Assembly (NCBI RefSeq): GCF_028649455.1
Contig: NZ_JAQSIO010000001.1
Coordinates: 1,054,001 to 1,118,000 of the forward strand
Length of the DNA: 64,000 bases
Reading direction: 5' to 3'
DNA from: Curvibacter microcysteis
Lineage (GTDB): Bacteria; Pseudomonadota; Gammaproteobacteria; Burkholderiales; Burkholderiaceae_C
The first letter of the stretch is position 1, and each line of letters starts with the position of its first letter. Below the pieces are notes generated by a model. It saw only the letters and a program-made list of their open reading frames with translations, did not search any database and was not told where the DNA came from. Made by a program: the position numbers and the translations under genes. Shown here one piece after another: positions 1 to 64,000 of this stretch.

Positions 1-1
1 T

Positions 2-673
2 GTGAGACTGCTGCTGATCGAAGACGATGCCCCCCTGGCCGAGGCCCTGAGCGCCTATCTGCGCGGCAAGGGCTTTGTGGTGGACACCGCCGCCACCCTG
101 GCCCAGGCACGGGCCGCCCTGCCTGCCGCCCACTGGGGCGCGCTGCTGCTGGACCTGCACCTGCCCGACGGCGACGGCCTGAGCCTGCTGCCCCTGCTGC
201 AGCGCCAGCACCCGGGCTGCAGCGTCATCGTCCTGACCGCGCGCGACCAAATCACCGACCGCATCCGTGGCCTGGACGCAGGCGCTGACGACTACCTGGT
301 CAAACCCTTTGATGCCGACGAGCTGCTGGCCCGGCTGCGCGCCGTCGAGCGCCGGCGCGGCGGTGGTGGCCAACATGGCGCGGTGCTGCAACTGGGCAAC
401 CTGACCATCGACCTGGCGCGCGACCGCGTGCTGCTGGACGGCCTGGCGGTTGAACTCACGGCCAAGGAGTGGGCCTTGCTGCGCGTCATGGCCAGCCGCC
501 CGGAACGCATCCACAGCCGAGACAGCCTGCTCGACGCCCTCTACGGCTTTGACGACGAGACCGACAGCAACACGCTGGAGGTGTTCATCAGCAAGCTGCG
601 CCGAAAAATCGGGCGCGAACGCATCCAGACCCTGCGCGGCCTGGGCTACCGCCTGGCGGGCAGCCCCACATGA
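2..673 (+). CDS. OmpR/PhoB-family response regulator (metal-efflux system 1)
   Basis: DNA-binding response regulator of 223 residues. The receiver domain (about 1-115) has the acidic pocket at D8/D9, phosphoacceptor D51 in LLLDLHLP, T79 and K101 (LVKPFD). The C-terminal half (about 128-219) is a winged helix of the OmpR type. It begins with GTG at the second base of the window, so the start is plausible but a more upstream start cannot be excluded. The stop overlaps the ATG of the sensor kinase by 4 bp. Since the same strand continues into an adaptor, RND pump and outer-membrane channel, I infer that it senses metal stress through its partner kinase and activates this efflux operon. The inducing metal cannot be read from sequence. 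Confidence 0.9.
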   Translation: MRLLLIEDDAPLAEALSAYLRGKGFVVDTAATLAQARAALPAAHWGALLLDLHLPDGDGLSLLPLLQRQHPGCSVIVLTARDQITDRIRGLDAGADDYLVKPFDADELLARLRAVERRRGGGGQHGAVLQLGNLTIDLARDRVLLDGLAVELTAKEWALLRVMASRPERIHSRDSLLDALYGFDDETDSNTLEVFISKLRRKIGRERIQTLRGLGYRLAGSPT

Positions 674-2121
674 ACACCGCCCCGCCCCGCGCGCCCAGCC
701 TGGTCACCCGGCTCAGCCGCCCCCTGGTGCTGTGGGTCAGCGCCCTGTGGCTGCTCACCGCCCTGGGCACCACCTGGTATGTGCGCACCGAGGTCAATGA
801 CGTCTACGACAGCGCCCTGTCCGAAAGCGCCTGGCGCCTGCTCGACCTGGTCAACCATGAACTCGCCGAACACGGCGCCGGCCTGGTGCTGGGCGAGGCG
901 CCGCCCCAACGCAGCCAGGACTTCCCGCTGCACCTGGAGCCACACCACCTGATCTACCAAATCACCAGCCCCGATGGCGTGCTGCTGCTGCGCTCCGGTG
1001 ACGCCCCCGCCCAGGTGCTGGCGCCCAGCGTGCGCTACGGCTTTTCAGAGCAAGGCGACTGGCGCGTCTTCAGCCTGACCCACCCCGTCAGCCAGGCCCG
1101 CATCCATGTGGCCGACGCGCTGGCCCACCGGCGCCACACCCAGCTCGACATCGTGCTGTCGCTGATGCTGCCCCTGCTGGGCCTGCTGCCGCTGCTGGCG
1201 CTGCTGATCCGCCACATCACCCGCCGGGAGCTGGCCAGCGTGGCGACGCTGGCCGACCAGATCCACGAGCGCAGCGACCGCAACCTCAGCCCCCTGTCCA
1301 GTGCCGGCCTGCCCGCCGAACTGCTGCAGATCACCGAGCGCAGCAACCACCTGCTGCAGCGCCTGGCCGGCGCCCTGGACACCGAGCGCGCCCTGGCCGC
1401 CAACGCCGCCCACGAGCTGCGCACCCCACTGGCCACCGCGCGGCTGCGCCTGCAAGGCCTGCAAGACCTGATCGGCCAACAACCCGACGCCGTGCTGCGC
1501 CAGGAACTGCAAAAAGCCCAGGACGCCCTGGCCCAGCTGAGCCGGCGCACCGAGAAGCTGCTGCAGCTGTCGCGCGCCGAATCAGGCGCCGCGCTGGCGC
1601 GCGAGCCCGTGCCCCTGAGCCCGCTGGCCGCTGCCGTGGCGCAAGAGTTCTGGCTCGACCCCACCCTGATGGACCGGCTGCAACTGGAAGTGCCCGAGGA
1701 CGGCGAGGCCATCGCCCTGGGCGACGCCGACGCGCTGGCCATCGTGCTGCGCAACCTGCTGGAAAACGCCGTGCGCTATGCCCCGCAAGGTCCGATCGTG
1801 CTCCGTGTGGGCCTGCCCGCGCGCTTGAGCGTGCGCGACCACGGCCCCGGCATCGCGCCCGAGCACCAGGCCGAACTGCTGCGCCGCCACCAACAAGGCC
1901 AACCCAACGCCGACGCGCTGGCGGCGGCCGGTGCGCGCCGCCCTCCTCAGCCCGGCTATGGCCTGGGCCTGTCCATCGTCAGCACCATCGTCGAGCGCCA
2001 GGGCGGCCAAGTGACGCTGTGCTCGCCCGCCCCCGGGTCGCCAGGCAGCCTCGGCCCGGGCCTGGAAGTGCGCCTGGATCTGCCGCCGGCCCCGCCGGAC
2101 CCACGACCAAGCCATTCATGA
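670..2121 (+). CDS. Sensor histidine kinase, partner of the upstream regulator
   Basis: Inner-membrane sensor kinase of 483 residues. A first membrane span near residues 18-40 and a second near 158-180 bracket a periplasmic sensor region of about 115 residues. A HAMP-like linker and the phosphoacceptor H-box follow (H248 in AHELRTPL). The ATPase domain shows the N-box NLLENAVRYA and the G1 box DHGPGIAP. The length is usual for QseC/CzcS-type kinases. The start overlaps the regulator stop by 4 bp, so the pair is translationally coupled. Position ahead of a CzcCBA-like set suggests metal sensing. No Cys- or His-rich metal motif stands out in the periplasmic part, so the ligand is unknown. Confidence 0.9.
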   Translation: MNTAPPRAPSLVTRLSRPLVLWVSALWLLTALGTTWYVRTEVNDVYDSALSESAWRLLDLVNHELAEHGAGLVLGEAPPQRSQDFPLHLEPHHLIYQITSPDGVLLLRSGDAPAQVLAPSVRYGFSEQGDWRVFSLTHPVSQARIHVADALAHRRHTQLDIVLSLMLPLLGLLPLLALLIRHITRRELASVATLADQIHERSDRNLSPLSSAGLPAELLQITERSNHLLQRLAGALDTERALAANAAHELRTPLATARLRLQGLQDLIGQQPDAVLRQELQKAQDALAQLSRRTEKLLQLSRAESGAALAREPVPLSPLAAAVAQEFWLDPTLMDRLQLEVPEDGEAIALGDADALAIVLRNLLENAVRYAPQGPIVLRVGLPARLSVRDHGPGIAPEHQAELLRRHQQGQPNADALAAAGARRPPQPGYGLGLSIVSTIVERQGGQVTLCSPAPGSPGSLGPGLEVRLDLPPAPPDPRPSHS

Positions 2122-2171
2122 AACATTCAGGTCGGGGCCTTAGGCTACCTGTAACAAATAACAACCACGCC
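2122..2171 (+). promoter_or_regulatory. Short leader with CAGGT/ACCTG inverted repeat before the efflux adaptor
   Basis: The only sizeable gap inside operon 1. It holds an inverted repeat with CAGGT at 2128-2132 and ACCTG at 2147-2151, with a smaller GCC/GGC stem inside, followed by an AT-rich stretch before the adaptor ATG. It could be an internal promoter or operator for the pump genes, or an mRNA hairpin. No good -35/-10 pair is visible. Confidence 0.25.
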
Positions 2172-3335
2172 ATGAACCTCCCAGCCCTTTCTGCCAGCGC
2201 CTTGCTCGGCGCCTGCCTGCTGGCCCTGCTGCCCGCCCAGCCCTTGCGCGCGGCCGAGCTGCTGGCTTTGAGTGCCGCCCAAGCCGAAGCCGCCGGCCTG
2301 CGCACCCAGGCCGCCACCCCTGCCGGCGCCGACGAGGCCCAGCGCAACCTGGTGCTGCAAGGCACGGTGGTGCTGCCCAGCCAGGCCAGCGACATGGTCA
2401 GCACCCCGCTGGCCGGTGTGGTGCAGGCCGTGCTGGTCAACCCTGGCCAGAGCGTGGCCGCCGGCACGCCGGTGGCGCGCCTGCTCAGCCCCCAGCTCAT
2501 CGAGTGGCAACGCGACTGGCTGCACGCCGAGGCCCAGTCCCAGCTGGCGCGCGAGCGCCTGCAGCGCGACGAGCAGCTGTTTGCCGAAGGCATCATCGCC
2601 GAGCAGCGCCTGCGCGAAGCCCGCAGCCAGGCCCGCATGGCCCAGGTCTCACTGGACGAAAAAACCCAGGCCCTGCAACTGGCCGGCCTGTCGGCGCGCC
2701 AGCTGCAGCAGCGCCAGCTCGACCCGCACCTGACCCTGCTGGCGCCCGCCGCCGGCACCGTGCTGGGCCTGGACGCCAGCCCAGGCCAGCGCCTGGAAGC
2801 CGGCATGCCCGTGGCCCGCCTGGCGCGGGCCGGCCGGCTCAGCATCGAGGTGCAGGCCAGCCAACAGCAACTGCCTTGGCTGCTGGTCGGCCAAAGCCTG
2901 CAAGTGGACGGCTGCAAGACGCCCGCGCGCCTGGCCGCCATCACGCCCCAGGTCAGCAGCAGCAGCCAGTCCGCGCTCTTGCGGGCTGACTTCTCGGGCA
3001 GCGAAAACTGCCTGCGCCTGAACCAGTTTGTGCAACTGCGCGGTGCCGCGGCCGGTGCGCCCAAGGGCGCGAGCGCGCTCAGCATCCCGGCCGAGGCCGT
3101 GGTGCAGCACAGCGGCCAGCCCCACGTGTTTGTGCAGCGCGCCAAGGGCTATGAGCCGGTGGCCGTGACCCTGGCGCCCGGGGGCGGCGCGCGCGTCACC
3201 GTGCTCAGCGGCCTGCGCGCGGGCGACGCGGTGGTGGTCAAGGGCACGGCCGCGCTCAAGGGGGTGTGGCAAGGCCTGGGCCAGGAAGAAGCCGCGCCAC
3301 CCAAGGCCCCGGCCTCGCCCGCGAAGGCCCCGTGA
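2172..3335 (+). CDS. RND efflux periplasmic adaptor (HlyD/CzcB-like)
   Basis: Membrane-fusion adaptor of 387 residues that links an inner-membrane RND pump to an outer-membrane channel. I chose the ATG at 2172 because it opens a typical signal peptide (a hydrophobic run ending at LRAAE); the reading frame itself is open further upstream. A biotinyl-lipoyl-like half motif (PLAGVVQAVLVNPGQSV) lies near residues 78-94. It is followed by an alpha-helical hairpin rich in Q, R and E, the second lipoyl half, and a beta-barrel. The tail is Pro/Ala/Lys-rich. The stop shares one base with the pump start (TGATG), so the two are coupled. Metal specificity is not evident, as there is no His-rich N-terminal extension. 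Confidence 0.9.
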   Translation: MNLPALSASALLGACLLALLPAQPLRAAELLALSAAQAEAAGLRTQAATPAGADEAQRNLVLQGTVVLPSQASDMVSTPLAGVVQAVLVNPGQSVAAGTPVARLLSPQLIEWQRDWLHAEAQSQLARERLQRDEQLFAEGIIAEQRLREARSQARMAQVSLDEKTQALQLAGLSARQLQQRQLDPHLTLLAPAAGTVLGLDASPGQRLEAGMPVARLARAGRLSIEVQASQQQLPWLLVGQSLQVDGCKTPARLAAITPQVSSSSQSALLRADFSGSENCLRLNQFVQLRGAAAGAPKGASALSIPAEAVVQHSGQPHVFVQRAKGYEPVAVTLAPGGGARVTVLSGLRAGDAVVVKGTAALKGVWQGLGQEEAAPPKAPASPAKAP

Positions 3336-6300
3336 TGCTGAACCGCCTGATCGCCCTGGCGTTGTCGCAGCGCCTGTTCACCCTGGTGCTGACCTTGGCG
3401 CTGATCGGCGCCGGCGTGCTGGCCGGGCGCGAGCTGCCCATCGACGCCTTCCCCGATGTGTCCACCACCCAGGTCAAGCTCATCCTCAAAGCCCCGGGCA
3501 TGACGCCGGCCGAGGTCGAATCGCGCATCGTCGCGCCCATCGAGCAAGAGCTGCTGGGCATCCCCAAGCAGGTCATGCTGCGCTCCAGCAGCAAGTACGC
3601 GATCGCCGACATCACGCTGGACTTTGCCGACGGCACCGACATCTACTGGGCCCGCCAGCAGGTCAGCGAACGCCTGAACGGCGTCATGGCCGACCTGCCG
3701 CCCGGCCTCGGCGGTGGCCTGGCCCCCATCACCACACCGCTGGGCGAGATGTTCATGTTCACGGTCGAAGGCGAGGCCAGCCTGGCCGAGCGCCGCATCG
3801 TGCTCGACACCTTGATCCGCCCGCGCCTGCGCGGCATCCCCGGCGTGGCCGACGTCAACTCCCTGGGCGGCGTGGTGCAGACCTTCGAGGTGGTGCCGGA
3901 CCTGGCCGCGCTGAGCGCACGCCAGCTGCCCATCAGCCAGTTGCAGGCCGCCCTGGAAGGCAACAACCGCAACGACGGTGCGGGCCGCCTGGTCAGCGGC
4001 GAGGAGTCCCTGCTGGTGCGCAGCGACGGCAGCATCCGCCACCTGGACGATGTGCGCGACATCAGCGTCAGCCAGCACGGCGGTCAGTCGGTGCGCGTGG
4101 GCGACGTGGCCCTGGTGCGCCTGGGTGAACTGGCGCGCTACGGCGCCGTCACCCGCAACGGCGAGGGCGAAACCGTCGAAGGCCTGGTGCTGGGCCTGCG
4201 CGGCGCCAACGCCCGCCAACTGGTGCGCGAGGTGCGCAGCACCCTGGACGCACTGGGGGCCAGCCTGCCCCCGGGCATGCGCATCGTGCCTTTTTACGAC
4301 CGCGGTGAACTGGTCGGTCGCGCCATCGGCACCGTCGCCAAGGCCCTGGCCGAGGCCACCGTGCTGGTGCTGGTCTTGCTGCTGCTGTTCCTGGGCAATT
4401 TACGGGCCGCCCTGGTGGTGGCGCTGATCCTGCCGCTGTCGGCCCTGGGCACTTTTGTGCTGATGCAGCAGTGGGGCTTGTCGGCCAACCTGATGTCGCT
4501 GGGCGGCCTGGCCATTGCCATCGGCATGCTGGTCGACGCGGCGGTGGTGGTGGTGGAGAACATCGAAGCCCGCCAGGCCAGCCTGAGCGGCCCCGCCCTG
4601 GCCCTGCCCAACCAGCACCATGTGTACCGGGCCACGGCCGAGGTGGCGACGCCAGTGGGCGCGGGCGTGGCCATCATCATGATCGTCTTCCTGCCCCTGC
4701 TCACCCTGCAAGGCCTGGAGGGCAAGCTGTTCAGCCCGGTGGCACTGACCATCGTGTTTGCGCTGGGCGCTTCGCTGCTGCTCTCGCTCACCGTGATCCC
4801 GGCCCTGGCCTCCTGGCTGTTGCGCCCGCCCGCGCCCGGCCACGCGCACCGGGCGCCCTGGCTGGTGCGCTGGCTGGAGGCGCGCTACAGCCCACTGCTG
4901 GACTGGGCCCTGGGCCACACGCGCACCGTGGTCGTGGGCTCGCTGCTGGCGCTGGTGGCGGCGCTGGCCATCTTCCCCCTGCTGGGCAAGTCCTTCATGC
5001 CCTCGCTGGACGAGGGCGATGTGCTGCTGCAGGTTGAAAAGCTGCCCTCGGTGTCGCTGGAGGCCTCCGTCGCCACCGACCTGGCGCTGCAACGCCGCAT
5101 CCTGCAAGCCGTGCCCGAAGTGGACAGCATCATCGCGCGCGTCGGCACTGACGAGCTGGGCCTGGACCCGATGGGCCTCAATGACACCGACACCTTCCTG
5201 GTGCTCAAGCCACGCGAGACCTGGGGCGTGCCCCACAAGGAGGCGCTGATCGACAAGATCCGCGAGGCGGTGCAAGACCTGCCAGGCATCAACATCGGCT
5301 TCACCCAGCCGATCGAGATGCGCACCTCGGAGATGCTCTCGGGCGTGCGCGGCGACCTGGCCATCAAGGTCTTCGGCCCCGACCCGCAGACCCTGGCGCA
5401 GCTGGCCCAGCAGATCGTGCAGGTGGTGCAGACCGTGCCCGGCAACGAAGACGTGATCACCGCCCAAAACGAAGGCGTGCAGTACCTCAGCATCTCGCTC
5501 AAGCGCGCCGCCATCGGCCGCCTGGGGCTCACGGTGGAGCAGGTGCAAAACGACCTGCGCGCCCTGCTCGAAGGCCAGCGCAGCGGCACCGTGGTGCAAG
5601 GCATCCGCCGCGTGCCGCTGATGATCCGCGGCAGCGACAGCCTGCGCCTGGCCCCTGAGCAATTTGCCCAGCTGCGCCTGCCCCTGCCCGACGGCGCCTC
5701 GGTGCCGCTGAGCCATGTGGCCGAACTGCAGATGGTGGACGGCCCGGTGAAGATCGAGCGCGAAAAATCCATGCGCATGTCGGTGGTGCGCGCCAATGTG
5801 CGCGACCGCGACCTGGTGGGCTTTGTCGACGAGGCCAAGGCCGCCGTGGCCCGCGAGGTCAAGCTGCCGCCCGGCTACCTGCTGGCCTGGGGCGGGCAGT
5901 TCGAAAACCAACAGCGCGCTGCCGCCCGCCTGAGCGTGGTGGTGCCGGTGGCGCTGGCGCTGATCCTGCTGGTGCTGTTCGCCACCCTGGGCCAATGGCG
6001 CCAGGCGCTGCTGGTGTTCGTCAACATCCCGTTCGCGCTGATCGGCGGGCTGTTCGCCCTGGGGGCCACCGGCACCTACTTGTCGGTGCCCGCCTCGGTG
6101 GGCTTCATCGCGCTGATGGGCATCGCCGTGCTCAACGGCCTGGTGCTGGTCACCTGCTTCAACCAGCTTGCCGAGCGCGGCCTGCCCCTGGACGAGGTGG
6201 TGCGCCAAGGCTGCCTGCGCCGCCTGCGCCCTGTGCTCATGACGGCCAGCATCACCGCCCTGGGCCTGGTGCCGCTGCTGCTGGCCACCGGGCCGGGTTC

Positions 6301-6427
6301 CGAAATCCAGCGCCCACTGGCCACCGTGGTCATGGGGGGCTTGCTCAGCGCCACCGTGCTGACCTTGTTCCTGCTGCCGCTGCTGTACCGCCACTTTCAC
6401 CGGCCTGCGCGCCACCCCCTCGCATGA
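3335..6427 (+). CDS. HME-type RND heavy-metal efflux pump (CzcA/CusA family)
   Basis: Inner-membrane proton-driven pump of 1030 residues, the normal length for CzcA/CusA proteins. The start at 3335 (MLNRLIALAL) is supported by the TGATG overlap with the adaptor. Family signatures include FPDVSTTQVK near the N-terminus and the TDIYWARQQVSERL segment. The TM4 proton-relay motif reads AIAIGMLVDAAVVVVEN. Two sets of membrane segments flank the two periplasmic loops. The TM4 motif has VDAA rather than the DFG...VDGA form, which resembles the HME3b/HME4 (monovalent-metal-like) groups more than Zn/Co/Cd pumps; this is an inference from the motif only. It overlaps the next gene by 4 bp. Confidence 0.92.
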   Translation: MLNRLIALALSQRLFTLVLTLALIGAGVLAGRELPIDAFPDVSTTQVKLILKAPGMTPAEVESRIVAPIEQELLGIPKQVMLRSSSKYAIADITLDFADGTDIYWARQQVSERLNGVMADLPPGLGGGLAPITTPLGEMFMFTVEGEASLAERRIVLDTLIRPRLRGIPGVADVNSLGGVVQTFEVVPDLAALSARQLPISQLQAALEGNNRNDGAGRLVSGEESLLVRSDGSIRHLDDVRDISVSQHGGQSVRVGDVALVRLGELARYGAVTRNGEGETVEGLVLGLRGANARQLVREVRSTLDALGASLPPGMRIVPFYDRGELVGRAIGTVAKALAEATVLVLVLLLLFLGNLRAALVVALILPLSALGTFVLMQQWGLSANLMSLGGLAIAIGMLVDAAVVVVENIEARQASLSGPALALPNQHHVYRATAEVATPVGAGVAIIMIVFLPLLTLQGLEGKLFSPVALTIVFALGASLLLSLTVIPALASWLLRPPAPGHAHRAPWLVRWLEARYSPLLDWALGHTRTVVVGSLLALVAALAIFPLLGKSFMPSLDEGDVLLQVEKLPSVSLEASVATDLALQRRILQAVPEVDSIIARVGTDELGLDPMGLNDTDTFLVLKPRETWGVPHKEALIDKIREAVQDLPGINIGFTQPIEMRTSEMLSGVRGDLAIKVFGPDPQTLAQLAQQIVQVVQTVPGNEDVITAQNEGVQYLSISLKRAAIGRLGLTVEQVQNDLRALLEGQRSGTVVQGIRRVPLMIRGSDSLRLAPEQFAQLRLPLPDGASVPLSHVAELQMVDGPVKIEREKSMRMSVVRANVRDRDLVGFVDEAKAAVAREVKLPPGYLLAWGGQFENQQRAAARLSVVVPVALALILLVLFATLGQWRQALLVFVNIPFALIGGLFALGATGTYLSVPASVGFIALMGIAVLNGLVLVTCFNQLAERGLPLDEVVRQGCLRRLRPVLMTASITALGLVPLLLATGPGSEIQRPLATVVMGGLLSATVLTLFLLPLLYRHFHRPARHPLA

Positions 6428-6765
6428 CGACTGAGTTCACCGCCCCCACCGCAGCGCTGTGCCTGCTGACCCTGTCACTGCCGCCAGCACTGGAAGAGTC
6501 CCTGCTCGACGCCCTGCAAACCCTGCCAGCCCTGGGGCCCACGCCAGGCCCATTCACGGTCTGGCAGGGCCAGCTACTGGGCCCGGGCGTGGCCTTGGTC
6601 AGCGCCATGGAACAGGTGCAGGGCCGCGCCAAACGCTGCCTGGTGCAGTGGCCACTGCCGCCCGCCGATGTGCCCGCCGTGGTGCAGGCCTTGCGCGACA
6701 CCCTGCGCCACCCCGATGTGCATTGGTGGAGCACCCCGGTGCTGGCCCACGGAAGCCTCGCATGA
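6424..6765 (+). CDS. DUF3240-family small protein of the efflux operon
   Basis: Protein of 113 residues with no signal peptide or membrane span. It matches my recollection of the DUF3240 pattern: LCLLTLSLPPALEESLLDAL at the start, a central Gly/Pro-rich stretch, VQGRAKRCLVQWPLP, and a C-terminal HWWSTPVLAHG. It looks like a small ferredoxin-like alpha/beta fold, comparable to PII or CutA-sized proteins; that fold is inferred. It overlaps the pump stop and the next gene start by 4 bp each, so it is embedded in the operon. Proteins of this family sit next to CzcA-type pumps in other Betaproteobacteria. The role is unknown, possibly a cytosolic modulator of the pump. Confidence 0.75.
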   Translation: MTTEFTAPTAALCLLTLSLPPALEESLLDALQTLPALGPTPGPFTVWQGQLLGPGVALVSAMEQVQGRAKRCLVQWPLPPADVPAVVQALRDTLRHPDVHWWSTPVLAHGSLA

Positions 6766-8129
6766 CACCCACCGCTGCTTTTCAAGCCCGCCTCCACGCC
6801 CTGGTCCTGGCCGGCCTGCTGGCCTGCACACTGCCCAGCCACGCGGCCGGTGCGCTGGCCGCTGGCGAACACCCGCCCCACACCAACCCACTGGCCCGCC
6901 TGAACCCCGAGGCCCAGCCCTGGGTGGCCAGCCTGCACCAGGTGCTGCCGCCCGACGCGCCCGTGCGCGCCATGCTGCTGCGCCAACCCCAAGTGCAAGC
7001 CGCCCACGCCGGCGTCGGTGTGGCCCAGGGCCGGCAGGCGCGCCTGGCCGCCGGTCCGCACGAATGGACCGTCAAAAGCGGCTTGCAACAACGCCGAGAA
7101 AGCCTGGGCCCGCGCTTCACCGAAGGCGAACTGGCGCTGGAGCGGGGCCTGCGCCTGCCCGGCAAACAGATCACTGACCAGGCCATGGGCCGCGCCGAGA
7201 TCGAGGTCAGCACCCTGGCCTTTGAAGACACCTGGCACGAGTCCGCACGCAGCCTGCTCAAAGCCTGGTTCGACTGGCTGCGCGAAGCCCGCAGCAGCCG
7301 CACCCTGGCCGAACAAGCCCAGTTGGCCGAGCAGCAATTGAAGGTGGTGCAGCGCCGCATCCAGGCCGGTGAAGCCGCCCGCCTCGAAGGCCTGCAGGCC
7401 GAAGCTGAATCCAGCCGCGCCCAGGCCGCCTGGCAGCAAGCCGCCGCGCGCGAGCGCAGCCTGCAAGCCGACTTGCTGCGCCGCTACCCGGCCTTGCAAG
7501 CCAGCGTGCAGTCGCTGGCCCCTGCCAACCTGCCCGCCCCCAGCGCCCTGCCCGAGGGGGCGGCGGCCTGGGTGGAACGCGTGCTGGCCGACAACCACGA
7601 ACTGGAACTGGCCGAGGCCCAGGTCCAACAAGCCGAACTGCAAGCCCGCCGCGCCGGTCTGGACAAGCAGGCCGACCCCTCCGTGGGCGTGCGCGCCGCG
7701 CGAGAACGCGGCGGCGCCGAGCAGGTGTTCGGCATCTACCTGTCCCTGCCGCTGGGCGGGGCGGCGCGCCAGGCCGACGAGCAGATCGCCCTGGCCCAGG
7801 CCCAGGTGGCGCGCGACAAGGCCGCCGAGGTGCGCCAGCGCGTGAGCAGCGAGGCTTGGCGCATCGCCTGGCTGGCCAGCGAGGGCGAAGTCGCCTGGCG
7901 CTCGCTGGACACGGCCGGCCAACGCATGGCCCAGGCCGCCGCCTTGGCCGCACGGGCCTACAGCCTGGGTGAATTGCCACTGGGCGAGGCCTTGCAATCG
8001 CGCCGGCTGGCGCTGGAAGCGCAACTCAGCGCCGACGCCGCCCGGCTGGACGTGTTGGAAAGCCAAAGCCGCCTGCTGCTGGACGCGCACCAAATGTGGA
8101 CGCCGCCCAGCCACGACAAGGAACAGTGA
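6762..8129 (+). CDS. TolC/CzcC-family outer-membrane efflux protein
   Basis: Outer-membrane channel subunit of 455 residues. The ATG at 6762 overlaps the previous stop by 4 bp and opens a signal peptide ending near SHAAG. The rest shows the two OEP repeats of the TolC family: long amphipathic helices rich in A, Q, E and R, with a LALERGLRLPG-type segment near residue 125 and YLSLPLGGAARQADEQ near residue 326. It completes tripartite system 1 with the adaptor and pump upstream. It is the last gene of the operon; a GC-rich inverted repeat follows. Confidence 0.9.
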   Translation: MTPTAAFQARLHALVLAGLLACTLPSHAAGALAAGEHPPHTNPLARLNPEAQPWVASLHQVLPPDAPVRAMLLRQPQVQAAHAGVGVAQGRQARLAAGPHEWTVKSGLQQRRESLGPRFTEGELALERGLRLPGKQITDQAMGRAEIEVSTLAFEDTWHESARSLLKAWFDWLREARSSRTLAEQAQLAEQQLKVVQRRIQAGEAARLEGLQAEAESSRAQAAWQQAAARERSLQADLLRRYPALQASVQSLAPANLPAPSALPEGAAAWVERVLADNHELELAEAQVQQAELQARRAGLDKQADPSVGVRAARERGGAEQVFGIYLSLPLGGAARQADEQIALAQAQVARDKAAEVRQRVSSEAWRIAWLASEGEVAWRSLDTAGQRMAQAAALAARAYSLGELPLGEALQSRRLALEAQLSADAARLDVLESQSRLLLDAHQMWTPPSHDKEQ

Positions 8130-8136
8130 TGTGAAC

Positions 8137-8161
8137 GGCGCCGGGCCCGTGGGCCCGCGCC
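8137..8161. terminator. GC-rich hairpin between convergent genes
   Basis: An almost perfect inverted repeat, GGCGC.GGGCCC-GT-GGGCCC.GCGCC, fills the 32-bp gap between the convergent channel gene and the hemerythrin gene. There is no T-tract on either side, so intrinsic termination is only a guess. Confidence 0.35.
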
Positions 8162-8740
8162 TCAGCCCAGGCCCACCGGGCTGGGAGCGCGCATCACGAT
8201 GCGCGTGAACAGGCGGTCAAAGGCCGGGTCACGCCGCTGCGGGTTGGCCAGCGGGTCGACGTGGCTCAGGAAGGCCTCGTCCAGGGCCTTCCAGTCATCG
8301 GCGTTGAGCACCTTGCGGGCCTCGGGAATGATCACCGACTCTTCCAGGCGCATGTGGTCCAGGTAGAAGCCGACGTAACGGCGTAGCTCTTCCTCGAAGC
8401 GGGCGCGCCGCCCCTCGCCCATCAGTTCCCAGGCCAGCAGCAGGTGCTGCAGCTCGCGCACCGCGGCTTCGCCCTTCATGTGCTCGCGCTCCAGTTGCTC
8501 GACCACCGTCATCACATGGGGCGAATGCCGGGCCACGCGCGGGAACAGCAGGTCGGATTCCTTGGGGTGGTGCTGTTTTTCAGGGAACTCGTCGATGTAG
8601 AACAGCATCGCGCGCATGACATCGAAAAAGCCCTCGGGCTCATCGCCTGGCCCCCGGTCCAGCATCATCAGCATGGAACGCAGCATGGCCGCCAACGCGG
8701 TGTGTTCTTCCTGGATGACCTTGATGCATTCCTGTGCCAT
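8162..8740 (-). CDS. Hemerythrin (HHE) domain protein
   Basis: Protein of 192 residues, the size of stand-alone bacterial hemerythrin-like proteins. The start is MAQECIKVIQEEH, and the spaced metal ligands of the HHE cation-binding four-helix bundle are visible: EEHTAL near residue 12, QHHPKESDLLFP near 56-67, EREHMKGE near 88, and DHMRLEESVIIPEA near 130-145. Such proteins bind O2, NO or iron through a di-iron centre. It lies 71 bp downstream of the kinase of system 2 on the same strand and is probably co-transcribed with that two-component pair. It could buffer reactive species or iron during metal stress; that link is inferred from position only. Confidence 0.85.
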   Translation of the reverse strand: MAQECIKVIQEEHTALAAMLRSMLMMLDRGPGDEPEGFFDVMRAMLFYIDEFPEKQHHPKESDLLFPRVARHSPHVMTVVEQLEREHMKGEAAVRELQHLLLAWELMGEGRRARFEEELRRYVGFYLDHMRLEESVIIPEARKVLNADDWKALDEAFLSHVDPLANPQRRDPAFDRLFTRIVMRAPSPVGLG

Positions 8741-8811
8741 GTGGCTGCCCCGGAGTTTGAAATGGAAACCCGCAGGGTGCCATGGCTGGCCCGCGCCGTC
8801 CCTGACGCAGA

Positions 8812-10257
8812 TCAAGTCACGGTGGGGCCCGGCGCCAGCACCACGCGGTCGGCCGGCAACACAATGCCCGCCTTCAAGCCCACGCCAGCGGGGCCGCTGC
8901 CCAGCTCGAAACGCGCACCCAGCAACTGCGCGTAGCGCGACACGATGGCCATGCCCAGGCCCGCGCCCTCGCCCATCCACTCGCGGTCTTCGCCACGCAC
9001 CCAGCGTTGCAGGATGCGTTCTCGCTCGAGCGGCGCAATGCCGGGGCCGTTGTCGATCACCCACAGCTGCACCCCCTCGGGCTCGCGCCGCAGCTCCACC
9101 GTGATGCTGCGCGCCTGCTCGCCTGGCGGCAGTCCGTAGCGCAAGGCGTTGTCCATCAGGTTGTTCAAGATGCCTTCGAGCAAGGTGGCCTGGGCCAGCA
9201 CGGTGACGGGCTCGTCCAGGCCTTGCGCGCCCAGGTCCACCCCCGCCGCATCGGCGCGCGGCAACACGCGCAGCACGGTGTCGCGCACCAGCGCGTCCAG
9301 CGCCACTGGCACGGCCTGCATCTGGGTGCGCGCCTCGTCGGCCAGGGCCAAGGCCAGCAACTGGTCCACCAGGTGGCTGGCCCGCGCCTCGCTGCCCACA
9401 ATGCGCAGCAGCTGCGCGCGCCAGGCCTCGGGCTCTTTTTGCGCCAGGCCGTACTCGGCCAGGGCGCGGATGCCCGCCAGCGGGGTGCGCAGTTCATGCG
9501 CCACATTGCCGGCAAATTCGCGCTGCGCCTGCACGCCGCGCGCCACCCGCACCAGCAGGCCATTGAGGGCGGCGGCCAGGCGGTGCACATCGCGGGTGTT
9601 GGCCACCACGGGCAGCGGGGTCAGGTCCTGGGCGTCGCGCTGTTCCATGGCTTGCTGCAAGCGCGTCAGCGGCTGCAGGTCGCGCCGGATGGCCCGGCTC
9701 AACCAAGCGGCCAGCACCACCAGCAAGAGCACCTCGGGGATCACCGAATACAACAGCAGGCTGCGCAACAGGGCACTGCGGCTTTGCGTGGTCTGGGCCA
9801 TCACCACTTCAAAGGCCAAGGGGTCGTTGCGCTGCAGGCGCACGGCGCGCAAGGGCTTGCCTTGGTAGCTGATGTTGGCAAAGCGAAACGGCGGGGCGTC
9901 GGGGCTGACGTCCTCGTCGGGCATGTGCAGACCGGCGTGGCCGGCCAGCAGGCTGCCATCGGGCCGGCGCACCGCGAAGTAGATGTTTTCCACCTGGTCG
10001 AACAGCACGGCGCGCACCTCGCGCGTGGACAGCATCAGCTCCAGGCCTGCGTCGTTGGCGCGCACGTTGTTGGCCACGGAGTAGGCGTCGTCGAGCAGGG
10101 AGCGGTCGTAGGCCGCCTGGGTGAAATGGCTGGCCACCGAGATGGCCACCACCGAGCCCGCCAGCCAGGTCAGGCCCAAGGGCAGCAGCACATGGCGCAG
10201 CAGGCGCGAGCGCAGCGAGGGGTAGGCCGCCTGCTCGGCACTCAGCTCATGGGGCAT
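8812..10257 (-). CDS. Sensor histidine kinase (metal-efflux system 2)
   Basis: Membrane kinase of 481 residues of the QseC/PmrB type. The start MPHELSAEQ at 10257 overlaps the end of the regulator gene by 11 bp. A first membrane span lies near residues 22-45 and a second near 165-187, enclosing a periplasmic sensor domain. A HAMP-like segment (LQPLTRLQQAMEQRD) and the H-box follow, with phosphoacceptor H254 in VAHELRTPLAG. The ATPase N-box is NLMDNALRYG and the G1 box DNGPGIAP. It is divergent from the channel-adaptor-pump genes at 11044-16650, which it presumably controls with its regulator. Confidence 0.9.
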   Translation of the reverse strand: MPHELSAEQAAYPSLRSRLLRHVLLPLGLTWLAGSVVAISVASHFTQAAYDRSLLDDAYSVANNVRANDAGLELMLSTREVRAVLFDQVENIYFAVRRPDGSLLAGHAGLHMPDEDVSPDAPPFRFANISYQGKPLRAVRLQRNDPLAFEVVMAQTTQSRSALLRSLLLYSVIPEVLLLVVLAAWLSRAIRRDLQPLTRLQQAMEQRDAQDLTPLPVVANTRDVHRLAAALNGLLVRVARGVQAQREFAGNVAHELRTPLAGIRALAEYGLAQKEPEAWRAQLLRIVGSEARASHLVDQLLALALADEARTQMQAVPVALDALVRDTVLRVLPRADAAGVDLGAQGLDEPVTVLAQATLLEGILNNLMDNALRYGLPPGEQARSITVELRREPEGVQLWVIDNGPGIAPLERERILQRWVRGEDREWMGEGAGLGMAIVSRYAQLLGARFELGSGPAGVGLKAGIVLPADRVVLAPGPTVT

Positions 10258-10939
10258 CGCCGGCTTCCAGCAAGTAGCCCAATCCGCGCAAGGTGCGGAT
10301 GCCCGCACCGCTGCCACTGAGCTTTTTGCGCAGGCGCGAGATGAAGGCCTCCAGGGCGTTGTCGCCCAGGGCCTCGTCAAAGCCCGACAGCTTGTCGGCC
10401 AGCGCACGCTTGCTGACCACGCGCCCAGGCGGGGTCATCAGTTCCCACAGCACCTCGAATTCGCGCGCAGGCAGGTCAAAGGGCTCGCCGCGCAGGCTCA
10501 GGCGGCGGGCCTTGCGGTCCAACATGAGCGCGCCCACGACCGACACGTCTTGCGTGCCCAGGCTGCGCCGCACCAACGCGCGCAGGCGGGCCTCGACCTC
10601 GGCCAGGTCAAAAGGCTTGCCCAGGTAGTCGTCGGCGCCGGCGTCCAGGCCGGCGATGCGTTCTTCGGTGCGGTCGCGCGCGGTCAACACCAGCACGGGC
10701 ACCTGGTCACCCCGGCTGCGCGCGGCGCGCAGCAGGCTCAGGCCGCTGCCCATGCCGCCGCCGGGCTCGCCCGTGGGCAGGTTCAGGTCCAGCAGCACGG
10801 CATCGAAGGGCTGCACGCGCCAGAAATGGTCGGCCTGGCGCAGGTTGGCGGCCGGGTCCACGCGGTGGCCGGCTTCCGTCAGGCTGCGAACCATGACGTC
10901 GCGCAGCACGTTGTCATCTTCGATCACGAGAATTCGCAC
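10247..10939 (-). CDS. OmpR/PhoB-family response regulator (metal-efflux system 2)
   Basis: Response regulator of 230 residues with a GTG start (MRILVIEDDN). The receiver domain has D51 in AVLLDLNLP, a TARD motif and KPFD. It carries a Gly-rich insertion (GEPGGGMGSG) after the phosphorylation loop, which is unusual among close paralogues and makes it a little longer. The C-terminal winged helix runs from about 130 to 226. It is transcribed away from the divergent efflux genes. A direct repeat in the shared intergenic region is a candidate operator for it. Confidence 0.9.
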   Translation of the reverse strand: MRILVIEDDNVLRDVMVRSLTEAGHRVDPAANLRQADHFWRVQPFDAVLLDLNLPTGEPGGGMGSGLSLLRAARSRGDQVPVLVLTARDRTEERIAGLDAGADDYLGKPFDLAEVEARLRALVRRSLGTQDVSVVGALMLDRKARRLSLRGEPFDLPAREFEVLWELMTPPGRVVSKRALADKLSGFDEALGDNALEAFISRLRKKLSGSGAGIRTLRGLGYLLEAGDAP

Positions 10940-11003
10940 GAGCCTGATGCCCCTTACCTCTGAGGAAAACCCTGATGCTGCTGCCCCACCCCCTCCGCAC
11001 TCT

Positions 11004-11020
11004 GGTCAGGTCGTGGTCAG
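11004..11020. promoter_or_regulatory. GGTCAG direct repeat, 11-bp spacing, in the divergent promoter region
   Basis: Two GGTCAG hexamers (11004-11009 and 11015-11020) are spaced 11 bp start to start. This is one helical turn, the spacing used by tandem OmpR/PhoB winged-helix regulators. It lies in the 104-bp region between the divergent regulator gene and the channel gene, so it is a natural candidate site for the system 2 regulator. Confidence 0.4.
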
Positions 11021-11043
11021 TGAGCCCCAGGCATAAACGAGCC

Positions 11044-12312
11044 ATGAGCATACGACAGCTATGTCTGGTGGCCTTGATGGCCTGCACCAGCACCACCTTT
11101 GCGCAAAGCAGCCCCCCCGGTGACAGCCCTTGGCGGCTGGGCCAGGTGCTGCAAAGCGCCCGCAACAACCTGGACGTGCGCCTGGCCCGTGACGTGGCGG
11201 CCGCCGCCAAGGCCGATGTGCAAAGCGCCGACCACGCCCCCCTGCCTGTGTTGACCGCCAAGGCCAGCCAGATGGACCTGCAAAACGGTCTGGGCGGTGG
11301 CAGCTGGGTCAACCGCAAACGCGTCGACAAAAGCCTGGGCCTGGACTGGACCTGGGAACGCGGCAACAAGCGCGAGCTGCGCACCCTGTCCGCCCAGCGC
11401 GCTGCCGACGCCGCCCAGTCCGATGTCGAGGACATGCAGCTGCAGCAACTGCAGGCCGGCCTGAATGGCTTTTACGACCTGCTGGCGGCGCAAGAGCGCC
11501 TCAGTGAAATCGGCGCCATTGGCCAAAGCATGAGCCAGTTGGCCAGCACGGCGGCCCGCCGTGTGCAAGCCGGTGACCTGGCGGCCCAGGACGCGGCCCG
11601 CATCGAGATCGAAGCCCAGCGTGCCCAAAGCGATGTGCAACTGGCCGAGCTGGACCGGCAACGCGCCGCAGCCGCCCTGAACCAGGTGCTGGGCCTGTCG
11701 GGAGCCCCGCGCGCCGCGACCGACTGGCCCGCCGCAGGCTCCGTCAGCACCCAAATCGACCTGGGCGCGGTGGTCGAGGCCCGCGCCGACGTGCGGGCCG
11801 CGCTGGCGCGGGTGCAGTCAGCCCAGGCCGCGGTGGACAACGCCCAGGCGCTGACGCGCAGCGACATCACCTGGGGCGCCTCCATGGACCACTACCCCGG
11901 CACCTCCACCCGCTTGCTGGAGTTGCGCCTGCAAATGCCGCTGCAAGCCAACTACAGCTACCAAGGTGAAATCGCCCGTGCCCTGGCCAACCTGAACCAG
12001 GCCCGCAACGCGCTGGACCGCACCCGCCTGGCCGCCCAGCTGGAGCTGCAAGGCCTGCAACAAGCCCTGCTCACCGCCGAAGGCCGGGCCCAGCGCTATG
12101 ACAGCGACATCCTGCCGCGCGCGCGCCGCGTGGCCGAAGGCGCCGAGCTGGCCCACAGCAAAGGCGCCATCCCCCTGGTGGACCTGCTGGACGCGCGCCG
12201 CACCCTGCGCGCCACCCTGATCGAAGCCATCAACGCCCGCGCCGATTACGCCCGCGCCCGCGGCAGCTGGCTGCTGCGCACCCAGGCCGACACCTTGCTG
12301 GCCGCTCCTTGA
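11044..12312 (+). CDS. TolC/CzcC-family outer-membrane channel (system 2)
   Basis: Outer-membrane efflux subunit of 422 residues. The ATG at 11044 opens a clean signal peptide (MSIRQLCLVALMACTSTTFAQ); the frame is open upstream but that part is not signal-like. The mature protein is a pair of TolC-type coiled-coil repeats. It is the first gene of a three-gene tripartite set: the adaptor follows after about 40 bp and the pump overlaps the adaptor. It diverges from the two-component pair that probably regulates it. Confidence 0.88.
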   Translation: MSIRQLCLVALMACTSTTFAQSSPPGDSPWRLGQVLQSARNNLDVRLARDVAAAAKADVQSADHAPLPVLTAKASQMDLQNGLGGGSWVNRKRVDKSLGLDWTWERGNKRELRTLSAQRAADAAQSDVEDMQLQQLQAGLNGFYDLLAAQERLSEIGAIGQSMSQLASTAARRVQAGDLAAQDAARIEIEAQRAQSDVQLAELDRQRAAAALNQVLGLSGAPRAATDWPAAGSVSTQIDLGAVVEARADVRAALARVQSAQAAVDNAQALTRSDITWGASMDHYPGTSTRLLELRLQMPLQANYSYQGEIARALANLNQARNALDRTRLAAQLELQGLQQALLTAEGRAQRYDSDILPRARRVAEGAELAHSKGAIPLVDLLDARRTLRATLIEAINARADYARARGSWLLRTQADTLLAAP

Positions 12313-12352
12313 TCCGCCTCCGTTGATGCGTTCACTTACCCCGGACCTTTCC

Positions 12353-13576
12353 ATGCGCTCCCTGTTCACACTCCAACGCTCCGCCCAAATCAGCCTGTGC
12401 GCCCTCACGGTGCTGGTGCTGGCGGGGTGTGGCGAAAGCCAAGCCCCCATCGCTGCGCCGCAAGCCGCGCAACCCATCGTGCAAGGCCAGCAACTGCGCT
12501 TTCCCAGCGGCCACCCGCAACTGGCGCTGCTGGTAACGCAGGCGGCCCAGCCCGCGCGTGACATCCCCATCGAGCTGCCCTCGCGCCTGGTCTGGAACGA
12601 AGAACGCACCCAGCGCATCTACCCGGCTTTTGCCGGCCGCGTCACCGCCATCAGCGCCGACGTCGGTCAGCCCGTCAAAGTGGGCACGCCGCTGGCGCGC
12701 CTGGCCTCGCCCGACTTTGGTCAGGCCCAGGCCGACACGGCCCGCGCCCAGGTCGACGCCCGCCTGATGCAGCAAGCCGTGCAGCGCCAACGCGAGCTGT
12801 TTGGGGCCGGCATCATTGCCCGCAAAGACCTGGAGCAATCCGAAGCCGACGCCGCCCGCGCACAAGCCGAGGTGGCGCGTGCCCAGGCCCGCACCGCCCT
12901 GTACGGCGGGGCGGGCCAAGTCAACCAGCAGCTGGCCCTGAGCAGTGGCATCCAAGGCGTGGTGGTGGAACGCAACCTGAACCCCGGCCAGGAACTGCGC
13001 CCAGACCAATCCGGCCCCGGCGTACCGCCGCTGTTCGTGCTCAGCGACCCCGGCTCGCTGTGGGTGCAGATCGATGCGCGTGAAATCGACACCGGCTTGC
13101 TGCGCACGGGGGCCCCCTTCGAACTGGAGGTCGCGGCCTACCCGGGCGTGGTGTTCACCGGCAAGGTGCTGGCCGCGTCCGATTTCATCGACCCCGGCAC
13201 ACGGACCATCAAGGTGCGCGGCCTGGTCAACAACAGCGACCGCCGCCTGAAGGCCGAGATGCTGGCCACGGCCCGCATCCGCCAAAGCTTCCCCAAGGGC
13301 GTGGTGGTGCCCGCCACCGCCGTCACCCTGCGCGGGACCCGCCACGCGGTGTTTGTGCAAACCCAACCTGGCGTGTTCGAGCCGCGCGACATCACCCTGG
13401 CCTACGAAGGCCCCAAAGAGGTGGTGATCAGCCAGGGCCTGCAAGCTGGCGAGCAGGTGGTGGCTGAAAACGCCCTGCTGCTGGCCCGCCAGTTCCACGT
13501 GGCCCAGGAAGACTCCATGGGCCGTGCCAGCGACGCAGCCAACAAGGCCGGCAACAAGAAGGCGGACGCCCCATGA
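12353..13576 (+). CDS. RND efflux adaptor lipoprotein (CusB/CzcB-like)
   Basis: Periplasmic adaptor of 407 residues anchored as a lipoprotein: a lipobox LVLAGC sits at the end of the N-terminal hydrophobic segment. Because of this I prefer the ATG at 12353 over in-frame starts at 12323 and 12326. Lipoyl-like halves (PAFAGRVTAISADVGQPVKV and GIQGVVVERNLNPGQEL) flank a coiled-coil hairpin, and a beta-barrel follows. The C-terminal part has the VFVQTQPGVFEPRDITL signature typical of heavy-metal RND adaptors. The stop overlaps the pump ATG by 4 bp. Confidence 0.9.
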   Translation: MRSLFTLQRSAQISLCALTVLVLAGCGESQAPIAAPQAAQPIVQGQQLRFPSGHPQLALLVTQAAQPARDIPIELPSRLVWNEERTQRIYPAFAGRVTAISADVGQPVKVGTPLARLASPDFGQAQADTARAQVDARLMQQAVQRQRELFGAGIIARKDLEQSEADAARAQAEVARAQARTALYGGAGQVNQQLALSSGIQGVVVERNLNPGQELRPDQSGPGVPPLFVLSDPGSLWVQIDAREIDTGLLRTGAPFELEVAAYPGVVFTGKVLAASDFIDPGTRTIKVRGLVNNSDRRLKAEMLATARIRQSFPKGVVVPATAVTLRGTRHAVFVQTQPGVFEPRDITLAYEGPKEVVISQGLQAGEQVVAENALLLARQFHVAQEDSMGRASDAANKAGNKKADAP

Positions 13577-16500
13577 AACGCCTGATTCAATACGCGCTGC
13601 ACCAGCCCCTGTTCATCGTGCTGGGCACCCTGCTGTTTGCCATGGCCGGGGTGTTTGCCTTCAAGAACCTGTCGGTCGAAGCCTTTCCCGACGTCACCGA
13701 CACCCAGGTCACCGTCATCACCCTGTACCCCGGGCGGGCGGCCGAAGAAGTTGAAAAGCAGGTCACCCTGCCCATCGAAGTGGCCTTGTCGGGCCTGCCC
13801 AATTCGATCCGGGTGTTTTCGCACACCCAGTTCGGCCTGAGCTTCATGGTCGTCACCTACGACGACAAAGCCGACGTCAACCTGGTGCGCCAGCAAGTCA
13901 GCGAGCGCCTGCGCGGCGTGGACCTGCCCGCCGGCGTGGAGGCCGAGATCGCCCCCAACGCCACACCGGTCGGCGAAATCATGCGCTACCGCCTGCGTGG
14001 CGACGGCAAGAACACCACCGAGCTGCGTTCGCTGGAAGACTGGGTGGTCGAACGTGGCCTGCGCCAAGTGCCTGGCGTGGCCGATGTGGTGGCCATGGGC
14101 GGCGCCATCAAGCAGTACGAAGTCCAGCCCGACCTGGACAAGCTGCGCGCCTACAAGCTCAACTTCCAGAACCTGCTCGACGCCCTGGGCCGAGGCAACT
14201 CCAACGCCGGCGGCAGCTATGTGGCCCAAGGCGCACAGCAGTACACCATCCGCGGCCTGGGCTTGCTCAAGTCGCCGGAGGACATTGGCCGCATCGTGGT
14301 GGCGGCGCGCAATGGCACGCCCATCCTGATCCGTGACATTGCCCAAATCAAGATCGGCGCTGTGCCGCGCCTGGGCGTGGTGGGCCAGGACGAGGACGAC
14401 GACATCGTCACCGGCATCGTGATCATGCGCAAAGGCGAGAACCCCAGCGTCGTGCTCAAGGGCGTGAAGGACAAGATCGCTGAACTCAACGACCACATCC
14501 TGCCCGCAGGCGTGAAGATCGAGCCCTTCTACGACCGCACCTGGCTGATGGACAAGACCCTGACCACGGTGTTCCGCAACCTGGTCGAAGGCGCCCTGCT
14601 GGTGTCGCTGGTGCTCTACATCTTCCTGTCCAACCTGCGCGCCAGCCTGGCCGTGGTGGTGGTGATTCCGCTGGCCTTGCTGGCCACCTTCATGGGCCTG
14701 AAGATCATGGGCGTGCCGGCCAACCTGCTGAGCCTGGGCGCGATGGACTTCGGCATCATCGTGGACGGCGCGGTGATCGTGATCGAGAACATCCTGCACC
14801 GCCTGTCCGAGAACCGCGAGGACATGCCCGAGGCCGAGCGCAAGCAGACCATCATCGATGCGGCCAATGAAGTGGGCCGCCCGACCCTGTTCTCGATGCT
14901 GATCATCATTGCCGCGCACATCCCCATCTTTGCGCTGCAACGCCACGAAGGCCGCATCTTCCAGCCCATGGCCCTGTCGGTGACGACCGCGCTGGTGGGT
15001 TCGCTGATCTTCTCGCTGACCCTGGTGCCGCTGCTGGCCTACTGGATGCTGCGCCGCAAGCTGCCGCACGACGACAACCGCGTGGTGCGCAGCGCCAAGC
15101 AGGTGTATGAACCCGTGCTGACCTGGGCCCTGAACCACCGCCGCAAGGTGGCCGCCATCGCCGTGGCCGCCTTCGCCCTGTCGGGCGTGGTGGCCTCGCG
15201 CCTGGGCTCGGAGTTTTTGCCGGAGTTGAATGAAGGCACGACCTGGGTCAACTTCGCGCTCTCGCCCAATGTGTCCACCGACGAAGCGGCCCGCATCCTG
15301 CGCATGGCGCGCAAGGCCTTGCTGTCGGTGCCCGAGGTGCGCACCACCGTGTCCAAGGCCGGCCAGCCCGAAGACGGCACCGACCCCAAGACCATCAGCA
15401 TGGCGGAGATCTTTGTCGACGTGAAGCCTGAGCACGAATGGCGCCCTGGCATGACGCGCGACAAGATCGTCGACGAGATGGACCGCGCCCTGTCGGCCAT
15501 CCCCAGCATCGACCCGGCCTTTTCGCAGCCCATCCGCGACAACGTGCTGGAGTCGATCTCGCAGATCAAGGGGCAGATCGTGATCAAGCTGGCGGGCGAC
15601 GACCTGGCCGAAATGAAGCAGATCACCGAAGCCATCGCCCGCGAGGTCAAGCAGGTGCAAGGGGTGTCGCGCGCTGAAATCGACCGCGACGGCCAGGTGC
15701 CGCAGTTGCTGATCGACATCGACCGCGACCGCGCCGCGCGCTACGGCCTCAACGTGAGCGACATCCAGGACGTGATCGAAGCCGCCCTGGCCGGCAAGGC
15801 CGCCACCAGCCTGTGGGAAGGCGAGCGCAAGTTCGCCGTCGCGGTGCGCCTGCCGCCCGAAGAACGCCTGATTGCCAACCTGGAGCGCACGCCCATCTCC
15901 ACCCCGGACGGTGGTTATGTGCAGCTGGGTGCAGTGACCCACATCACCGAAACCAGCGGCGCCATGAACATCGCCCGCGAGGCGGGTCGGCGCACCACGG
16001 CCATCGGCATCTTCATCAAGGACCGCGACATGGGTTCGGTGGTGGCCGACATGAAGGCCCGCGTGCAAAACAACGTGAAGATCCCCGACGGCTATGTGGT
16101 GAACTGGTCGGGCGAGTTCGAGAACCAGGAACGCGCCATGAAGCGCCTGTCCGTGGTGGTGCCGATCTCGCTGCTGCTGATCTTTGTGCTGCTGTTCGAC
16201 GCCTTCAAGTCCTTCAAGATGGCCTCGCTGATCCTGCTCAACGTGCCCCTGGCCCTGGTCGGCGGCTTTGTGGCGCTGTGGCTGTTCGCCATTCCGCTGT
16301 CGGTGTCGGCGGCCATCGGCTTCATCGCGCTCAGCGGCCAGGCCGTGCTCAACGGGGTGGTGATGCTGTCGGTGTTCCAGCAGCTGCGCAAAGCCGGTCA
16401 CACGGTGTATGAAGCAGCCCGCCTGGGCTCCATGCAGCGCCTGCGCACCGTGCTGATGACGGCCATGCTGGCCGCCCTGGGCCTGCTGCCCATGGCGCTG

Positions 16501-16650
16501 TCGCGCGAGATCGGCTCCGAGACCCAGCGCCCGCTGGCCATCGTGGTGATCGGTGGCCTGGTCACGGCCACGCTGCTGACCCTGGTGGTGCTGCCGTCCC
16601 TGTACGTGTCCTGGTTCTCGCGCTCCAAGCTCAACGAGTCCAAGAACTGA
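13573..16650 (+). CDS. HME-type RND heavy-metal efflux pump (system 2)
   Basis: Proton-driven metal exporter of 1025 residues, full length for the CzcA/CusA family. FPDVTDTQVTVITLYPG lies near the N-terminus and GLSFMVVTYDD in the first periplasmic loop. The TM4 relay motif reads MDFGIIVDGAVIVIEN, the form seen in HME1-3a pumps for divalent or related metals. This differs from the VDAA motif of the pump at 3335-6427, so the two systems probably export different ions. It overlaps the adaptor by 4 bp, and its stop shares a base with the ATG of the next gene (TGATG). Confidence 0.93.
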   Translation: MKRLIQYALHQPLFIVLGTLLFAMAGVFAFKNLSVEAFPDVTDTQVTVITLYPGRAAEEVEKQVTLPIEVALSGLPNSIRVFSHTQFGLSFMVVTYDDKADVNLVRQQVSERLRGVDLPAGVEAEIAPNATPVGEIMRYRLRGDGKNTTELRSLEDWVVERGLRQVPGVADVVAMGGAIKQYEVQPDLDKLRAYKLNFQNLLDALGRGNSNAGGSYVAQGAQQYTIRGLGLLKSPEDIGRIVVAARNGTPILIRDIAQIKIGAVPRLGVVGQDEDDDIVTGIVIMRKGENPSVVLKGVKDKIAELNDHILPAGVKIEPFYDRTWLMDKTLTTVFRNLVEGALLVSLVLYIFLSNLRASLAVVVVIPLALLATFMGLKIMGVPANLLSLGAMDFGIIVDGAVIVIENILHRLSENREDMPEAERKQTIIDAANEVGRPTLFSMLIIIAAHIPIFALQRHEGRIFQPMALSVTTALVGSLIFSLTLVPLLAYWMLRRKLPHDDNRVVRSAKQVYEPVLTWALNHRRKVAAIAVAAFALSGVVASRLGSEFLPELNEGTTWVNFALSPNVSTDEAARILRMARKALLSVPEVRTTVSKAGQPEDGTDPKTISMAEIFVDVKPEHEWRPGMTRDKIVDEMDRALSAIPSIDPAFSQPIRDNVLESISQIKGQIVIKLAGDDLAEMKQITEAIAREVKQVQGVSRAEIDRDGQVPQLLIDIDRDRAARYGLNVSDIQDVIEAALAGKAATSLWEGERKFAVAVRLPPEERLIANLERTPISTPDGGYVQLGAVTHITETSGAMNIAREAGRRTTAIGIFIKDRDMGSVVADMKARVQNNVKIPDGYVVNWSGEFENQERAMKRLSVVVPISLLLIFVLLFDAFKSFKMASLILLNVPLALVGGFVALWLFAIPLSVSAAIGFIALSGQAVLNGVVMLSVFQQLRKAGHTVYEAARLGSMQRLRTVLMTAMLAALGLLPMALSREIGSETQRPLAIVVIGGLVTATLLTLVVLPSLYVSWFSRSKLNESKN

Positions 16651-17501
16651 TGGTTTCTTTGCATGAGGCGCCGACCTGGCGCCCCAGCGACACGGCCACG
16701 CCACAGGGAAAACCGATGGCGGTGGTCTTGTTGCATGGTCTGTGCAGCACCCCGGATGAGTTGCTGAGCGTCAACGGCCCGCTGCGCCAGCTGGGGTGTG
16801 AAGTGGTGCCGCTGCGCATCGAGGGCTATTCCTTTGCGGCAGACCAGCCCCACGCCGCCGCCCGTCCTTTTGAGGACTGGGTGGCGGCGGTGCACCGATG
16901 CATCGCCGATCTGCGGCGCCGGCACCCACGCGTGGTGCTGGTGGGCATCTCAGCGGGTTCGGGTTTGGCCCTGGCCTCGGCCTTGGACCCCGCCCACCCG
17001 GTCGATGGCCTGGTGCTGATGTCCACCACCTTGCGCTACGACGGCTGGGCCATTCCGCCCTGGCATTTTTTACTGCCGCTGGCGCTGTACACGCCCATCG
17101 GACGTTGGTGGCGATACCGCGAACAAGCGCCCTATGGCGTGAAGAACGAGCGCATCCGCGCCTGGATCGAGCGCGAGCTGCAAAGCCGGCAAGTCTCACG
17201 CGCCGGCAGCGCCACGCTGGACGTGGGCTACCTGCGTGAACACGACCGGTTGATCCGCCATGTGCGTCAGCGCCTCGCTCAAGTGCGCTGCCCTCAGGTG
17301 TTGGCCTTGCACGCGGAAGAGGACGAAGTGGCCAGCCTCAAAAACCTGGGGCTGCTGGCGCGAGGTTTGTCATCTGCGTCCATTTGTCTCAAAACAGTTA
17401 CAGTTCGCAACAGTTACCACATGATCAGCATCGACAACGACCGTCAGTTGGTGGTGAAGGAAACCGTGGATTTCGTTCGTTCTCTCTTGCCAGCTGGGTG
17501 A
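16650..17501 (+). CDS. Alpha/beta hydrolase (esterase/lipase-like)
   Basis: Serine hydrolase of 283 residues. After about 25 residues the core begins with VVLLHGLCSTPDEL, containing the HG oxyanion loop. The nucleophile elbow is GISAGSG with S101, an acidic residue lies in the EEDEVASL segment, and H257 sits in NSYHMISID, so the triad looks complete. The closest general resemblance is to carboxylesterases/acylglycerol lipases of the Est30 type. The ATG overlaps the pump stop by one base. It is followed 28 bp later by an acyl carrier protein and then a ketosynthase, so a role in releasing or remodelling an acyl chain is plausible. The substrate is unknown. Confidence 0.8.
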   Translation: MVSLHEAPTWRPSDTATPQGKPMAVVLLHGLCSTPDELLSVNGPLRQLGCEVVPLRIEGYSFAADQPHAAARPFEDWVAAVHRCIADLRRRHPRVVLVGISAGSGLALASALDPAHPVDGLVLMSTTLRYDGWAIPPWHFLLPLALYTPIGRWWRYREQAPYGVKNERIRAWIERELQSRQVSRAGSATLDVGYLREHDRLIRHVRQRLAQVRCPQVLALHAEEDEVASLKNLGLLARGLSSASICLKTVTVRNSYHMISIDNDRQLVVKETVDFVRSLLPAG

Positions 17502-17529
17502 CGCCACCCTTGGCCCTTTTGGCCCGCCC

Positions 17530-17793
17530 ATGACCCCCGATATTGACCAGACCATTGCCCAGATCCTCGTCGACAAGTTTCACCTGGATGCGGCACTGAT
17601 CCGACCCGACGCCGCCCTGGAAGACCTGGGCCTGGATTCCCTGACCCTGATGGAATTCGTCTTCGCCATCGAAGATGCGTTCAACCTGCGCATCCCCGAA
17701 GAGCGCCTGGACCCCCGCCAAGGCGGCATCACCTTGAGCCACCTCGCCGAGGTGATCCGCGAGCACCTGGCCAGTCAGGCCACTCAGCCGTGA
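17530..17793 (+). CDS. Acyl carrier protein (phosphopantetheine-binding)
   Basis: Carrier protein of 87 residues with the classic acyl-carrier pattern: a conserved helix-2 motif LGLDSLTLMEFVF in which S37 is the 4'-phosphopantetheine attachment site, and an acidic helix IEDAFNLRIPEERL. It is distinct from a housekeeping AcpP, since its C-terminus and neighbours differ and it is not in a fab operon. It overlaps the downstream ketosynthase by 4 bp, so the two are probably made in fixed ratio and act together. Confidence 0.88.
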   Translation: MTPDIDQTIAQILVDKFHLDAALIRPDAALEDLGLDSLTLMEFVFAIEDAFNLRIPEERLDPRQGGITLSHLAEVIREHLASQATQP

Positions 17794-19031
17794 ACAAGCC
17801 CTCCTTCGACCCTGTGGGCGTGGCCGGCATCGGCCTGCTGACCCCCTTGGGTCAGACGCTGGACGCGCTGGGCCAGGCCGTGCGCCAGGCCCGTTCTGCC
17901 GTCACCGCCTGGCCGCTGGACCTGCCCGGCATCGACCCGGCCTGGCTGCCGCTGGCGCGCTGCGATTTCAACGACAGCCTGGTCCGCACCCCATCGCGCA
18001 TCCCAGCCGACCGGGGCACGGCCATGGCGCTGGCGGTCACGGCCCAGGCCTTTGCCGCCAGTGGCCTGGACCGCCAAGCGCTGGACGCCGAACATGTGGG
18101 CCTGTTCTGGGGCAGTGGCATGGCCGGCGCACACAGCTTCGACAGCACGTGCCAAACCCTGTACGGCCAGCAAAAACGCATCCGCCCCACCACGGTGCTG
18201 AGCACCATGCCGAATGCAGCGGTGGCTGAGATCAGCCTGCAACTGGGCATCCAAGGCGCCACCCTGACCTATGCCTGCGCCTGCGCGTCCTCGGCGGTGG
18301 CCATCGGCGAAGCCATGCGTGCCCTGCGCGGCGGCTGGCTGGACGTGGCCGTGGTCGGGGGTCATGAATCCATGCTCAGCCCCGGTGTGCTGGCCAGTTG
18401 GCAGGCCATGCGCGTGCTGGCACCGACCGGCCCCGAAGGTGTTGGCGCCGGCTCGGCCTGCCGACCCTTTTCGGCGGACCGCCAAGGCTTTGCCATGGGC
18501 GAAGGCGCAGCGGCCCTGGTGCTGGAGTCCCAAGCCCATGCCCAGGCACGGGGCGCACAGCACCGATTGCAGCTCACGGGCTACGCCACCAACTGTGACA
18601 GCCGGCACATCAGCCAACCCGATGCCGAAGGTCAGGCCCGGGCCATGCGTGCAGCCCTGCGTGACGCCGGCCTGCAAGCCAGCGACATTGGCTACCTGAA
18701 CGCGCACGGTACCGCCACCGTGGCTGGCGACCAGGCCGAGGCTGACTCGGTGGCCGCCGTGTTTGGCCCACAAGGCGTGCCTGTCAGCTCCACCAAAGCC
18801 ATCCACGGCCACTTGCTGGGGGCGGGCGGCGCAGTGGAACTGGTGGTGGCCCTGCAGGCCTTGGACAGTGGCCTGCTGCCGCCAACCGCCCACCTGTTGA
18901 CCCCGGGGGCCGGCTTTGCGCTGGACCTGATCCAGGGCGAGGCACGCTCGGTGTCCGGCCTGCGCCATGTGATGTCGAACTCATTCGCCTTTGGCGGCAC
19001 CAACGCCGTGTTGATTGCCAGCCTCGCTTGA
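17790..19031 (+). CDS. Beta-ketoacyl-ACP synthase (FabF/KAS II-like)
   Basis: Condensing enzyme of 413 residues, the FabF length. The catalytic triad is intact: C165 in ACACASS, H306 in NAHGTAT and H341 in GHLLGAGG. The C-terminal SFAFGGTNA motif is present. It should elongate an acyl chain on the adjacent carrier protein. No ketoreductase, dehydratase or acyltransferase genes are nearby, so this is a partial set that would borrow the other steps from primary fatty-acid synthesis or make a short special acyl group. It ends the operon at a strong terminator whose A-run overlaps the last base of the stop codon. Confidence 0.9.
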   Translation: MNKPSFDPVGVAGIGLLTPLGQTLDALGQAVRQARSAVTAWPLDLPGIDPAWLPLARCDFNDSLVRTPSRIPADRGTAMALAVTAQAFAASGLDRQALDAEHVGLFWGSGMAGAHSFDSTCQTLYGQQKRIRPTTVLSTMPNAAVAEISLQLGIQGATLTYACACASSAVAIGEAMRALRGGWLDVAVVGGHESMLSPGVLASWQAMRVLAPTGPEGVGAGSACRPFSADRQGFAMGEGAAALVLESQAHAQARGAQHRLQLTGYATNCDSRHISQPDAEGQARAMRAALRDAGLQASDIGYLNAHGTATVAGDQAEADSVAAVFGPQGVPVSSTKAIHGHLLGAGGAVELVVALQALDSGLLPPTAHLLTPGAGFALDLIQGEARSVSGLRHVMSNSFAFGGTNAVLIASLA

Positions 19032-19063
19032 AAAAAAAGCCGCTCTGGGCAGAGCGGCTTTTT
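19031..19063 (+). terminator. Strong intrinsic terminator after the ketosynthase
   Basis: An 8-bp GC-rich stem (GCCGCTCT / AGAGCGGC) with a GGGC loop is flanked by A8 on the left and T5 on the right. It therefore works on both strands and separates the ketosynthase operon from the convergent chemoreceptor gene. Confidence 0.9.
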
Positions 19064-19109
19064 CAAGTTTCCCGAGGGCCCCAGGCGCCAGCCCGGGGAC
19101 ACACAAAGC

Positions 19110-20771
19110 TCACATGCCCAACAGCCCCGAAGGCGCGCGGCTGCCACGGCCCAAATAGGCGGTGGCGGTGGCGGTGGCGGTGGCCGTGGCATGGTCCGCG
19201 CTGTGGCGCTCGCTCAGGCGGAACTGACGCACCACGCTGGCCAGGCGGTCGGCCTGTTCACGCAGGGACTCGGCCGCGGCGGCGGACTGTTCCACCAGGG
19301 CCGCATTTTGTTGGGTCATCTGGTCGATCTGGGCGACCGACTGATTCACATTGCCAATGCCGTTGGACTGCTCCGAGGCCGCCGCGGTGATCTCGCCAAT
19401 GATGTCGGTCACGCGTTGCACGCCGCCCACGATCTCGTCCATGGCCGAGCCTGCGTCCTCCACCAGCTTCACACCGCCGTCCACGGCCGTGACGCTGTTC
19501 TGGATCAGGCCCTTGATTTCGCTGGCCGCCTGGGCAGAACGCTGGGCCAGGCCACGCACCTCGCTGGCCACCACGGCAAAGCCACGGCCTTGCTCGCCAG
19601 CACGGGCGGCTTCCACCGCTGCGTTCAAGGCCAGGATGTTGGTCTGGAAAGCAATGCTGTCGATCAAACCGATGATGTCGTTGATCTTGCGGCTCGAGGC
19701 CGAGATCTGGTGCATGCTGGACACCGCTTGGCGCACCACCGTGCCGCCACGCACGGCCGCCCCAGAGGCCGAGGCCGCGAGCTGGTTGGCCAACTGGGCC
19801 GACGAGGCGGTTTGCTGCACATTGCCCGTCAGGTCATTGATGGACGACACCGTGACCTGCACATTGGACGCGGTCTGCTCGGTGCGGCCCGACAGGTCGG
19901 TGTTGCCCGAGGCAATTTCGTGGCTGGCCGTGGCGATGTTTTCGCTGGCGTCACGCACCTGCGACACCATGGCCCCCAGTCCGGCCTGCATGTCCGACAA
20001 GGCATGCAGCAAATCCGACACCTCGTCCTTGCCTTCGTAGTCGATGCGGCGTGACAGGTCCCCCCCCGCAATGGCTTGCGCGGCATGGCGCGCCACTTCG
20101 AGCGGACGGCAAATGGACTGCATGTTCAACAGGGTCAGCGGCACCACCACCACCACCGTGATCACTACGGCAGCAACAAACAGCAACTGGGTTTGCTTGG
20201 ACACGCGGGCCTGGTCGGCCACCGCGTCGTTGACTTGGTCGGTCAGGCTTTTCTCCAACATGGCGAGGGCTTTTTCGCCCTCTTCAAACTGGCTCACAGC
20301 GCGCCCGCTCATGCGGTTGGCGGTGGTCGCAGATTCGTAGCCACTGTTCTCGAGTTGGTTGGCCACCGAAGAAAACTGATCCCGGTAAGTGCCCAGTTTT
20401 TGGGCAATGGTGTCCAGCACCGTCTTGTCGCTCACGGCCTCCGCTGCGGCGATGCGCTTCAACACCTGCTCGGAGCGGCCAATCGCCTCCAGCCATTTGG
20501 CGCGCAATTGCTTCACGGCCTCAGGCTTTTCGTACTGGATGATCATGTCCTTCTCGAAGCGGCGGACCTGGGCCAACTCAGCGCGCAATTCGGTCAGGCT
20601 GCCCATGGCGGCGTACGAGTGGGTCATGAAGTCTTCACTCATGCTCTGGATGCGGAACATGCCCAGCATCCCCGCCCCCCCCAGCAAGCCCAACAAACTG
20701 AGCACCACCGCGATCGCACCGATCATGCGGAAACGGATGGTGAACATACGCATCATTGCAAACAGATTCAT
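19110..20771 (-). CDS. Methyl-accepting chemotaxis protein
   Basis: Chemoreceptor of 553 residues. The start [16 protein letters not shown] precedes a first membrane span (about 15-37). A four-helix periplasmic sensor of about 150 residues, a second span (near 190-212) and HAMP follow. The signalling domain has the highly conserved hairpin tip with [20 protein letters not shown] and the flanking methylation helices. There is no CheB/CheR-tethering pentapeptide. The tail is a Thr-Ala repeat encoded by a hexanucleotide repeat. The ligand is unknown. The gene stands alone, with no chemotaxis genes beside it. Confidence 0.92.
19158..19190. repeat. GGTGGC hexanucleotide repeat in the chemoreceptor gene
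   Basis: About five tandem copies of a GGTGGC-type hexamer (last copy degenerate) encode alternating Ala-Thr near the C-terminus of the chemoreceptor. Changes in copy number would alter the tail by two residues per unit without shifting the frame. Confidence 0.75.
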
Positions 20772-20904
20772 GAGGGGTCTCCAGTTGCCATCCGTCGGTC
20801 CCAAAGGGGCCTCTTGGCAAAGTCAGCGGTCAGCCAACAAGTACAAAAGGTCAGTTTGCCAGACTTTTACGGGAGGAATGCCCTTCGCACAAGGCGCATT
20901 ACCC

Positions 20905-23142
20905 TCAGCGCCGCCACCGTTTGAGAAGCAAGGCGTTGCCCATCACGCTGACCGAGCTGAGCGCCATGGCCGCGCCGGCCACCACCGGGCTGAGAAACCC
21001 CAAGGCGGCCAGGGGCAGACCCGCCACGTTGTAGGCAAAAGCCCAGAACAGGTTTTGCCGAATCTTGGCCACGGTGCGGCGCGAAATGTCCAAGGCGTCG
21101 GCCACCAGGGCCACGTCCCCCCGCATCAAGGTGATGCCGGCGGCGTGCATGGCCACATCGGTGCCCGTGCCCATGGCCATGCCCACATCGGCAGCGGCCA
21201 GGGCGGGCGCGTCGTTCACCCCGTCCCCCACCATCAACACGCAAGCGCCTTCGGCTTTCAGTCGCTGGATGCAGGCGGCCTTGTCGCCCGGCAGCACCTC
21301 GGCCATCACTTCGCTGGCGGCCAGGCCCAGGCGCACGCCCATGGCCTCGGCCGCAGCGCGGTTGTCCCCAGAGAGCATCAACAGGCGCAGGCCCTGCGCA
21401 CGCAAGCGGCTCAAGGCTGCGGCCGCCTCCGGCTTGGGCTCGTCGGCAAAGCCCAGCAGGGCTGCGCCAAGCCAGGGCCCGGCGTCCCCGTCCTGCCGCA
21501 TCAGCACCGACACGGTGGCGCCTTGGGCTTGCGAGCGCGCCAGCGCCGCGGCACCGGCCGTGGTGTCCACCCCCAATGCCTGGGCCCAGCTCAGGCTGCC
21601 CAGACGCCAGGTCTGGCCAGCGATCTGGCCGGTCAAACCGCGACCTGCCGTCGCTTGCAAAGCACTGACCGGGCTCAGGGACAAAGCCTCTTGTTTTGCC
21701 TGCGCCAGCACCGCGTGCGCCAGGGGGTGCTCACTGCCGCTTTGCAGACTGGCCGCCACGGCCAACCAGGCGGCTGGGTCGCCGCCGTCCACCACCTCCA
21801 AACTCACCAGGCGAGGCTGACCCACGGTCAGGGTGCCGGTCTTGTCGAACACCACGGTGTCGACTTGGCGCGCCAACTCCAGCGCTTGCGCGTCCTTGAT
21901 CAAAATGCCCTGGCGTGCCGCCACCCCGGTGCCCGCCATGATGGCCGCGGGCGTGGCCAAGCCCAGGGCGCAGGGGCAGGCAATGACCAGCACGGCCACC
22001 GAATGGATCAGCGCGGGTTCCCAGCCGTGACCTGTGAACAACCAGCCCAGCAAAGTCAGCAACGCCAGGACCAGCACCACGGGCACGAACACCGCCGACA
22101 CCTGGTCGGCCAATCGCTGGATCGGTGGCTTGGCCGCCTGGGCGTCCTGCACCAAGGCGATGATGTGGGACAACACCGTTTCCCCACCCACCGCGGTCAC
22201 CTGCATCAGCACCCGGCCTTCACCATTGATGGAGCCGCCAGTCAAAGCCGCACCTGGGGCTTTGGACACGGGCAAAGGCTCTCCGGTGAGCATCGATTCA
22301 TCCACCTGGGTCTGCCCTTCGGACAGCAGGCCGTCGACGGGAAAGCGCTCGCCAGGTCGGACCACCAAGCGGTCACCGGGCAAGACCTCGGCCAGGGGCA
22401 CATCGACCTCACCATCCGGCCCCACCCAGTGCGCGACATCGGGGCGCAGGCCGTGCAAGGCCCGGATCGCCGACGTGGTCTGGCGCTTGGCGCGGGCTTC
22501 CAGCCACTTGCCCAGCAGCACCAGGGTCACGACCACCGCCGAGGCCTCGAAATACAAATGCGGCATCTGACCGGCCGGGGTGCTCCACCACAACCACAGC
22601 GAAAGGCCATAGCCCGCGCTGGTGCCCAGGGCCACCAGCAAATCCATGTTGCCCGAGCCCGACTTCAGGCCATGCCAGCCCGCCTTGTAAAAACGGGCCC
22701 CCAAACCCAGCTGCACGGGCGTGGCCAGCAGCCACTGCCACAGCGCCGGCAGCATCCAGTGCTGGCCCGCCAGGTCACCCAGCATGGGCAGCACCAGGGG
22801 CAGGCACAAGGCCAGGCCCAAAGCCACCGGCGCAAAGCCAACCCAGGGCGACACCGCCTCAAACACCGGCGCCCCGGGGGCGCGCGGCTCATAACCCGCA
22901 TCGCGCACGGCGCGGCGCAGCAGGGCCTCGGTCTGAGCCGCCGGCTGGAACACCACGCGCGCTGACTCGGTCGCCAGGTTCACGGCCGCTTGCTCGACAC
23001 CCGGGACTTTGCGCAGGGCGCGTTCCACGCGGGTCACGCACGAGGCGCAGGTCATGCCTTCGATGCCGAGGTCCAAGGTGCTCGAAGGCCGTGCTGGCGC
23101 CGCATCGGCTGGCGGGGTGGAAGTGCGGGTGGGGGAAGTCAT
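20905..23142 (-). CDS. copA: Copper-exporting P1B-type ATPase CopA
   Basis: Inner-membrane Cu(I) pump of 745 residues. One N-terminal heavy-metal-associated domain carries the CxxC pair C32/C35 (GMTCASC). The membrane metal site is CPC (C389/C391). The phosphorylation site is D433 in DKTGTLT, and the ATP-binding domain ends with the [10 protein letters not shown] hinge. Two further membrane spans close the protein. In the promoter on this strand, the -10 hexamer sits only about 7 bp before the ATG, and an in-frame stop lies 12 bp upstream of it, so the message may be leaderless. It is divergent from copZ-cueR and under the same type of operator. Confidence 0.95.
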
Positions 23143-23148
23143 GTCGGG

Positions 23149-23179
23149 AGCCTAAACCTTGTCCCCATGGGAGGGTCAA
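23149..23179 (-). promoter_or_regulatory. CueR-type promoter of copA (19-bp spacer)
   Basis: On the minus strand, TTGACC (23174-23179) and TAGGCT (23149-23154) are separated by 19 bp, the over-long spacer typical of MerR-family promoters. The spacer holds an imperfect dyad of the ACC-N15-GGT kind known for CueR. The predicted transcription start falls at or next to the copA ATG at 23142. Confidence 0.75.
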
Positions 23180-23237
23180 GCAAAATCACAGGGCTTCAGG
23201 CGAAGCTTGAGGTCCGTCAAGGGCAGCGCAACAGGTC

Positions 23238-23268
23238 TTGACCTTGCCACGGTGGCAAGGTTCATCAT
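23238..23268 (+). promoter_or_regulatory. CueR-type promoter of copZ-cueR with perfect dyad
   Basis: TTGACC (23238-23243) and CATCAT (23263-23268) are separated by 19 bp. The spacer region holds a perfect inverted repeat, ACCTTGCCA-CGG-TGGCAAGGT (23241-23261). This is the geometry of CueR/MerR operators. It points toward copZ and cueR, so CueR is likely self-regulated. Confidence 0.8.
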
Positions 23269-23351
23269 GCAGGCCATGGGGTGATGCAGCCCGTCATGTC
23301 ACCTCAGCCCCTCTCCTTTCGTCTCATCCCGTCTCATTCAGGAGTCTTTTC

Positions 23352-23549
23352 ATGCAACAGCAATTTCAGGTTCAAGGCATGAGCTGCGGCCACTGCGAAC
23401 GCGCCATCACCCGCGCTGTTCAACAACTCGATCCGCAAGCCCAGGTGCACATCGACCGCAGCGCAGACCAAGTCACGGTGCAAAGCGAGCAGCCTCGGGC
23501 TGAACTGGCCCGGGTCATCGCCGACGAAGGCTACACCGTCGCCCCATGA
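23352..23549 (+). CDS. copZ: CopZ-like copper chaperone (HMA domain)
   Basis: Cytosolic metallochaperone of 65 residues consisting of a single heavy-metal-associated domain. The metal motif is MSCGHC (C12/C15), with a His between the cysteines, as in many proteobacterial CopZ proteins. The start at 23352 gives the expected MQQQFQVQGM beginning. It should carry Cu(I) to the CopA pump encoded on the other strand. It overlaps the downstream regulator gene by 4 bp. Confidence 0.9.
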   Translation: MQQQFQVQGMSCGHCERAITRAVQQLDPQAQVHIDRSADQVTVQSEQPRAELARVIADEGYTVAP

Positions 23550-24028
23550 AGACGCCCGTGCCGGCCCAGTCCAACGAGCCCACCGAGCCCCGTCCCCGCT
23601 GGCAGATCGGCGAAGCTGCGCGCCAGGCAGGCCTGTCGGCCAAGATGGTGCGGCACTATGAAACCTTGGGCCTGCTGGGCCAGTTGGTGCGCACAGAGGG
23701 AGGCTACCGCCTCTACAGCGACACCGATGTGCACCGCCTGCGCTTCATCCAGCGCGGGCGCGCCCTGGGTTTCTCGATGGCGGAAATCGCTGAGCTGCTC
23801 AGCCTCTGGGGGCAAGACCAGCGCACCAGCGCCAGCGTCAAGCGCATCGCCCAACACCATGTGGATGAACTCAGCCGACGCATCGCCGCCATGCAAGCCA
23901 TGCAGCGCTCTTTGCAAGACCTGTTGCAGCACTGTGCAGGCGACGACCGCCCAGACTGCCCCATCCTGGACGACCTGGCCGGCAGCAGCAGCGGTTGCCA
24001 CCGCCCACCAAAGCCAGGGCAGGCTTGA
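23546..24028 (+). CDS. cueR: CueR-like MerR-family copper-responsive regulator
   Basis: Transcription activator of 160 residues. After a polar extension of about 18 residues the MerR helix-turn-helix begins (WQIGEAARQAGLSAKMVRHY) and the wing includes EGGYRLY. A long dimerisation helix follows. The metal-binding loop has C130 and C138, spaced Cys-x7-Cys as in CueR, which fits a sensor of monovalent Cu/Ag. An extra Cys-His pair lies near the C-terminus (C151-H152). The start overlaps copZ by 4 bp. It probably activates both divergent promoters described here. Confidence 0.92.
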   Translation: MKTPVPAQSNEPTEPRPRWQIGEAARQAGLSAKMVRHYETLGLLGQLVRTEGGYRLYSDTDVHRLRFIQRGRALGFSMAEIAELLSLWGQDQRTSASVKRIAQHHVDELSRRIAAMQAMQRSLQDLLQHCAGDDRPDCPILDDLAGSSSGCHRPPKPGQA

Positions 24029-24045
24029 TTCAAATCATGCTCCAA

Positions 24046-24061
24046 ATACCCCAAGGGGTAT
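24046..24061. promoter_or_regulatory. CsoR-family-like operator before the DUF2892 gene
   Basis: The inverted repeat ATACCCC-AA-GGGGTAT has 7-bp arms. This A/T-flanked C4-N2-G4 dyad is the hallmark of operators bound by CsoR/CstR/FrmR-type (DUF156) repressors. It sits 36 bp before the ATG of the membrane protein gene. No CsoR-family gene is present in the window, so the regulator would have to be encoded elsewhere. Confidence 0.5.
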
Positions 24062-24097
24062 CCAATTCAGGCATCAACCACCCTGAAGGAGTTTTTC

Positions 24098-24289
24098 ATG
24101 ATCCACAACGTTGGCGGCATTGACCGCGTGCTGCGCATCCTCGTCGGCCTGGTGCTGTTGGGCCTGGCCGCCACTGACACGGTGGGATGGTGGGGCTGGC
24201 TGGGCTTGGTGCCCCTGGCCACTGGGATCATCGGCTGGTGCCCGCCTTACCAACTGTTGGGCTTCAACACCTGTGCGCTGAAGAAGTAA
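24098..24289 (+). CDS. DUF2892 (YgaP transmembrane-like) small membrane protein
   Basis: Protein of 63 residues with the DUF2892 pattern: N-terminal MIHNVGGIDRVLRI, two membrane helices (about 10-26 and 31-47), a GWCPPYQLLGFNTC segment with two cysteines (C48 and C58), and a Lys tail. In YgaP the same module is fused to a rhodanese domain and works in sulfur transfer; stand-alone copies are common. A CsoR/CstR-type operator upstream would fit a sulfide or metal response. A good ribosome site (AAGGAG) precedes the start. Confidence 0.8.
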   Translation: MIHNVGGIDRVLRILVGLVLLGLAATDTVGWWGWLGLVPLATGIIGWCPPYQLLGFNTCALKK

Positions 24290-24310
24290 GTCCGCTGGCA
24301 CCAAGCGAAC

Positions 24311-25558
24311 TCAGCGCCACAAGGCATACGCCAAACCAATGGCTGCCACCAGGCCGACCGCATCGGCCACCAAGGCACAGCTCAGCGCGTGCCGGGTCTG
24401 GCGCACGCCCACGCTGCCGAAGTACACCGCCAACACATAGAACGTGGTCTCGGTGGAGCCCTGGATGATGGCGGCCAGGCGCCCGACAAACGAGTCCACG
24501 CCGTGCACCTGCAACACGTCAATCATCAAGCCGCGCGCCCCGGCACCGGACAGAATCTTCATCAGGCCCACCGGCAGCGCGGGCAAGAACGCGGTATCCA
24601 GGCCCAGCCCCGCCACAGCCCAGGCCAGCCCGCCCATCAGCGCGTCCATGCAACCCGCGCTGCGAAAGGCCGCCACCGCCACCAGCATGGCCACCAGGTA
24701 AGGCACGATCTGCACCGCGACCCCAAAGCCTTCCCGGGCCCCTTCGATGAAGGCGTCGTACACCGACACCCGGCGCCAACAGCCGACCAGCAAAAACAAC
24801 AGCACCACGGCCACGATCACAAAAGCGCCCACACTGCCCATCCACTGGGCCGCCAAGGCTGGGGGCAGCTGGGCCAGGCCCCCAACCGCCGTGCCGAGCA
24901 AGCCCAGCAAAGCCAGGACCGGCCCCCAAAACCGCAGCCGCCACAGTGGCAGTCGCTGCGCCACGGCCACGGCCAGCAAACCTGCCAACAACGAGGCCAG
25001 GGTGACCAGCAAGGTGGGCAGAAAAATGTCGGCGGCGTTGAAGTTCGTCAGCCCTTGCCGCAGGGCCACGCTCTGCCGAATGGCGATCACAGAGCTGGGA
25101 ATCAAGGTCAGGCCCGCCGTGTTGAGCACCACGAACATGATCTGGGCGTCGCTGGCCCGATCGGGCTCGGGGTTGATGGCCTGCAAATCGCGCATGGCCT
25201 GCAAGCCCAAGGGCGTGGCCGCGTTGTCCAAGCCCAGTAAATTGGCCGACAGGTTCAAAGTCACCGCGGCTTGGGCCGGGTGGCCGTGGGGCACGCTGGG
25301 AAACAGTTGCCGGAGCACCGGGCTGGCCAGGCGCGCCAGGCTGTCGATCAAGCCCGCGCGTTCGCCCACCCGCAGCAAGCCCAGCCACAGCGTCATCACC
25401 CCAGCCAGACCCAGCGACAGCTCAAAGCCCGATCGGGCTGCCTCAAACAAAGCCGTCAGCAGGTTCGGAAACACCCCTGCTTCACCCCCGACCCAACGCC
25501 ACAGCGCCGCGACGAACGCCGACAAAAACAAACCCACCCACACGATATTCATGGCCAT
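24311..25558 (-). CDS. Fused SpmA/SpmB-like nucleoside-recognition membrane protein
   Basis: Polytopic membrane protein of 415 residues with about ten hydrophobic segments. The N-terminal half resembles spore maturation protein A (AAVTLNLSANLLGLDNAATPLGLQAM motif, about 98-123) and the C-terminal half resembles SpmB (IVPYLVAMLVAVAAFR and IIQGSTETTFYVLAVYFG). Both halves belong to the nucleoside-recognition/Gate family. The fusion is common in non-sporulating Gram-negatives and its substrate is not established. It is convergent with the DUF2892 gene and divergent from the pirin gene. Confidence 0.8.
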   Translation of the reverse strand: MAMNIVWVGLFLSAFVAALWRWVGGEAGVFPNLLTALFEAARSGFELSLGLAGVMTLWLGLLRVGERAGLIDSLARLASPVLRQLFPSVPHGHPAQAAVTLNLSANLLGLDNAATPLGLQAMRDLQAINPEPDRASDAQIMFVVLNTAGLTLIPSSVIAIRQSVALRQGLTNFNAADIFLPTLLVTLASLLAGLLAVAVAQRLPLWRLRFWGPVLALLGLLGTAVGGLAQLPPALAAQWMGSVGAFVIVAVVLLFLLVGCWRRVSVYDAFIEGAREGFGVAVQIVPYLVAMLVAVAAFRSAGCMDALMGGLAWAVAGLGLDTAFLPALPVGLMKILSGAGARGLMIDVLQVHGVDSFVGRLAAIIQGSTETTFYVLAVYFGSVGVRQTRHALSCALVADAVGLVAAIGLAYALWR

Positions 25559-25674
25559 GCGGGCACTTTACCCGGCAGACCCGGCAAGGCTGGGACTTTC
25601 AGCTGGCGCCAGGCCAGGTTGGCCAGGCTGTGAAATCATCTTGTTTTCAGTCCGCCCTCCCCCAACTGCCTGTC

Positions 25675-26571
25675 ATGACCCCATCCACCCCCTCACCCGC
25701 TTTGCAACACCCGCGCACCCTGGAACGACTGGTCAAAGGCCAGGCCACCCAAGACGGTGCTGGCGTCAAACTCAGCCGTGTCCTGACCCAAGACCTGCAG
25801 CGCCGGCTGGACCCCTATCTGATGCTGGACCACTTTGCCAGCGACCAGCCCGATGACTACATCGCTGGCTTTCCCAACCACCCGCACCGGGGCTTCGAAA
25901 CCGTCACCTACATGATCGTCGGGCGCATGCGCCACCGTGACAGTGCCGGCCACGAAGGCCTGCTGCAAAACGGCGGCGTGCAGTGGATGACCGCCGGGCG
26001 CGGCCTGATCCACAGCGAGCTGCCCGAGCAAGAAGAGGGCTTGATGGAAGGCTTTCAGCTCTGGCTCAACCTGCCCAGTCAGGACAAGCTGTGCGCGCCG
26101 GGCTACCGCGACATCCAAAGTGACGAGATCCCGGAATTCGAGACGCCCGAAGGGGTGCGCGTGCGCGTCATCGCCGGCCACAGCCACGGCGTGGCTGGCG
26201 CCATGCAGCGCGACCTCACCCAGCCGCTCTACCTGGACCTGAGCCTGCCACCAGGCAGCCGCTTCGAGCAGGCCCTGCCCAGCGAGCACAACGCGTTTGT
26301 CTACCCCTTCCGTGAATCTGTCGACGTCCAAGGTCAAACGGTACCGCCGCAGCACATGGCCATCCTGCGCAACACTGAATTGGCCACGGGTCAGGGCCAC
26401 GACGGCGTGGCACTCACTGCACCGGCCAGCAACACCGCAGCGGCCCGCGTGCTGCTGATCGCGGGTCGCCCCTTGCGCGAAGGTATTGCGCAATACGGGC
26501 CGTTTGTGATGAACACCCAAGAAGAAGTGTTTCAGGCGATCCGCGACTTCCAGGCCGGTTTGATGGCCTGA
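25675..26571 (+). CDS. Pirin family protein
   Basis: Bicupin protein of 298 residues. The ATG at 25675 precedes the typical KLSRVLTQDLQRRLDPYLMLDHF region. The N-terminal cupin has the pirin metal signature with GFPNHPHRGFETVTYMI and the downstream H-containing GLLQNGGVQWMTAGRG. The conserved HSE in GLIHSELPEQ follows. Metal ligands are therefore intact. Pirins can be redox-sensing co-regulators or quercetinases, and sequence alone does not decide. An intrinsic terminator follows directly. Confidence 0.9.
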   Translation: MTPSTPSPALQHPRTLERLVKGQATQDGAGVKLSRVLTQDLQRRLDPYLMLDHFASDQPDDYIAGFPNHPHRGFETVTYMIVGRMRHRDSAGHEGLLQNGGVQWMTAGRGLIHSELPEQEEGLMEGFQLWLNLPSQDKLCAPGYRDIQSDEIPEFETPEGVRVRVIAGHSHGVAGAMQRDLTQPLYLDLSLPPGSRFEQALPSEHNAFVYPFRESVDVQGQTVPPQHMAILRNTELATGQGHDGVALTAPASNTAAARVLLIAGRPLREGIAQYGPFVMNTQEEVFQAIRDFQAGLMA

Positions 26572-26576
26572 AACCG

Positions 26577-26605
26577 CGCTGGCGCCTAAGCGCCAGCGTT
26601 TTTTT
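26577..26605 (+). terminator. Intrinsic terminator of the pirin gene
   Basis: A perfect 9-bp stem (CGCTGGCGC / GCGCCAGCG) with loop CTAA is followed by T7. Confidence 0.9.
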
Positions 26606-26627
26606 AAAAACCCGGCTGCGCCGGGTT
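26604..26627 (-). terminator. Intrinsic terminator of rdgC
   Basis: Read on the minus strand, AACCCGG-CGCAG-CCGGGTT is followed by a T-run. It abuts the pirin terminator, so the two convergent genes are separated by back-to-back hairpins. Confidence 0.75.
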
Positions 26628-26631
26628 GGGC

Positions 26632-27609
26632 TCAGAACGGCGGGCCTTCGTCGTCGTCAGCACCGAGCGCGGGCGCCACCGATGCCGCCGCAGGGGCTTC
26701 GCCCATGGGGGCGAGGCTGGGTCGCACCGCCTCGCCGCCCAAGGCCAGGATCAAATCGGGCAAGAGTTGGACCAACTCGCCGGTGGCAATCGCCACATCG
26801 GCGTCAAAGCCGCCGTCATCGGCCGACTTGCCTTCAAACACCACGTCCTGAAAAGACACTTTCTTGACCTGCATGCCCTCGGTGAGCATGAAGCTCACCC
26901 GGTCGTCCCAAGTCAGCGCCAGCTTGGTCGGCAATTTGCCCTGGGCAATGTGTTGCTTGACTTCGTCGTTGTCCAGGGGGTGGCGGGCGTAGCGCACCAC
27001 GGCTTTGGACTCATCAGAGGCCTTCAATTCGCATTCTTGATCGATGTTGAAGCCCGCCGGCGGCTCCTGCGTCGTCAGCCAGTCGGCCATCGCGGCCACG
27101 GGACTGATCTGGGTGTCGACCAAGGCGACGGCAAAACCTTCCAGTTCCTTGACCAGTGCGGTCACCACCTCATCAGCCCGACCTTGGCTGGAAGCGTCGA
27201 TCAGCATCAAGCGGGCGTTCGGGTCGATCCAGACCAACACCGAGCCTTGCTTGGAAAAAGCCATGGGCAAGAGGGTGTGCTTGACCTCTTCCTTGATTTC
27301 CTTGATCTCTTTTTTGCCGGGTTTGCGGCCGGTGGTCTGCTCGATCTGGGTCGCACGTTCCTTGGCCTTGCGGTTGAGCACCGAGCCAGGGACCGCCTTC
27401 ACTTCGATCATGAACTTCAAAATCCACTGTCCCCCCACGGATTCCACCAGGGGGCCATGGGCCTCACCACGGGGCTCGATCCAGCCGGTGGATTTTTCCT
27501 GGCTGGCGCCGCATTCCACGTAACGGGCTTTGTCGAGCGCCGCTTCGACCTGCTCCAGCGAAGCCGTCCAGCCCTCACCGAGGCGGTAAACAATCAAATT
27601 CTTGAACAC
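26632..27609 (-). CDS. rdgC: Recombination-associated protein RdgC
   Basis: Nucleoid-associated ring protein of 325 residues that binds double-stranded DNA and limits RecA filament growth. I place the start at a GTG (27609), since the family begins [MV]FKNLIVYRL; the longer open frame upstream lacks similarity. Visible family features are the KFMIEVKAVPGSVLNRK segment (about 85-100), the K/E-rich GRKPGKKEIKEIKEEVKHTLLPMAF stretch in two parts, and AFSKQGSVLVWIDP. The C-terminal tail is acidic (GADDDEGPPF). It lies about 1 kb from the origin-like repeats and is divergent from the next gene. Confidence 0.92.
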   Translation of the reverse strand: MFKNLIVYRLGEGWTASLEQVEAALDKARYVECGASQEKSTGWIEPRGEAHGPLVESVGGQWILKFMIEVKAVPGSVLNRKAKERATQIEQTTGRKPGKKEIKEIKEEVKHTLLPMAFSKQGSVLVWIDPNARLMLIDASSQGRADEVVTALVKELEGFAVALVDTQISPVAAMADWLTTQEPPAGFNIDQECELKASDESKAVVRYARHPLDNDEVKQHIAQGKLPTKLALTWDDRVSFMLTEGMQVKKVSFQDVVFEGKSADDGGFDADVAIATGELVQLLPDLILALGGEAVRPSLAPMGEAPAAASVAPALGADDDEGPPF

Positions 27610-27857
27610 GGAACACCCTTGAGTCAGACAAACATCAGCGCATGGCTCGCCAAGGCAAGTCCACGCAGCCGTCATTGTGAGGCCAGCCGGAGCTGGCTCG
27701 GGGTTTCTGCACCGCTCAGCAGGCCGTGACGCGCTGCAAAAAAGCCCCCTCCTTCTTTACAAACCCTCACCCAGGGCTCATGGCGACGCAACAGGGCTTG
27801 GCCACACTGAGCTTTCAGAGGGTGCAGCCCCAGGCGCCCCGAATTGAAAGGAAGACC

Positions 27858-28385
27858 ATGAAAAACACCACACGCCTTGGCCTGAGCGCGGCCTTGCTGG
27901 CCACCCTGAGCTGGGCCTCCTGGGCCCAAACCGCGCCCACCGCAGCGCCAGAAGGCTCAGGCCCAGCCAAGCCCGCACACCATGAACACCGCATGGCCGC
28001 GCCGGACCCGGCCCAAATGCAAGCCCATTTCGCCAAGCGCTCGGCAGAGCTGAAGGCCAAACTCAAAATCACCGCCGCCCAGGAGCCGGCCTGGAAAGCC
28101 TTCACCGATGCCGCCCAGCCGCCCGCCAGCGTGCCCAAGCGACCCGACCCGGCCGAGTGGGCCAAGCTCACCACCCCTGAGCGCATCGCCCAGATGGAAT
28201 CGCATCAGCAAGCCAAAGCCCAACACCAGGCGAAGCGGGCTCAAGCCACCAAGGCGCTCTATGCCGCACTGAGCCCTGAGCAGCAAAAAACCTTTGACGC
28301 CGAAACCCTTCAAACCATGGGTCCGCCACGGCACCCACACCACCCGCCAGAGCGGGACGAACAGCGCCCTGCGCGCCAACCTTGA
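27858..28385 (+). CDS. Spy/CpxP-like periplasmic protein
   Basis: Secreted protein of 175 residues. The ATG at 27858 has an AAGGAAG ribosome site and opens a signal peptide ending ASWAQ. The mature part is strongly helical, rich in A, Q, K and H, and carries LTXXQ-family features: a KLKITAAQEPAWKAF segment and ALYAALSPEQQKTFD. The C-terminus is His/Pro-rich (PPRHPHHPPERDE), which may bind metal. Spy/CpxP proteins act as periplasmic chaperones or stress sensors and are often induced by copper or envelope stress. Assignment to the family is from these motifs only. Confidence 0.75.
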   Translation: MKNTTRLGLSAALLATLSWASWAQTAPTAAPEGSGPAKPAHHEHRMAAPDPAQMQAHFAKRSAELKAKLKITAAQEPAWKAFTDAAQPPASVPKRPDPAEWAKLTTPERIAQMESHQQAKAQHQAKRAQATKALYAALSPEQQKTFDAETLQTMGPPRHPHHPPERDEQRPARQP

Positions 28386-28434
28386 ACTGAGTAGGACACA
28401 CAGCCTAAAACAGCTGATCCAGCCCCCCAAAAAA

Positions 28435-28467
28435 CCCCCGTCGCCTCCCGGCGCCGGGGGTTTTTTT
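28435..28467 (+). terminator. Intrinsic terminator after the Spy-like gene
   Basis: CCCCCG-T-CGCC / GGCG-C-CGGGGG with a TCCC loop is flanked by A6 on the left and T7 on the right. It is followed at 28469-28483 by a small TTTCGCA-A-TGCGAAA inverted repeat. Confidence 0.85.
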
Positions 28468-28512
28468 ATTTCGCAATGCGAAAATTTTTTGAAAAATCGA
28501 GGCGGAAAACCC

Positions 28513-28724
28513 TGGGGATAGCTGAAGAACAAGTGCCTACTTGTCCACAGAAGCCTGGCATCAAGTGAAGTTGTCCCCGCCCGACTGAAAAGCTCCCGGG
28601 CTTGGGCCCACAGACTTGAAAGTCACTTAAGTCTATGATTTTTAAGGAATAAATCGACTTATCCACAGAATAGGAGGGGCCTTACTATTACTACTATCTC
28701 TATATATTGAATACAAAGAAGAAG
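28513..28724 (+). other. Origin-like element, copy A (DnaA boxes, DnaA-trio-like repeat, AT-rich unwinding segment)
   Basis: In order: TGGGGATA (28513-28520, reverse of a TATCCCCA box); TTGTCCACA (28541-28549); a related TTGTCCCCG near 28571; a perfect DnaA box TTATCCACA (28659-28667); a 14-nt partly G-rich gap; then TTACTATTACTACTAT (28682-28697), a run of TAC/TAT triplets like DnaA-trios; then TATATATTGAATACAAAG. This is the order of the basal unwinding system of bacterial origins: DnaA box, short GC-rich spacer, DnaA-trios, unwinding region. Confidence 0.7.
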
Positions 28725-29297
28725 TCAGAAGCGTCTAACGCCTCGCCTTCGGCATCGGCTGGAACAGGTTCGGCTGGCTTGAAAAGCGACGGCGCAACGA
28801 CAAAAACAGGGGCGTCAAAATCGACGTTTCGGGACGGAGGCCAGGTCTGGCACGGAACATCGGTTTTGAGGCGCCAAGTAGCGCAAAACCAAAAACGGTT
28901 CGAGTCCTGATCCACCGTCCGAACCCGCACGCGCTGTTCAACGAGACGCTTCAAAATCGATTCTGGGCACATGCCCTGCGTTGGCGGCCGTTTCAGCGCT
29001 CTGAGGCCGGCGCAACAGCCGCGCACCATGGGGATCACCCACTCAAACAAACCGCCTTGGGGTCGCTGGAAAGGCTCTCCACCCGCTCAACGCGCAGTCA
29101 CCAGCCTCTCCGAGGCCGAAATTCCACAAAGTGGGCTTGCAAAAGCTGTCAAAAGCCAGGTTTCAGCCCTTGGCGCGCCGCCAAAAGCGCCTCCCAGCGC
29201 CATTCAAGGCATCCCCCTCCAAAAAACAAGCGCATTCTTGTTGTTTTCAGCACCAAGACCGCCAAGCCGCGTTTTGGCGCCAAATGAGGAACAAGTT

Positions 29298-29510
29298 TGG
29301 GGATAAATCTGGCACAAGTACCAGCTTGTCCACAGACAAGCTGAAAAGCGCGGAGTTGTTGTCTGCTCTGAAGAACGCTTGAGAGTGTTCTACACACAGA
29401 CTTCACGTGGAGCTAAGTTACTGATTTTTATGAAAAATATGAACTTATCCACAGCGCAAGTCGACCCTTACTACTACTACTATTTCAATATATTGAATAC
29501 AAAGAAGAAG
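29298..29510 (+). other. Origin-like element, copy B
   Basis: Same parts in the same order and orientation as copy A: TGGGGATAA (29298-29306), TTGTCCACA (29326-29334), perfect TTATCCACA (29445-29453), a 14-nt gap, TTACTACTACTACTAT (29468-29483), then AATATATTGAATACAAAG and GAAGAAG. The offset from copy A is 785-786 bp at each part. The boxes, the 14-nt spacing and the trio/AT segment are conserved while the DNA between them has drifted. That indicates selection on the elements rather than a recent duplication. Confidence 0.7.
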
Positions 29511-29819
29511 ACAGGAACAAGTTGCCGGGCCCTTCTTTGATGAATACGGAGGTTTCAAACGATAAAAGTGATTGATACGCGGTTTCATTGCAAAAAGTGT
29601 TCGTTTTGTTCCTTTGGGCGCGCTTTTGTCGCCAGAATCACGGCCTGTCGACGGCGTCTTGACCTGGTCTGCGTTGTGATTTGTGTTTTGTTTTTTGTTT
29701 TTGGGGCTTTTGCGTTCTCTGTCCATGTCTGCGGTCTGTCATCCCGTCCTTGCAAGCTGTTTTGTTCGAGTTTCGAACAACTGCTGGGCCCCTCTGCGTC
29801 CGAACGGTGACGAGCAGCC

Positions 29820-32420
29820 ATGAATCCGCCCAGTCCTGAAAATCACCAGGCCGAGCTGGCCCGGCTGAACACCCTGCACAGCTACCAAATCCTGGACTCA
29901 GGCCCTGAGACCGCGTTTGACAACCTGGCCGCTTTGGCCAGCACCTTGCTGGGCACACCGCTGGTTTTCATTGGGTTCATGGGCAAAGACCGCCAATGGT
30001 TCAAGGCTCGCTTGGGTTTGGTGGAAGACGAAGTGCCGTTGCAGCAGAGCTTTTGCCAACATTTGTTGAGCTCAGGCCAACGCTTGAGCGTGCGGGACGC
30101 CACACAAGATCCGCGATTGGCGACCCACCCTTGGGTGCTGGCCAGTCCCCAGGTGCGGGCCTATGCCGGTGTGCCGCTGATCAATGAAGAAGGGTTTGTC
30201 CTGGGCAGCCTGTGTGTGTTGGACCAGCAGTCCCGCGATTGGACGGAACTGGAGCTTGATTTGCTTCAGCAACTGGCCCAGCAAGTGATCACCTTGCTGG
30301 AATTGCGCCGCCGCCAGCACCAGATCAAGCAATTGGCGGCCTCTGTGCCCGCCGCCATCTACCAATTTCGGCTCGATCCACAAGGGCAAACCTCGTTTCC
30401 CTTTGCCAGCCAGGCCTTTGTCGATATCTTTGGCTTGGACCCGGCCGTGTTGCAGCAAAGTGCAGACAGCTTTCTGGCTGCCCTGCACCCGGAAGACCGC
30501 GAGCTGATGCGGCAATCGGTGGTGGCTTCGCGTGATCAAATGTCGCCCTGGTCGCTGGAGTTCCGCTGTGTGTTGCCAGATGGCCGATGCGAGTGGTTTT
30601 TAGGGCATTCCCAACCCTTGCCCGAGCCTGGTGGGGCTGTGCTTTGGCATGGTTTTTTCATCAATGTGTCCGACCGGCGCCGTGCCGAGCAGGATTTGCG
30701 CGAGGCGGAGACCCGCTGGAAGTTCGCGCTCGAAGGCTCTGCTGTGGGCGTTTGGGACTGGAACATCGAGCGGCAGCACTGCTATTTTTCGCCCCAATAC
30801 CGCGCGCTGTACGGCTACACCGACGACGACTTGCTGCGCGATCCCGATGGCTCGGAGCGTGTCCACCCCGAAGACCGCGTGGCCGTTCACCTGGCACTGC
30901 AACAGCATGTGCGAGGCCACACGCCGTTCTACCGCAGTGAGCACCGCTCACTGTGCCGGGATGGTCATTGGAAATGGACCTTGAGCCGTGGCCTGGTGGT
31001 GGCGCGTGACAGTGCAGGCCACCCCACCCGCATGATCGGAACGCACACGGACATCACCGAGCGCAAAAAGGCCGACGAAGACAATTACCGACGCGCTTAC
31101 TTTGACCTCCTGACAGGCCTGCCCAACCGGGCACAGCTGCTGGTCAAGTTGGCGGCTTACTTGCAAACAGGCCCCAAACCCCTGTCTGGAGCGCTGTTTC
31201 ACGTCGATCTGGATGGTTTCAAGCGGCTCAACCATGCACGGGGTCACAGCACGGGCGATGCTTTGCTTTCCAGCGTGGCGCGGCGTTTGTCGGAAGGCTT
31301 GCCGCCGCAGGCTTTGCTGGCGCGCTTGGCGGCCGATGAGTTTGTGGTCTTCCTGCCCCACCTGGCCCCTGAAGACCGCGCCAGTGCCCGCGTGGTGGCC
31401 AAGCTGGTGCCTTTGCAACATGCTTTGTCCATGGCCGAGCAGCTGCGGGTGTCCTTGCTGCAACCCTTGCCTTTGGGTGAACACAATTTCAGCATCACCG
31501 CCAGCGTCGGGGTGACGGTGTTTCCAGCCCCTGGCGTGGTGGTGGACGCGGAAGGGCTGTTGCGGGAGGCCGATGCGGCCATGAACCATGCCAAATCGAC
31601 CGGGGCGAACCGGGTCGCGGCCTTTGAGCCAGGCATGCAGACCGAAATTGAAAAACTGTTCCTGATCGAGGAAGACCTCAAGACAGCGCTGGCCCTGGGA
31701 CAGCTTTCGGTCCATGTGCAGCCCCAGTACAACAATGCCCGTGCGGTCATTGGTGCCGAACTGCTGATGCGTTGGACCCACCCGGAGCGCGGTCCGGTGT
31801 CGCCGGCCGACTTCATTCCGGTGGCGGAGACCTCGGGCCTGATCGTGCCTTTGGGCGAATGGGTGCTGGAACAAGCCATGCAGACCTTGCTGGCGCTGGA
31901 GCGCTTGGCTTGTGATGTTTCGCTGTCCGTCAATGTCAGCCCGCGTCAGTTTCGCCAACTGGACTTTGTCGATCGCGTGCGCGCCCTGTTGCAGCGCACA
32001 GGCGCCCGGGCCGATCGTTTGATATTTGAGATCACCGAAGGCTTGCTGGTGGAGCGGTCCGATTCCGTGCTGGTGCAGATGAATGAGCTGATTGCGCTGG
32101 GCATTCGCTTTTCCATCGACGACTTTGGCACGGGGTTTTCGAGCCTGGGGTACCTCAAGCGCCTGCCCATCCACGAGATCAAGATCGATCGGAGTTTCAT
32201 CAACGGTGTTCCGGACGACGAAGGCGATGTCGCCATCGTGCGCTCGGTGCTCCTGATGGCGCGCCAATTTCGCCTGCAGGTGATCGCCGAGGGCGTGGAA
32301 GACCAGCGCCAGGTGGATTTTTTGTTTGCCAACGGCTGCGAAGGTTTGCAGGGCTTTCTGTTTTCCCGCCCCCAAGCGGTGGACCACTGGCTGGCCGAGC
32401 TGGCGCTTGCGCCACACTGA
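29820..32420 (+). CDS. GAF-PAS-PAS-GGDEF-EAL protein with degenerate GGDEF (predicted c-di-GMP phosphodiesterase)
   Basis: Cytosolic signalling protein of 866 residues with no membrane span. It starts with a GAF domain (about 15-160), then two PAS domains with PAC-like ends (about 165-290 and 300-415). The GGDEF domain (about 425-590) has its signature as AADEF (504-508), so cyclase activity is unlikely. The EAL domain (about 610-860) has E647 in GAELLMRW, VNVSPRQF, DDFGTGFSSL and the lysine in IKIDRSF, so phosphodiesterase residues appear intact. I infer a c-di-GMP-degrading enzyme tuned by its sensors. It is convergent with another GGDEF/EAL gene. Confidence 0.88.
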   Translation: MNPPSPENHQAELARLNTLHSYQILDSGPETAFDNLAALASTLLGTPLVFIGFMGKDRQWFKARLGLVEDEVPLQQSFCQHLLSSGQRLSVRDATQDPRLATHPWVLASPQVRAYAGVPLINEEGFVLGSLCVLDQQSRDWTELELDLLQQLAQQVITLLELRRRQHQIKQLAASVPAAIYQFRLDPQGQTSFPFASQAFVDIFGLDPAVLQQSADSFLAALHPEDRELMRQSVVASRDQMSPWSLEFRCVLPDGRCEWFLGHSQPLPEPGGAVLWHGFFINVSDRRRAEQDLREAETRWKFALEGSAVGVWDWNIERQHCYFSPQYRALYGYTDDDLLRDPDGSERVHPEDRVAVHLALQQHVRGHTPFYRSEHRSLCRDGHWKWTLSRGLVVARDSAGHPTRMIGTHTDITERKKADEDNYRRAYFDLLTGLPNRAQLLVKLAAYLQTGPKPLSGALFHVDLDGFKRLNHARGHSTGDALLSSVARRLSEGLPPQALLARLAADEFVVFLPHLAPEDRASARVVAKLVPLQHALSMAEQLRVSLLQPLPLGEHNFSITASVGVTVFPAPGVVVDAEGLLREADAAMNHAKSTGANRVAAFEPGMQTEIEKLFLIEEDLKTALALGQLSVHVQPQYNNARAVIGAELLMRWTHPERGPVSPADFIPVAETSGLIVPLGEWVLEQAMQTLLALERLACDVSLSVNVSPRQFRQLDFVDRVRALLQRTGARADRLIFEITEGLLVERSDSVLVQMNELIALGIRFSIDDFGTGFSSLGYLKRLPIHEIKIDRSFINGVPDDEGDVAIVRSVLLMARQFRLQVIAEGVEDQRQVDFLFANGCEGLQGFLFSRPQAVDHWLAELALAPH

Positions 32421-32455
32421 ACCGGCCTGGCGGTTTCAGTGCGCGCGCATCAGAT

Positions 32456-32471
32456 GGGCCCCACGGGGCCC
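32456..32471. terminator. Hairpin between the two convergent GGDEF/EAL genes
   Basis: A near-perfect palindrome, GGGCCCC-AC-GGGGCCC, lies in the 55-bp gap between the convergent stops. There is no T-tract, so a termination function is tentative. Confidence 0.4.
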
Positions 32472-32475
32472 GCGC

Positions 32476-35400
32476 TCAATGCACGCTGTGCTGGTGCAAG
32501 AAGGTTTGCAGTTCTGCCGCGGCCATGGGTTTGCCAAATGCATAGCCCTGGAAGGCATGGCAGTCGTGGCTGGCCAAAAAATCTTGTTGCGCCGATGACT
32601 CAACACCTTCGGCAATCACCGCCAGCCCCAGGCTGCGGCCCAGGGTGATGATGGTGCGCACAATGGCGGCGTCGTTGGGGTCGGTCAGCACGTCGCGCAC
32701 AAAAGACTGGTCGATCTTGAGCTGGTCCAGCGGCAGGCGCTTGAGGTAGCTGAGGCTGGAGTAGCCCGTGCCAAAGTCGTCCAGCGAAAAGCCCACGCCC
32801 AGCGCCTTGAGCACGCCCATGCGCTCGATGATGCTTTCCATGTCGTCCACCAAGAGGCTTTCGGTGAGCTCCAGCTTGAGCCGATCGGGTCGGGCGCCAC
32901 TTTGTTGGAGGGCGCTGACCACATCTTCCACAAAGTCCGGGTGTTTGAACTGCCGTGAGCTGACGTTGACCGCCACGCTCAAATGGGCGTGGCTGGGGAA
33001 GCGGGCCCAACTCGCCAGCAGGTTGCAGGCCGTGTCCAGCACCCAGCGACCCAGGGGAATGATCAGCCCGGTGTCTTCGGCCAAGGGGATGAAGTCGGCT
33101 GGGGACACCATGCCATGCACCGGGTGGCGCCAGCGCACCAGGGCTTCCACCCCACTGACTTGCTGGCCCTGTTCGGTTTGCGGCTGGTAGTGCAGCAAAA
33201 ACTCGCCGCGCGCCAGGGCTTGGCGCAGCGCCGCCTCCAGCGCGGCGCGCGCGCTGACTTCGGCCTGCATCACCGGGTCAAAGAAGCGCAGGGTGTTGCG
33301 CCCCGCGGTTTTGGCCTGGTACATGGCCAGGTCGGCCTGCTTGAGCAGGTCGCTGATGCCTTTGTGCCCGTCCATGAACGGCGCCACCCCGATGCTGCAA
33401 CTGCTTTCGTGCTGATGGCCGGCCAGCAGGAACGGCATGCCCAAGGTGGCCAGCACCTTGTCGCCGATGCGCTTGGCGTGTTCGACCACCTCGGGGGTGG
33501 CGTTGCCCAGGTTCTCCAGCATCACCACGAACTCGTCACCGCCGAGGCGGGCCACGGTATCGGTTTCGCGCACACACATCAGCAGGCGTTGAGCCACTTG
33601 GCGCAACAGCTCATCGCCTTGGTCGTGACCCAAGGTGTCGTTGAGGGTTTTGAAGTTGTCCAGGTCGATGAACAGCAGCGCGCCGCCAGCGCCCGTGCGG
33701 GTGCTGCTGGCCAGTGCATGCTGCAGGCGGTCCATCAGCAGTTGCCGATTGGGCAGCTCGGTCAGTGCGTCAAAAAAGGCCAGGCGCTGGATTTCTTGCT
33801 CGGCGTGCTTGCGTGCCGTGACGTCGGTGTTGATCGACAGAATCGACTCGGCCAGGCCGAAGGCGTCGCGCACCAGGGTCCAGCGGCTTTCCACAGTCAA
33901 GGCACTGCCGTCTTTGCGGTGCTGTTCGATCTCCCCAGTCCATTCGCCGTCCTGCAGCACAGGAGAATTGGCCAATTGGAAGTGCAGGCACTCGCGTTCA
34001 ATGCGCTCGCCCTGCACGGGGTCCAAGGCCTCTTGGGCCGTAAAGCCGTACAGTCGCTCAGCGCCCTGGTTCCAGTACACCAGGCCACCGCTGAGGCGGT
34101 GCACCAAGATCGCATCCTGCGCCCGGTCGAGCAGCGAAGCCTGGTCGCGGATCTGGGTGTCCGCCGCTTGGCGAGCCAGTTCTGCCGCCGCCCGCGAGGC
34201 AAAAATATGCAGGGCCGATACCGTGAAGCCGGTTTGGGTCAGCGCACGTGTGAACAATGCACAGACCAGACCCATGGGCTCGCCGGCTGCATTGTCCAGA
34301 CGGCGGCCCACCAAGGATTGAGCCCCATCCACTGGCGGCAGTCCTGGCAAGGGCGGCAGGTCGGTGCGCACCAGCCAGTTGCCGTCGCGCAGCAAGGTTT
34401 CAAAAGGGGTATCGGCCAAGGACAACTTGGCGCCTGAGCAGGCTCGACCACTGACCTGCCCGGCAATCAAGCGGGCCTGGGTGGGCTGTCCGGCTTCCAG
34501 GCTGAGAACGAAGCCGGCTTGGGCGCCCAAGGCGTCGGTCATGTTGCGCACCAGCTGTTCGAAGAATTCGGTGCCCGTGCTGGCCGAGACGGCCGTGGCC
34601 AGTTTGAGCACCGCGTGCTGCAGCCGGTTTTGTTCTTCGCGGGCGCGCAGGTTGCTGATGCCAAAGGCCAAGTCCTTGGCCAGCGCCTGCAGCAATTGCA
34701 CCTCGTCATCGCTGATGTGGAAAACCTCGGACGAGTACAGCGAAAACAAACCAAAGCGCCGAGGGCCGATGTGCAGTGGCAAACACACCAGGCCCCGCAG
34801 CCCATAGGGCAAAGCGGTGGCCAACCAGGGGGCGTAACGCTCATCCGTTCGCAAGTCCGCAATGATCACCATGCGGCCGTCGCGCAAGGCCAAACCGGCA
34901 GGGCCTTGGCCTTGGGGCGAGTCTTCGGCCCAGGACACCTTGATCTGGTCCAGAAAAGCCGTGCCCTTGCCGTGCCGAGCCACAGGCCGGATCCAGCGGC
35001 CCGGGTCATCGTCTTCGATGTAGCCGATCCAGGTCATGTGGTAGCCACCAATTTCGACGGTGATGCGGGCCACGTCCTGCAGCAAGCCGATTTCAGTGTT
35101 GGCCCGCACCAGGGCCTCATTGCAGGCACTGAGCAAACGCTGGGCCCGGCTGACGCGCAAGAGGTCGCGTTCGGTGCGCAAGCGTTCGGTCACATCGCTG
35201 GCAATCACCAGGCGGGCCGGTTGGCCATTGAAGGTGATGGTGTTGGCAGTGACTTCCACATCGATTTGCGAACCATCCTGGCGCAGGTGGCGGCGCCGCG
35301 CATCGCGCTGCATTTCACCCAGGACGATGGAAGCCAGCTTGGACTGGTGTGAGTCGTTGTCTTCGTCGACCCAAAAATCCGAGGCCTTCATTTGACGCAG

Positions 35401-37326
35401 CCGCTCGGCGTCATAGCCGTAGTGCTCGAGCATGGCCTTGTTGGCGGCCAACATGCGCAAGTTCGGCACGTCATGCACCCACATCGGTTGCGGATTGAGG
35501 TCAAACAACAAGCGGTACTGGGCTTCCGAGGCCTGCAGCTGGGCACCCAGGCGGTGGCGTTGAATGACCCCACCCAGGGTGGCCACCAGGATTTGCAGGT
35601 TGGTTTCGTCGTGCAAGGTGAAGGCGTTCGGCGTGGCGGAGACCACCCGCATCACACCAATCGCCTGGTCATCGCTCAACAAGGGCGCCACAATCACCGA
35701 GCGCACCCCGAGGTGGCGGCTGACATTCACATTGACGCGCGGGTCCTGCTCGGTGTCGTGGCAGCGCACTGTCAAGTTTTGCCGCAGCACCAAGCCCGAC
35801 AAGGTGTCCTGCAGGCCCAGCCGGTTGCCCACACGCAGGTGCAGGATGCCCGAGGCCGCACGGCACACGGTTTCGTGCTTTTCCAACAGCTCGACCGAGC
35901 TGCCGTCAGCATGGGTCAGCTCGCGTGCACGCTCGGCCATCAAGGCCAAAACGCCTTCCAGGTTGAGGTCGGCCGTGGCGATTTCCTGCTGGATGCGCAC
36001 GATGCTCATGCGGGTCTGCAGGTCGCGCTGGGCCTCGTCTCGGGCACGGCGTTGTTCGGTCAGGTCTTTCAGCCCACCGACCATGCGCCGGGGCAGGCCG
36101 CGCGGATCACGGATCAAGAAGCCGCGGTCCAACACCGGGGCATGGCTGCCATCGGCGCGCCGGAATCGGTATTCCTCACTCCATTGGGTGCCCGTGCTGG
36201 TCAGCAGTCTTTGCAAACTGTCGAGCACCCGTGCACTGTCGTCCGGGTGAATGCGGCTGGTCCAGGAGCGGCTGTCGCTTTCCAGGCTCTGCAAGTCGAT
36301 CCCGAACAAGGAGGACAGGCTGTCGCTCCACCACATGGCGTCGGTGTCGATGTTCCAGTCCCACACCGCATCGGCCGTGGCTCGGGCGGCCAGGCGGAAG
36401 CGCTCCTCGCTTTCGCGCAGGGCTTCTTCGTTGCGCTTGCGTTCATCGATGTTTTCCAGCGCCCCCTGCACCGCCACCACCTGGCCCTGTTCATCGCGCA
36501 CGGCTTCGCCGATCACGCGCACCCACAGTTGCTGCTGGTCTGGCCGCCGCAATTGCAACTCCAAATCAAAGCGCTGCCCCAGTCGAACGCAATCCTGGTA
36601 GGCCGCGCTCAGGCGCGGTTGGTCCTCAGGCGAATAGGCGGCAAAGGCTTGGGCTGGGCTGACCTGGGCTTGTGGGTCCAGGCCGTGGATCAGGGCCACT
36701 TCGCTGGTCCAGGCAAATTGCTGGTCGGGCAGGCGCAAGATCCAGCCCCCCACCTGAGCGACCTGCCCGGCGATGCGACGGGCTTCGGCCTGCAGGTTTT
36801 GCCGTTGCAAAGCCTGTTCACTTTGGGCCTCGGCATCCAAAAGCCGGCTTTGCTGCCGACCAAACTCCAACAGCAACAAAGCTTGGGCGGCCAAGGCTTC
36901 CAGGGATTCCAGGCCCTGGGCCGATACCTGGCGCACTTGCCGATCGCCCACCATGAGCACGCCCAGGCATTGACCATTGGCGTTGAGCAAGGGCGTGCTG
37001 GCCAAGAAGCGCAAGCCGTCCACCGGTCTCACCCAAGGGTGCTGTGCCCAGACGGGGTCTTGTGACAGGTCGGGTTCGGTGTGCTGTTCCAGCAGGTCTT
37101 GGCTCAGTTGCGGGCCCAAGGTGCCACCTTCCAGCGGCCAATTCAACTGCGCTTTGGTGCACAACTGAGCCCCTTCCAGCAAGGCCAGTTGGGCCATGGG
37201 CGTCTCGCACAGGCTGCTGGCCAAACGCAACAAGCGTTCGAAATAAGGGCGGGTATCGGTGTCGAGCAAGCCAAAAGCCGAGGTTGGCGGGCTGCCCGGG
37301 GCTTTATCGATCATGGTGTAAGCCAA
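32476..37326 (-). CDS. Very large multi-sensor GGDEF-EAL protein (GAF/PAS array)
   Basis: Cytosolic protein of 1616 residues, about twice the usual size for a GGDEF-EAL protein. In order it shows an N-terminal GAF-like domain (about 15-160), PAS (180-300), PAS (305-430), GAF (440-600), PAS (605-730), GAF (740-910), a further GAF-like domain (910-1075), PAS (1085-1205), GGDEF (about 1215-1375) and EAL (1380-1612). The GGDEF motif (1262-1266) and the EAL motif (1394-1396), with DDFGTGYSSL, are intact, so both synthesis and hydrolysis of c-di-GMP are possible. The start could also be Met5. Domain borders are estimated by eye. No membrane spans are seen. Confidence 0.88.
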   Translation of the reverse strand: MAYTMIDKAPGSPPTSAFGLLDTDTRPYFERLLRLASSLCETPMAQLALLEGAQLCTKAQLNWPLEGGTLGPQLSQDLLEQHTEPDLSQDPVWAQHPWVRPVDGLRFLASTPLLNANGQCLGVLMVGDRQVRQVSAQGLESLEALAAQALLLLEFGRQQSRLLDAEAQSEQALQRQNLQAEARRIAGQVAQVGGWILRLPDQQFAWTSEVALIHGLDPQAQVSPAQAFAAYSPEDQPRLSAAYQDCVRLGQRFDLELQLRRPDQQQLWVRVIGEAVRDEQGQVVAVQGALENIDERKRNEEALRESEERFRLAARATADAVWDWNIDTDAMWWSDSLSSLFGIDLQSLESDSRSWTSRIHPDDSARVLDSLQRLLTSTGTQWSEEYRFRRADGSHAPVLDRGFLIRDPRGLPRRMVGGLKDLTEQRRARDEAQRDLQTRMSIVRIQQEIATADLNLEGVLALMAERARELTHADGSSVELLEKHETVCRAASGILHLRVGNRLGLQDTLSGLVLRQNLTVRCHDTEQDPRVNVNVSRHLGVRSVIVAPLLSDDQAIGVMRVVSATPNAFTLHDETNLQILVATLGGVIQRHRLGAQLQASEAQYRLLFDLNPQPMWVHDVPNLRMLAANKAMLEHYGYDAERLRQMKASDFWVDEDNDSHQSKLASIVLGEMQRDARRRHLRQDGSQIDVEVTANTITFNGQPARLVIASDVTERLRTERDLLRVSRAQRLLSACNEALVRANTEIGLLQDVARITVEIGGYHMTWIGYIEDDDPGRWIRPVARHGKGTAFLDQIKVSWAEDSPQGQGPAGLALRDGRMVIIADLRTDERYAPWLATALPYGLRGLVCLPLHIGPRRFGLFSLYSSEVFHISDDEVQLLQALAKDLAFGISNLRAREEQNRLQHAVLKLATAVSASTGTEFFEQLVRNMTDALGAQAGFVLSLEAGQPTQARLIAGQVSGRACSGAKLSLADTPFETLLRDGNWLVRTDLPPLPGLPPVDGAQSLVGRRLDNAAGEPMGLVCALFTRALTQTGFTVSALHIFASRAAAELARQAADTQIRDQASLLDRAQDAILVHRLSGGLVYWNQGAERLYGFTAQEALDPVQGERIERECLHFQLANSPVLQDGEWTGEIEQHRKDGSALTVESRWTLVRDAFGLAESILSINTDVTARKHAEQEIQRLAFFDALTELPNRQLLMDRLQHALASSTRTGAGGALLFIDLDNFKTLNDTLGHDQGDELLRQVAQRLLMCVRETDTVARLGGDEFVVMLENLGNATPEVVEHAKRIGDKVLATLGMPFLLAGHQHESSCSIGVAPFMDGHKGISDLLKQADLAMYQAKTAGRNTLRFFDPVMQAEVSARAALEAALRQALARGEFLLHYQPQTEQGQQVSGVEALVRWRHPVHGMVSPADFIPLAEDTGLIIPLGRWVLDTACNLLASWARFPSHAHLSVAVNVSSRQFKHPDFVEDVVSALQQSGARPDRLKLELTESLLVDDMESIIERMGVLKALGVGFSLDDFGTGYSSLSYLKRLPLDQLKIDQSFVRDVLTDPNDAAIVRTIITLGRSLGLAVIAEGVESSAQQDFLASHDCHAFQGYAFGKPMAAAELQTFLHQHSVH

Positions 37327-37934
37327 CGCAGGGCGTCACAGGCGGGCCGATGGTTGAACTCAGGTCCAGCCGACAAAGCGGCGAGCGTTTGGGGCACAAA
37401 ACATCCCAGTCATTGAAGAGAGAGCAAGGGTGGAGCCGGGACATCAATCAAGCCATCACAGACCCGGTTGCAAAAGACGCCGGGCAAATGTGACAAATGG
37501 TTTCAGATCGTCTGAGCAGGGTCAATACGGTTTTTTGCGAATAAGGCCTTTTTGCGACGCAGCCGCCTGGACTGTGGTGCGCAACCGCCTTGGCGCCCGT
37601 CGCCACTTGGGCTTCTCGGGCGACTGTGGTACATTGCCGGATCGCCCCTGGCGACTGACCGCGTTGGTGCTTGTCGCCATGAGACGCAAATGCCCCTGGC
37701 AGAGTGGCCGTCAGTCCAGCCCTGCTTGTGGCGTGCCAGCCTGCTCATGTCACAGCGCAAGTGGCTTTTCCCCTTCTGTTGACGTTGCCACTGCTTTTGG
37801 CGCGTTCCCGGGTCCCGAGTCTTCATGGCCGGAATCTCAGGTTGTTCAGGACGGGCTCCCTAGGCACTTGGGGCTGCCAGTATTTTTGTCCGCGACTGCG
37901 GGGCTGATAGAGCTTCCGGTCCAACAACCCTTTG
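37327..37934 (+). other. 600-bp stretch without a recognisable gene, upstream of the small gene and infA
   Basis: No frame here reads like a protein. The best open frame (starting 37430) has shadow-like composition and runs out of phase into the next gene. A weak promoter-like pair, TTGGGC (37607-37612) and TACATT (37630-37635), has a 17-bp spacer. If it is real, the infA transcript would carry a leader of about 300 nt. Confidence 0.35.
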
Positions 37935-38183
37935 ATGATTCAGACTTCGACTTTGCTACCCAACGCGCCCATCTTGATGGGCAAGTACCGAATTGCCGCC
38001 TGCCCCCGTGAACTGGAAGGCGGCCAATACGCGTCCCTGGTGTCCATCGCCAGTGGCCGCGGCAGCGCCAGCACCGACCGGGTGATGCGCTTCATTCCAG
38101 AATTTTCCACCCGTGCCGCTGCTTCGTGCTACGCCATCGAGCAGGGCATCCAATGGGTTCGCGGTCTCGCGCGCACCCTCTGA
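37935..38183 (+). CDS. Small conserved-looking protein upstream of infA, function unknown
   Basis: Protein of 82 residues with no signal peptide or membrane span. The core reads GKYRIAACPRELEGGQYAS, then VSIASGRGSASTDRVMRF, and ends ATYAIEQG-like (CYAIEQGIQWV). Its composition resembles a small beta-rich domain. The start could be the ATG at 37935, a TTG just before it, or the ATG at 37977, which begins directly at the conserved-looking core. It is 30 bp upstream of infA on the same strand, so the two are probably co-transcribed. I do not recognise a function. Confidence 0.6.
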   Translation: MIQTSTLLPNAPILMGKYRIAACPRELEGGQYASLVSIASGRGSASTDRVMRFIPEFSTRAAASCYAIEQGIQWVRGLARTL

Positions 38184-38213
38184 ACCCCATAAAGACCCAA
38201 AAGGAAGACCACC

Positions 38214-38468
38214 ATGGCCAAGGAAGACCTGATTGAAATGATGGGTGTCGTCAATGAAGTGTTGCCGGACACCCGTTTCCGCGTGACGCTTGAAAACGGC
38301 CACGAACTGATTGCCTACTCGGCTGGCAAGATGCGCAAGAACCACATCCGCATCTTGGCTGGCGACAAGGTGTCTCTGGAACTGTCGCCCTATGACCTGA
38401 GCAAGGGCCGCATCAAGTTCCGCCACATCGAAGGCCGCGGCCCGATGGCCCCGCGCCGTCCGCGTTAA
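38214..38468 (+). CDS. infA: Translation initiation factor IF-1
   Basis: Protein of 84 residues, one S1-like OB fold. It shows the IF-1 core: [44 protein letters not shown] with the ribosome-contacting basic segment, and KGRIKFR near the end. A short basic tail (GPMAPRRPR) extends the usual 72-residue form. It blocks the ribosomal A site during initiation. An AAAGGAAG ribosome site is well placed. It is not next to secY/rpmJ, so it may be the second infA paralogue seen in many Burkholderiales. Confidence 0.95.
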
Positions 38469-38614
38469 GGCGTTTCAGCCTCCCGCGCTTTTTGGGCCTT
38501 GGCCCCCAAAGGTCTGTGCTTGAGTCGCTTGACGGCTGAAGCCAGGCCTTTTTGACTGGCGCCCGCCCGCAGTGGACCAGGCCTCATCCGTGCGGCCCAG
38601 GATTTGGCGGCACC

Positions 38615-40021
38615 TCAGTCGCGGAACCAGACGCCGCGCGCGATCGCCGCCGCGTTGAGCCCACCATAAATGACCAGGGCCAAAGCCTGTGCGGCGAACA
38701 CGCCCCCCAGGCCCCAGCCCAGGCGCAGCGCCAGCCAGCCGCCCAGCGCCGCCACCACCAGCCGCGCGATGTTGCCCAAGACCGGCCACAGCAACTTGCC
38801 CGCACCTTGTGAGGCAAAGTACAAAATCAGCCCCAGGCCGAACAGGCCGTAGACCGGGCCCACCGTGCGCAGGTACTGGGCGCCCACCGCCAGCATGGCC
38901 GGGTCGCTGTCAAACAGCGACAGCCAAGCCAGGGGAAAGGCCGCCGCCGCCAGGCCAATCGCTTCGCTCAGCAGCACCGCCATGCCGGCACCGATCCAGG
39001 TGGCGCGCAGTGCGCGTTCGCGCCGACCCGCGCCCACGGCCGTGCCCACCATGGCCACCAGCGGCCCTCCAAAGCCAAACACCAGTGGCACCAGCAGGTA
39101 TTCCAGACGCGAGGCCGTGCCGTAGCCGGCAATGGCCGCCGGGCCAAAATGCCCCGCCAGACCGGTGGCCACGGCAATGGCCACATTGGTGGCCACGGTG
39201 GACACCGCGCCAGCCAAGCCCACACGCAAAATGTCCATGAACAAAGGACGGCGCAGCACCGCATCGGCCCAACGAGGGCGCAGCAGGCTGCGCGAAGACA
39301 GCAGCCACAGGCCCAGCGCCACCGAGCCGCCCGCGTAATACAGCAGCAGGGCCAGTCCGCCGCCCGCAATCCCCATGGCTGGGATCGGACCCCAACCAAA
39401 AATCAGCAGTGGAGACACCGGCAGCAGCGCCAACGTGCCGACGCTGATCACCTTGGCCGGCAAGCCCATGTTGCCTGTGCCCCGAATCACCGACGCCAGC
39501 GAGTTGAACAGCCAGACCAGTAAAGACCCCGAAAACACCCAGTTCGAATAGGTCAGCGCAGCCTCCAGCGAACCCCCCTGCCCGCCCATGTGGGCATACA
39601 GCCAAGGTCCGCCCAACCAAGCGGCCAAGGTGAAAGCCAGGCCAAACAAGCCCGACAGCACCAGGGCGTGGAAGACCAACGCGTGCGCGTCATCGCGCCG
39701 GCGCGCGCCCAGTGCGCGCGCGATGGCCGAGGCAATGCCACCGCCCATGGCCCCGGCCGACATCATCTGCATCAACATCACCACGGGGAACACCAAAGCC
39801 ATGCCCGCCAACGCATCCGTGCCCAGCTTGCCAATGAACCAAGTCTCGATCAAGCCGGCGGCGGCCTGCGCCACCATCACCACCACATTGGGACCGGCCA
39901 TGCGCAGCAAGGTGCTGGCGATCGGGCCTTCAAGCAAAAGCCGGGTGCGAGGGTCCATGGCGGGAGGCACAGCGCTGGGCTTGGCAGGCGCTGGCGGATG
40001 GGCATTGGGATGGGCTTGCAT
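38615..40021 (-). CDS. MATE-family multidrug efflux transporter
   Basis: Inner-membrane antiporter of 468 residues with twelve predicted hydrophobic segments in two similar halves. The MATE pattern is visible in AGPNVVVMVAQAAAGLIETWFIGKLGTDALAG near residues 42-73 (given here only as family position) and in the second-half VGTAVGAGRRERAL. The start at 40021 (MQAHPNAH) is chosen because the upstream part of the frame is not protein-like; an alternative is the Met of MDPRTRLLLEGP. It likely exports cationic compounds using Na+ or H+. The gene stands alone. Confidence 0.9.
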   Translation of the reverse strand: MQAHPNAHPPAPAKPSAVPPAMDPRTRLLLEGPIASTLLRMAGPNVVVMVAQAAAGLIETWFIGKLGTDALAGMALVFPVVMLMQMMSAGAMGGGIASAIARALGARRRDDAHALVFHALVLSGLFGLAFTLAAWLGGPWLYAHMGGQGGSLEAALTYSNWVFSGSLLVWLFNSLASVIRGTGNMGLPAKVISVGTLALLPVSPLLIFGWGPIPAMGIAGGGLALLLYYAGGSVALGLWLLSSRSLLRPRWADAVLRRPLFMDILRVGLAGAVSTVATNVAIAVATGLAGHFGPAAIAGYGTASRLEYLLVPLVFGFGGPLVAMVGTAVGAGRRERALRATWIGAGMAVLLSEAIGLAAAAFPLAWLSLFDSDPAMLAVGAQYLRTVGPVYGLFGLGLILYFASQGAGKLLWPVLGNIARLVVAALGGWLALRLGWGLGGVFAAQALALVIYGGLNAAAIARGVWFRD

Positions 40022-40172
40022 GGTGGCCTCAGGCCAGCCGTCAAGCGGATGGCAATGGATGTATATGCATTGATTATGGGACGCCAAGGCATTTTCTGCT
40101 GACGCGGGCGCGTCAGCGCGGGCTTGCTTGGACCTGGCTGGGCGGTGCTCTGGGCGACGGCCCAGTGTCTGC

Positions 40173-41054
40173 TCAAGCTGTGGCGCTGCCGTCGACCTTG
40201 TGCAAGAAAGCCAGCGTCACACGCGGCGAGGCATTGAGCAAACGCGACAGCGCTTCGACATCGCTGGCCAGCGCGGGGTTGTCCCAACTTTTCATGGTGT
40301 GGCGCGCCAGGCGCGAGGCCAGCACCACGTTTTGCACACTGGGGTGATCGGCGTGCTTGCCGTCACTGATGCGGATCAGCAAGCGCGGCAGGTGCCACAG
40401 CCGCAGCAGGGTCTGGCGCAGGTCATCGAGCTCGATGTTGAGCACACTGCGCTGGGCCACGGCGCTGCGCAAGGCTGGGTCACCAGCCTGGGCCTGGCGA
40501 ATTTTCAGCATCAGTGCCGGGGCATGGCACCAGACCAGCAACTCGGCAAAGTCATGCAAAAAAGCCGCTTCATGGATGACGTCCACATCGGTGTCGCTGC
40601 GGTGCACGGCAAAAGCCATGGCGAAATGGGCGGCTCGTTCACTGCGTTGCAGGATCTCCTGCACCGCCTCCAGCGCGGCGGGGTGGTCGCGCAGCCGTTC
40701 TTCCACCGTGGGCTGCGGGCCGAAGTGGGTGAAAAACGGCGTGATGCCCGTCATCACCAGGGCGCTGGTGATGCTCTCGGTTTCTGTGGCGTCGTCGTTG
40801 CGACGCAAGGTGGCCACATGCGCGAAGAATTTGACCGTCATCAGCGGGTCGGCGCGCAGCACGGGGCTCAGGTCGGCCGGACCGATGTCGTCCTCGCGCG
40901 CCCGCAAGGCCTCAAGCGCCTGCGCCGTGCTGGCCAGCACGGGGACCTCGGCGCGCAGCAGGTGACGCACCCAGGCGCGCAGGTCGCGCAGCGGCCAGTT
41001 CAGAAAGGCCGGGGTGACAGGCTGGGGGCTGTCGGAAGGGGCGGGGGTGTCCAT
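40173..41054 (-). CDS. HDOD-domain signalling protein
   Basis: Cytosolic protein of 293 residues made of one HDOD domain (about 30-245). Features are VPVLASTAQALEAL at the entry, LSPVLRADPLMTVKFFA (the usual D-P-x-L-x-x-x-L/F element), IHEAAFLHDFAELLVW near residue 160, and a long helical tail. HDOD domains lack the catalytic HD metal site and act as regulators in stress, motility or c-di-GMP networks. The target is unknown. It is 174 bp downstream of leuA on the same strand, with hairpins in between. Confidence 0.85.
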   Translation of the reverse strand: MDTPAPSDSPQPVTPAFLNWPLRDLRAWVRHLLRAEVPVLASTAQALEALRAREDDIGPADLSPVLRADPLMTVKFFAHVATLRRNDDATETESITSALVMTGITPFFTHFGPQPTVEERLRDHPAALEAVQEILQRSERAAHFAMAFAVHRSDTDVDVIHEAAFLHDFAELLVWCHAPALMLKIRQAQAGDPALRSAVAQRSVLNIELDDLRQTLLRLWHLPRLLIRISDGKHADHPSVQNVVLASRLARHTMKSWDNPALASDVEALSRLLNASPRVTLAFLHKVDGSATA

Positions 41055-41189
41055 CGTTCAGTTCCGGGGATTGACGCTGAAGCCATTGTGCGACTTTTGC
41101 GTGGCTGGGTCTGGGTGAGACCCGGCAGATTCCTGAGGCGGTGCGACCGTTTGGGTGCGACACCGCTTGGACTGGCCGGTGGACAGGGG

Positions 41190-41210
41190 CAGGCAGGCTG
41201 TGCCTGCCTG
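41190..41210 (-). terminator. Hairpin after leuA
   Basis: A perfect 9-bp stem (CAGGCAGGC / GCCTGCCTG) with loop TGT lies 19 bp after the leuA stop. It has no T-tract. A second small hairpin (GGGTCT / AGACCC) lies at 41107-41123. Together they probably mark the end of the leuA transcript. Confidence 0.45.
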
Positions 41211-41228
41211 TTGCAGCTCAATGGACGC

Positions 41229-42926
41229 TCAAGCGTTGATATCTGCGGCAGCTTCGCTGGCCTGTGGAGTGCGCCGCGCCTGCAAACGGTTGGCCACGCT
41301 GATCACGGCCTGGATGGACGCGGTCACGATGTTGTGGCTCATGCCCACGCCAAATCCTGCGCCCGTGACGCCTTCGAGTGCGGCTTCCACAATGGCCAGG
41401 GCTTGGGCGTCGGCCCCGCTGCCGGTGGCGCGTTCTTCATAGCTGTCCACGCGCATGGGCAAGCCCAACGCATCGACCGTCGCAGCAATCGGACCGTTGC
41501 CATGGCCGCGCACCTGTTGGCGTTGACCGCCGATGCTGAGTTCGAGCTCAATGCCTTGCCCGCTCTCGTCGAGCTTGTGGCTGTGGTACTGGATCGCGTC
41601 GCCCCGGCCCGAGGTGCCGCGCAAATAGGTTTGCTGGAACAGGCTCCAGATCTCTGCACCATTGATTTCGGTTTCGCTGGCATCGGTCTGGCGCTGCACC
41701 ACCGCGCTGAACTCGACCTGCATGCGGCGCGGCATGACCACGCCGCGTTCGCGCTCGAGCAAGAAGGCGATGCCGCCTTTGCCCGACTGGCTGTTGACGC
41801 GGATCACGCTGTCGTAAGTGCGGCCCAGGTCGGCGGGGTCGATGGGCAAATAGGGCACTTCCCATTGGCCTTTCGGGTCCTGTGCGGCAAAGCCTTTTTT
41901 GATGGCGTCCTGGTGCGAGCCCGAGAACGCCGTGAACACCAGGTCACCCGCGTAGGGGTGGCGCGGATGCACGGGAATCGAGGTGCATTCTTCGGCCACA
42001 CGCGCCACGGCCGTGATGTCCGAGAAGTCGAGCTGCGGGTGCACACCTTGGGTGTACAAGTTGAGCGCCAAGGTCACGATGTCCACATTGCCACAGCGCT
42101 CACCGTTGCCAAACAAGCAGCCTTCCACGCGGTCCGCGCCCGCCATCATGGCGAACTCGGCCGCAGCCACGCCGGTGCCACGGTCGTTGTGCGGGTGCAC
42201 CGAGAGCACGATGTGTTGGCGTGGCGCCAGGTGGCGGTGCATCCACTCGATCTGGTCGGCAAACACATTGGCGGTGGCGTTTTCCACCGTGGTGGGGAGG
42301 TTGATGATGACCTCGCGGCCCGGGCCGGCACCCCAAGCTTCAATGGCGGTGTGGCAGGCCTGCAAAGACACGTCCAGCTCGGTGGCGCTGAAGGTCTCAG
42401 GCGAGTACTGCAAGGTCCAGCGCGTGCCGGGTTGGGCGTCGGTGAGGCGCTTGAGGTAGCCCACATGGTGGCCAATCAAGTCCATCACCTGCGGCACGCT
42501 CATGCCAAACACAATGCGGCGCCAGGCCGGCGCGGTGGCGTTGTAGAGATGGACGATGGCGCGCGGCGCGCCTTGGACAGCCTCGACCGTGCGGGCGATC
42601 AAGTCTTCACGCGACTGGGTCATGACCATGATGGTCACGTCCTCGGGGATCAAGTTCTCTTCGATGAGACGGCGCACAAAGTAGAAGTCGGTCTGCGAGG
42701 CGGCTGGAAAACCAACCTCGATCTGCTTGAAGCCGATGCGCACCAACTCCATGAACAAGCTCATCTTGCGTTCGGCGTTCATGGGCTCGAACAAGGCCTG
42801 GTTGCCATCGCGCAAGTCGGTGGACAACCAGATCGGGGCTTGGGTGATGGTGCGCGAAGGCCACTGGCGATCGGCGAGGGCGATCGGGGCAAACGGGGCG
42901 TACTTGGTGGCGGGATTGGCAATCAT
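41229..42926 (-). CDS. leuA: 2-isopropylmalate synthase (type 2 LeuA)
   Basis: First committed enzyme of leucine synthesis: it condenses acetyl-CoA with 2-oxoisovalerate. It has 565 residues, the length of the type-2 enzymes. The catalytic TIM barrel (about 30-310) has the metal-binding [12 protein letters not shown] and the HPHNDRGTG motif. The C-terminal LeuA dimer domain (about 430-550) carries the leucine-feedback region. I prefer [12 protein letters not shown] at 42926 over an earlier in-frame Met. A leucine-rich leader peptide and attenuator precede it. No other leu genes are nearby. Confidence 0.95.
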
Positions 42927-42979
42927 TGGGGGCTCCACGAACAGGGGCGGCGCCGGGGTCTCCGGGCTGGGCCGCCAAG

Positions 42980-43053
42980 GTCAAAAACGGAAAAACAAAG
43001 ACATCCCCTGCAGCCCTTTGCGCGTCGCAAAGGCTGGTTCGTGGGCCGGGGTC
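42980..43053 (-). promoter_or_regulatory. leu attenuator (terminator hairpin and competing stem)
   Basis: On the minus strand, after the leader peptide, comes a hairpin CAGCCTTTGCG-ACG-CGCAAAGGGCTG (43036-43011), followed by T-rich DNA (CTTTGTTTTTCCGTTTTT, about 42998-42981). A competing segment, GACCCCGGCC (43053-43044), pairs perfectly over 10 bp with GGCCGGGGTC inside the leader peptide (43113-43104). Ribosome stalling at the leucine codons would decide which pairings form. Confidence 0.7.
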
Positions 43054-43083
43054 AGGGGGAAGTCAGAGCGATGAGCGCGAAGC

Positions 43084-43158
43084 TCAAGACACGAACGCGA
43101 GCAGACCCCGGCCGAGCACTAGGCTTAGCTTTAGAGTCAGGGTTGGCTGGCGTTGCAT
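43084..43158 (-). CDS. leuL: leu operon leader peptide (leucine-rich, 24 residues)
   Basis: A 24-residue open frame, MQRQPTLTLKLSLVLGRG then LLAFVS, holding seven leucines. Four of them come in the block L-T-L-K-L-S-L, where three use CTA, a rare codon in this GC-rich genome. It lies 158 bp upstream of leuA on the same strand and is followed by a terminator-type hairpin. This is the classical transcription-attenuation layout: when charged leucyl-tRNA is scarce, the ribosome stalls at these codons and leuA is read through. No strong ribosome site is visible before the ATG. Confidence 0.8.
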   Translation of the reverse strand: MQRQPTLTLKLSLVLGRGLLAFVS

Positions 43159-43208
43159 GGAGAAAACTGTAACACAGGCCGGCGCGTTGGCTGTTGGGAC
43201 CTTCCCTA

Positions 43209-44168
43209 TCAGGGCGATAGCGGCGCCTCATCACCGGACGCGGATGCGGCTTCGCGCAGGCATTGCGCCAGCAGCGCGGCCGCGGGGGAGAGCCGGGCAC
43301 CACGCCGTGTGACGATGCCATAGCCCTCGTGGCGTGCGCGCATGGCCAGGGGCAGGCGCTTGGCAATGCCGTGCTCTTCACAAAAGGCCATCGTGCCTTC
43401 GGCCATCACGGCCACCAACTGCGGGTCTTGCTTGAGCATCAGCATGGTGGCCAGCGAGGAGGCCGTTTCAATCGGGTACGGCGGCAGTGCCAGGCCGGCC
43501 TCGCGGAATTCGCGCTCGACCAAGGTGCGCAGCGGCATGTTGCCTGGGTACAGGATCCAGCGGCACCGGGCCAACTGGGCCAGGTTCACGCGCTTGGCTC
43601 GGGCCAGCGCGTGCTGCGCGCCCACGGCCAGGGCCACTTGCTCGCCTTCCAGCGCTTCGTAGTCGAATTGATCGGCCTGGCTGGACACCGTGGTGCGGCA
43701 GATGGCCAGGTCCAGCCGCCCTTCGTTGAGCTGGCTCAACAGCTCGCTGCTGATGCCCTCGCGCACCTCGATCGACAGGGCCGGTTGGGTCTGCCGCAGC
43801 TGGGCCAGAGCCCCAATCAGCACCGAGTGCAGCGCCCCGGTGATGGTGCCCACAGCGACCCGCCCGCCGCTGCCACGCAACACGCCATCGATCTCTTCGC
43901 GCAGGTGGCCCAGGTCGGAGGCAATCACGCGCGCATACCGCAGGATGCAGCGTCCCAACTCATTGGCCTGCACGCCTTGGGGCGAACGTTGGAACAGCTC
44001 GGCACCAAACGTGGACTCGATCTCGCGCAGCGCCTTGCTCAGGCCTGGCTGGGTCATGCCCAACTGGTCGGCAGCGCGGTGCAGGGAGCCCCATTCGTCC
44101 AGCGCCACCAGCAGGGTCAGTTGGCGAAAGCGCAGGCGCGAGGTGATCGAAGAAAGGCTGGGGACCAT
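43209..44168 (-). CDS. LysR-family transcriptional regulator
   Basis: Regulator of 319 residues. The N-terminal winged helix-turn-helix shows FRQLTLLVALDEWGSLHRAA and QPGLSKALREIE (about 14-55), and the effector-binding domain runs from about 95 to 300. The start at 44168 (MVPSLSSITSR) gives a usual LysR length. It diverges from a short-chain dehydrogenase and a Bug-type solute receptor, which it likely controls. The inducer is unknown, and by context an organic or sugar acid is plausible. Confidence 0.9.
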   Translation of the reverse strand: MVPSLSSITSRLRFRQLTLLVALDEWGSLHRAADQLGMTQPGLSKALREIESTFGAELFQRSPQGVQANELGRCILRYARVIASDLGHLREEIDGVLRGSGGRVAVGTITGALHSVLIGALAQLRQTQPALSIEVREGISSELLSQLNEGRLDLAICRTTVSSQADQFDYEALEGEQVALAVGAQHALARAKRVNLAQLARCRWILYPGNMPLRTLVEREFREAGLALPPYPIETASSLATMLMLKQDPQLVAVMAEGTMAFCEEHGIAKRLPLAMRARHEGYGIVTRRGARLSPAAALLAQCLREAASASGDEAPLSP

Positions 44169-44263
44169 GGGGCGATTCCAAACAGTTATTGCCAGATCAA
44201 AAGCTCTCACTATGCAGCAAGCGGGTGCTCTTCCAGAATCCGCCAGCACAAGGAGACAAGACC

Positions 44264-45022
44264 ATGATTCAGTACGACTACGAAGGCCGCACCGCGGTCG
44301 TGACCGGCGGCGCCCAAGGCATTGGTTACGCCATTGCCTCCCGCCTGCTGGCCGGTGGCGCCCGCGTGGCGCTGTGGGATGCCGATCCGCAAGCCCTGGC
44401 CGCTGCCCAGGCCAGCCTGAGCCACCCAGGCCAGGCCCCGGTGCTGGGTCTGACGGTGGACATCACCGACCTGGCCCAGGTGCAGGCCGCCGTGGCCCGC
44501 ACCGAGGCCGACAGCGGCCCCATCGCCATGCTGGTGCACAGCGCCGGCATCGCTGGCGCCAATGCGCCAGTGGCTGATTACGACCCCGCCGAGTGGCAGC
44601 GCGTGGTCAACGTCAACCTCAACGGCTCGTTCAACGTGAACCGCTCGGTGGTGGCCGGCATGGTGGCGCGCAACTACGGGCGCATCGTGAACATTGCCTC
44701 CATCGCAGGCAAGGAAGGCAACCCCAATGCCGCCGCCTACAGCGCTTCCAAGGCCGGCGTGATTGCGCTGACCAAGAGCCTGGGCAAGGAGACGGCGCAG
44801 CACAACGTGGCCGTCAACGCCATCACCCCGGCCGCCGCCAAGACCCGCATCTTCGAGCAGATGTCGCAGCAGCACATCGACTACATGCTGTCCAAGATCC
44901 CACGCGGGCGCTTTGTTGAGGTCGATGAAATCGCGGCCATGGTGGCCTGGTTGCTGTCGTCCGAGAACTCCTTCACCACCGGTGCTGTGTTCGACCTGTC
45001 GGGCGGCCGGGCCACCTACTGA
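44264..45022 (+). CDS. Short-chain dehydrogenase/reductase (FabG-like)
   Basis: NAD(P)-dependent oxidoreductase of 252 residues, classical SDR. The cofactor motif is TGGAQGIG (about 14-21), with D40 in the ALWDADP loop suggesting NAD preference. HSAGIAG corresponds to the NAG motif, and the catalytic Ser, Tyr and Lys lie in NIASIAG and YSASK. An AAGGAGA ribosome site precedes the ATG. Next to a Bug receptor and a LysR regulator, it may oxidise a sugar-acid or hydroxy-acid derivative. The substrate cannot be fixed from sequence. Confidence 0.88.
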   Translation: MIQYDYEGRTAVVTGGAQGIGYAIASRLLAGGARVALWDADPQALAAAQASLSHPGQAPVLGLTVDITDLAQVQAAVARTEADSGPIAMLVHSAGIAGANAPVADYDPAEWQRVVNVNLNGSFNVNRSVVAGMVARNYGRIVNIASIAGKEGNPNAAAYSASKAGVIALTKSLGKETAQHNVAVNAITPAAAKTRIFEQMSQQHIDYMLSKIPRGRFVEVDEIAAMVAWLLSSENSFTTGAVFDLSGGRATY

Positions 45023-45107
45023 GGCCGGGCTGCCCTGCCCCGCCCTGCCTGGCCGGCGTGGCCATCCGCCGCTGGCCTGGACGAATCAAGAATAACTGGA
45101 GACAAGC

Positions 45108-46085
45108 ATGTCCATGCAACGCCGTCATTTCATCGCCAGCAGCACTGCCCTGGCTTTTGCTGCCCCTTTCGGCCTGGCCCGTGCCGCCACCGATTACCCC
45201 ACACGCCCGATCGAGCTGATCGTGCCCGTGGCGGCCGGTGGAGGCACTGATTTGGTGGGCCGCGCCTTCGCGGAAGCCGTCAAGAAGTACCTTCCCCAGC
45301 AGCCCGTGGTGGTCAACAACAAGCCCGGTGCCAGCGGCGCCATCGGCACAGCCGAGGTGATCAATGCCAAGCCCGATGGCTACAAGCTCGGCATCATCAT
45401 TTGTGAGCTGACCATCATCCCCAACCTGGGCATCACCAAGTACACCGCCTCCGATTTGCGCCCCATTGCCCGCCTGAACGCCGACCCCTCGGCCATCACC
45501 GTGCGCGCCGATGCGCCCTGGCAAAGCGTGGATGAATTCCTGGCCGATGCGCGCAAACGCAAAGACCCGATCTCCATCGGCAATGCAGGGGTGGGTTCGA
45601 TCTGGCACATGGCCGCGGCCGCCTTTGCCGAGAAGACGGGCGCGCCCTTCAACCATGTGCCTTTTCTGGGGGCGGCGCCAGCGGCCGTGGCTTTGCTGGG
45701 TGGGCATGTGGACGCCATCACCGTCAGTCCTGGCGAGGTGGCCCAGCATGTGGCGGCCGGCAAGCTGCGCACCCTGGCGGTGATGGCCGACCAGCGCGTA
45801 CCCGGTTTGTTCGACAAGGTGCCCACGCTCAAGGAACGCGGCATCGACCTGTCCGTGCAGGTGTGGCGCGGCCTGGCGGCGCCCAAGAACCTGCCGCCGG
45901 ACATCCTGGAGCTGTGGACCGATGTGGCGCGCAAGGCTGCCGACGACGCGGTGTTCCGCGAGGCCCTGACCAAGGCCAACCTGGGCTGGGCCTACGCCGA
46001 TGCAGCCACCTTCCAGGCCGCCATCGACAAGGACCGCGTGTTCTACAAAGACCTGGTGCCCAAGCTCAACATCAACAAGGCGTGA
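45108..46085 (+). CDS. Bug-family periplasmic solute-binding receptor (tripartite tricarboxylate type)
   Basis: Secreted receptor of 325 residues. A twin-arginine-like signal (QRRHFIASS) ends near GLARA. The mature protein has the Bug/TctC pattern: YPTRPIELIVPVAAGGGTDLVGR, then VVVNNKPGASGAIGTAEV, GYKLGIIIC and the VPFLGAAPAAVALLGGHVD region. Burkholderiales encode many such orphan receptors, and here too no TctA/TctB membrane genes are adjacent. It is in line with the SDR gene and probably belongs to the same LysR-controlled unit. Confidence 0.9.
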   Translation: MSMQRRHFIASSTALAFAAPFGLARAATDYPTRPIELIVPVAAGGGTDLVGRAFAEAVKKYLPQQPVVVNNKPGASGAIGTAEVINAKPDGYKLGIIICELTIIPNLGITKYTASDLRPIARLNADPSAITVRADAPWQSVDEFLADARKRKDPISIGNAGVGSIWHMAAAAFAEKTGAPFNHVPFLGAAPAAVALLGGHVDAITVSPGEVAQHVAAGKLRTLAVMADQRVPGLFDKVPTLKERGIDLSVQVWRGLAAPKNLPPDILELWTDVARKAADDAVFREALTKANLGWAYADAATFQAAIDKDRVFYKDLVPKLNINKA

Positions 46086-46092
46086 GTGGGCC

Positions 46093-46713
46093 TCAAGCCA
46101 GCGCGGCGGGCCGCGCCTGTTGCTTGAGCCAGCCCGGCACGGCGGCCTTGCTGCAGCGCTGCAAGGCCATCAGCAAGGCGGGGCTGGCGTCCAGCTGCCA
46201 CTGGCGGCGCAGCTCGTCCTGCATGCGCGCCAGCAGGCTGGCGGCCATCTCGGCGTCGGCCAGCGCCCGGTGGGCGCGGCCGGCGCGAGGCAGGCCCAAA
46301 TGGTCGATCAAGGAGCCCAGCTTGTGGCTGGGTGCGTGCGGAAACAGGCGCCGCGACAGCAGCACGGTGCAGGCATAGGTCTGAGGCGCGTCCAGTCCGG
46401 CGCGGGCCAATTCCGCGACCCAGAACTTGCGGTCAAAGGCGGCGTTGTGCGCCACCATGGGCAGCGTGCCGACAAAGCGACTGGCCTCGCGCATCACCTG
46501 CTCGGCGGGCGGGGCCTCGGCCACCATGGCGTTGCTGATGCCGGTCAGCTGGGTGATGAAGGACGGGATGCGCACCCCGGCGTTCATCAGGCTTTGAAAG
46601 CGGTCCACCACCCGGCCCTGCTCCAGCAGCACGATGGCCACTTCCGTGGCGCGCGCGCCCTGTTCGGGCGAAATGCCCGTGGTTTCAAAGTCGATCACGG
46701 CGAGGCGGGTCAT
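46093..46713 (-). CDS. DnaQ-like 3'-5' exonuclease (DEDDh)
   Basis: Exonuclease of 206 residues similar to the epsilon proofreading subunit and PolC exonuclease domains. The ExoI motif is VIDFETTG (D8/E10), ExoII is in HNAAFDRKF, and ExoIII is RAHRALADAE with the catalytic His and Asp, so all DEDDh residues are present. About 35 extra residues follow the domain. It is shorter than a full DnaQ and is not tied to a polymerase gene. It lies 17 bp downstream of a diguanylate cyclase gene on the same strand. Confidence 0.88.
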   Translation of the reverse strand: MTRLAVIDFETTGISPEQGARATEVAIVLLEQGRVVDRFQSLMNAGVRIPSFITQLTGISNAMVAEAPPAEQVMREASRFVGTLPMVAHNAAFDRKFWVAELARAGLDAPQTYACTVLLSRRLFPHAPSHKLGSLIDHLGLPRAGRAHRALADAEMAASLLARMQDELRRQWQLDASPALLMALQRCSKAAVPGWLKQQARPAALA

Positions 46714-46730
46714 GGCGGCAGTCTGGGGTG

Positions 46731-48209
46731 TCAGGGGGCAGGGGATCCGTCGCTGTTCAGGCGGCGGTCAGCATCTTGTTGCTGGTAGTAGCGGGCTTTT
46801 TCAGCGTACATGGCCTGGTCGGCGCGCGACACCGCAACGTCCAGCGACTCGCCTTGCTGGCAGGTCGCGATGCCCATGGACAGGGTGAGTGGCCGGCCGG
46901 TGTAGAACTGGTTGTTCAGCTCCAGCAGCGACAGGATGCGCTCGCGCATGGCCATGGCTGCGCGAGCGTCGGTGGCGGGCAGCAGCACGGCAAATTCATC
47001 CCCACCGATGCGCGCTGCGCAGGCTGGACTGTCCACGGCCTTGGCCAACACCTCACCGGCGCGGCGCAGCAGCGCGTCGCCGGCGGCATGGCCTTCTTCG
47101 TCGTTGACGCTTTTCAGGCCATTGAGGTCGATCACCAGCACGCTCACCGGCCAGGGCCCGCGCCGGGCCAGGCGGTTGAGCTCATCGGCGTAGTAGGCGC
47201 GGTTGCGCAAGCGGGTCAGCACATCGTGCTTGCCCAGGTACTCCAGGTAGGCCTCGGCCTTTTTGCGCGCCGTGATGTCGACCAGGGAGACCAGCACCAG
47301 ATCCCAATCGGCCTCGTGCCCTTGCAGCACCGAGAACTGCATGTGGATGTGCAACTTGTCGCCGCTGAGCGAGTAGTTGCTGACCTCGCGTTGCTGCTCC
47401 AGCTTGCCCTGCCAGAGGTCGATCAGTTGGTCGGAAAAAGACTCCACCATTTCGTCGCGGAACAGCTGGTCCAGGCTGTTGAGCAGGTGCTGCTTGTCGC
47501 GGGCGCCAAACATGTCCAGCGTGAGCCGGTTCACATCGATGACGCGGATCTCCTGCATGCAGCGGGTCACAAACTCGGGGTGCACACGGATGAAGGTGGG
47601 GAAGTCGCGGATGCCCTGCTCGCGCGCCTCGTCGAGCAGGCGCTTGACGGCGCTGAAGTCCTCCACCCACAGCGACACCGGCGAGTGCTCGAACAGGTCG
47701 CGCGCGTACCGCTCGCTGTGGGCCAGGCGGCTCAGGTTGCTTTGGCTGTCGGTCACGTCTTCCAGCGAGACCATCACGCGGCCCCAGTCGCCTTCGTGCC
47801 CTTGGAGGATGCGCGCGCGCACCAGCACGTCCAGGCGCCGCCCATCGAGGGTGTAGTTGACGGTTTGGTTGCTGAACTCGAGCTGGCCTTCCCAGAGCTG
47901 GGTCCATTCCTCGACCACCTGCTCCAACATGTCGTCGCGGAACACCTGGCCCAGGTTGTCCAACAGGTGGGCGGGGTCGCGCGCCGCGAACAGCTTCAGG
48001 GTCTGGGCGTTGACCCGCAGCACGCGGATGCAGGCCGTGCCCTCGGCCACCAGCGCTGGCCGGTGGATGAGGTGGGTCTTGAGGTCGGTCACACCTTCGG
48101 CGCGCAAGCGCTCGAAGAAGCGCTTGAGCGCGCTGAAGTCCTCCAGCCACAAGGAGACCGGAGCCAGTTCAAAAATGTGTTCGAAGTCGGTGGGCAGGGT
48201 CGTCGTCAT
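46731..48209 (-). CDS. Diguanylate cyclase with two tandem, mutually similar PAS-like domains
   Basis: Cytosolic protein of 492 residues. Two sensor repeats, each opening with a PVSLW.EDFSA.KR motif (P17 and P177), are clearly copies of one another with a period of about 160 residues. Both end in a PAC-like V(S)LEDVT/VDIT segment. A GGDEF domain follows (about 320-485) with the intact signature GGDEF at 402-406. No EAL domain is present, so the expected activity is synthesis of c-di-GMP. It lies 17 bp upstream of the exonuclease gene. Confidence 0.9.
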   Translation of the reverse strand: MTTTLPTDFEHIFELAPVSLWLEDFSALKRFFERLRAEGVTDLKTHLIHRPALVAEGTACIRVLRVNAQTLKLFAARDPAHLLDNLGQVFRDDMLEQVVEEWTQLWEGQLEFSNQTVNYTLDGRRLDVLVRARILQGHEGDWGRVMVSLEDVTDSQSNLSRLAHSERYARDLFEHSPVSLWVEDFSAVKRLLDEAREQGIRDFPTFIRVHPEFVTRCMQEIRVIDVNRLTLDMFGARDKQHLLNSLDQLFRDEMVESFSDQLIDLWQGKLEQQREVSNYSLSGDKLHIHMQFSVLQGHEADWDLVLVSLVDITARKKAEAYLEYLGKHDVLTRLRNRAYYADELNRLARRGPWPVSVLVIDLNGLKSVNDEEGHAAGDALLRRAGEVLAKAVDSPACAARIGGDEFAVLLPATDARAAMAMRERILSLLELNNQFYTGRPLTLSMGIATCQQGESLDVAVSRADQAMYAEKARYYQQQDADRRLNSDGSPAP

Positions 48210-48343
48210 GGCGCTCGCGGGCGCCGGCCGTCAAGGCCAGGCGCAGGGTGACTGAGGGCTTCAGTTTAGTGGAGTCCCGTGAAGCCAGGCGAGGCAGACC
48301 CCGGTGGCTTCAGTGCATTTGCGCGGGCGCCACGGGGGGATGC

Positions 48344-49438
48344 TCAAGCCGTGGCGCGCGCCTGGCGGCGCTGACGCACGGCGGCGGCCAGGCCTTGCAG
48401 CACGGGCACGGTTTGCTCGAAGCTGATGCAGGCATCGGTGACCGAGACACCGGGCTGCAGCGCCTGGCCCGGCACGATGTCCTGGCGGCCTTCTTGCAGG
48501 TGGCTTTCGATCATGAGGCCGGTGATGCGCGTGTCGCCTGCCGCGATTTGCTGCGCCACATCGGCCGCGACCTCGATTTGCTTGCGGTGCTGTTTGCTGC
48601 TGTTGGCGTGCGACACGTCCACCATCAGCTGCTCGCGCAGGCCGGCGGCCTTGAGCAGGGCGCAGGCTGCGTTGACGTCGGCGGCGCTGTAGTTGGGCTG
48701 CTTGCCACCGCGCAGGATGACGTGGCAGTCGTCGTTGCCGCGGGTCTCGAAGATGGCGGCCTGGCCCATCTTGGTCATGCCCATGAAGGCATGGGGCGCT
48801 TGCGCGGCCTGGATGGCATCGGCCGCGACCTTGACGCCGCCGTCGGTGCCGTTCTTCAGCCCCACCGGGCAGCTCAGGCCACTGACCAGTTGGCGGTGGC
48901 TTTGGCTTTCGGTGGTGCGCGCGCCGATGGCGCCCCAGCTCACCAGGTCGCTGATGAACTGCGGGCTCAGCAAGTCCAGGAACTCGGTGCCCACGGGCAG
49001 GCCCAGGGCCAGCACGTCGAGCAGCAGCTTGCGCGCCAGCTCCAGGCCTTCGTTGATGGCAAAGCTGCCGTCCAGGTGCGGGTCGTTGATGTAGCCCTTC
49101 CAGCCGACCGTGGTGCGCGGCTTTTCAAAGTACACGCGCATCACCACCAGCAGGTCTTCGCTCAGCGCGTCGGCTTGGGCCTTCAGTTGGCGCGCGTAGT
49201 CCATGGCCTGGGCGTGGTCGTGGATGGAACACGGCCCCACCACCACCACCAGCCGGTCGTCCGTGCCGTGCAGCACGCGGGAGATGGCGGCGCGGCTGTT
49301 CTCCACCAGGGCTTGCGCGGCCTCGGGCGCGGGCAGCCATTCCTGCAGCAGGGCGGGCGTGATCAGCGGGCGCACTGCACGGATGCGGGTGTCGTCAATG
49401 CGGGTGGTGTCGTGGGTGCTTTGGGCGGTGGGGCTCAT
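48344..49438 (-). CDS. aroG: 3-deoxy-7-phosphoheptulonate synthase (DAHP synthase, AroF/G/H type I)
   Basis: First enzyme of the shikimate pathway, joining phosphoenolpyruvate and erythrose 4-phosphate. It has 364 residues, the usual type I-alpha length. Signatures are VVVVGPCSIHDH (about 65-76), RVYFEKPRTTVGWKGYINDP (about 100-119), GARTTESQ, and the metal/substrate residues in VDVSHANSSKQ. It is probably subject to feedback by an aromatic amino acid, but which one cannot be told by eye. It lies 36 bp downstream of yjdM on the same strand. Confidence 0.95.
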   Translation of the reverse strand: MSPTAQSTHDTTRIDDTRIRAVRPLITPALLQEWLPAPEAAQALVENSRAAISRVLHGTDDRLVVVVGPCSIHDHAQAMDYARQLKAQADALSEDLLVVMRVYFEKPRTTVGWKGYINDPHLDGSFAINEGLELARKLLLDVLALGLPVGTEFLDLLSPQFISDLVSWGAIGARTTESQSHRQLVSGLSCPVGLKNGTDGGVKVAADAIQAAQAPHAFMGMTKMGQAAIFETRGNDDCHVILRGGKQPNYSAADVNAACALLKAAGLREQLMVDVSHANSSKQHRKQIEVAADVAQQIAAGDTRITGLMIESHLQEGRQDIVPGQALQPGVSVTDACISFEQTVPVLQGLAAAVRQRRQARATA

Positions 49439-49474
49439 GGGGCGGGCTCTTGTCGTGGGGGCGGGTCGCGGGAC

Positions 49475-49831
49475 TCAGGCTTTTTTCAGGAACACGGACT
49501 TGAGCATGAAGTTGCCCAGGTCGGTCTTGCAGTCCACATCGTGGTCGCCGTTGTCGTGCACCAGTCGGATGCTTTTGACCTTGGTGCCCTTCTTGAGCAC
49601 GGTGGACGAGCCCTTGACCTTCAAGTCCTTGATCAGCAGCACGGCGTCGCCGTCGGCCAGGGGCTGGCCATTGGCGTCGCGAATGATGCCGTCGCCGGCG
49701 GGCGCATCGTCTTCGCTGGCCTCGGCCTGGGCGGGCCACTCATGGGCGCAGTCCGGGCAAATGAATTGCTCGCCATCGGCGTAGGTGTTGTCGAGACCGC
49801 ATTGCGGGCAGGCGGGGGGCGTGAGGCTCAT
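49475..49831 (-). CDS. yjdM: YjdM/PhnA-like zinc-ribbon protein
   Basis: Protein of 118 residues. The N-terminal zinc ribbon has two Cys pairs (CPQCG and CPDC), and the C-terminal beta domain has the family core VLLIKDLKVKGSSTVLKKGTKVKSIRL in two adjacent parts and a GNFMLKSVFLKK end. Older names link it to alkylphosphonate use (PhnA), but it is separate from the C-P lyase genes and its function is not settled. It is the first gene of a probable yjdM-aroG unit. Confidence 0.92.
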   Translation of the reverse strand: MSLTPPACPQCGLDNTYADGEQFICPDCAHEWPAQAEASEDDAPAGDGIIRDANGQPLADGDAVLLIKDLKVKGSSTVLKKGTKVKSIRLVHDNGDHDVDCKTDLGNFMLKSVFLKKA

Positions 49832-50096
49832 GGGGCGTGTTCCAAAAATCAGCCCGACAGTGTAAGAGCCCCGCCCCAGGCGGGCTTGACTTGGGACAGT
49901 GCCTGGGCCCGCCTCAGGAGCCGTGGGTCGCGCGCTGGGTCAGCCGGTGCTGGTGCCAAGGGACTCTGTGCGCAGCGGGCCGACGCGCGGCCCGGCCCTG
50001 TTAGAGTTTTTGATTTTGGCCCTCGCCAAGGACAGCTCCCATGCACACAGCGGATTCCGCGCCAGACTTCCCCATGGCCCCATGCAGGGGGCGCGC

Positions 50097-51479
50097 ATGA
50101 GCACGACGGCCGCCGCCGCCAGCGCTGCGCCGCCTGACACGCGGCCCTTGTGGCGGGTTTTCTTGGGCTTTCTGGGGCCGATGTTGATCAGCAACATCTT
50201 GCAGGCCCTGTCGGGCACCATCAACAACATCTACATCGGCCAGATCCTGGGCGTGCAGGCCATGGCGGCGGTGTCGGGTTTCTTTCCGGTGGCGTTTTTC
50301 TGCGTGTCCTTCATCATCGGCCTGGGGGCGGGCTCCTCGGTGCTGATTGGTCAGGCCTGGGGCGCGCGTGAGCCCAGCCGGGTCAAGGCGATTGCCGGCA
50401 CAGCGCTGTGTGTGGCCTTGTCGCTGGGCTTGGTGGTGGCGCTGCTGGGCGGCAGCTTCACGGGGGCGCTGATGCAGGCCCTGGGCACGCCGGCCAACAT
50501 CCTGGACGAGGCCACGAGTTACGCGCGCATCGTGCTGCTGAACATGCCGCTGATGTTTTTGTTTTTGCTGTCCACCGCCATGTTGCGCGGCGTCAGCGAC
50601 ACCGTGACGCCGCTGCGCGCGCTGCTGCTGTCCACCGTGCTGGGCCTGGTGTTCACGCCGGCCTTCATCCTGGGCTGGCTGGGCCTGCCCAAGATGGGCG
50701 TGGCCAGCGGGGCGCTGGCCTCGGTGCTGTCCACCGCCTGCGCGCTGCTGTGGCTGGGCTGGCATTTGCGCCGCCGCCTGCACCCGCTGGCACCGGACGC
50801 CGAGCTGCTGCGCCACCTGCGCATCCAGCCCCAGCTGCTGGCCACGGTGCTGCGCATTGGCGTGCCCACGGGCTTGCAGATGATCGTCATCTCGCTGGCG
50901 GAGCTGGCCCTGCTGTCCCTGGTCAACGGTTTTGGTTCGGACGCCACGGCGGCTTATGGCGCGGTGAACCAGATCGTGGCCTATGTGCAGTTCCCGGCCA
51001 TCTCGATCGCCATCACCGCCTCCATCCTGGGGGCTCAGGCAATTGGTGCGGGCCGCAGCGAGCGCCTGGGCGCCATCGCGCGCACCGGCCTGCTGATGAA
51101 CCTGGTGCTGACGGGCTCTCTGGTGGCGGTGGCCTACCTGTTCTCGCGCCCGGTGATTGGCTTTTTCATCACCAGCGCGCCGGTGCTGGAGTTGGCCCAG
51201 AGCCTGCTGCACATCATGCTGTGGAGCAGCGTGGTGTTTGGCATGGCCAGTGTGCTGTCGGGCGTGATGCGTGCCAGTGGCTCGGTGCTGGTGCCGACCT
51301 TGATTTCAATCTTCTGCATCCTGGGTGTGGAGGTGCCGGTGGCCGTGCTGGCCAGCCGGCAGATCGGCATCGAGGGCGTGTGGCTGGCCTACCCGGTGGC
51401 CTTCATCGCCATGCTGGTGCTGCAAGGCACCTACTACCGCCTGGTCTGGCGGCGCCGCCCGATCCGACGGCTGGTCTGA
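50097..51479 (+). CDS. MATE-family efflux transporter (second)
   Basis: Inner-membrane antiporter of 460 residues with about twelve membrane spans. MATE features include GFLGPMLISNILQALSGTINN, IGLGAGSSVLIGQAWGA and the matching second-half ASILGAQAIGAGRSERL. The ATG at 50097 gives a short polar N-terminus before the first span; 50082 is an alternative. It is only distantly similar to the MATE protein at 38615-40021. The 265-bp upstream gap is shared with yjdM and holds a weak extended -10-like TGTTAGAGT before the gene. Confidence 0.9.
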   Translation: MSTTAAAASAAPPDTRPLWRVFLGFLGPMLISNILQALSGTINNIYIGQILGVQAMAAVSGFFPVAFFCVSFIIGLGAGSSVLIGQAWGAREPSRVKAIAGTALCVALSLGLVVALLGGSFTGALMQALGTPANILDEATSYARIVLLNMPLMFLFLLSTAMLRGVSDTVTPLRALLLSTVLGLVFTPAFILGWLGLPKMGVASGALASVLSTACALLWLGWHLRRRLHPLAPDAELLRHLRIQPQLLATVLRIGVPTGLQMIVISLAELALLSLVNGFGSDATAAYGAVNQIVAYVQFPAISIAITASILGAQAIGAGRSERLGAIARTGLLMNLVLTGSLVAVAYLFSRPVIGFFITSAPVLELAQSLLHIMLWSSVVFGMASVLSGVMRASGSVLVPTLISIFCILGVEVPVAVLASRQIGIEGVWLAYPVAFIAMLVLQGTYYRLVWRRRPIRRLV

Positions 51480-51509
51480 GGCCGCGCCAACTCAGCCTAG
51501 CCCCCGGGT

Positions 51510-51902
51510 TCAAGCCGTGGCGGCAAAACGCACGGCGGCCATGGCCAGGGCGAACAGCAGGCCTTGCATGAAGCGGGTGCGCAACAAGACCTCGGGGTCA
51601 CCGGGTCGGCGCCAGTGGGCGATCAGGGTCAGCACCGCACCGCTCAGCAGTGGCGACAGCAGCAGGTTGGCCACGCGCCAGCCGGGGCTGGGCAGCAGGG
51701 CCTGGGGCAGCAACCACAGGCTCAGTGCCCCGGCGGCCAGGCCCAGCACCGCGTAGCCCAGCAGGCTGAGCAGCGGGTGCAGGGCGCGCCGCGCGTGGCG
51801 CTCGCGGTTCAGGTGCAGGCCCCATTCGGCCAGGAGCTCGGCCAGCACCTGCCAGGCGACCTCACCGAACAGCTCAAGCAGCAATTCCAACAGGAGTTCC
51901 AT
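51510..51902 (-). CDS. Small membrane protein of unknown function
   Basis: Protein of 130 residues. A Leu/Glu-rich amphipathic N-terminal helix (about 1-30) and a basic segment are followed by three or four hydrophobic segments (about 45-68, 78-96 and 110-127). It is not recognised. It starts 45 bp after the helicase gene on the same strand, so it may be the tail of that operon, and it is convergent with the MATE gene. The coding call rests on composition and the ordered membrane segments. Confidence 0.6.
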   Translation of the reverse strand: MELLLELLLELFGEVAWQVLAELLAEWGLHLNRERHARRALHPLLSLLGYAVLGLAAGALSLWLLPQALLPSPGWRVANLLLSPLLSGAVLTLIAHWRRPGDPEVLLRTRFMQGLLFALAMAAVRFAATA

Positions 51903-51947
51903 GGGGTGCCAGTGTGCCGCAGGGGCCCGAGCTTGCGTTGTCAGTCG

Positions 51948-54278
51948 TCAATCCAGTGCCCACCAGCGCGGCAGCCACTGGCGTACTTCGGGGCGGGCAA
52001 AGCGGTCGTCCATCAGGTGCACCACGCCTTGGTCGCCCGGGCCGCGGATCACGCGCCCCGCTGCCTGCACGACTTTTTGCAAGCCGGGGTAGAGGTAGGT
52101 GTAGTCGTAGCCGGCGCCAAACAAGACCTGCAGGCGTTGGCGTATTTGCTCGTTGACGGGGTTGACCTGGGGCAGGCCCAAGGTGGCGACAAAAGCCCCA
52201 ATCAAGCGCCGCCCAGGCAGGTCGATGCCCTCGGCAAAGGCCCCGCCCAGCACGGCAAAACCAATGCCCTGGCTGGCGTCGGTGAAGCGCGCTAAAAAAG
52301 CCTGTTGCTCGGCCTCCTGCATGCGGCGCGACTGGCTCCAGCAGGGCAACTCGGGGTGGGTTTGGGCCATCAGCTCGGCCACCTGCTGCAGGTAGTCGTA
52401 GCTGCTGAAAAACGCCAGGTAATTGCCGGGCTGGGCCTGGTACTGGGCCGCCATCAAGGCCACCAGCGGTGCCAGCGAGGCCGCGCGGTCGGCGTAGCGG
52501 GTGGACAGGTGGCGCGCGGTGTGCACCTGCAGTTGGGCCGCTTCGAAGGGCGACTCGACCTCCAGCGTGCGGTGCGCCTCGGGCAGGCCCAGCAGCTGCG
52601 CGTGGTAGTGCGGTGGCTGCAGCGTGGCCGAGAACAAGGTGCTGCTGTGCGCGCCGGCCCAGCGGGGCGCCAAAAAGGGCGCGGGCACCAGGTTGCGCAG
52701 GCACAGGCGCGAGCGCCCGGGCTCGGGCGGGCTGGGCTGGCTGGCGTCGAACAGCGAGTGGGTGTCCAGCGACTCGGCCAGGCGACAGGCTTGCAGCACG
52801 TCGAAGTAGAACTGGCGCAGTGCGGGGTCGAACTCGGTGGGGTGCTCGGCCTGGTGCGTGCCCAGGGTTTGGCTGCATTGCTGCAGCGCCTTGAGCAGCT
52901 TGTCGGGCACTTGGGGGTAGACGGCGTAGGCCTGGGGCTGGGCCTTGTCCAGCGCCAGCCACTGGCGGCGCAACTGGGCCAGGGCTTTTTTGACGGGTGC
53001 AAAACGCTGCGCAGTGCTGCCCCGGCGCGCCTGGGCCAGGGCCTCGGGCAGCAACTCGGCGCTGTACATGTGGCGCGCGCGCTCGACCAGGTTGTGCGCC
53101 TCGTCCACCAGCAAGGCGACGCGCCAATGGTTGGCCTGGCTCAGGCCCCACAGCAGGGCACTGGCGTCGAAGTAGTAGTTGTAGTCGCCCACCACCAGGT
53201 CGACCCAGCGCGCCAGTTCCTGGCTCAGGTAGTAGGGGCAGACCTGGTGGCGCAGGGCCACGGTACGCACCTGGGCCTGGTCCAGTCGCCAGGGGCCGTG
53301 GGCCTGGGGTGCGGGGCCGGTCAAGGCGTCTTGGCGGGCGGCGGGCAGGCGGTCGTAAAAGCCCTGGGCCAGGGGGCAGGATTCACCGTGGCAGGCGCGG
53401 TCGGGGTACTCGCAGGCTTTGTCGCGGGCCACCAGCTCCAGCACGCGCAGCGGCAGGGCTTGCCGGGGGGCGAGTTGGTCCAGCGCGTGCAGGGCCAGTT
53501 GCCGGCCCGAGGTTTTGGCCGCCAGGAAGAACACCTTGTCCAGGGCCTGGACCGGGGCCGCTTTGAGCAGGGGGAACAGCGTGCCCAAGGTCTTGCCGAT
53601 GCCCGTGGGCGCCTGGGCCAGCAGGCACAGGCCGGCCTGCGCGCCCCGGTACACGGCCTCGGCCAAAGGGCGCTGGCCGGTGCGGAAGTCGGCGAATGGG
53701 AAACGCAGGGCCGTCAAAGCCGCATCACGTGTTTGGCGGTGCGCCAGTTGTTGTTCGGCCCAGGCCAGGAAGCGGGCGCATTGGGTGTCGAAATGCGCTT
53801 GCAGTTCGGCCGCGCTGAGGCGGCGCGTGAAGACCGTTTCTTGTTGCGAGCCGACCTCGAAGTACACCAGGGCCAGCTCCAGTTCGCTCAAGCCCGCTTG
53901 CTGGCAGTACAGCCAGCCGTAGACCAGGGCCTGGGCCCAGTGCAGCGTGCGTTGGGCGGGGTTTTGCCGCTCCAGCGGGCCTTTGTGGGTTTTGATTTCT
54001 TCCAGCCGGGGTGCGCTGGGGTCCAGCCCGTCGGCCCGGCCGCGCACGCGCAGGCGGCCTTGGTAATCCCCACTGAGGCTGACTTCGGCCTGGTAGCCGG
54101 CGCCGCGCCGTGCCACCACGGTGCCGTGGCCCGCTACGCCCTCCTGGGCGCTGGGCGAGGGGGTGAAGCGCAGGTCCAGGTCGCCGTGTTTGGCGGTGAA
54201 TTCACACAGCTCGCGCACTGCCACGGTGTAGACGGCCGGCTCAGGCGCTGCCTCGGGGGCCGGCGCGGCGGCGGTCAC
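51948..54278 (-). CDS. DinG/XPD-like Fe-S helicase with N-terminal PD-(D/E)XK nuclease domain
   Basis: Protein of 776 residues. The N-terminal part (about 15-170) looks like a PD-(D/E)XK nuclease: D83 in GRADGLD and E94-x-K96 in LEEIKTHKG. A superfamily 2 helicase follows. Walker A has K229 (APTGIGKT), four cysteines suited to an Fe-S cluster are C289, C296, C301 and C347, and the DEAH box is at 392-395 (VDEAHNL). The C-terminal motor domain has FSSYDYLQQ and AFVATLGLPQV segments. It overlaps the upstream nuclease gene by 4 bp. By analogy with DinG/XPD enzymes it likely unwinds and cuts damaged or branched DNA. Confidence 0.85.
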   Translation of the reverse strand: MTAAAPAPEAAPEPAVYTVAVRELCEFTAKHGDLDLRFTPSPSAQEGVAGHGTVVARRGAGYQAEVSLSGDYQGRLRVRGRADGLDPSAPRLEEIKTHKGPLERQNPAQRTLHWAQALVYGWLYCQQAGLSELELALVYFEVGSQQETVFTRRLSAAELQAHFDTQCARFLAWAEQQLAHRQTRDAALTALRFPFADFRTGQRPLAEAVYRGAQAGLCLLAQAPTGIGKTLGTLFPLLKAAPVQALDKVFFLAAKTSGRQLALHALDQLAPRQALPLRVLELVARDKACEYPDRACHGESCPLAQGFYDRLPAARQDALTGPAPQAHGPWRLDQAQVRTVALRHQVCPYYLSQELARWVDLVVGDYNYYFDASALLWGLSQANHWRVALLVDEAHNLVERARHMYSAELLPEALAQARRGSTAQRFAPVKKALAQLRRQWLALDKAQPQAYAVYPQVPDKLLKALQQCSQTLGTHQAEHPTEFDPALRQFYFDVLQACRLAESLDTHSLFDASQPSPPEPGRSRLCLRNLVPAPFLAPRWAGAHSSTLFSATLQPPHYHAQLLGLPEAHRTLEVESPFEAAQLQVHTARHLSTRYADRAASLAPLVALMAAQYQAQPGNYLAFFSSYDYLQQVAELMAQTHPELPCWSQSRRMQEAEQQAFLARFTDASQGIGFAVLGGAFAEGIDLPGRRLIGAFVATLGLPQVNPVNEQIRQRLQVLFGAGYDYTYLYPGLQKVVQAAGRVIRGPGDQGVVHLMDDRFARPEVRQWLPRWWALD

Positions 54279-55159
54279 TCAAGGCCCTCAGGGGCGTTGG
54301 CTTCGCTGGTGTCCTCGCCACCATCGCCGAGCCGGGCCTGGCTGCGCTCGGCTTCGCTGCGCACCGGGCTGGCTTTGGACAAGGCCATCCACACCGCAAA
54401 CGGCAGCGTGCAGGGCTGGTGGCGGGCCGGGCGCAGCAGCTCGAATTCGCCGCTTTCCACCGGGCCGTGCAGCAGCCAGATGCCCAGGTGCTCAGGGATC
54501 TCGTTGGCCTTGGCCACGCCCGCCGGGAACACGTAGTAGCAGGCCTCGCACAGCCATTCGTAGGCCTCGCGCTTGGCGGCGTGGCGCAGGTCGGACAGCA
54601 GGTCGGCGCGGCTGAACTTGATCTCGTGCACCATGGGCTGCAGGTAACGCGCGACCGAGGTGTTGCGCACCGAAAACAGGTCCGGCCGCGCCATGCGCCA
54701 GGTGTGCGGGGCGGGCGCCGGGGCCAGGGGCAGTTCTTGGTCGCTCCACAGCCGGGCCAGGGGCGCCGCCTCCTCGGCAGCAGGCGCTGACGAGGAGGCC
54801 AAGACCTCGGTGGTGGCGGCGCTGGTGGCCTCCGGCGCCTGGCTGGGCGCTTCGAGGGCCGCGCGCAGCGCCAGCTCGCGCCACACGATGCGGCCACTGC
54901 CCAGCAGCTGCTCGGCAAAGCGCTGGGCCAGGCGGTCGTGGGCGCTCAGGGCGCGCTGGCTGCGTTGCCGGGCCTCGGCCAGTTCCTGGATGCCAGCGTC
55001 GGTGAGCTTGAGGGTTTCATGCCCTTCGGCGCTGGTGTGCAGCTGCACCAGGCCAGCGGCCAGCAGGTCGATTTCCAGCCCGTCCTTGCAGGGCCAGCCG
55101 GCCGAGCGCCAGATGCCCATCAAGCGGGTGCGGTGAAAGCGGCTGAGCTTGAATGCCAT
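54275..55159 (-). CDS. MmcB-like PD-(D/E)XK DNA-repair nuclease with N-terminal winged-helix-like domain
   Basis: Protein of 294 residues. The first 60 residues (CKDGLEIDLLAAGLVQLH and KLTDAGIQEL) look like a winged helix. An Ala/Pro-rich linker covers about 100-150. The C-terminal domain carries a nuclease pattern: R-P-D160, then E179-x-K181 in VHEIKFSRADLLSDL, then a Tyr-rich YEWLCEACYYVFPAG. This arrangement resembles MmcB, a putative repair endonuclease tied to mitomycin C tolerance. The start at 55159 (MAFKLSRFH) follows the racemase stop by 11 bp. It overlaps the helicase by 4 bp, so the two probably work together. Confidence 0.75.
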   Translation of the reverse strand: MAFKLSRFHRTRLMGIWRSAGWPCKDGLEIDLLAAGLVQLHTSAEGHETLKLTDAGIQELAEARQRSQRALSAHDRLAQRFAEQLLGSGRIVWRELALRAALEAPSQAPEATSAATTEVLASSSAPAAEEAAPLARLWSDQELPLAPAPAPHTWRMARPDLFSVRNTSVARYLQPMVHEIKFSRADLLSDLRHAAKREAYEWLCEACYYVFPAGVAKANEIPEHLGIWLLHGPVESGEFELLRPARHQPCTLPFAVWMALSKASPVRSEAERSQARLGDGGEDTSEANAPEGLE

Positions 55160-55170
55160 GCATGGCCCCC

Positions 55171-55881
55171 TCAGGCGCCGGGCTCGGGCCCCAGGGCGCG
55201 GCACAGGGCGGCGCGGGCCAGCAAGCGGGTGGAGTCCAGCGTGGGCAGGGCCGAGTTGCCGTCGTTGAGGATCAGCGGAATCTCGGTGCAGCCCAGCACC
55301 ACGGCGTCGCAGCCCTGCTGCTGAAAGTCCTGCACCCAGGCTTGAAAGCGCTGCACGGTGGCCGCTTTGAGCACCCCGCGCACCAGCTCGTCCATGATCA
55401 GTTGGCCCATGGCTGCGCGCACTTCGGGCGCGGGCCGCACACAGTCCAGGCCTTGGGCAGCCAAGGCCTGCGGGTAGACCTCGCTGTCGAGCAGCCAGCG
55501 CGTGCCCATCAGGCCCAGGCGGCGAAAGCCGCGGGCGCGGGCAGCCTCGGCCACCACCTCGGCGATGTGCAGCCAGGGCCTGGGGGAGTGAGGTCGCACC
55601 TGCTCAAAGGCCTGGTGGATGGTGTTGTCGGGGCAGATCAGGAAGTCGGCGCCGGCCGCGGCCAGCTTGTGGGCGGAGTCGAGCATGAGCGCGGCCACAC
55701 CGGCGAGGTCCTGGCGCTCCAGGCAGTCCACATAGTGCCGCAGTGAGGGTGTGTGAAGCGACACCTCGGGGTGGCCGTGCGGGCCCAGCCAGCGTGCGCC
55801 CTCTTCGCACACCGTGCGGTAGCACAGGGCCGCGCCTTCGGCCGAGCAGCCGACGATGCCGATGTGCAGCGGCGCGCTCAT
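55171..55881 (-). CDS. Aspartate/glutamate racemase family protein
   Basis: Cofactor-independent racemase of 236 residues. Both catalytic cysteines are present, in CPDNT (about residue 89) and LGCTEIPL (about 197), one in each of two similar domains. The N-terminus GIVGCSAEGAALCYR is the usual first strand and loop. It should interconvert L- and D-Asp or D-Glu, or a related amino acid. Its place between tag and two nuclease genes is odd: it overlaps tag by 4 bp and precedes the MmcB-like gene by 11 bp, yet no metabolic partner is adjacent. Confidence 0.9.
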   Translation of the reverse strand: MSAPLHIGIVGCSAEGAALCYRTVCEEGARWLGPHGHPEVSLHTPSLRHYVDCLERQDLAGVAALMLDSAHKLAAAGADFLICPDNTIHQAFEQVRPHSPRPWLHIAEVVAEAARARGFRRLGLMGTRWLLDSEVYPQALAAQGLDCVRPAPEVRAAMGQLIMDELVRGVLKAATVQRFQAWVQDFQQQGCDAVVLGCTEIPLILNDGNSALPTLDSTRLLARAALCRALGPEPGA

Positions 55882-56525
55882 GCGGCGCTGGGCTGGCTGC
55901 TGCGCTGGCTCAGCGCGGGCTCACGCACATGGCAGCCTTGCAGGTGGTCGTTGACCAGGCCCATGGCCTGCATGAAGGCGTACATGGTGGTGGGTCCGAC
56001 AAAGCTCCAGCCGCGTCGGCGCAGGTCTTTGGACAAGGCCACCGATTCGGGCGAGGTGGTCAGGCCTTGCAGGCTGGCGTGGGTGATCTCGGGCGGGCGC
56101 TGGTGGGCGGGGGGCTCGAAGCGCCAGAAGTAGGCTGCCAGCGAGCCGAACTCCTCGCGCAAGGCCTGGGCGCAGCGCGCGTTGTTCAGGGTCGAAACGA
56201 TCTTGCCTCGGTGGCGCACGATGCCGGCGTTGAGCAGCAGTCGCTGCACGTCGGCTTCGTCAAAACGCGCCACGGCGTCGATGTCGAACTGTGCAAAGGC
56301 AGCGCGAAATGCCTCGCGCTTGTTGAGGATGGTGAGCCAGCTCAGGCCGGCCTGAAAGCCTTCGAGGCAAATCTTTTCGAACAGGCGGCGGTCATCGTGT
56401 ACCGGCCGGCCCCACTCCTCGTCGTGGTAGCGCTGGTACTCGGGTGTGGCCCGGCACCAGAGGCAGCGCCAGGCGCCGTGCTCGTCGCTGAAAAGGCCGG
56501 CGGGGACGGGGGAAGAGGCAAGCAT
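55878..56525 (-). CDS. tag: DNA-3-methyladenine glycosylase I
   Basis: Base-excision repair enzyme of 215 residues that removes 3-methyladenine from alkylated DNA. The zinc-snap residues of Tag are all present: C21 and H34 (C-x12-H, as in E. coli), plus H-x3-C in VNDHLQGC near the end. The core shows YHDEEWGRPVHDDRRLFE and GFQAGLSWLTILNKRE. The N-terminus is about 17 residues longer than E. coli Tag. The gene is preceded, 4 bp before the ATG, by a perfect LexA-type box and is the first of four tightly spaced repair-related genes. Confidence 0.95.
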   Translation of the reverse strand: MLASSPVPAGLFSDEHGAWRCLWCRATPEYQRYHDEEWGRPVHDDRRLFEKICLEGFQAGLSWLTILNKREAFRAAFAQFDIDAVARFDEADVQRLLLNAGIVRHRGKIVSTLNNARCAQALREEFGSLAAYFWRFEPPAHQRPPEITHASLQGLTTSPESVALSKDLRRRGWSFVGPTTMYAFMQAMGLVNDHLQGCHVREPALSQRSSQPSAA

Positions 56526-56529
56526 GATG

Positions 56530-56549
56530 AACTGTAAATAAATACAGTT
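56530..56549 (-). promoter_or_regulatory. LexA-type SOS box upstream of tag
   Basis: A perfect inverted repeat, AACTGTA-AATAAA-TACAGTT, contains CTGT-N8-ACAG (56532-56547), the LexA consensus of gamma- and betaproteobacteria. It ends 4 bp before the tag start codon. A -10-like TATAAA lies on the minus strand at about 56548-56553, overlapping the box, so LexA binding would block the start of transcription. Confidence 0.8.
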
Positions 56550-56627
56550 TATACGACGGCCGGCCGGGGCTTGTCCAGCCCGGGACAGCCCCGGTCGACG
56601 GGCCGCGCGGGGCGACCGGCACGGGCC

Positions 56628-57965
56628 TCAGCGGGCTTGCAGGCGCTCCAGCAGGCCCAGCTCGGGGTAACCGTCGGCGGGCAGGCCCAGGCTGCGCTGG
56701 TAGCGGCGGATGCCTTCGCGCGTGGCCGGGCCCATCAGGCCGTCGGGCTGGCCGCTGGCAAAACCCAGGGCGTTGAGCCGGGTCTGCAGCTCGCGCAGTT
56801 GGCTGCGCGACAAGGCCATCAGGTCGCGCGGCCAGGCCGCTTGCACGCCCGGGCCTTGGCCCAGGCGCTGGGCCAGCAGGCACACGGCGAGCGCGTAATG
56901 GGTGGAGTTGTTGTAGCGCAGGAGGGTGCGGAAGTTGTTCCCCACCAGGAAGGCCGGGCCGCGCAGGCCGGCGGGCAGGAACAGGGCCGCGTCCTCGCCC
57001 AGGTCGGGCAGGCCCTGGCTGTCCATGCTTTGCACGCCTTCGGCCACCCATTGGGCGCTGCTTTGGCGGAACTCGGCCTCGCGCTGGCCCGGGTCGAAGC
57101 CCGGGGGCAGGCGCACTTCGGCGCCCCAGGCCTGGCCCGGCTTCCAGCCCGAGTGCGCCACAAAGTTGGCGGTCGAGGCCAGCACGTCCGGCATGCTGCC
57201 CCAGATGTCGCGGTGGCCGTCGCCATCCGCGTCCACGGCGTGGGCCAGGAAGACCGAGGGCAGGAACTGCGTTTGGCCCATGGCGCCGGCCCAGGAGCCG
57301 ATCATGCGGTCGCGGGCGATGTCGCCGTTTTGCAGGATCTTCAACGCGGCGATCAACTGCTCGCGTGCCCAGGCTTCGCGCCGCCCTTCCAGGCCCAGCG
57401 TGGCCAAGGCATCGATGGTGGGCAGGTTGCCGTAGTGGCTGCCGTAGTTGCTCTCCATCCCCCAGATCGCGAACAAGGTGGTGGCGGGCACACCGTAGCG
57501 CGCTTCGGCGGCCTGGGCCTCGGCTTGCAGCTGGCGCAGTTTGGCGCGGCCTTGCTGGATGCGCAGTGGCGACACGGCGCGGTCCAGGTAGTCCCACACC
57601 GTGCGGTTGAACTCGGGCTGCGCGCGGTCCAGTTCGACCACCTGGGGCCGGTAGCGCACGCCATCCAGGGCCGTGTGCAGCGTGGCCTCGCTGATGCCGG
57701 CAGCGCGCGCACGCGGCTTGAAGGCCTCGATCCAGCGCATCAAGGCCTGCTGCTGCATGCTCGCGGTGCTGTCGTTGGTGAGCGGTGCGTTGGGTGCTGC
57801 TTGGGGGGCGGGCGCAGTGGGGGCCACGGGGCTGGGCGTGGGGGCCAGCGGTGCCTGGGGGGCACTGCCGCAGGCGGCGAGCGTGGCGCAGAGCAGCGCG
57901 CTCCAGGCCAGGCGCCATGGCTGATGCGGCCAGGGCCGTCGAGCAATATCAGAAAAGGGGTGCAT
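56628..57965 (-). CDS. MltB-family lytic murein transglycosylase (lipoprotein)
   Basis: Peptidoglycan-cleaving lipoprotein of 445 residues. The start at 57965 (MHPFSDIARR) gives a signal with lipobox TLAAC. A Pro/Ala-rich linker precedes the SLT_2 domain (about 90-365). The catalytic Glu lies in IWGMESNYGSHYGNLP, followed by the conserved DALATLGLEGRR and AGAMGQTQFLPSVF. The C-terminus is a peptidoglycan-binding domain (LQTRLNALGFASGQPDGLMG). It acts at the outer membrane's inner face in cell-wall turnover. It is divergent from the UvrD-like helicase gene. Confidence 0.92.
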   Translation of the reverse strand: MHPFSDIARRPWPHQPWRLAWSALLCATLAACGSAPQAPLAPTPSPVAPTAPAPQAAPNAPLTNDSTASMQQQALMRWIEAFKPRARAAGISEATLHTALDGVRYRPQVVELDRAQPEFNRTVWDYLDRAVSPLRIQQGRAKLRQLQAEAQAAEARYGVPATTLFAIWGMESNYGSHYGNLPTIDALATLGLEGRREAWAREQLIAALKILQNGDIARDRMIGSWAGAMGQTQFLPSVFLAHAVDADGDGHRDIWGSMPDVLASTANFVAHSGWKPGQAWGAEVRLPPGFDPGQREAEFRQSSAQWVAEGVQSMDSQGLPDLGEDAALFLPAGLRGPAFLVGNNFRTLLRYNNSTHYALAVCLLAQRLGQGPGVQAAWPRDLMALSRSQLRELQTRLNALGFASGQPDGLMGPATREGIRRYQRSLGLPADGYPELGLLERLQAR

Positions 57966-58077
57966 GGCGTGATTTTCACCCCGCCGGACGGGTGAGGTGG
58001 CCGCTCCCGCATTGGCCCCTGCCAGACCCCAAGCTGGCGACAATGGAGGCCTTGCTTCCCCGATTGGCCTGCGCCCC

Positions 58078-60105
58078 ATGAATGCCTCTTTCTCCCCTGC
58101 CCTGCCCTGGTCGGCCACCTCCATCCACCCCACGGGGGAACAGTGGCAGGTGCTCAAGTCCCCGGCCCGGGCCAAGCTGGTGCAGGCCCTGGCGGGCACG
58201 GGCAAGACCACCACGCTGTGCATGAAGGCCTGCAGCCTGCTCAAGGGCCTGGGGCCGGATGCGCGCGTGCTGATGCTGGCTTATTCGCGCGCCGGGGTGA
58301 CGGCCATCCGCGACCGCATGAGCCAGTTGCAAAGTGGCCTGTCGCCGCAGCAACTGGAGGTGCTGACGGTGGAGCAGCTCAGCGAGCAGGTGCTCAAAGA
58401 CCAGGGCGACCCGGTGCACCGCCTCAAAGACCCGCTGCGCCGGCGTTTTTTGATTTTGCAGGCGCAGCAGGCGCTGCGCCAGGAACGCCAACCCGGGGCC
58501 GATGGCCAGTTCAGCGCCTGGCTGGGCCGCGAGGTGGACATCGACGCATTCCTGGCGTTTGAAGCCCTGGCCAAGAAGCGCTTGCTGGATCAGCAGTTCG
58601 AAGACTCGGGTCTGGGCCTGGTCGGGTTTTGCGAAGACCAGGACCTCGACCCCGAGCTGTACCGCCTGTACCGCCGCTATGAGCGCATGCGCGTGGGCAT
58701 GAACCACGAGCCCCAGTTTTATGCCGATGGCGACTGCAGCTTCGAGTTGTGCCGCCAGCTCAGCCTGCTGGACTGGGACCAGCCCTTTGAGTGGCTGCAA
58801 AGCCGTTACGCCGCCGTGCTGTTTGACGAGCTGCACGACCTCGATGAAGCCGCCTTGCTGGTGCTGCGCAAATTGGTGCAAAGCGACAATGGCGTGTTTG
58901 TCGGCGCGGGCGACTTCAACCAGCACATCCATGAGGGCGCTTTCTCGGTGTTTGGCGAGTCGCTGGCGCGCATCAAGAGCTGCCTGCCCGAGGACACCGA
59001 GGTGCTGCAGATCAACACCACGCGCCGCTTTGGCGCCGAGATCTGCGCCGCGCTCAACCCCTTGTTCGGTTTGGCCTTTGGCCACACGGCCGAGCGCTCG
59101 GACGCCTTTGTGCGCCTGCACTACGACAACGACGAGCACTGCGCTCAGCAGCTGGTCGAGCTGCACCGTCAGATCGTGCAAGGCTGGCGCGACGTGCAGG
59201 GCGCCAAGGGCCAGCACAGCGCGCTCAACGTGGTGCTGCGCAACCCGCAGGACAGCATCTTGCTGGAGTGGGTGTTTGGCCATGAAGGCGTGCACTACAG
59301 CTGCCAGGACCTGAGCCCGTTTTACCTGCGCAAAGAGCTGGCGCTGGCCCTGGTCTGGATGTGGGTGCTGCTGGGCCCCGAGGCCCAGTCCACGCCGCTG
59401 CTGACCCCCGGCATGGTGGCGGCGGCGGTCGAGGGCCGATTGCACCTGGGCCGCAGCAGCGCCCGCGCCGACGCGGCCGACCCCGATGTGCTGGCCCAGG
59501 GCCAGTTCGATGAAGCCGGCTGGACCGACCTGCCCGGCGCGCGTGAAAGCCAGTCCCTGGCCCTCAGCCTGCATGGTGACCCGGCCCGCCTGCGCCGCTA
59601 CCTGGAGCTGGGCAGCCTGGACCCCAACGCTGCCCACCCCAGCGCGCTGTGGACTGACTTGCTGGCACTGCCGCCGCAGGTGCTGGACGATGCCGGTGCC
59701 CTGTGCCGCCACCCTTTGCTGCGCCGCCTGGTGGACGAGGCCCCCATCACCGCCCAGGAGCGCCGGGCCTGCCAGGACAGCCTGGACAGCCTGGCCCGGC
59801 TGGCACGCCACATCCCGGTCGCCGAATTCTTGGGCCGATTGACCCTGATCGCCACGCAAAGCATTGCCCTGCACCAGGCGCGTGAGCTGGTCAGCCTGCG
59901 GCTGTTGAGCATCAATGCCTGCAAGGGGCGCGAGTTCACTTTTGTGGCGGTGCCTTTTGTGGAGCGCGGGCGTTTTCCGGGCCCCTCCTCGCACCAGGAG
60001 GCCTACCTGGAGCGCAATCGGCTCTACGTGGCCATGACGCGCGCGCGCGCCGCGCTCTGGGTGCTTGAGAGCGCCGCGCGGCCCGTCAGCCCGGGGCCGG
60101 TTTGA
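58078..60105 (+). CDS. UvrD/Rep-like superfamily 1 helicase with DELH Walker B
   Basis: Protein of 675 residues. Walker A has K43 (LAGTGKTTT), motif Ia lies in MLAYSRAGVTAIRDRM, and motif II is D250-E-L-H253 where UvrD proteins usually have DE.Q. Motif III-like VGAGDFNQHIHE, motif IV with TRRFGAEI, and motif VI LYVAMTRARAAL near the C-terminus are present. It is shorter than UvrD/Rep (about 720), with a reduced 2B region between residues 420 and 560. It likely translocates on single-stranded DNA in repair or restart. The ATG at 58078 starts 112 bp from the divergent transglycosylase start. Confidence 0.88.
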   Translation: MNASFSPALPWSATSIHPTGEQWQVLKSPARAKLVQALAGTGKTTTLCMKACSLLKGLGPDARVLMLAYSRAGVTAIRDRMSQLQSGLSPQQLEVLTVEQLSEQVLKDQGDPVHRLKDPLRRRFLILQAQQALRQERQPGADGQFSAWLGREVDIDAFLAFEALAKKRLLDQQFEDSGLGLVGFCEDQDLDPELYRLYRRYERMRVGMNHEPQFYADGDCSFELCRQLSLLDWDQPFEWLQSRYAAVLFDELHDLDEAALLVLRKLVQSDNGVFVGAGDFNQHIHEGAFSVFGESLARIKSCLPEDTEVLQINTTRRFGAEICAALNPLFGLAFGHTAERSDAFVRLHYDNDEHCAQQLVELHRQIVQGWRDVQGAKGQHSALNVVLRNPQDSILLEWVFGHEGVHYSCQDLSPFYLRKELALALVWMWVLLGPEAQSTPLLTPGMVAAAVEGRLHLGRSSARADAADPDVLAQGQFDEAGWTDLPGARESQSLALSLHGDPARLRRYLELGSLDPNAAHPSALWTDLLALPPQVLDDAGALCRHPLLRRLVDEAPITAQERRACQDSLDSLARLARHIPVAEFLGRLTLIATQSIALHQARELVSLRLLSINACKGREFTFVAVPFVERGRFPGPSSHQEAYLERNRLYVAMTRARAALWVLESAARPVSPGPV

Positions 60106-60175
60106 CGGCCCCGCACGCTGGGGCCGCGCGAGCTTGAGGCGCAGGCCTGGCAGGCCGTGAGGCCGGTGCCAGGCC
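60106..60175. terminator. Two hairpins between convergent helicase and metY genes
   Basis: CGGCCCC / GGGGCCG (60106-60126) directly follows the helicase stop. A second perfect 9-bp pair, GGCCTGGCA / TGCCAGGCC (60144-60152 and 60167-60175), lies before the metY stop. Neither has a T-tract. Confidence 0.5.
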
Positions 60176-60181
60176 CACCGA

Positions 60182-61483
60182 TCACACCTGGTCCAGCGCC
60201 TGGGCCAGGTCGGCCAGCAGGTCGTCGGCGTGCTCGATGCCCACGCACAGGCGCACCGTGTCTTCGCCCACGCCAGACTTCTTCAGCTCTTCGGGCGACA
60301 GCTGGCGGTGGGTGGTCGAGGCCGGGTGCGTGGCCAGCGACTTGGCGTCGCCAATGTTGACCAGGCGCGTGAACAGCTGCAGCGCATCCAGGAAGCGCGC
60401 CCCGGCTTCGCGGCCCCCGCCGCTGCTGGCCTTGACGCCAAAGGTCAGCAGACCCGAGGCCTTGCCGCCCAGGTACTTCTGCGCCAGCGCGTGGTCGGCG
60501 TTGCCGGGCAGGCCGGCGTAGTTGACCCAGCCCACCTTGGGGTGCTTCTCGAGGAACTGCGCCACCTTCAGCGTGTTGTCGTTGATGCGGTCCATGCGCA
60601 GGGCCAGGGTCTCGATGCCTTGCAGGATCAGGAAGGCATTGAATGGCGACAGCGCCGCGCCCATGTTGCGCAGCGGCACCACGCGGGCGCGGCCAATGTA
60701 GGCCGCGGCGCCCAGGGCCTCGGTGTAGACCACGCCGTGGTAGCTGACATCGGGCTCGTTGAGGCGCTTGAAGCGCTCCTTGTGTTGGGCCCAGGGGAAC
60801 TTGCCCGAGTCGACGATGGCGCCGCCAATGCTGGTGCCGTGGCCACCCAGGTACTTGGTCAGCGAGTGCACCACGATGTCGGCGCCATGCTCAAACGGGC
60901 GCAGCAGGTAGGGCGTGGCGACGGTGTTGTCCACGATCAGCGGCACACCATGGCGGTGGGCGATTTCGGCGATGCGCGCGATGTCGGTCACATTGCCTTG
61001 CGGGTTGCCCAGCGACTCCACAAACACCGCCTTGGTCTTGGCGTCGATCAGCGCGTCAAAGCTGCTCGGGTCGCGGTGGTCGGCAAAGCGCGTGGTGATG
61101 CCGTACTGCGGCAGTGTGTGGGCAAACAGGTTGTAGGTGCCGCCATACAGCGCGGTTGAGGCCACGATGTTGTCGCCCGCTTCGGCAATGGTCTGGATCG
61201 CGTAGGTCACCGCCGCCTGGCCCGAGGCCACGGCCAGCGCGCCAATGCCGCCCTCCAGGGCCGCGACGCGCTTTTCCAGCACGTCGGTGGTCGGGTTCAT
61301 GATGCGGGTGTAGATGTTGCCTGCCACCTTCAGGTCAAACAGGTCAGCGCCGTGCTGGGCGCTGTCAAAAGCGTAGGCCGCCGTCTGGTAGATGGGCACC
61401 GCCACCGCCTTGGTGGTCGGGTCGGGCGAGTAGCCCGCATGGACGGACAGGGTTTCGAACTTCCAGTTGTCTGCTGCGGACAT
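60182..61483 (-). CDS. metY: O-acetylhomoserine aminocarboxypropyltransferase / sulfhydrylase (MetY)
   Basis: PLP-dependent Cys/Met-metabolism enzyme of 433 residues. Family features are the N-terminal [22 protein letters not shown] segment (two parts), [51 protein letters not shown] and the PLP lysine in [10 protein letters not shown]. The length and the HAGY.PDPTT start fit MetY rather than MetB/MetZ. It makes homocysteine directly from O-acetylhomoserine and sulfide. An AAAGGAG ribosome site precedes the ATG. No SAM riboswitch was recognised upstream. Confidence 0.93.
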
Positions 61484-61808
61484 GTGACAAGGCTCCTTTG
61501 GTTTTGAATCGATTTATGGTTGGTTTGAAGAGGTGATGATGCCAGCCCGCCAGCGGACCTTGGGTTGCATCAGGGACAAGCGACCCCGTGCAAATTGAAC
61601 CACTGATCCATGGCACGGCCTATGCGCAAACGCAACTTGCTTATGCATGGCCCGCAGGCCGTTGGGTGCTAGGCTTGGGGTGCTGAGCAGTCTGCGACCG
61701 AGGCGCTTGTTGGGCCGGTTTGGACTGCCGATGTCTTGCGGCTTGGCTGATTTGCTTGCTCGTTCGCTTGCTTGTTTGTTTGCCCTGCTGCGCTCCACCA
61801 GGCCCGCC

Positions 61809-62360
61809 ATGAACTTGATGAACCGTTACCTGCCCCGCTACCAGTTTGGTGAGGAACACAGCCTCTACATCCCTGCCCCACCGGCGCGGGTGTTGGACGC
61901 GGTGAACCGCCCCGAGGTGGTGGACGACCCGGTGGCGCGCGGCCTGATCGCGCTGCGCGAGTGGCCCAACCGGCTGGCTGGGCGTTTGGGTCTGCCTTCG
62001 ACCCTGCAACACCGCCCGGCCTTTGGTTTGGCCAATTTCACGCCCCTGGGCCGCGACGGCGACCGCGAGATTGCGTTTGGTCTGGCGGGGCGCTTCTGGC
62101 AGTCGGACTTTGGTCTGGTCGAGTTGGCCGACGCCGAGGCCTTTGCCGCCTTGGATGTGCAGGGCCTGGCCAAGCTGGTGATGAACTTCAGCACCGAGCC
62201 CGAAGGCCCCGGCACCCGCCTGACCACCCGCACCCGCGTCTGCTGTGGCGACGCCGCGAGTCAGCGCCGGTTTCAGCTGTATTGGTGGCTGATCCGGCCA
62301 GCGAGTGGGCTGATCCGCCGGCGTTTGTTGGGGCGGGTGAAGGGGGCGGTGGGGGGCTGA
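61809..62360 (+). CDS. Protein of unknown function, SRPBCC-like
   Basis: Protein of 183 residues with no signal peptide. EEHSLYIPAPPARVLDAV near the N-terminus resembles the first strand and helix of SRPBCC/START-type folds (a polar strand followed by a P-A-x-V helix). Central FTPLGRDGDREIAFGLAGRFW and the closing RLTTRTRVCCGD strand fit the curved sheet, followed by a long basic C-terminal helix. The family assignment is an inference from pattern only. The ATG at 61809 is chosen because the frame upstream has no protein-like features. Confidence 0.65.
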   Translation: MNLMNRYLPRYQFGEEHSLYIPAPPARVLDAVNRPEVVDDPVARGLIALREWPNRLAGRLGLPSTLQHRPAFGLANFTPLGRDGDREIAFGLAGRFWQSDFGLVELADAEAFAALDVQGLAKLVMNFSTEPEGPGTRLTTRTRVCCGDAASQRRFQLYWWLIRPASGLIRRRLLGRVKGAVGG

Positions 62361-62386
62361 GTGGGTGTGCACAAGCCGCAGGCGCC

Positions 62387-62866
62387 TCAAGCGTCAGCGT
62401 CAGACCTGAGCTTTTTGCGCATCAGGGTGTTTTCCAGCACCACCCCACGACGTTCTGGAAAGCGGCGTTCGACACATTCAAAGCCATGGCGCACAAAAAA
62501 GGGTTCCGCTGTTTTGCTGACGCAGGATCTCAGCTCGGGCAGTCCTGCAAACCCTGCTTGTTTGTGCAGATGTGCCATCAGTTGCGCGCCAATGCCTTGT
62601 CGTGGGTGAGTGCCTGAAACGTAGAAATGGTCGATCTCACCGTCTGCTTGAAGATCGGCATAGCCTACGATTTGGCCGTCCAGAACCGCGACGAAGGGCT
62701 GGGTCCTCCGCAGGTGAAGGGCCCAGCTCGACAGGTCAAAATCGGCAGGCGCCCAGGCCGCTACCTGCTCTGCTGAGTAGTCACGCGACGCGACTTGGTG
62801 GACAGCGGTGAAGAACACCCGGAACAGCGCAGCTTCGTCGCCCAGCTTGAATTTGCGAATGGCCAT
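62387..62866 (-). CDS. GNAT-family N-acetyltransferase
   Basis: Acetyltransferase of 159 residues. The start at 62866 (MAIRKFKLGDEAALFRVF) is the usual GNAT opening. The acetyl-CoA motif A is seen as IDHFYVSGTHPRQGIGAQLM (about 94-113), preceded by the beta-4 strand VGYADLQADG. The C-terminal FFVRHGFECVERR matches the beta-bulge region of YafP/ElaA-like members. The substrate is unknown. It stands alone between a convergent gene and gyrB. Confidence 0.88.
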   Translation of the reverse strand: MAIRKFKLGDEAALFRVFFTAVHQVASRDYSAEQVAAWAPADFDLSSWALHLRRTQPFVAVLDGQIVGYADLQADGEIDHFYVSGTHPRQGIGAQLMAHLHKQAGFAGLPELRSCVSKTAEPFFVRHGFECVERRFPERRGVVLENTLMRKKLRSDADA

Positions 62867-62981
62867 GATGTTTCTCGTTTTGGCCGGCATTCTGCGCGGA
62901 CCCCCTTGACCGACCGGAGCACGCGATGTGCCAAGTGAATGTCTGGAGGGTTCGCTTGACGGGATGCCGCCCTTCAAAACA

Positions 62982-63008
62982 AAACCGCCCGGTTCAACCG
63001 GGAGGTTT
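62982..63008 (-). terminator. Probable terminator of gyrB
   Basis: Read on the minus strand, AAACC-T-CCCGGT / ACCGGG-C-GGTTT (one internal mismatch) is followed by TTTTGTTTTG. It lies about 125 bp after the gyrB stop and before the GNAT gene. Confidence 0.6.
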
Positions 63009-63132
63009 GATCACTGGACGAGCACGGAGGCGGCTGATTGCAAGCCTGTCGCGCTTCAGACCTTCAGTTCGCACCGGGGAGTGACCCTGGTCCAATGCCC
63101 AGAGAGCGTGGACTCAGGCTCAAGTCACCCCA

Positions 63133-64000
63133 TCACACATCAATATTCCCCGCCCTCAGCGCGTTCGTCTCAATGAAGTCACGGCGCGGTTCCACCTCGT
63201 CGCCCATCAGCATGGTGAACACGCGGTCGGCTTCGATGGCGTCGTCGATCTGCACGCGCAGCAGGCGGCGCACGTTGGGGTCCATGGTGGTTTCCCACAG
63301 CTGCTCGGGGTTCATCTCGCCCAGACCCTTGTAGCGCTGGCGGCTGGTGGTGCGTTCGGCTTCGGAGATCAGCCACTTCATGGCCTGGCGGAAGTCACCC
63401 ACCTTCTCTTCCTTCTGGCGTTCGCCCTCGCCGCGCACGGCTTTGGCGCCGTCGTTGAGCAGGCCCTTGAAGGTTTCGGCGGCTTCGGCCAGGGCGGCGT
63501 AGTCGGCGCCGTGCACAAAGTCTTGCGTCAGCACGCTGCTCTTGACGTTGCCGTGGTGGCGGCGGCTGATGCGCAGCACCGGCTTGTCGGTGCGCACGTC
63601 AAATTCGCCAGCCACTTCGGCGGGCACGCCGGTGGTGGTCAGCTCGCGCAGCTTGGCTTGCAGGCGCACTGCACTGGCTTCGGCTTCGGCCACGCTGTCC
63701 AGGTTCAGGGCCACGCCGTCGGCAATGGCGCGCAGGGCCTCGGCGTCCATGAAGTTGCTCAGGCGGGCGATCACGTTCTCGGCGATCTGGTGCTTGCGCG
63801 CCAGCTCGGCCAGGGTTTCGCCTTGCAGGGTTTGCGAGTTGGGGCCACCGGTGGTGATGCTGGCGTCCTTGAGCGCGATGCGCAGCAAGAAGCCGTCGAG
63901 CGCGGGGCCGTCCTTCAGGTACAGCTCTTCCTTGCCGGCCTTGACCTTGTAGAGCGGCGGCTGGGCGATGTAGATGTGGCCACGCTCGACCAGCTCAGGC
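63133..64000 (-). CDS. gyrB: DNA gyrase subunit B, C-terminal part (cut by window end)
   Basis: The last 288 codons of GyrB; the frame continues past base 64000. The toprim end [23 protein letters not shown] and the C-terminal tail with [25 protein letters not shown], then [17 protein letters not shown], are diagnostic. A long internal segment between these motifs matches the insert typical of proteobacterial GyrB. It reads leftward, so in the common dnaA-dnaN-gyrB order those genes, and normally oriC, would be to the right of the window. Confidence 0.97.

Follow-up and report, generated by a model that had tools for sequence, protein, structure and literature searches.

The stretch of DNA analysed here, called the window, comprises 64,000 nucleotides of the 4.82-Mb draft genome of Curvibacter microcysteis (G000:C1:1054001-1118000), and in it, between the gene of an LTXXQ-motif protein and that of a protein with GAF, PAS, GGDEF and EAL domains, lies an intergenic region, recognized also by its synteny in relatives, that carries two complete oriC-type modules in the same direction (C1:1,082,513-1,083,511; Table 1). 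Each module consists, in this order, of a reverse TGGGGATA(A/G) box, the box TTGTCCACA, an IHF-like site, the box TTATCCACA, a 14-nt spacer, five DnaA-trios and an A+T-rich segment; the IHF-like sites were scored against YAANNNNTTGATW, which we take to be the IHF consensus. From copy A to copy B the distance is 786 bp for the perfect boxes and 785 bp for the flanking boxes. A first-pass annotation of the window had described two parallel origin-like elements 786 bp apart, each with a perfect DnaA box, an exact 14-nt gap, a run of trio-like triplets and an unwinding-type segment, and every one of these parts is found in both copies at the coordinates of Table 1; what that list of parts left out is the conserved reverse TGGGGATA(A/G) box that lies 28 bp before each TTGTCCACA.

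Table 1. Features of the twin-module region and its left flank, with positions in the window
Feature	Position	Strand	Remark
Gene, protein without Pfam or NCBIfam match	26626..27729	+	near displaced modules in eight of the ten genera of the next row
LTXXQ-motif protein gene	27726..28385	+	left neighbour of displaced modules in ten genera
Intergenic region with twin origin modules	28386..29819		between the LTXXQ-protein gene and the GAF/PAS/GGDEF/EAL gene
Copy A reverse DnaA-like box TGGGGATAG	28513..28521	-	28 bp before box 1
Copy A DnaA box 1 TTGTCCACA	28541..28549	+	
Copy A IHF-like site TAAGTCTATGATT	28628..28640	+	one mismatch to YAANNNNTTGATW
Copy A DnaA box 2 TTATCCACA	28659..28667	+	118 bp after box 1
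Copy A five DnaA-trios TTA CTA TTA CTA CTA	28682..28696	+	after 14-nt spacer
Copy A A+T-rich unwinding-type segment	28697..28732	+	with TATATTGAATACAAAG after the trios
Copy B reverse DnaA-like box TGGGGATAA	29298..29306	-	28 bp before box 1
Copy B DnaA box 1 TTGTCCACA	29326..29334	+	
Copy B IHF-like site TAAGTTACTGATT	29414..29426	+	one mismatch to YAANNNNTTGATW
Copy B DnaA box 2 TTATCCACA	29445..29453	+	119 bp after box 1
Copy B five DnaA-trios TTA CTA CTA CTA CTA	29468..29482	+	after 14-nt spacer
Copy B A+T-rich unwinding-type segment	29483..29518	+	

On the right of the modules the GAF/PAS/GGDEF/EAL protein is one of two large convergent proteins of this type (29820-32420 and 32476-37326), which are also found in relatives, and further to the left a heavy-metal-associated domain protein and a MerR-type regulator are adjacent to each other (23238-24028). 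The right edge of the window holds the 3′ part of gyrB, as had been annotated, and the expectation drawn from it, that dnaA lies more than 34 kb away, proved correct: the Pfam core of DnaA is encoded on the minus strand at C1:1121677-1122159, 38-39 kb from the elements.

The arrangement of the parts is that of the basal unwinding system (BUS), whose rules are a DnaA box with at most two mismatches, a spacer of 0-16 bp and at least three trios with a middle adenine (PMC8287927). Both copies have an exact TTATCCACA, a spacer of 14 nt and five trios, so that the box/trio order assigned to them in the first reading stands. As expected of an oriC, an easily melted A+T-rich segment lies beside the boxes in both, and among all 50-bp stretches of the window those with the trios rank lowest in stability, first that starting at 28681 (-1.085 kcal/mol per step) and second that starting at 29467 (-1.113), for a window mean of -1.62 and a standard deviation of 0.094. 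The motif TTATNCACA occurs twice in the window, where 0.15 occurrences are expected and none of 100 shuffles reached two, and the combination of box and trio run also occurs twice, both times at the elements, and in none of 200 Markov-1 simulated windows.

Distribution in Curvibacter and in the family

A strict pattern of the element was matched in 4 of the 8 other genomes of the genus and in none of 51 outside it, and a sequence model derived from 10 modules in 5 genomes matched all 8, with two copies in G002, G003, G005, G006 and G007 and one in each of the remaining three, which are of 2.3-2.5 Mb; the carriers in the genus include C. lanceolatus, C. gracilis and two Curvibacter sp. The Curvibacter pairs stand 0.4-1.2 kb apart. 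In five genomes of the genus, that of the window included, all 10 modules keep the distances of 28 bp and 14 nt, both copies keep the trios and the unwinding segment, and the spacing from box to box is specific to the copy, 118 bp in the first and 119 bp in the second (5/5 genomes measured), which points to two copies of long standing, both under constraint. Between genomes the identity is 74.9% for A-to-A and B-to-B comparisons and 70.2% for A-to-B (20 pairs each), a gap so slight that identity alone is no proof of long-lived separate copies, for which the 118/119-bp spacing speaks better. The loss of boxes and trios in close relatives, named beforehand as an argument against function, is thus the opposite of what was found.

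The model matched 183 of 200 genomes of the family, own genome included, in a scan whose stricter filters lost weak matches, and 33 of 120 genomes drawn from the whole order, 4 of those 33 belonging to the family. Several genera have their match immediately downstream of dnaA. In a set of genomes chosen for few contigs or high-scoring modules, and therefore not random, the module nearest to dnaA lies more than 2 kb away in 33 of 49 (17-459 kb) and at 2 kb or less in 16, figures that count genomes and not relocation events; two of the 16, G133 and G143, are mixed, with a second module farther off. These 49 are what remains of 60 genomes in which dnaA could be placed, once nine with dnaA and the module on different contigs (G001, G003, G004, G007, G008, G020, G071, G135, G191) and two unmatched (G141, G199) had been set aside.

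At least two matches per genome were found in 66 of the 200 genomes by a hand count in which the second matches were inspected in part. In G157 and G026 the copies are 11 kb apart, and in G133 one module lies upstream of dnaA and another 14 kb off. Two genomes may be described separately: G012 has three modules over 29 kb, all on one strand (G012:C1:40065-69418), and G143 has a module that by its position lies in the dnaA-dnaN gap and another 25 kb off (C3:280179-280291 and 304590-304689), possibly an intermediate of relocation.

The surroundings of displaced modules were searched for the LTXXQ protein and for the proteins encoded at 24747 and 26626, and ten genera have at least one of the three close to a module (g1, g4, g5, g16, g87, g97, g100, g119, g125 and g133), the LTXXQ protein being the sole one in g16 (G229) and g119 (G209). 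In G011, G012, G094, G132 and G225 modules lie on both sides of the shared gene group. None of the three proteins was found at the modules of G100, G133 (one of two modules tested), G142 and G158 (a contig end), at the third module of G012, or in the three small genomes of the genus. The simplest reading of this distribution is one early move into the locus followed by copying, with further moves likely.

The dnaA-dnaN gap and the markers of the origin

Both modules of the window align end to end, over about 205 colinear nucleotides, with modules in the dnaA-dnaN gap of six genomes from five other genera (G101, G116, G010, G022, G155, G035), where the origin is predicted; homology to the origin of relatives is therefore present by way of predicted origins. 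The order is the same in these gap modules, with a reverse TGGGGATA-like box, a DnaA box, an IHF-like site, a DnaA box, trios and an A+T-rich segment, but they are single and stand beside dnaN, whereas those of the window are two and about 38 kb from dnaA. The dnaA-dnaN gap of the own genome holds a decayed stretch that resembles an in-place module and has neither box nor trios, and a search of the 14 kb that surround the own dnaA with the origin model gave no match up to E = 1. Upstream of that gene, in its promoter, there are one perfect DnaA box and two with one mismatch, without trios.

A box with trios was present in the gap in 8 of 9 genomes with a module there, the exception by the strict pattern being G180, as against 0 of 22 without a model match there. 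Besides these 9 the survey took in 24 genomes selected because their module is displaced or the model had no match, and it read the gap from stretches set at a constant distance from dnaA; for G034, G094, G100 and G202, in which the text pattern gave no start of dnaN, coverage of the gap is presumed. In G141 and G199 the gap holds a divergent module, with TTTTCCACA or TTCTCCACA and short trio runs, that the model missed.

The skew of the own genome was followed over 400 kb of the contig, which ends 19 kb past dnaA. On this stretch the mean-corrected cumulative GC and TA skews both have their minimum at C1:1,083,400, and dnaA lies at 1,122k. The raw TA minimum falls at the modules as well, and the raw GC minimum is about 10 kb off, in a flat trough at 1,093,900. 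A skew minimum clearly elsewhere had been named at the outset as evidence against an active origin, and over these 400 kb the mean-corrected minima fall on the elements themselves.

Relatives give a mixed picture. For G100, sampled locally at 20 points, GC is lowest at 140 kb, with the module at 139.6 kb and dnaA at 0. In G094 (40 samples over the replicon), where dnaA is at 135 kb and the modules are at 395 and 399 kb, the GC curve falls past dnaA, runs along a flat trough between about 280 kb (-3.73) and 400 kb (-3.71) and then rises; TA shows no minimum at the modules. The trough excludes dnaA as the GC turning point without pinning the modules. In G229, picked like G094 as a stringent test of skew, GC reaches its minimum near 860 kb, between the module (673 kb) and dnaA (973 kb) and at neither of them. 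Counts of GGGNAGGG, which we take to be the KOPS motif, are in G094 minus-rich ahead of the start of the contig, even between the strands over 0-340 kb and plus-rich beyond 360 kb, and are too low elsewhere. An exact parS was found in 26 of the 36 genomes searched, and in all 18 displaced genomes that have one its distance to the module is shorter than that to dnaA; in the own genome the modules stand between the two, with parS about 38 kb to their left and dnaA 38-39 kb to their right.

Elsewhere on the own contig, C1:691632-692346 carries three perfect TTATCCACA and two TTATGCACA boxes on one strand, with a period of about 352 bp and IHF-like motifs, between genes that by eye are putatively hemE and priA. 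Neither a match to the origin model nor trios were found in this array, which is possibly a DnaA-control locus. A box cluster on the hemE side in Ralstonia pickettii has been given as a putative second origin (PMC4403523).

Interpretation and relation to known origins

Three readings had been offered for the elements from the outset, namely a chromosomal origin displaced from dnaA, a bipartite origin, and a DnaA-titrating locus. It is the first that the evidence favors, through the homology to dnaA-dnaN origins, the decay of the old site, the turn of the skew and the conservation of the modules, and the locus is very probably the chromosomal oriC, shifted by about 38 kb from the dnaA-dnaN gap, its ancestral site, and now present as a tandem pair. 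We infer that replication initiates at the modules, with binding of DnaA and IHF and unwinding of the DNA. In each module, DnaA would bind the left pair of boxes, TGGGGATA and TTGTCCACA, IHF would bend the linker of about 118 bp, and DnaA on TTATCCACA would reach over the 14-nt spacer to the trios on one strand, in such a way that the A+T-rich segment to the right could open and DnaB be loaded.

In bipartite origins of the type of Helicobacter pylori and Bacillus subtilis two clusters of boxes share one unwinding element. Here each copy has trios and an A+T-rich segment of its own, and because both carry a complete unwinding module the locus is not bipartite in that sense, which sets aside the second of the early readings.

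If the locus is oriC, two complete modules could mean that only one of them works as the origin, the other being a duplicated site of DnaA loading or titration, and this has close to an even chance of being right. Bacteria normally use one origin, and the copies differ in the box proximal to the trios, which in copy A is TTGTCCACA in 3 of the 5 genomes of the genus and in copy B is TTATCCACA in all 5, so that B may be the stronger module; on the other hand, the trios and the unwinding segment, which titration does not need, are those conserved in both copies of all five. A chromosome that starts from more than one complete module, these having left dnaA and been copied (over the 0.4-1.2 kb of the Curvibacter pairs and up to the 29 kb of G012), each opening the DNA alone, is a possible reading that we consider rather doubtful.

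That the elements are a control site which titrates or reactivates DnaA, with the origin remaining at dnaA, is very unlikely. Loci of the datA and DARS type have DnaA boxes and an IHF site without an unwinding element; the boxes and IHF-like sites of the modules resemble them, and there are boxes upstream of dnaA, but it is at the modules, and not at dnaA, that the trios and easily melted segments are found, the skew turns at the modules, and the modules are homologous to dnaA-dnaN origins. The titrating locus of the early readings is thereby disfavored. An origin brought in by an integrated plasmid or another mobile element would also explain a module away from dnaA, and is highly improbable given the homology of the modules to the chromosomal dnaA-dnaN module, the neighbouring genes common to displaced modules in ten genera, and the finding of no plasmid replication gene among the scanned ORFs of the window. 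Chance or low-complexity resemblance is refuted by the empty simulated windows and by the conservation across genomes.

A displaced and doubled oriC, as we prefer to read the locus, would have two consequences. Firstly, as complete modules stand in tandem or kilobases apart in living species, they offer a natural test of whether replication of a bacterial chromosome can start from several origins. Secondly, the widespread habit of equating dnaA with the origin would seem to be off by 17-459 kb in many genomes of the family (33 of the 49 placed), which would distort analyses of skew, of replichores and of growth rate from peak-to-trough ratios.

Origins away from dnaA are found in Escherichia coli and in Caulobacter, and oriC of E. 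coli is, like the modules, tens of kilobases from dnaA and provided with an IHF site, but it is single and has another layout of boxes. An origin away from dnaA is also described for Synechococcus lividus (PMC6323995). Chromosome 1 of Cupriavidus metallidurans, also of the Burkholderiales, has according to excerpts of its description a skew switch about 90 kb from dnaA, by three perfect DnaA boxes in 213 nt (PMC2864759); the likeness is one of description, not of sequence, and trios and doubled modules form no part of those excerpts. The putative double origins of DoriC likewise present more than one origin-like locus per chromosome; these were proposed from clusters of DnaA boxes next to dnaA, parB or hemE together with skew (PMC4403523), whereas here complete unwinding modules are repeated within one intergenic region.

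Displaced origins are thus already known elsewhere, and a doubled complete module was not met among the literature matches listed; these, taken by titles and the starts of abstracts, also held nothing on a displaced or doubled origin in the family, for which predictions may exist in DoriC. The modules also share their parts with the BUS origins, which, in the portion of the source consulted (PMC8287927), have the same box, spacer and at least three middle-adenine trios on the expected strand as the modules, and which retain one BUS per origin, whereas here two complete modules stand side by side.
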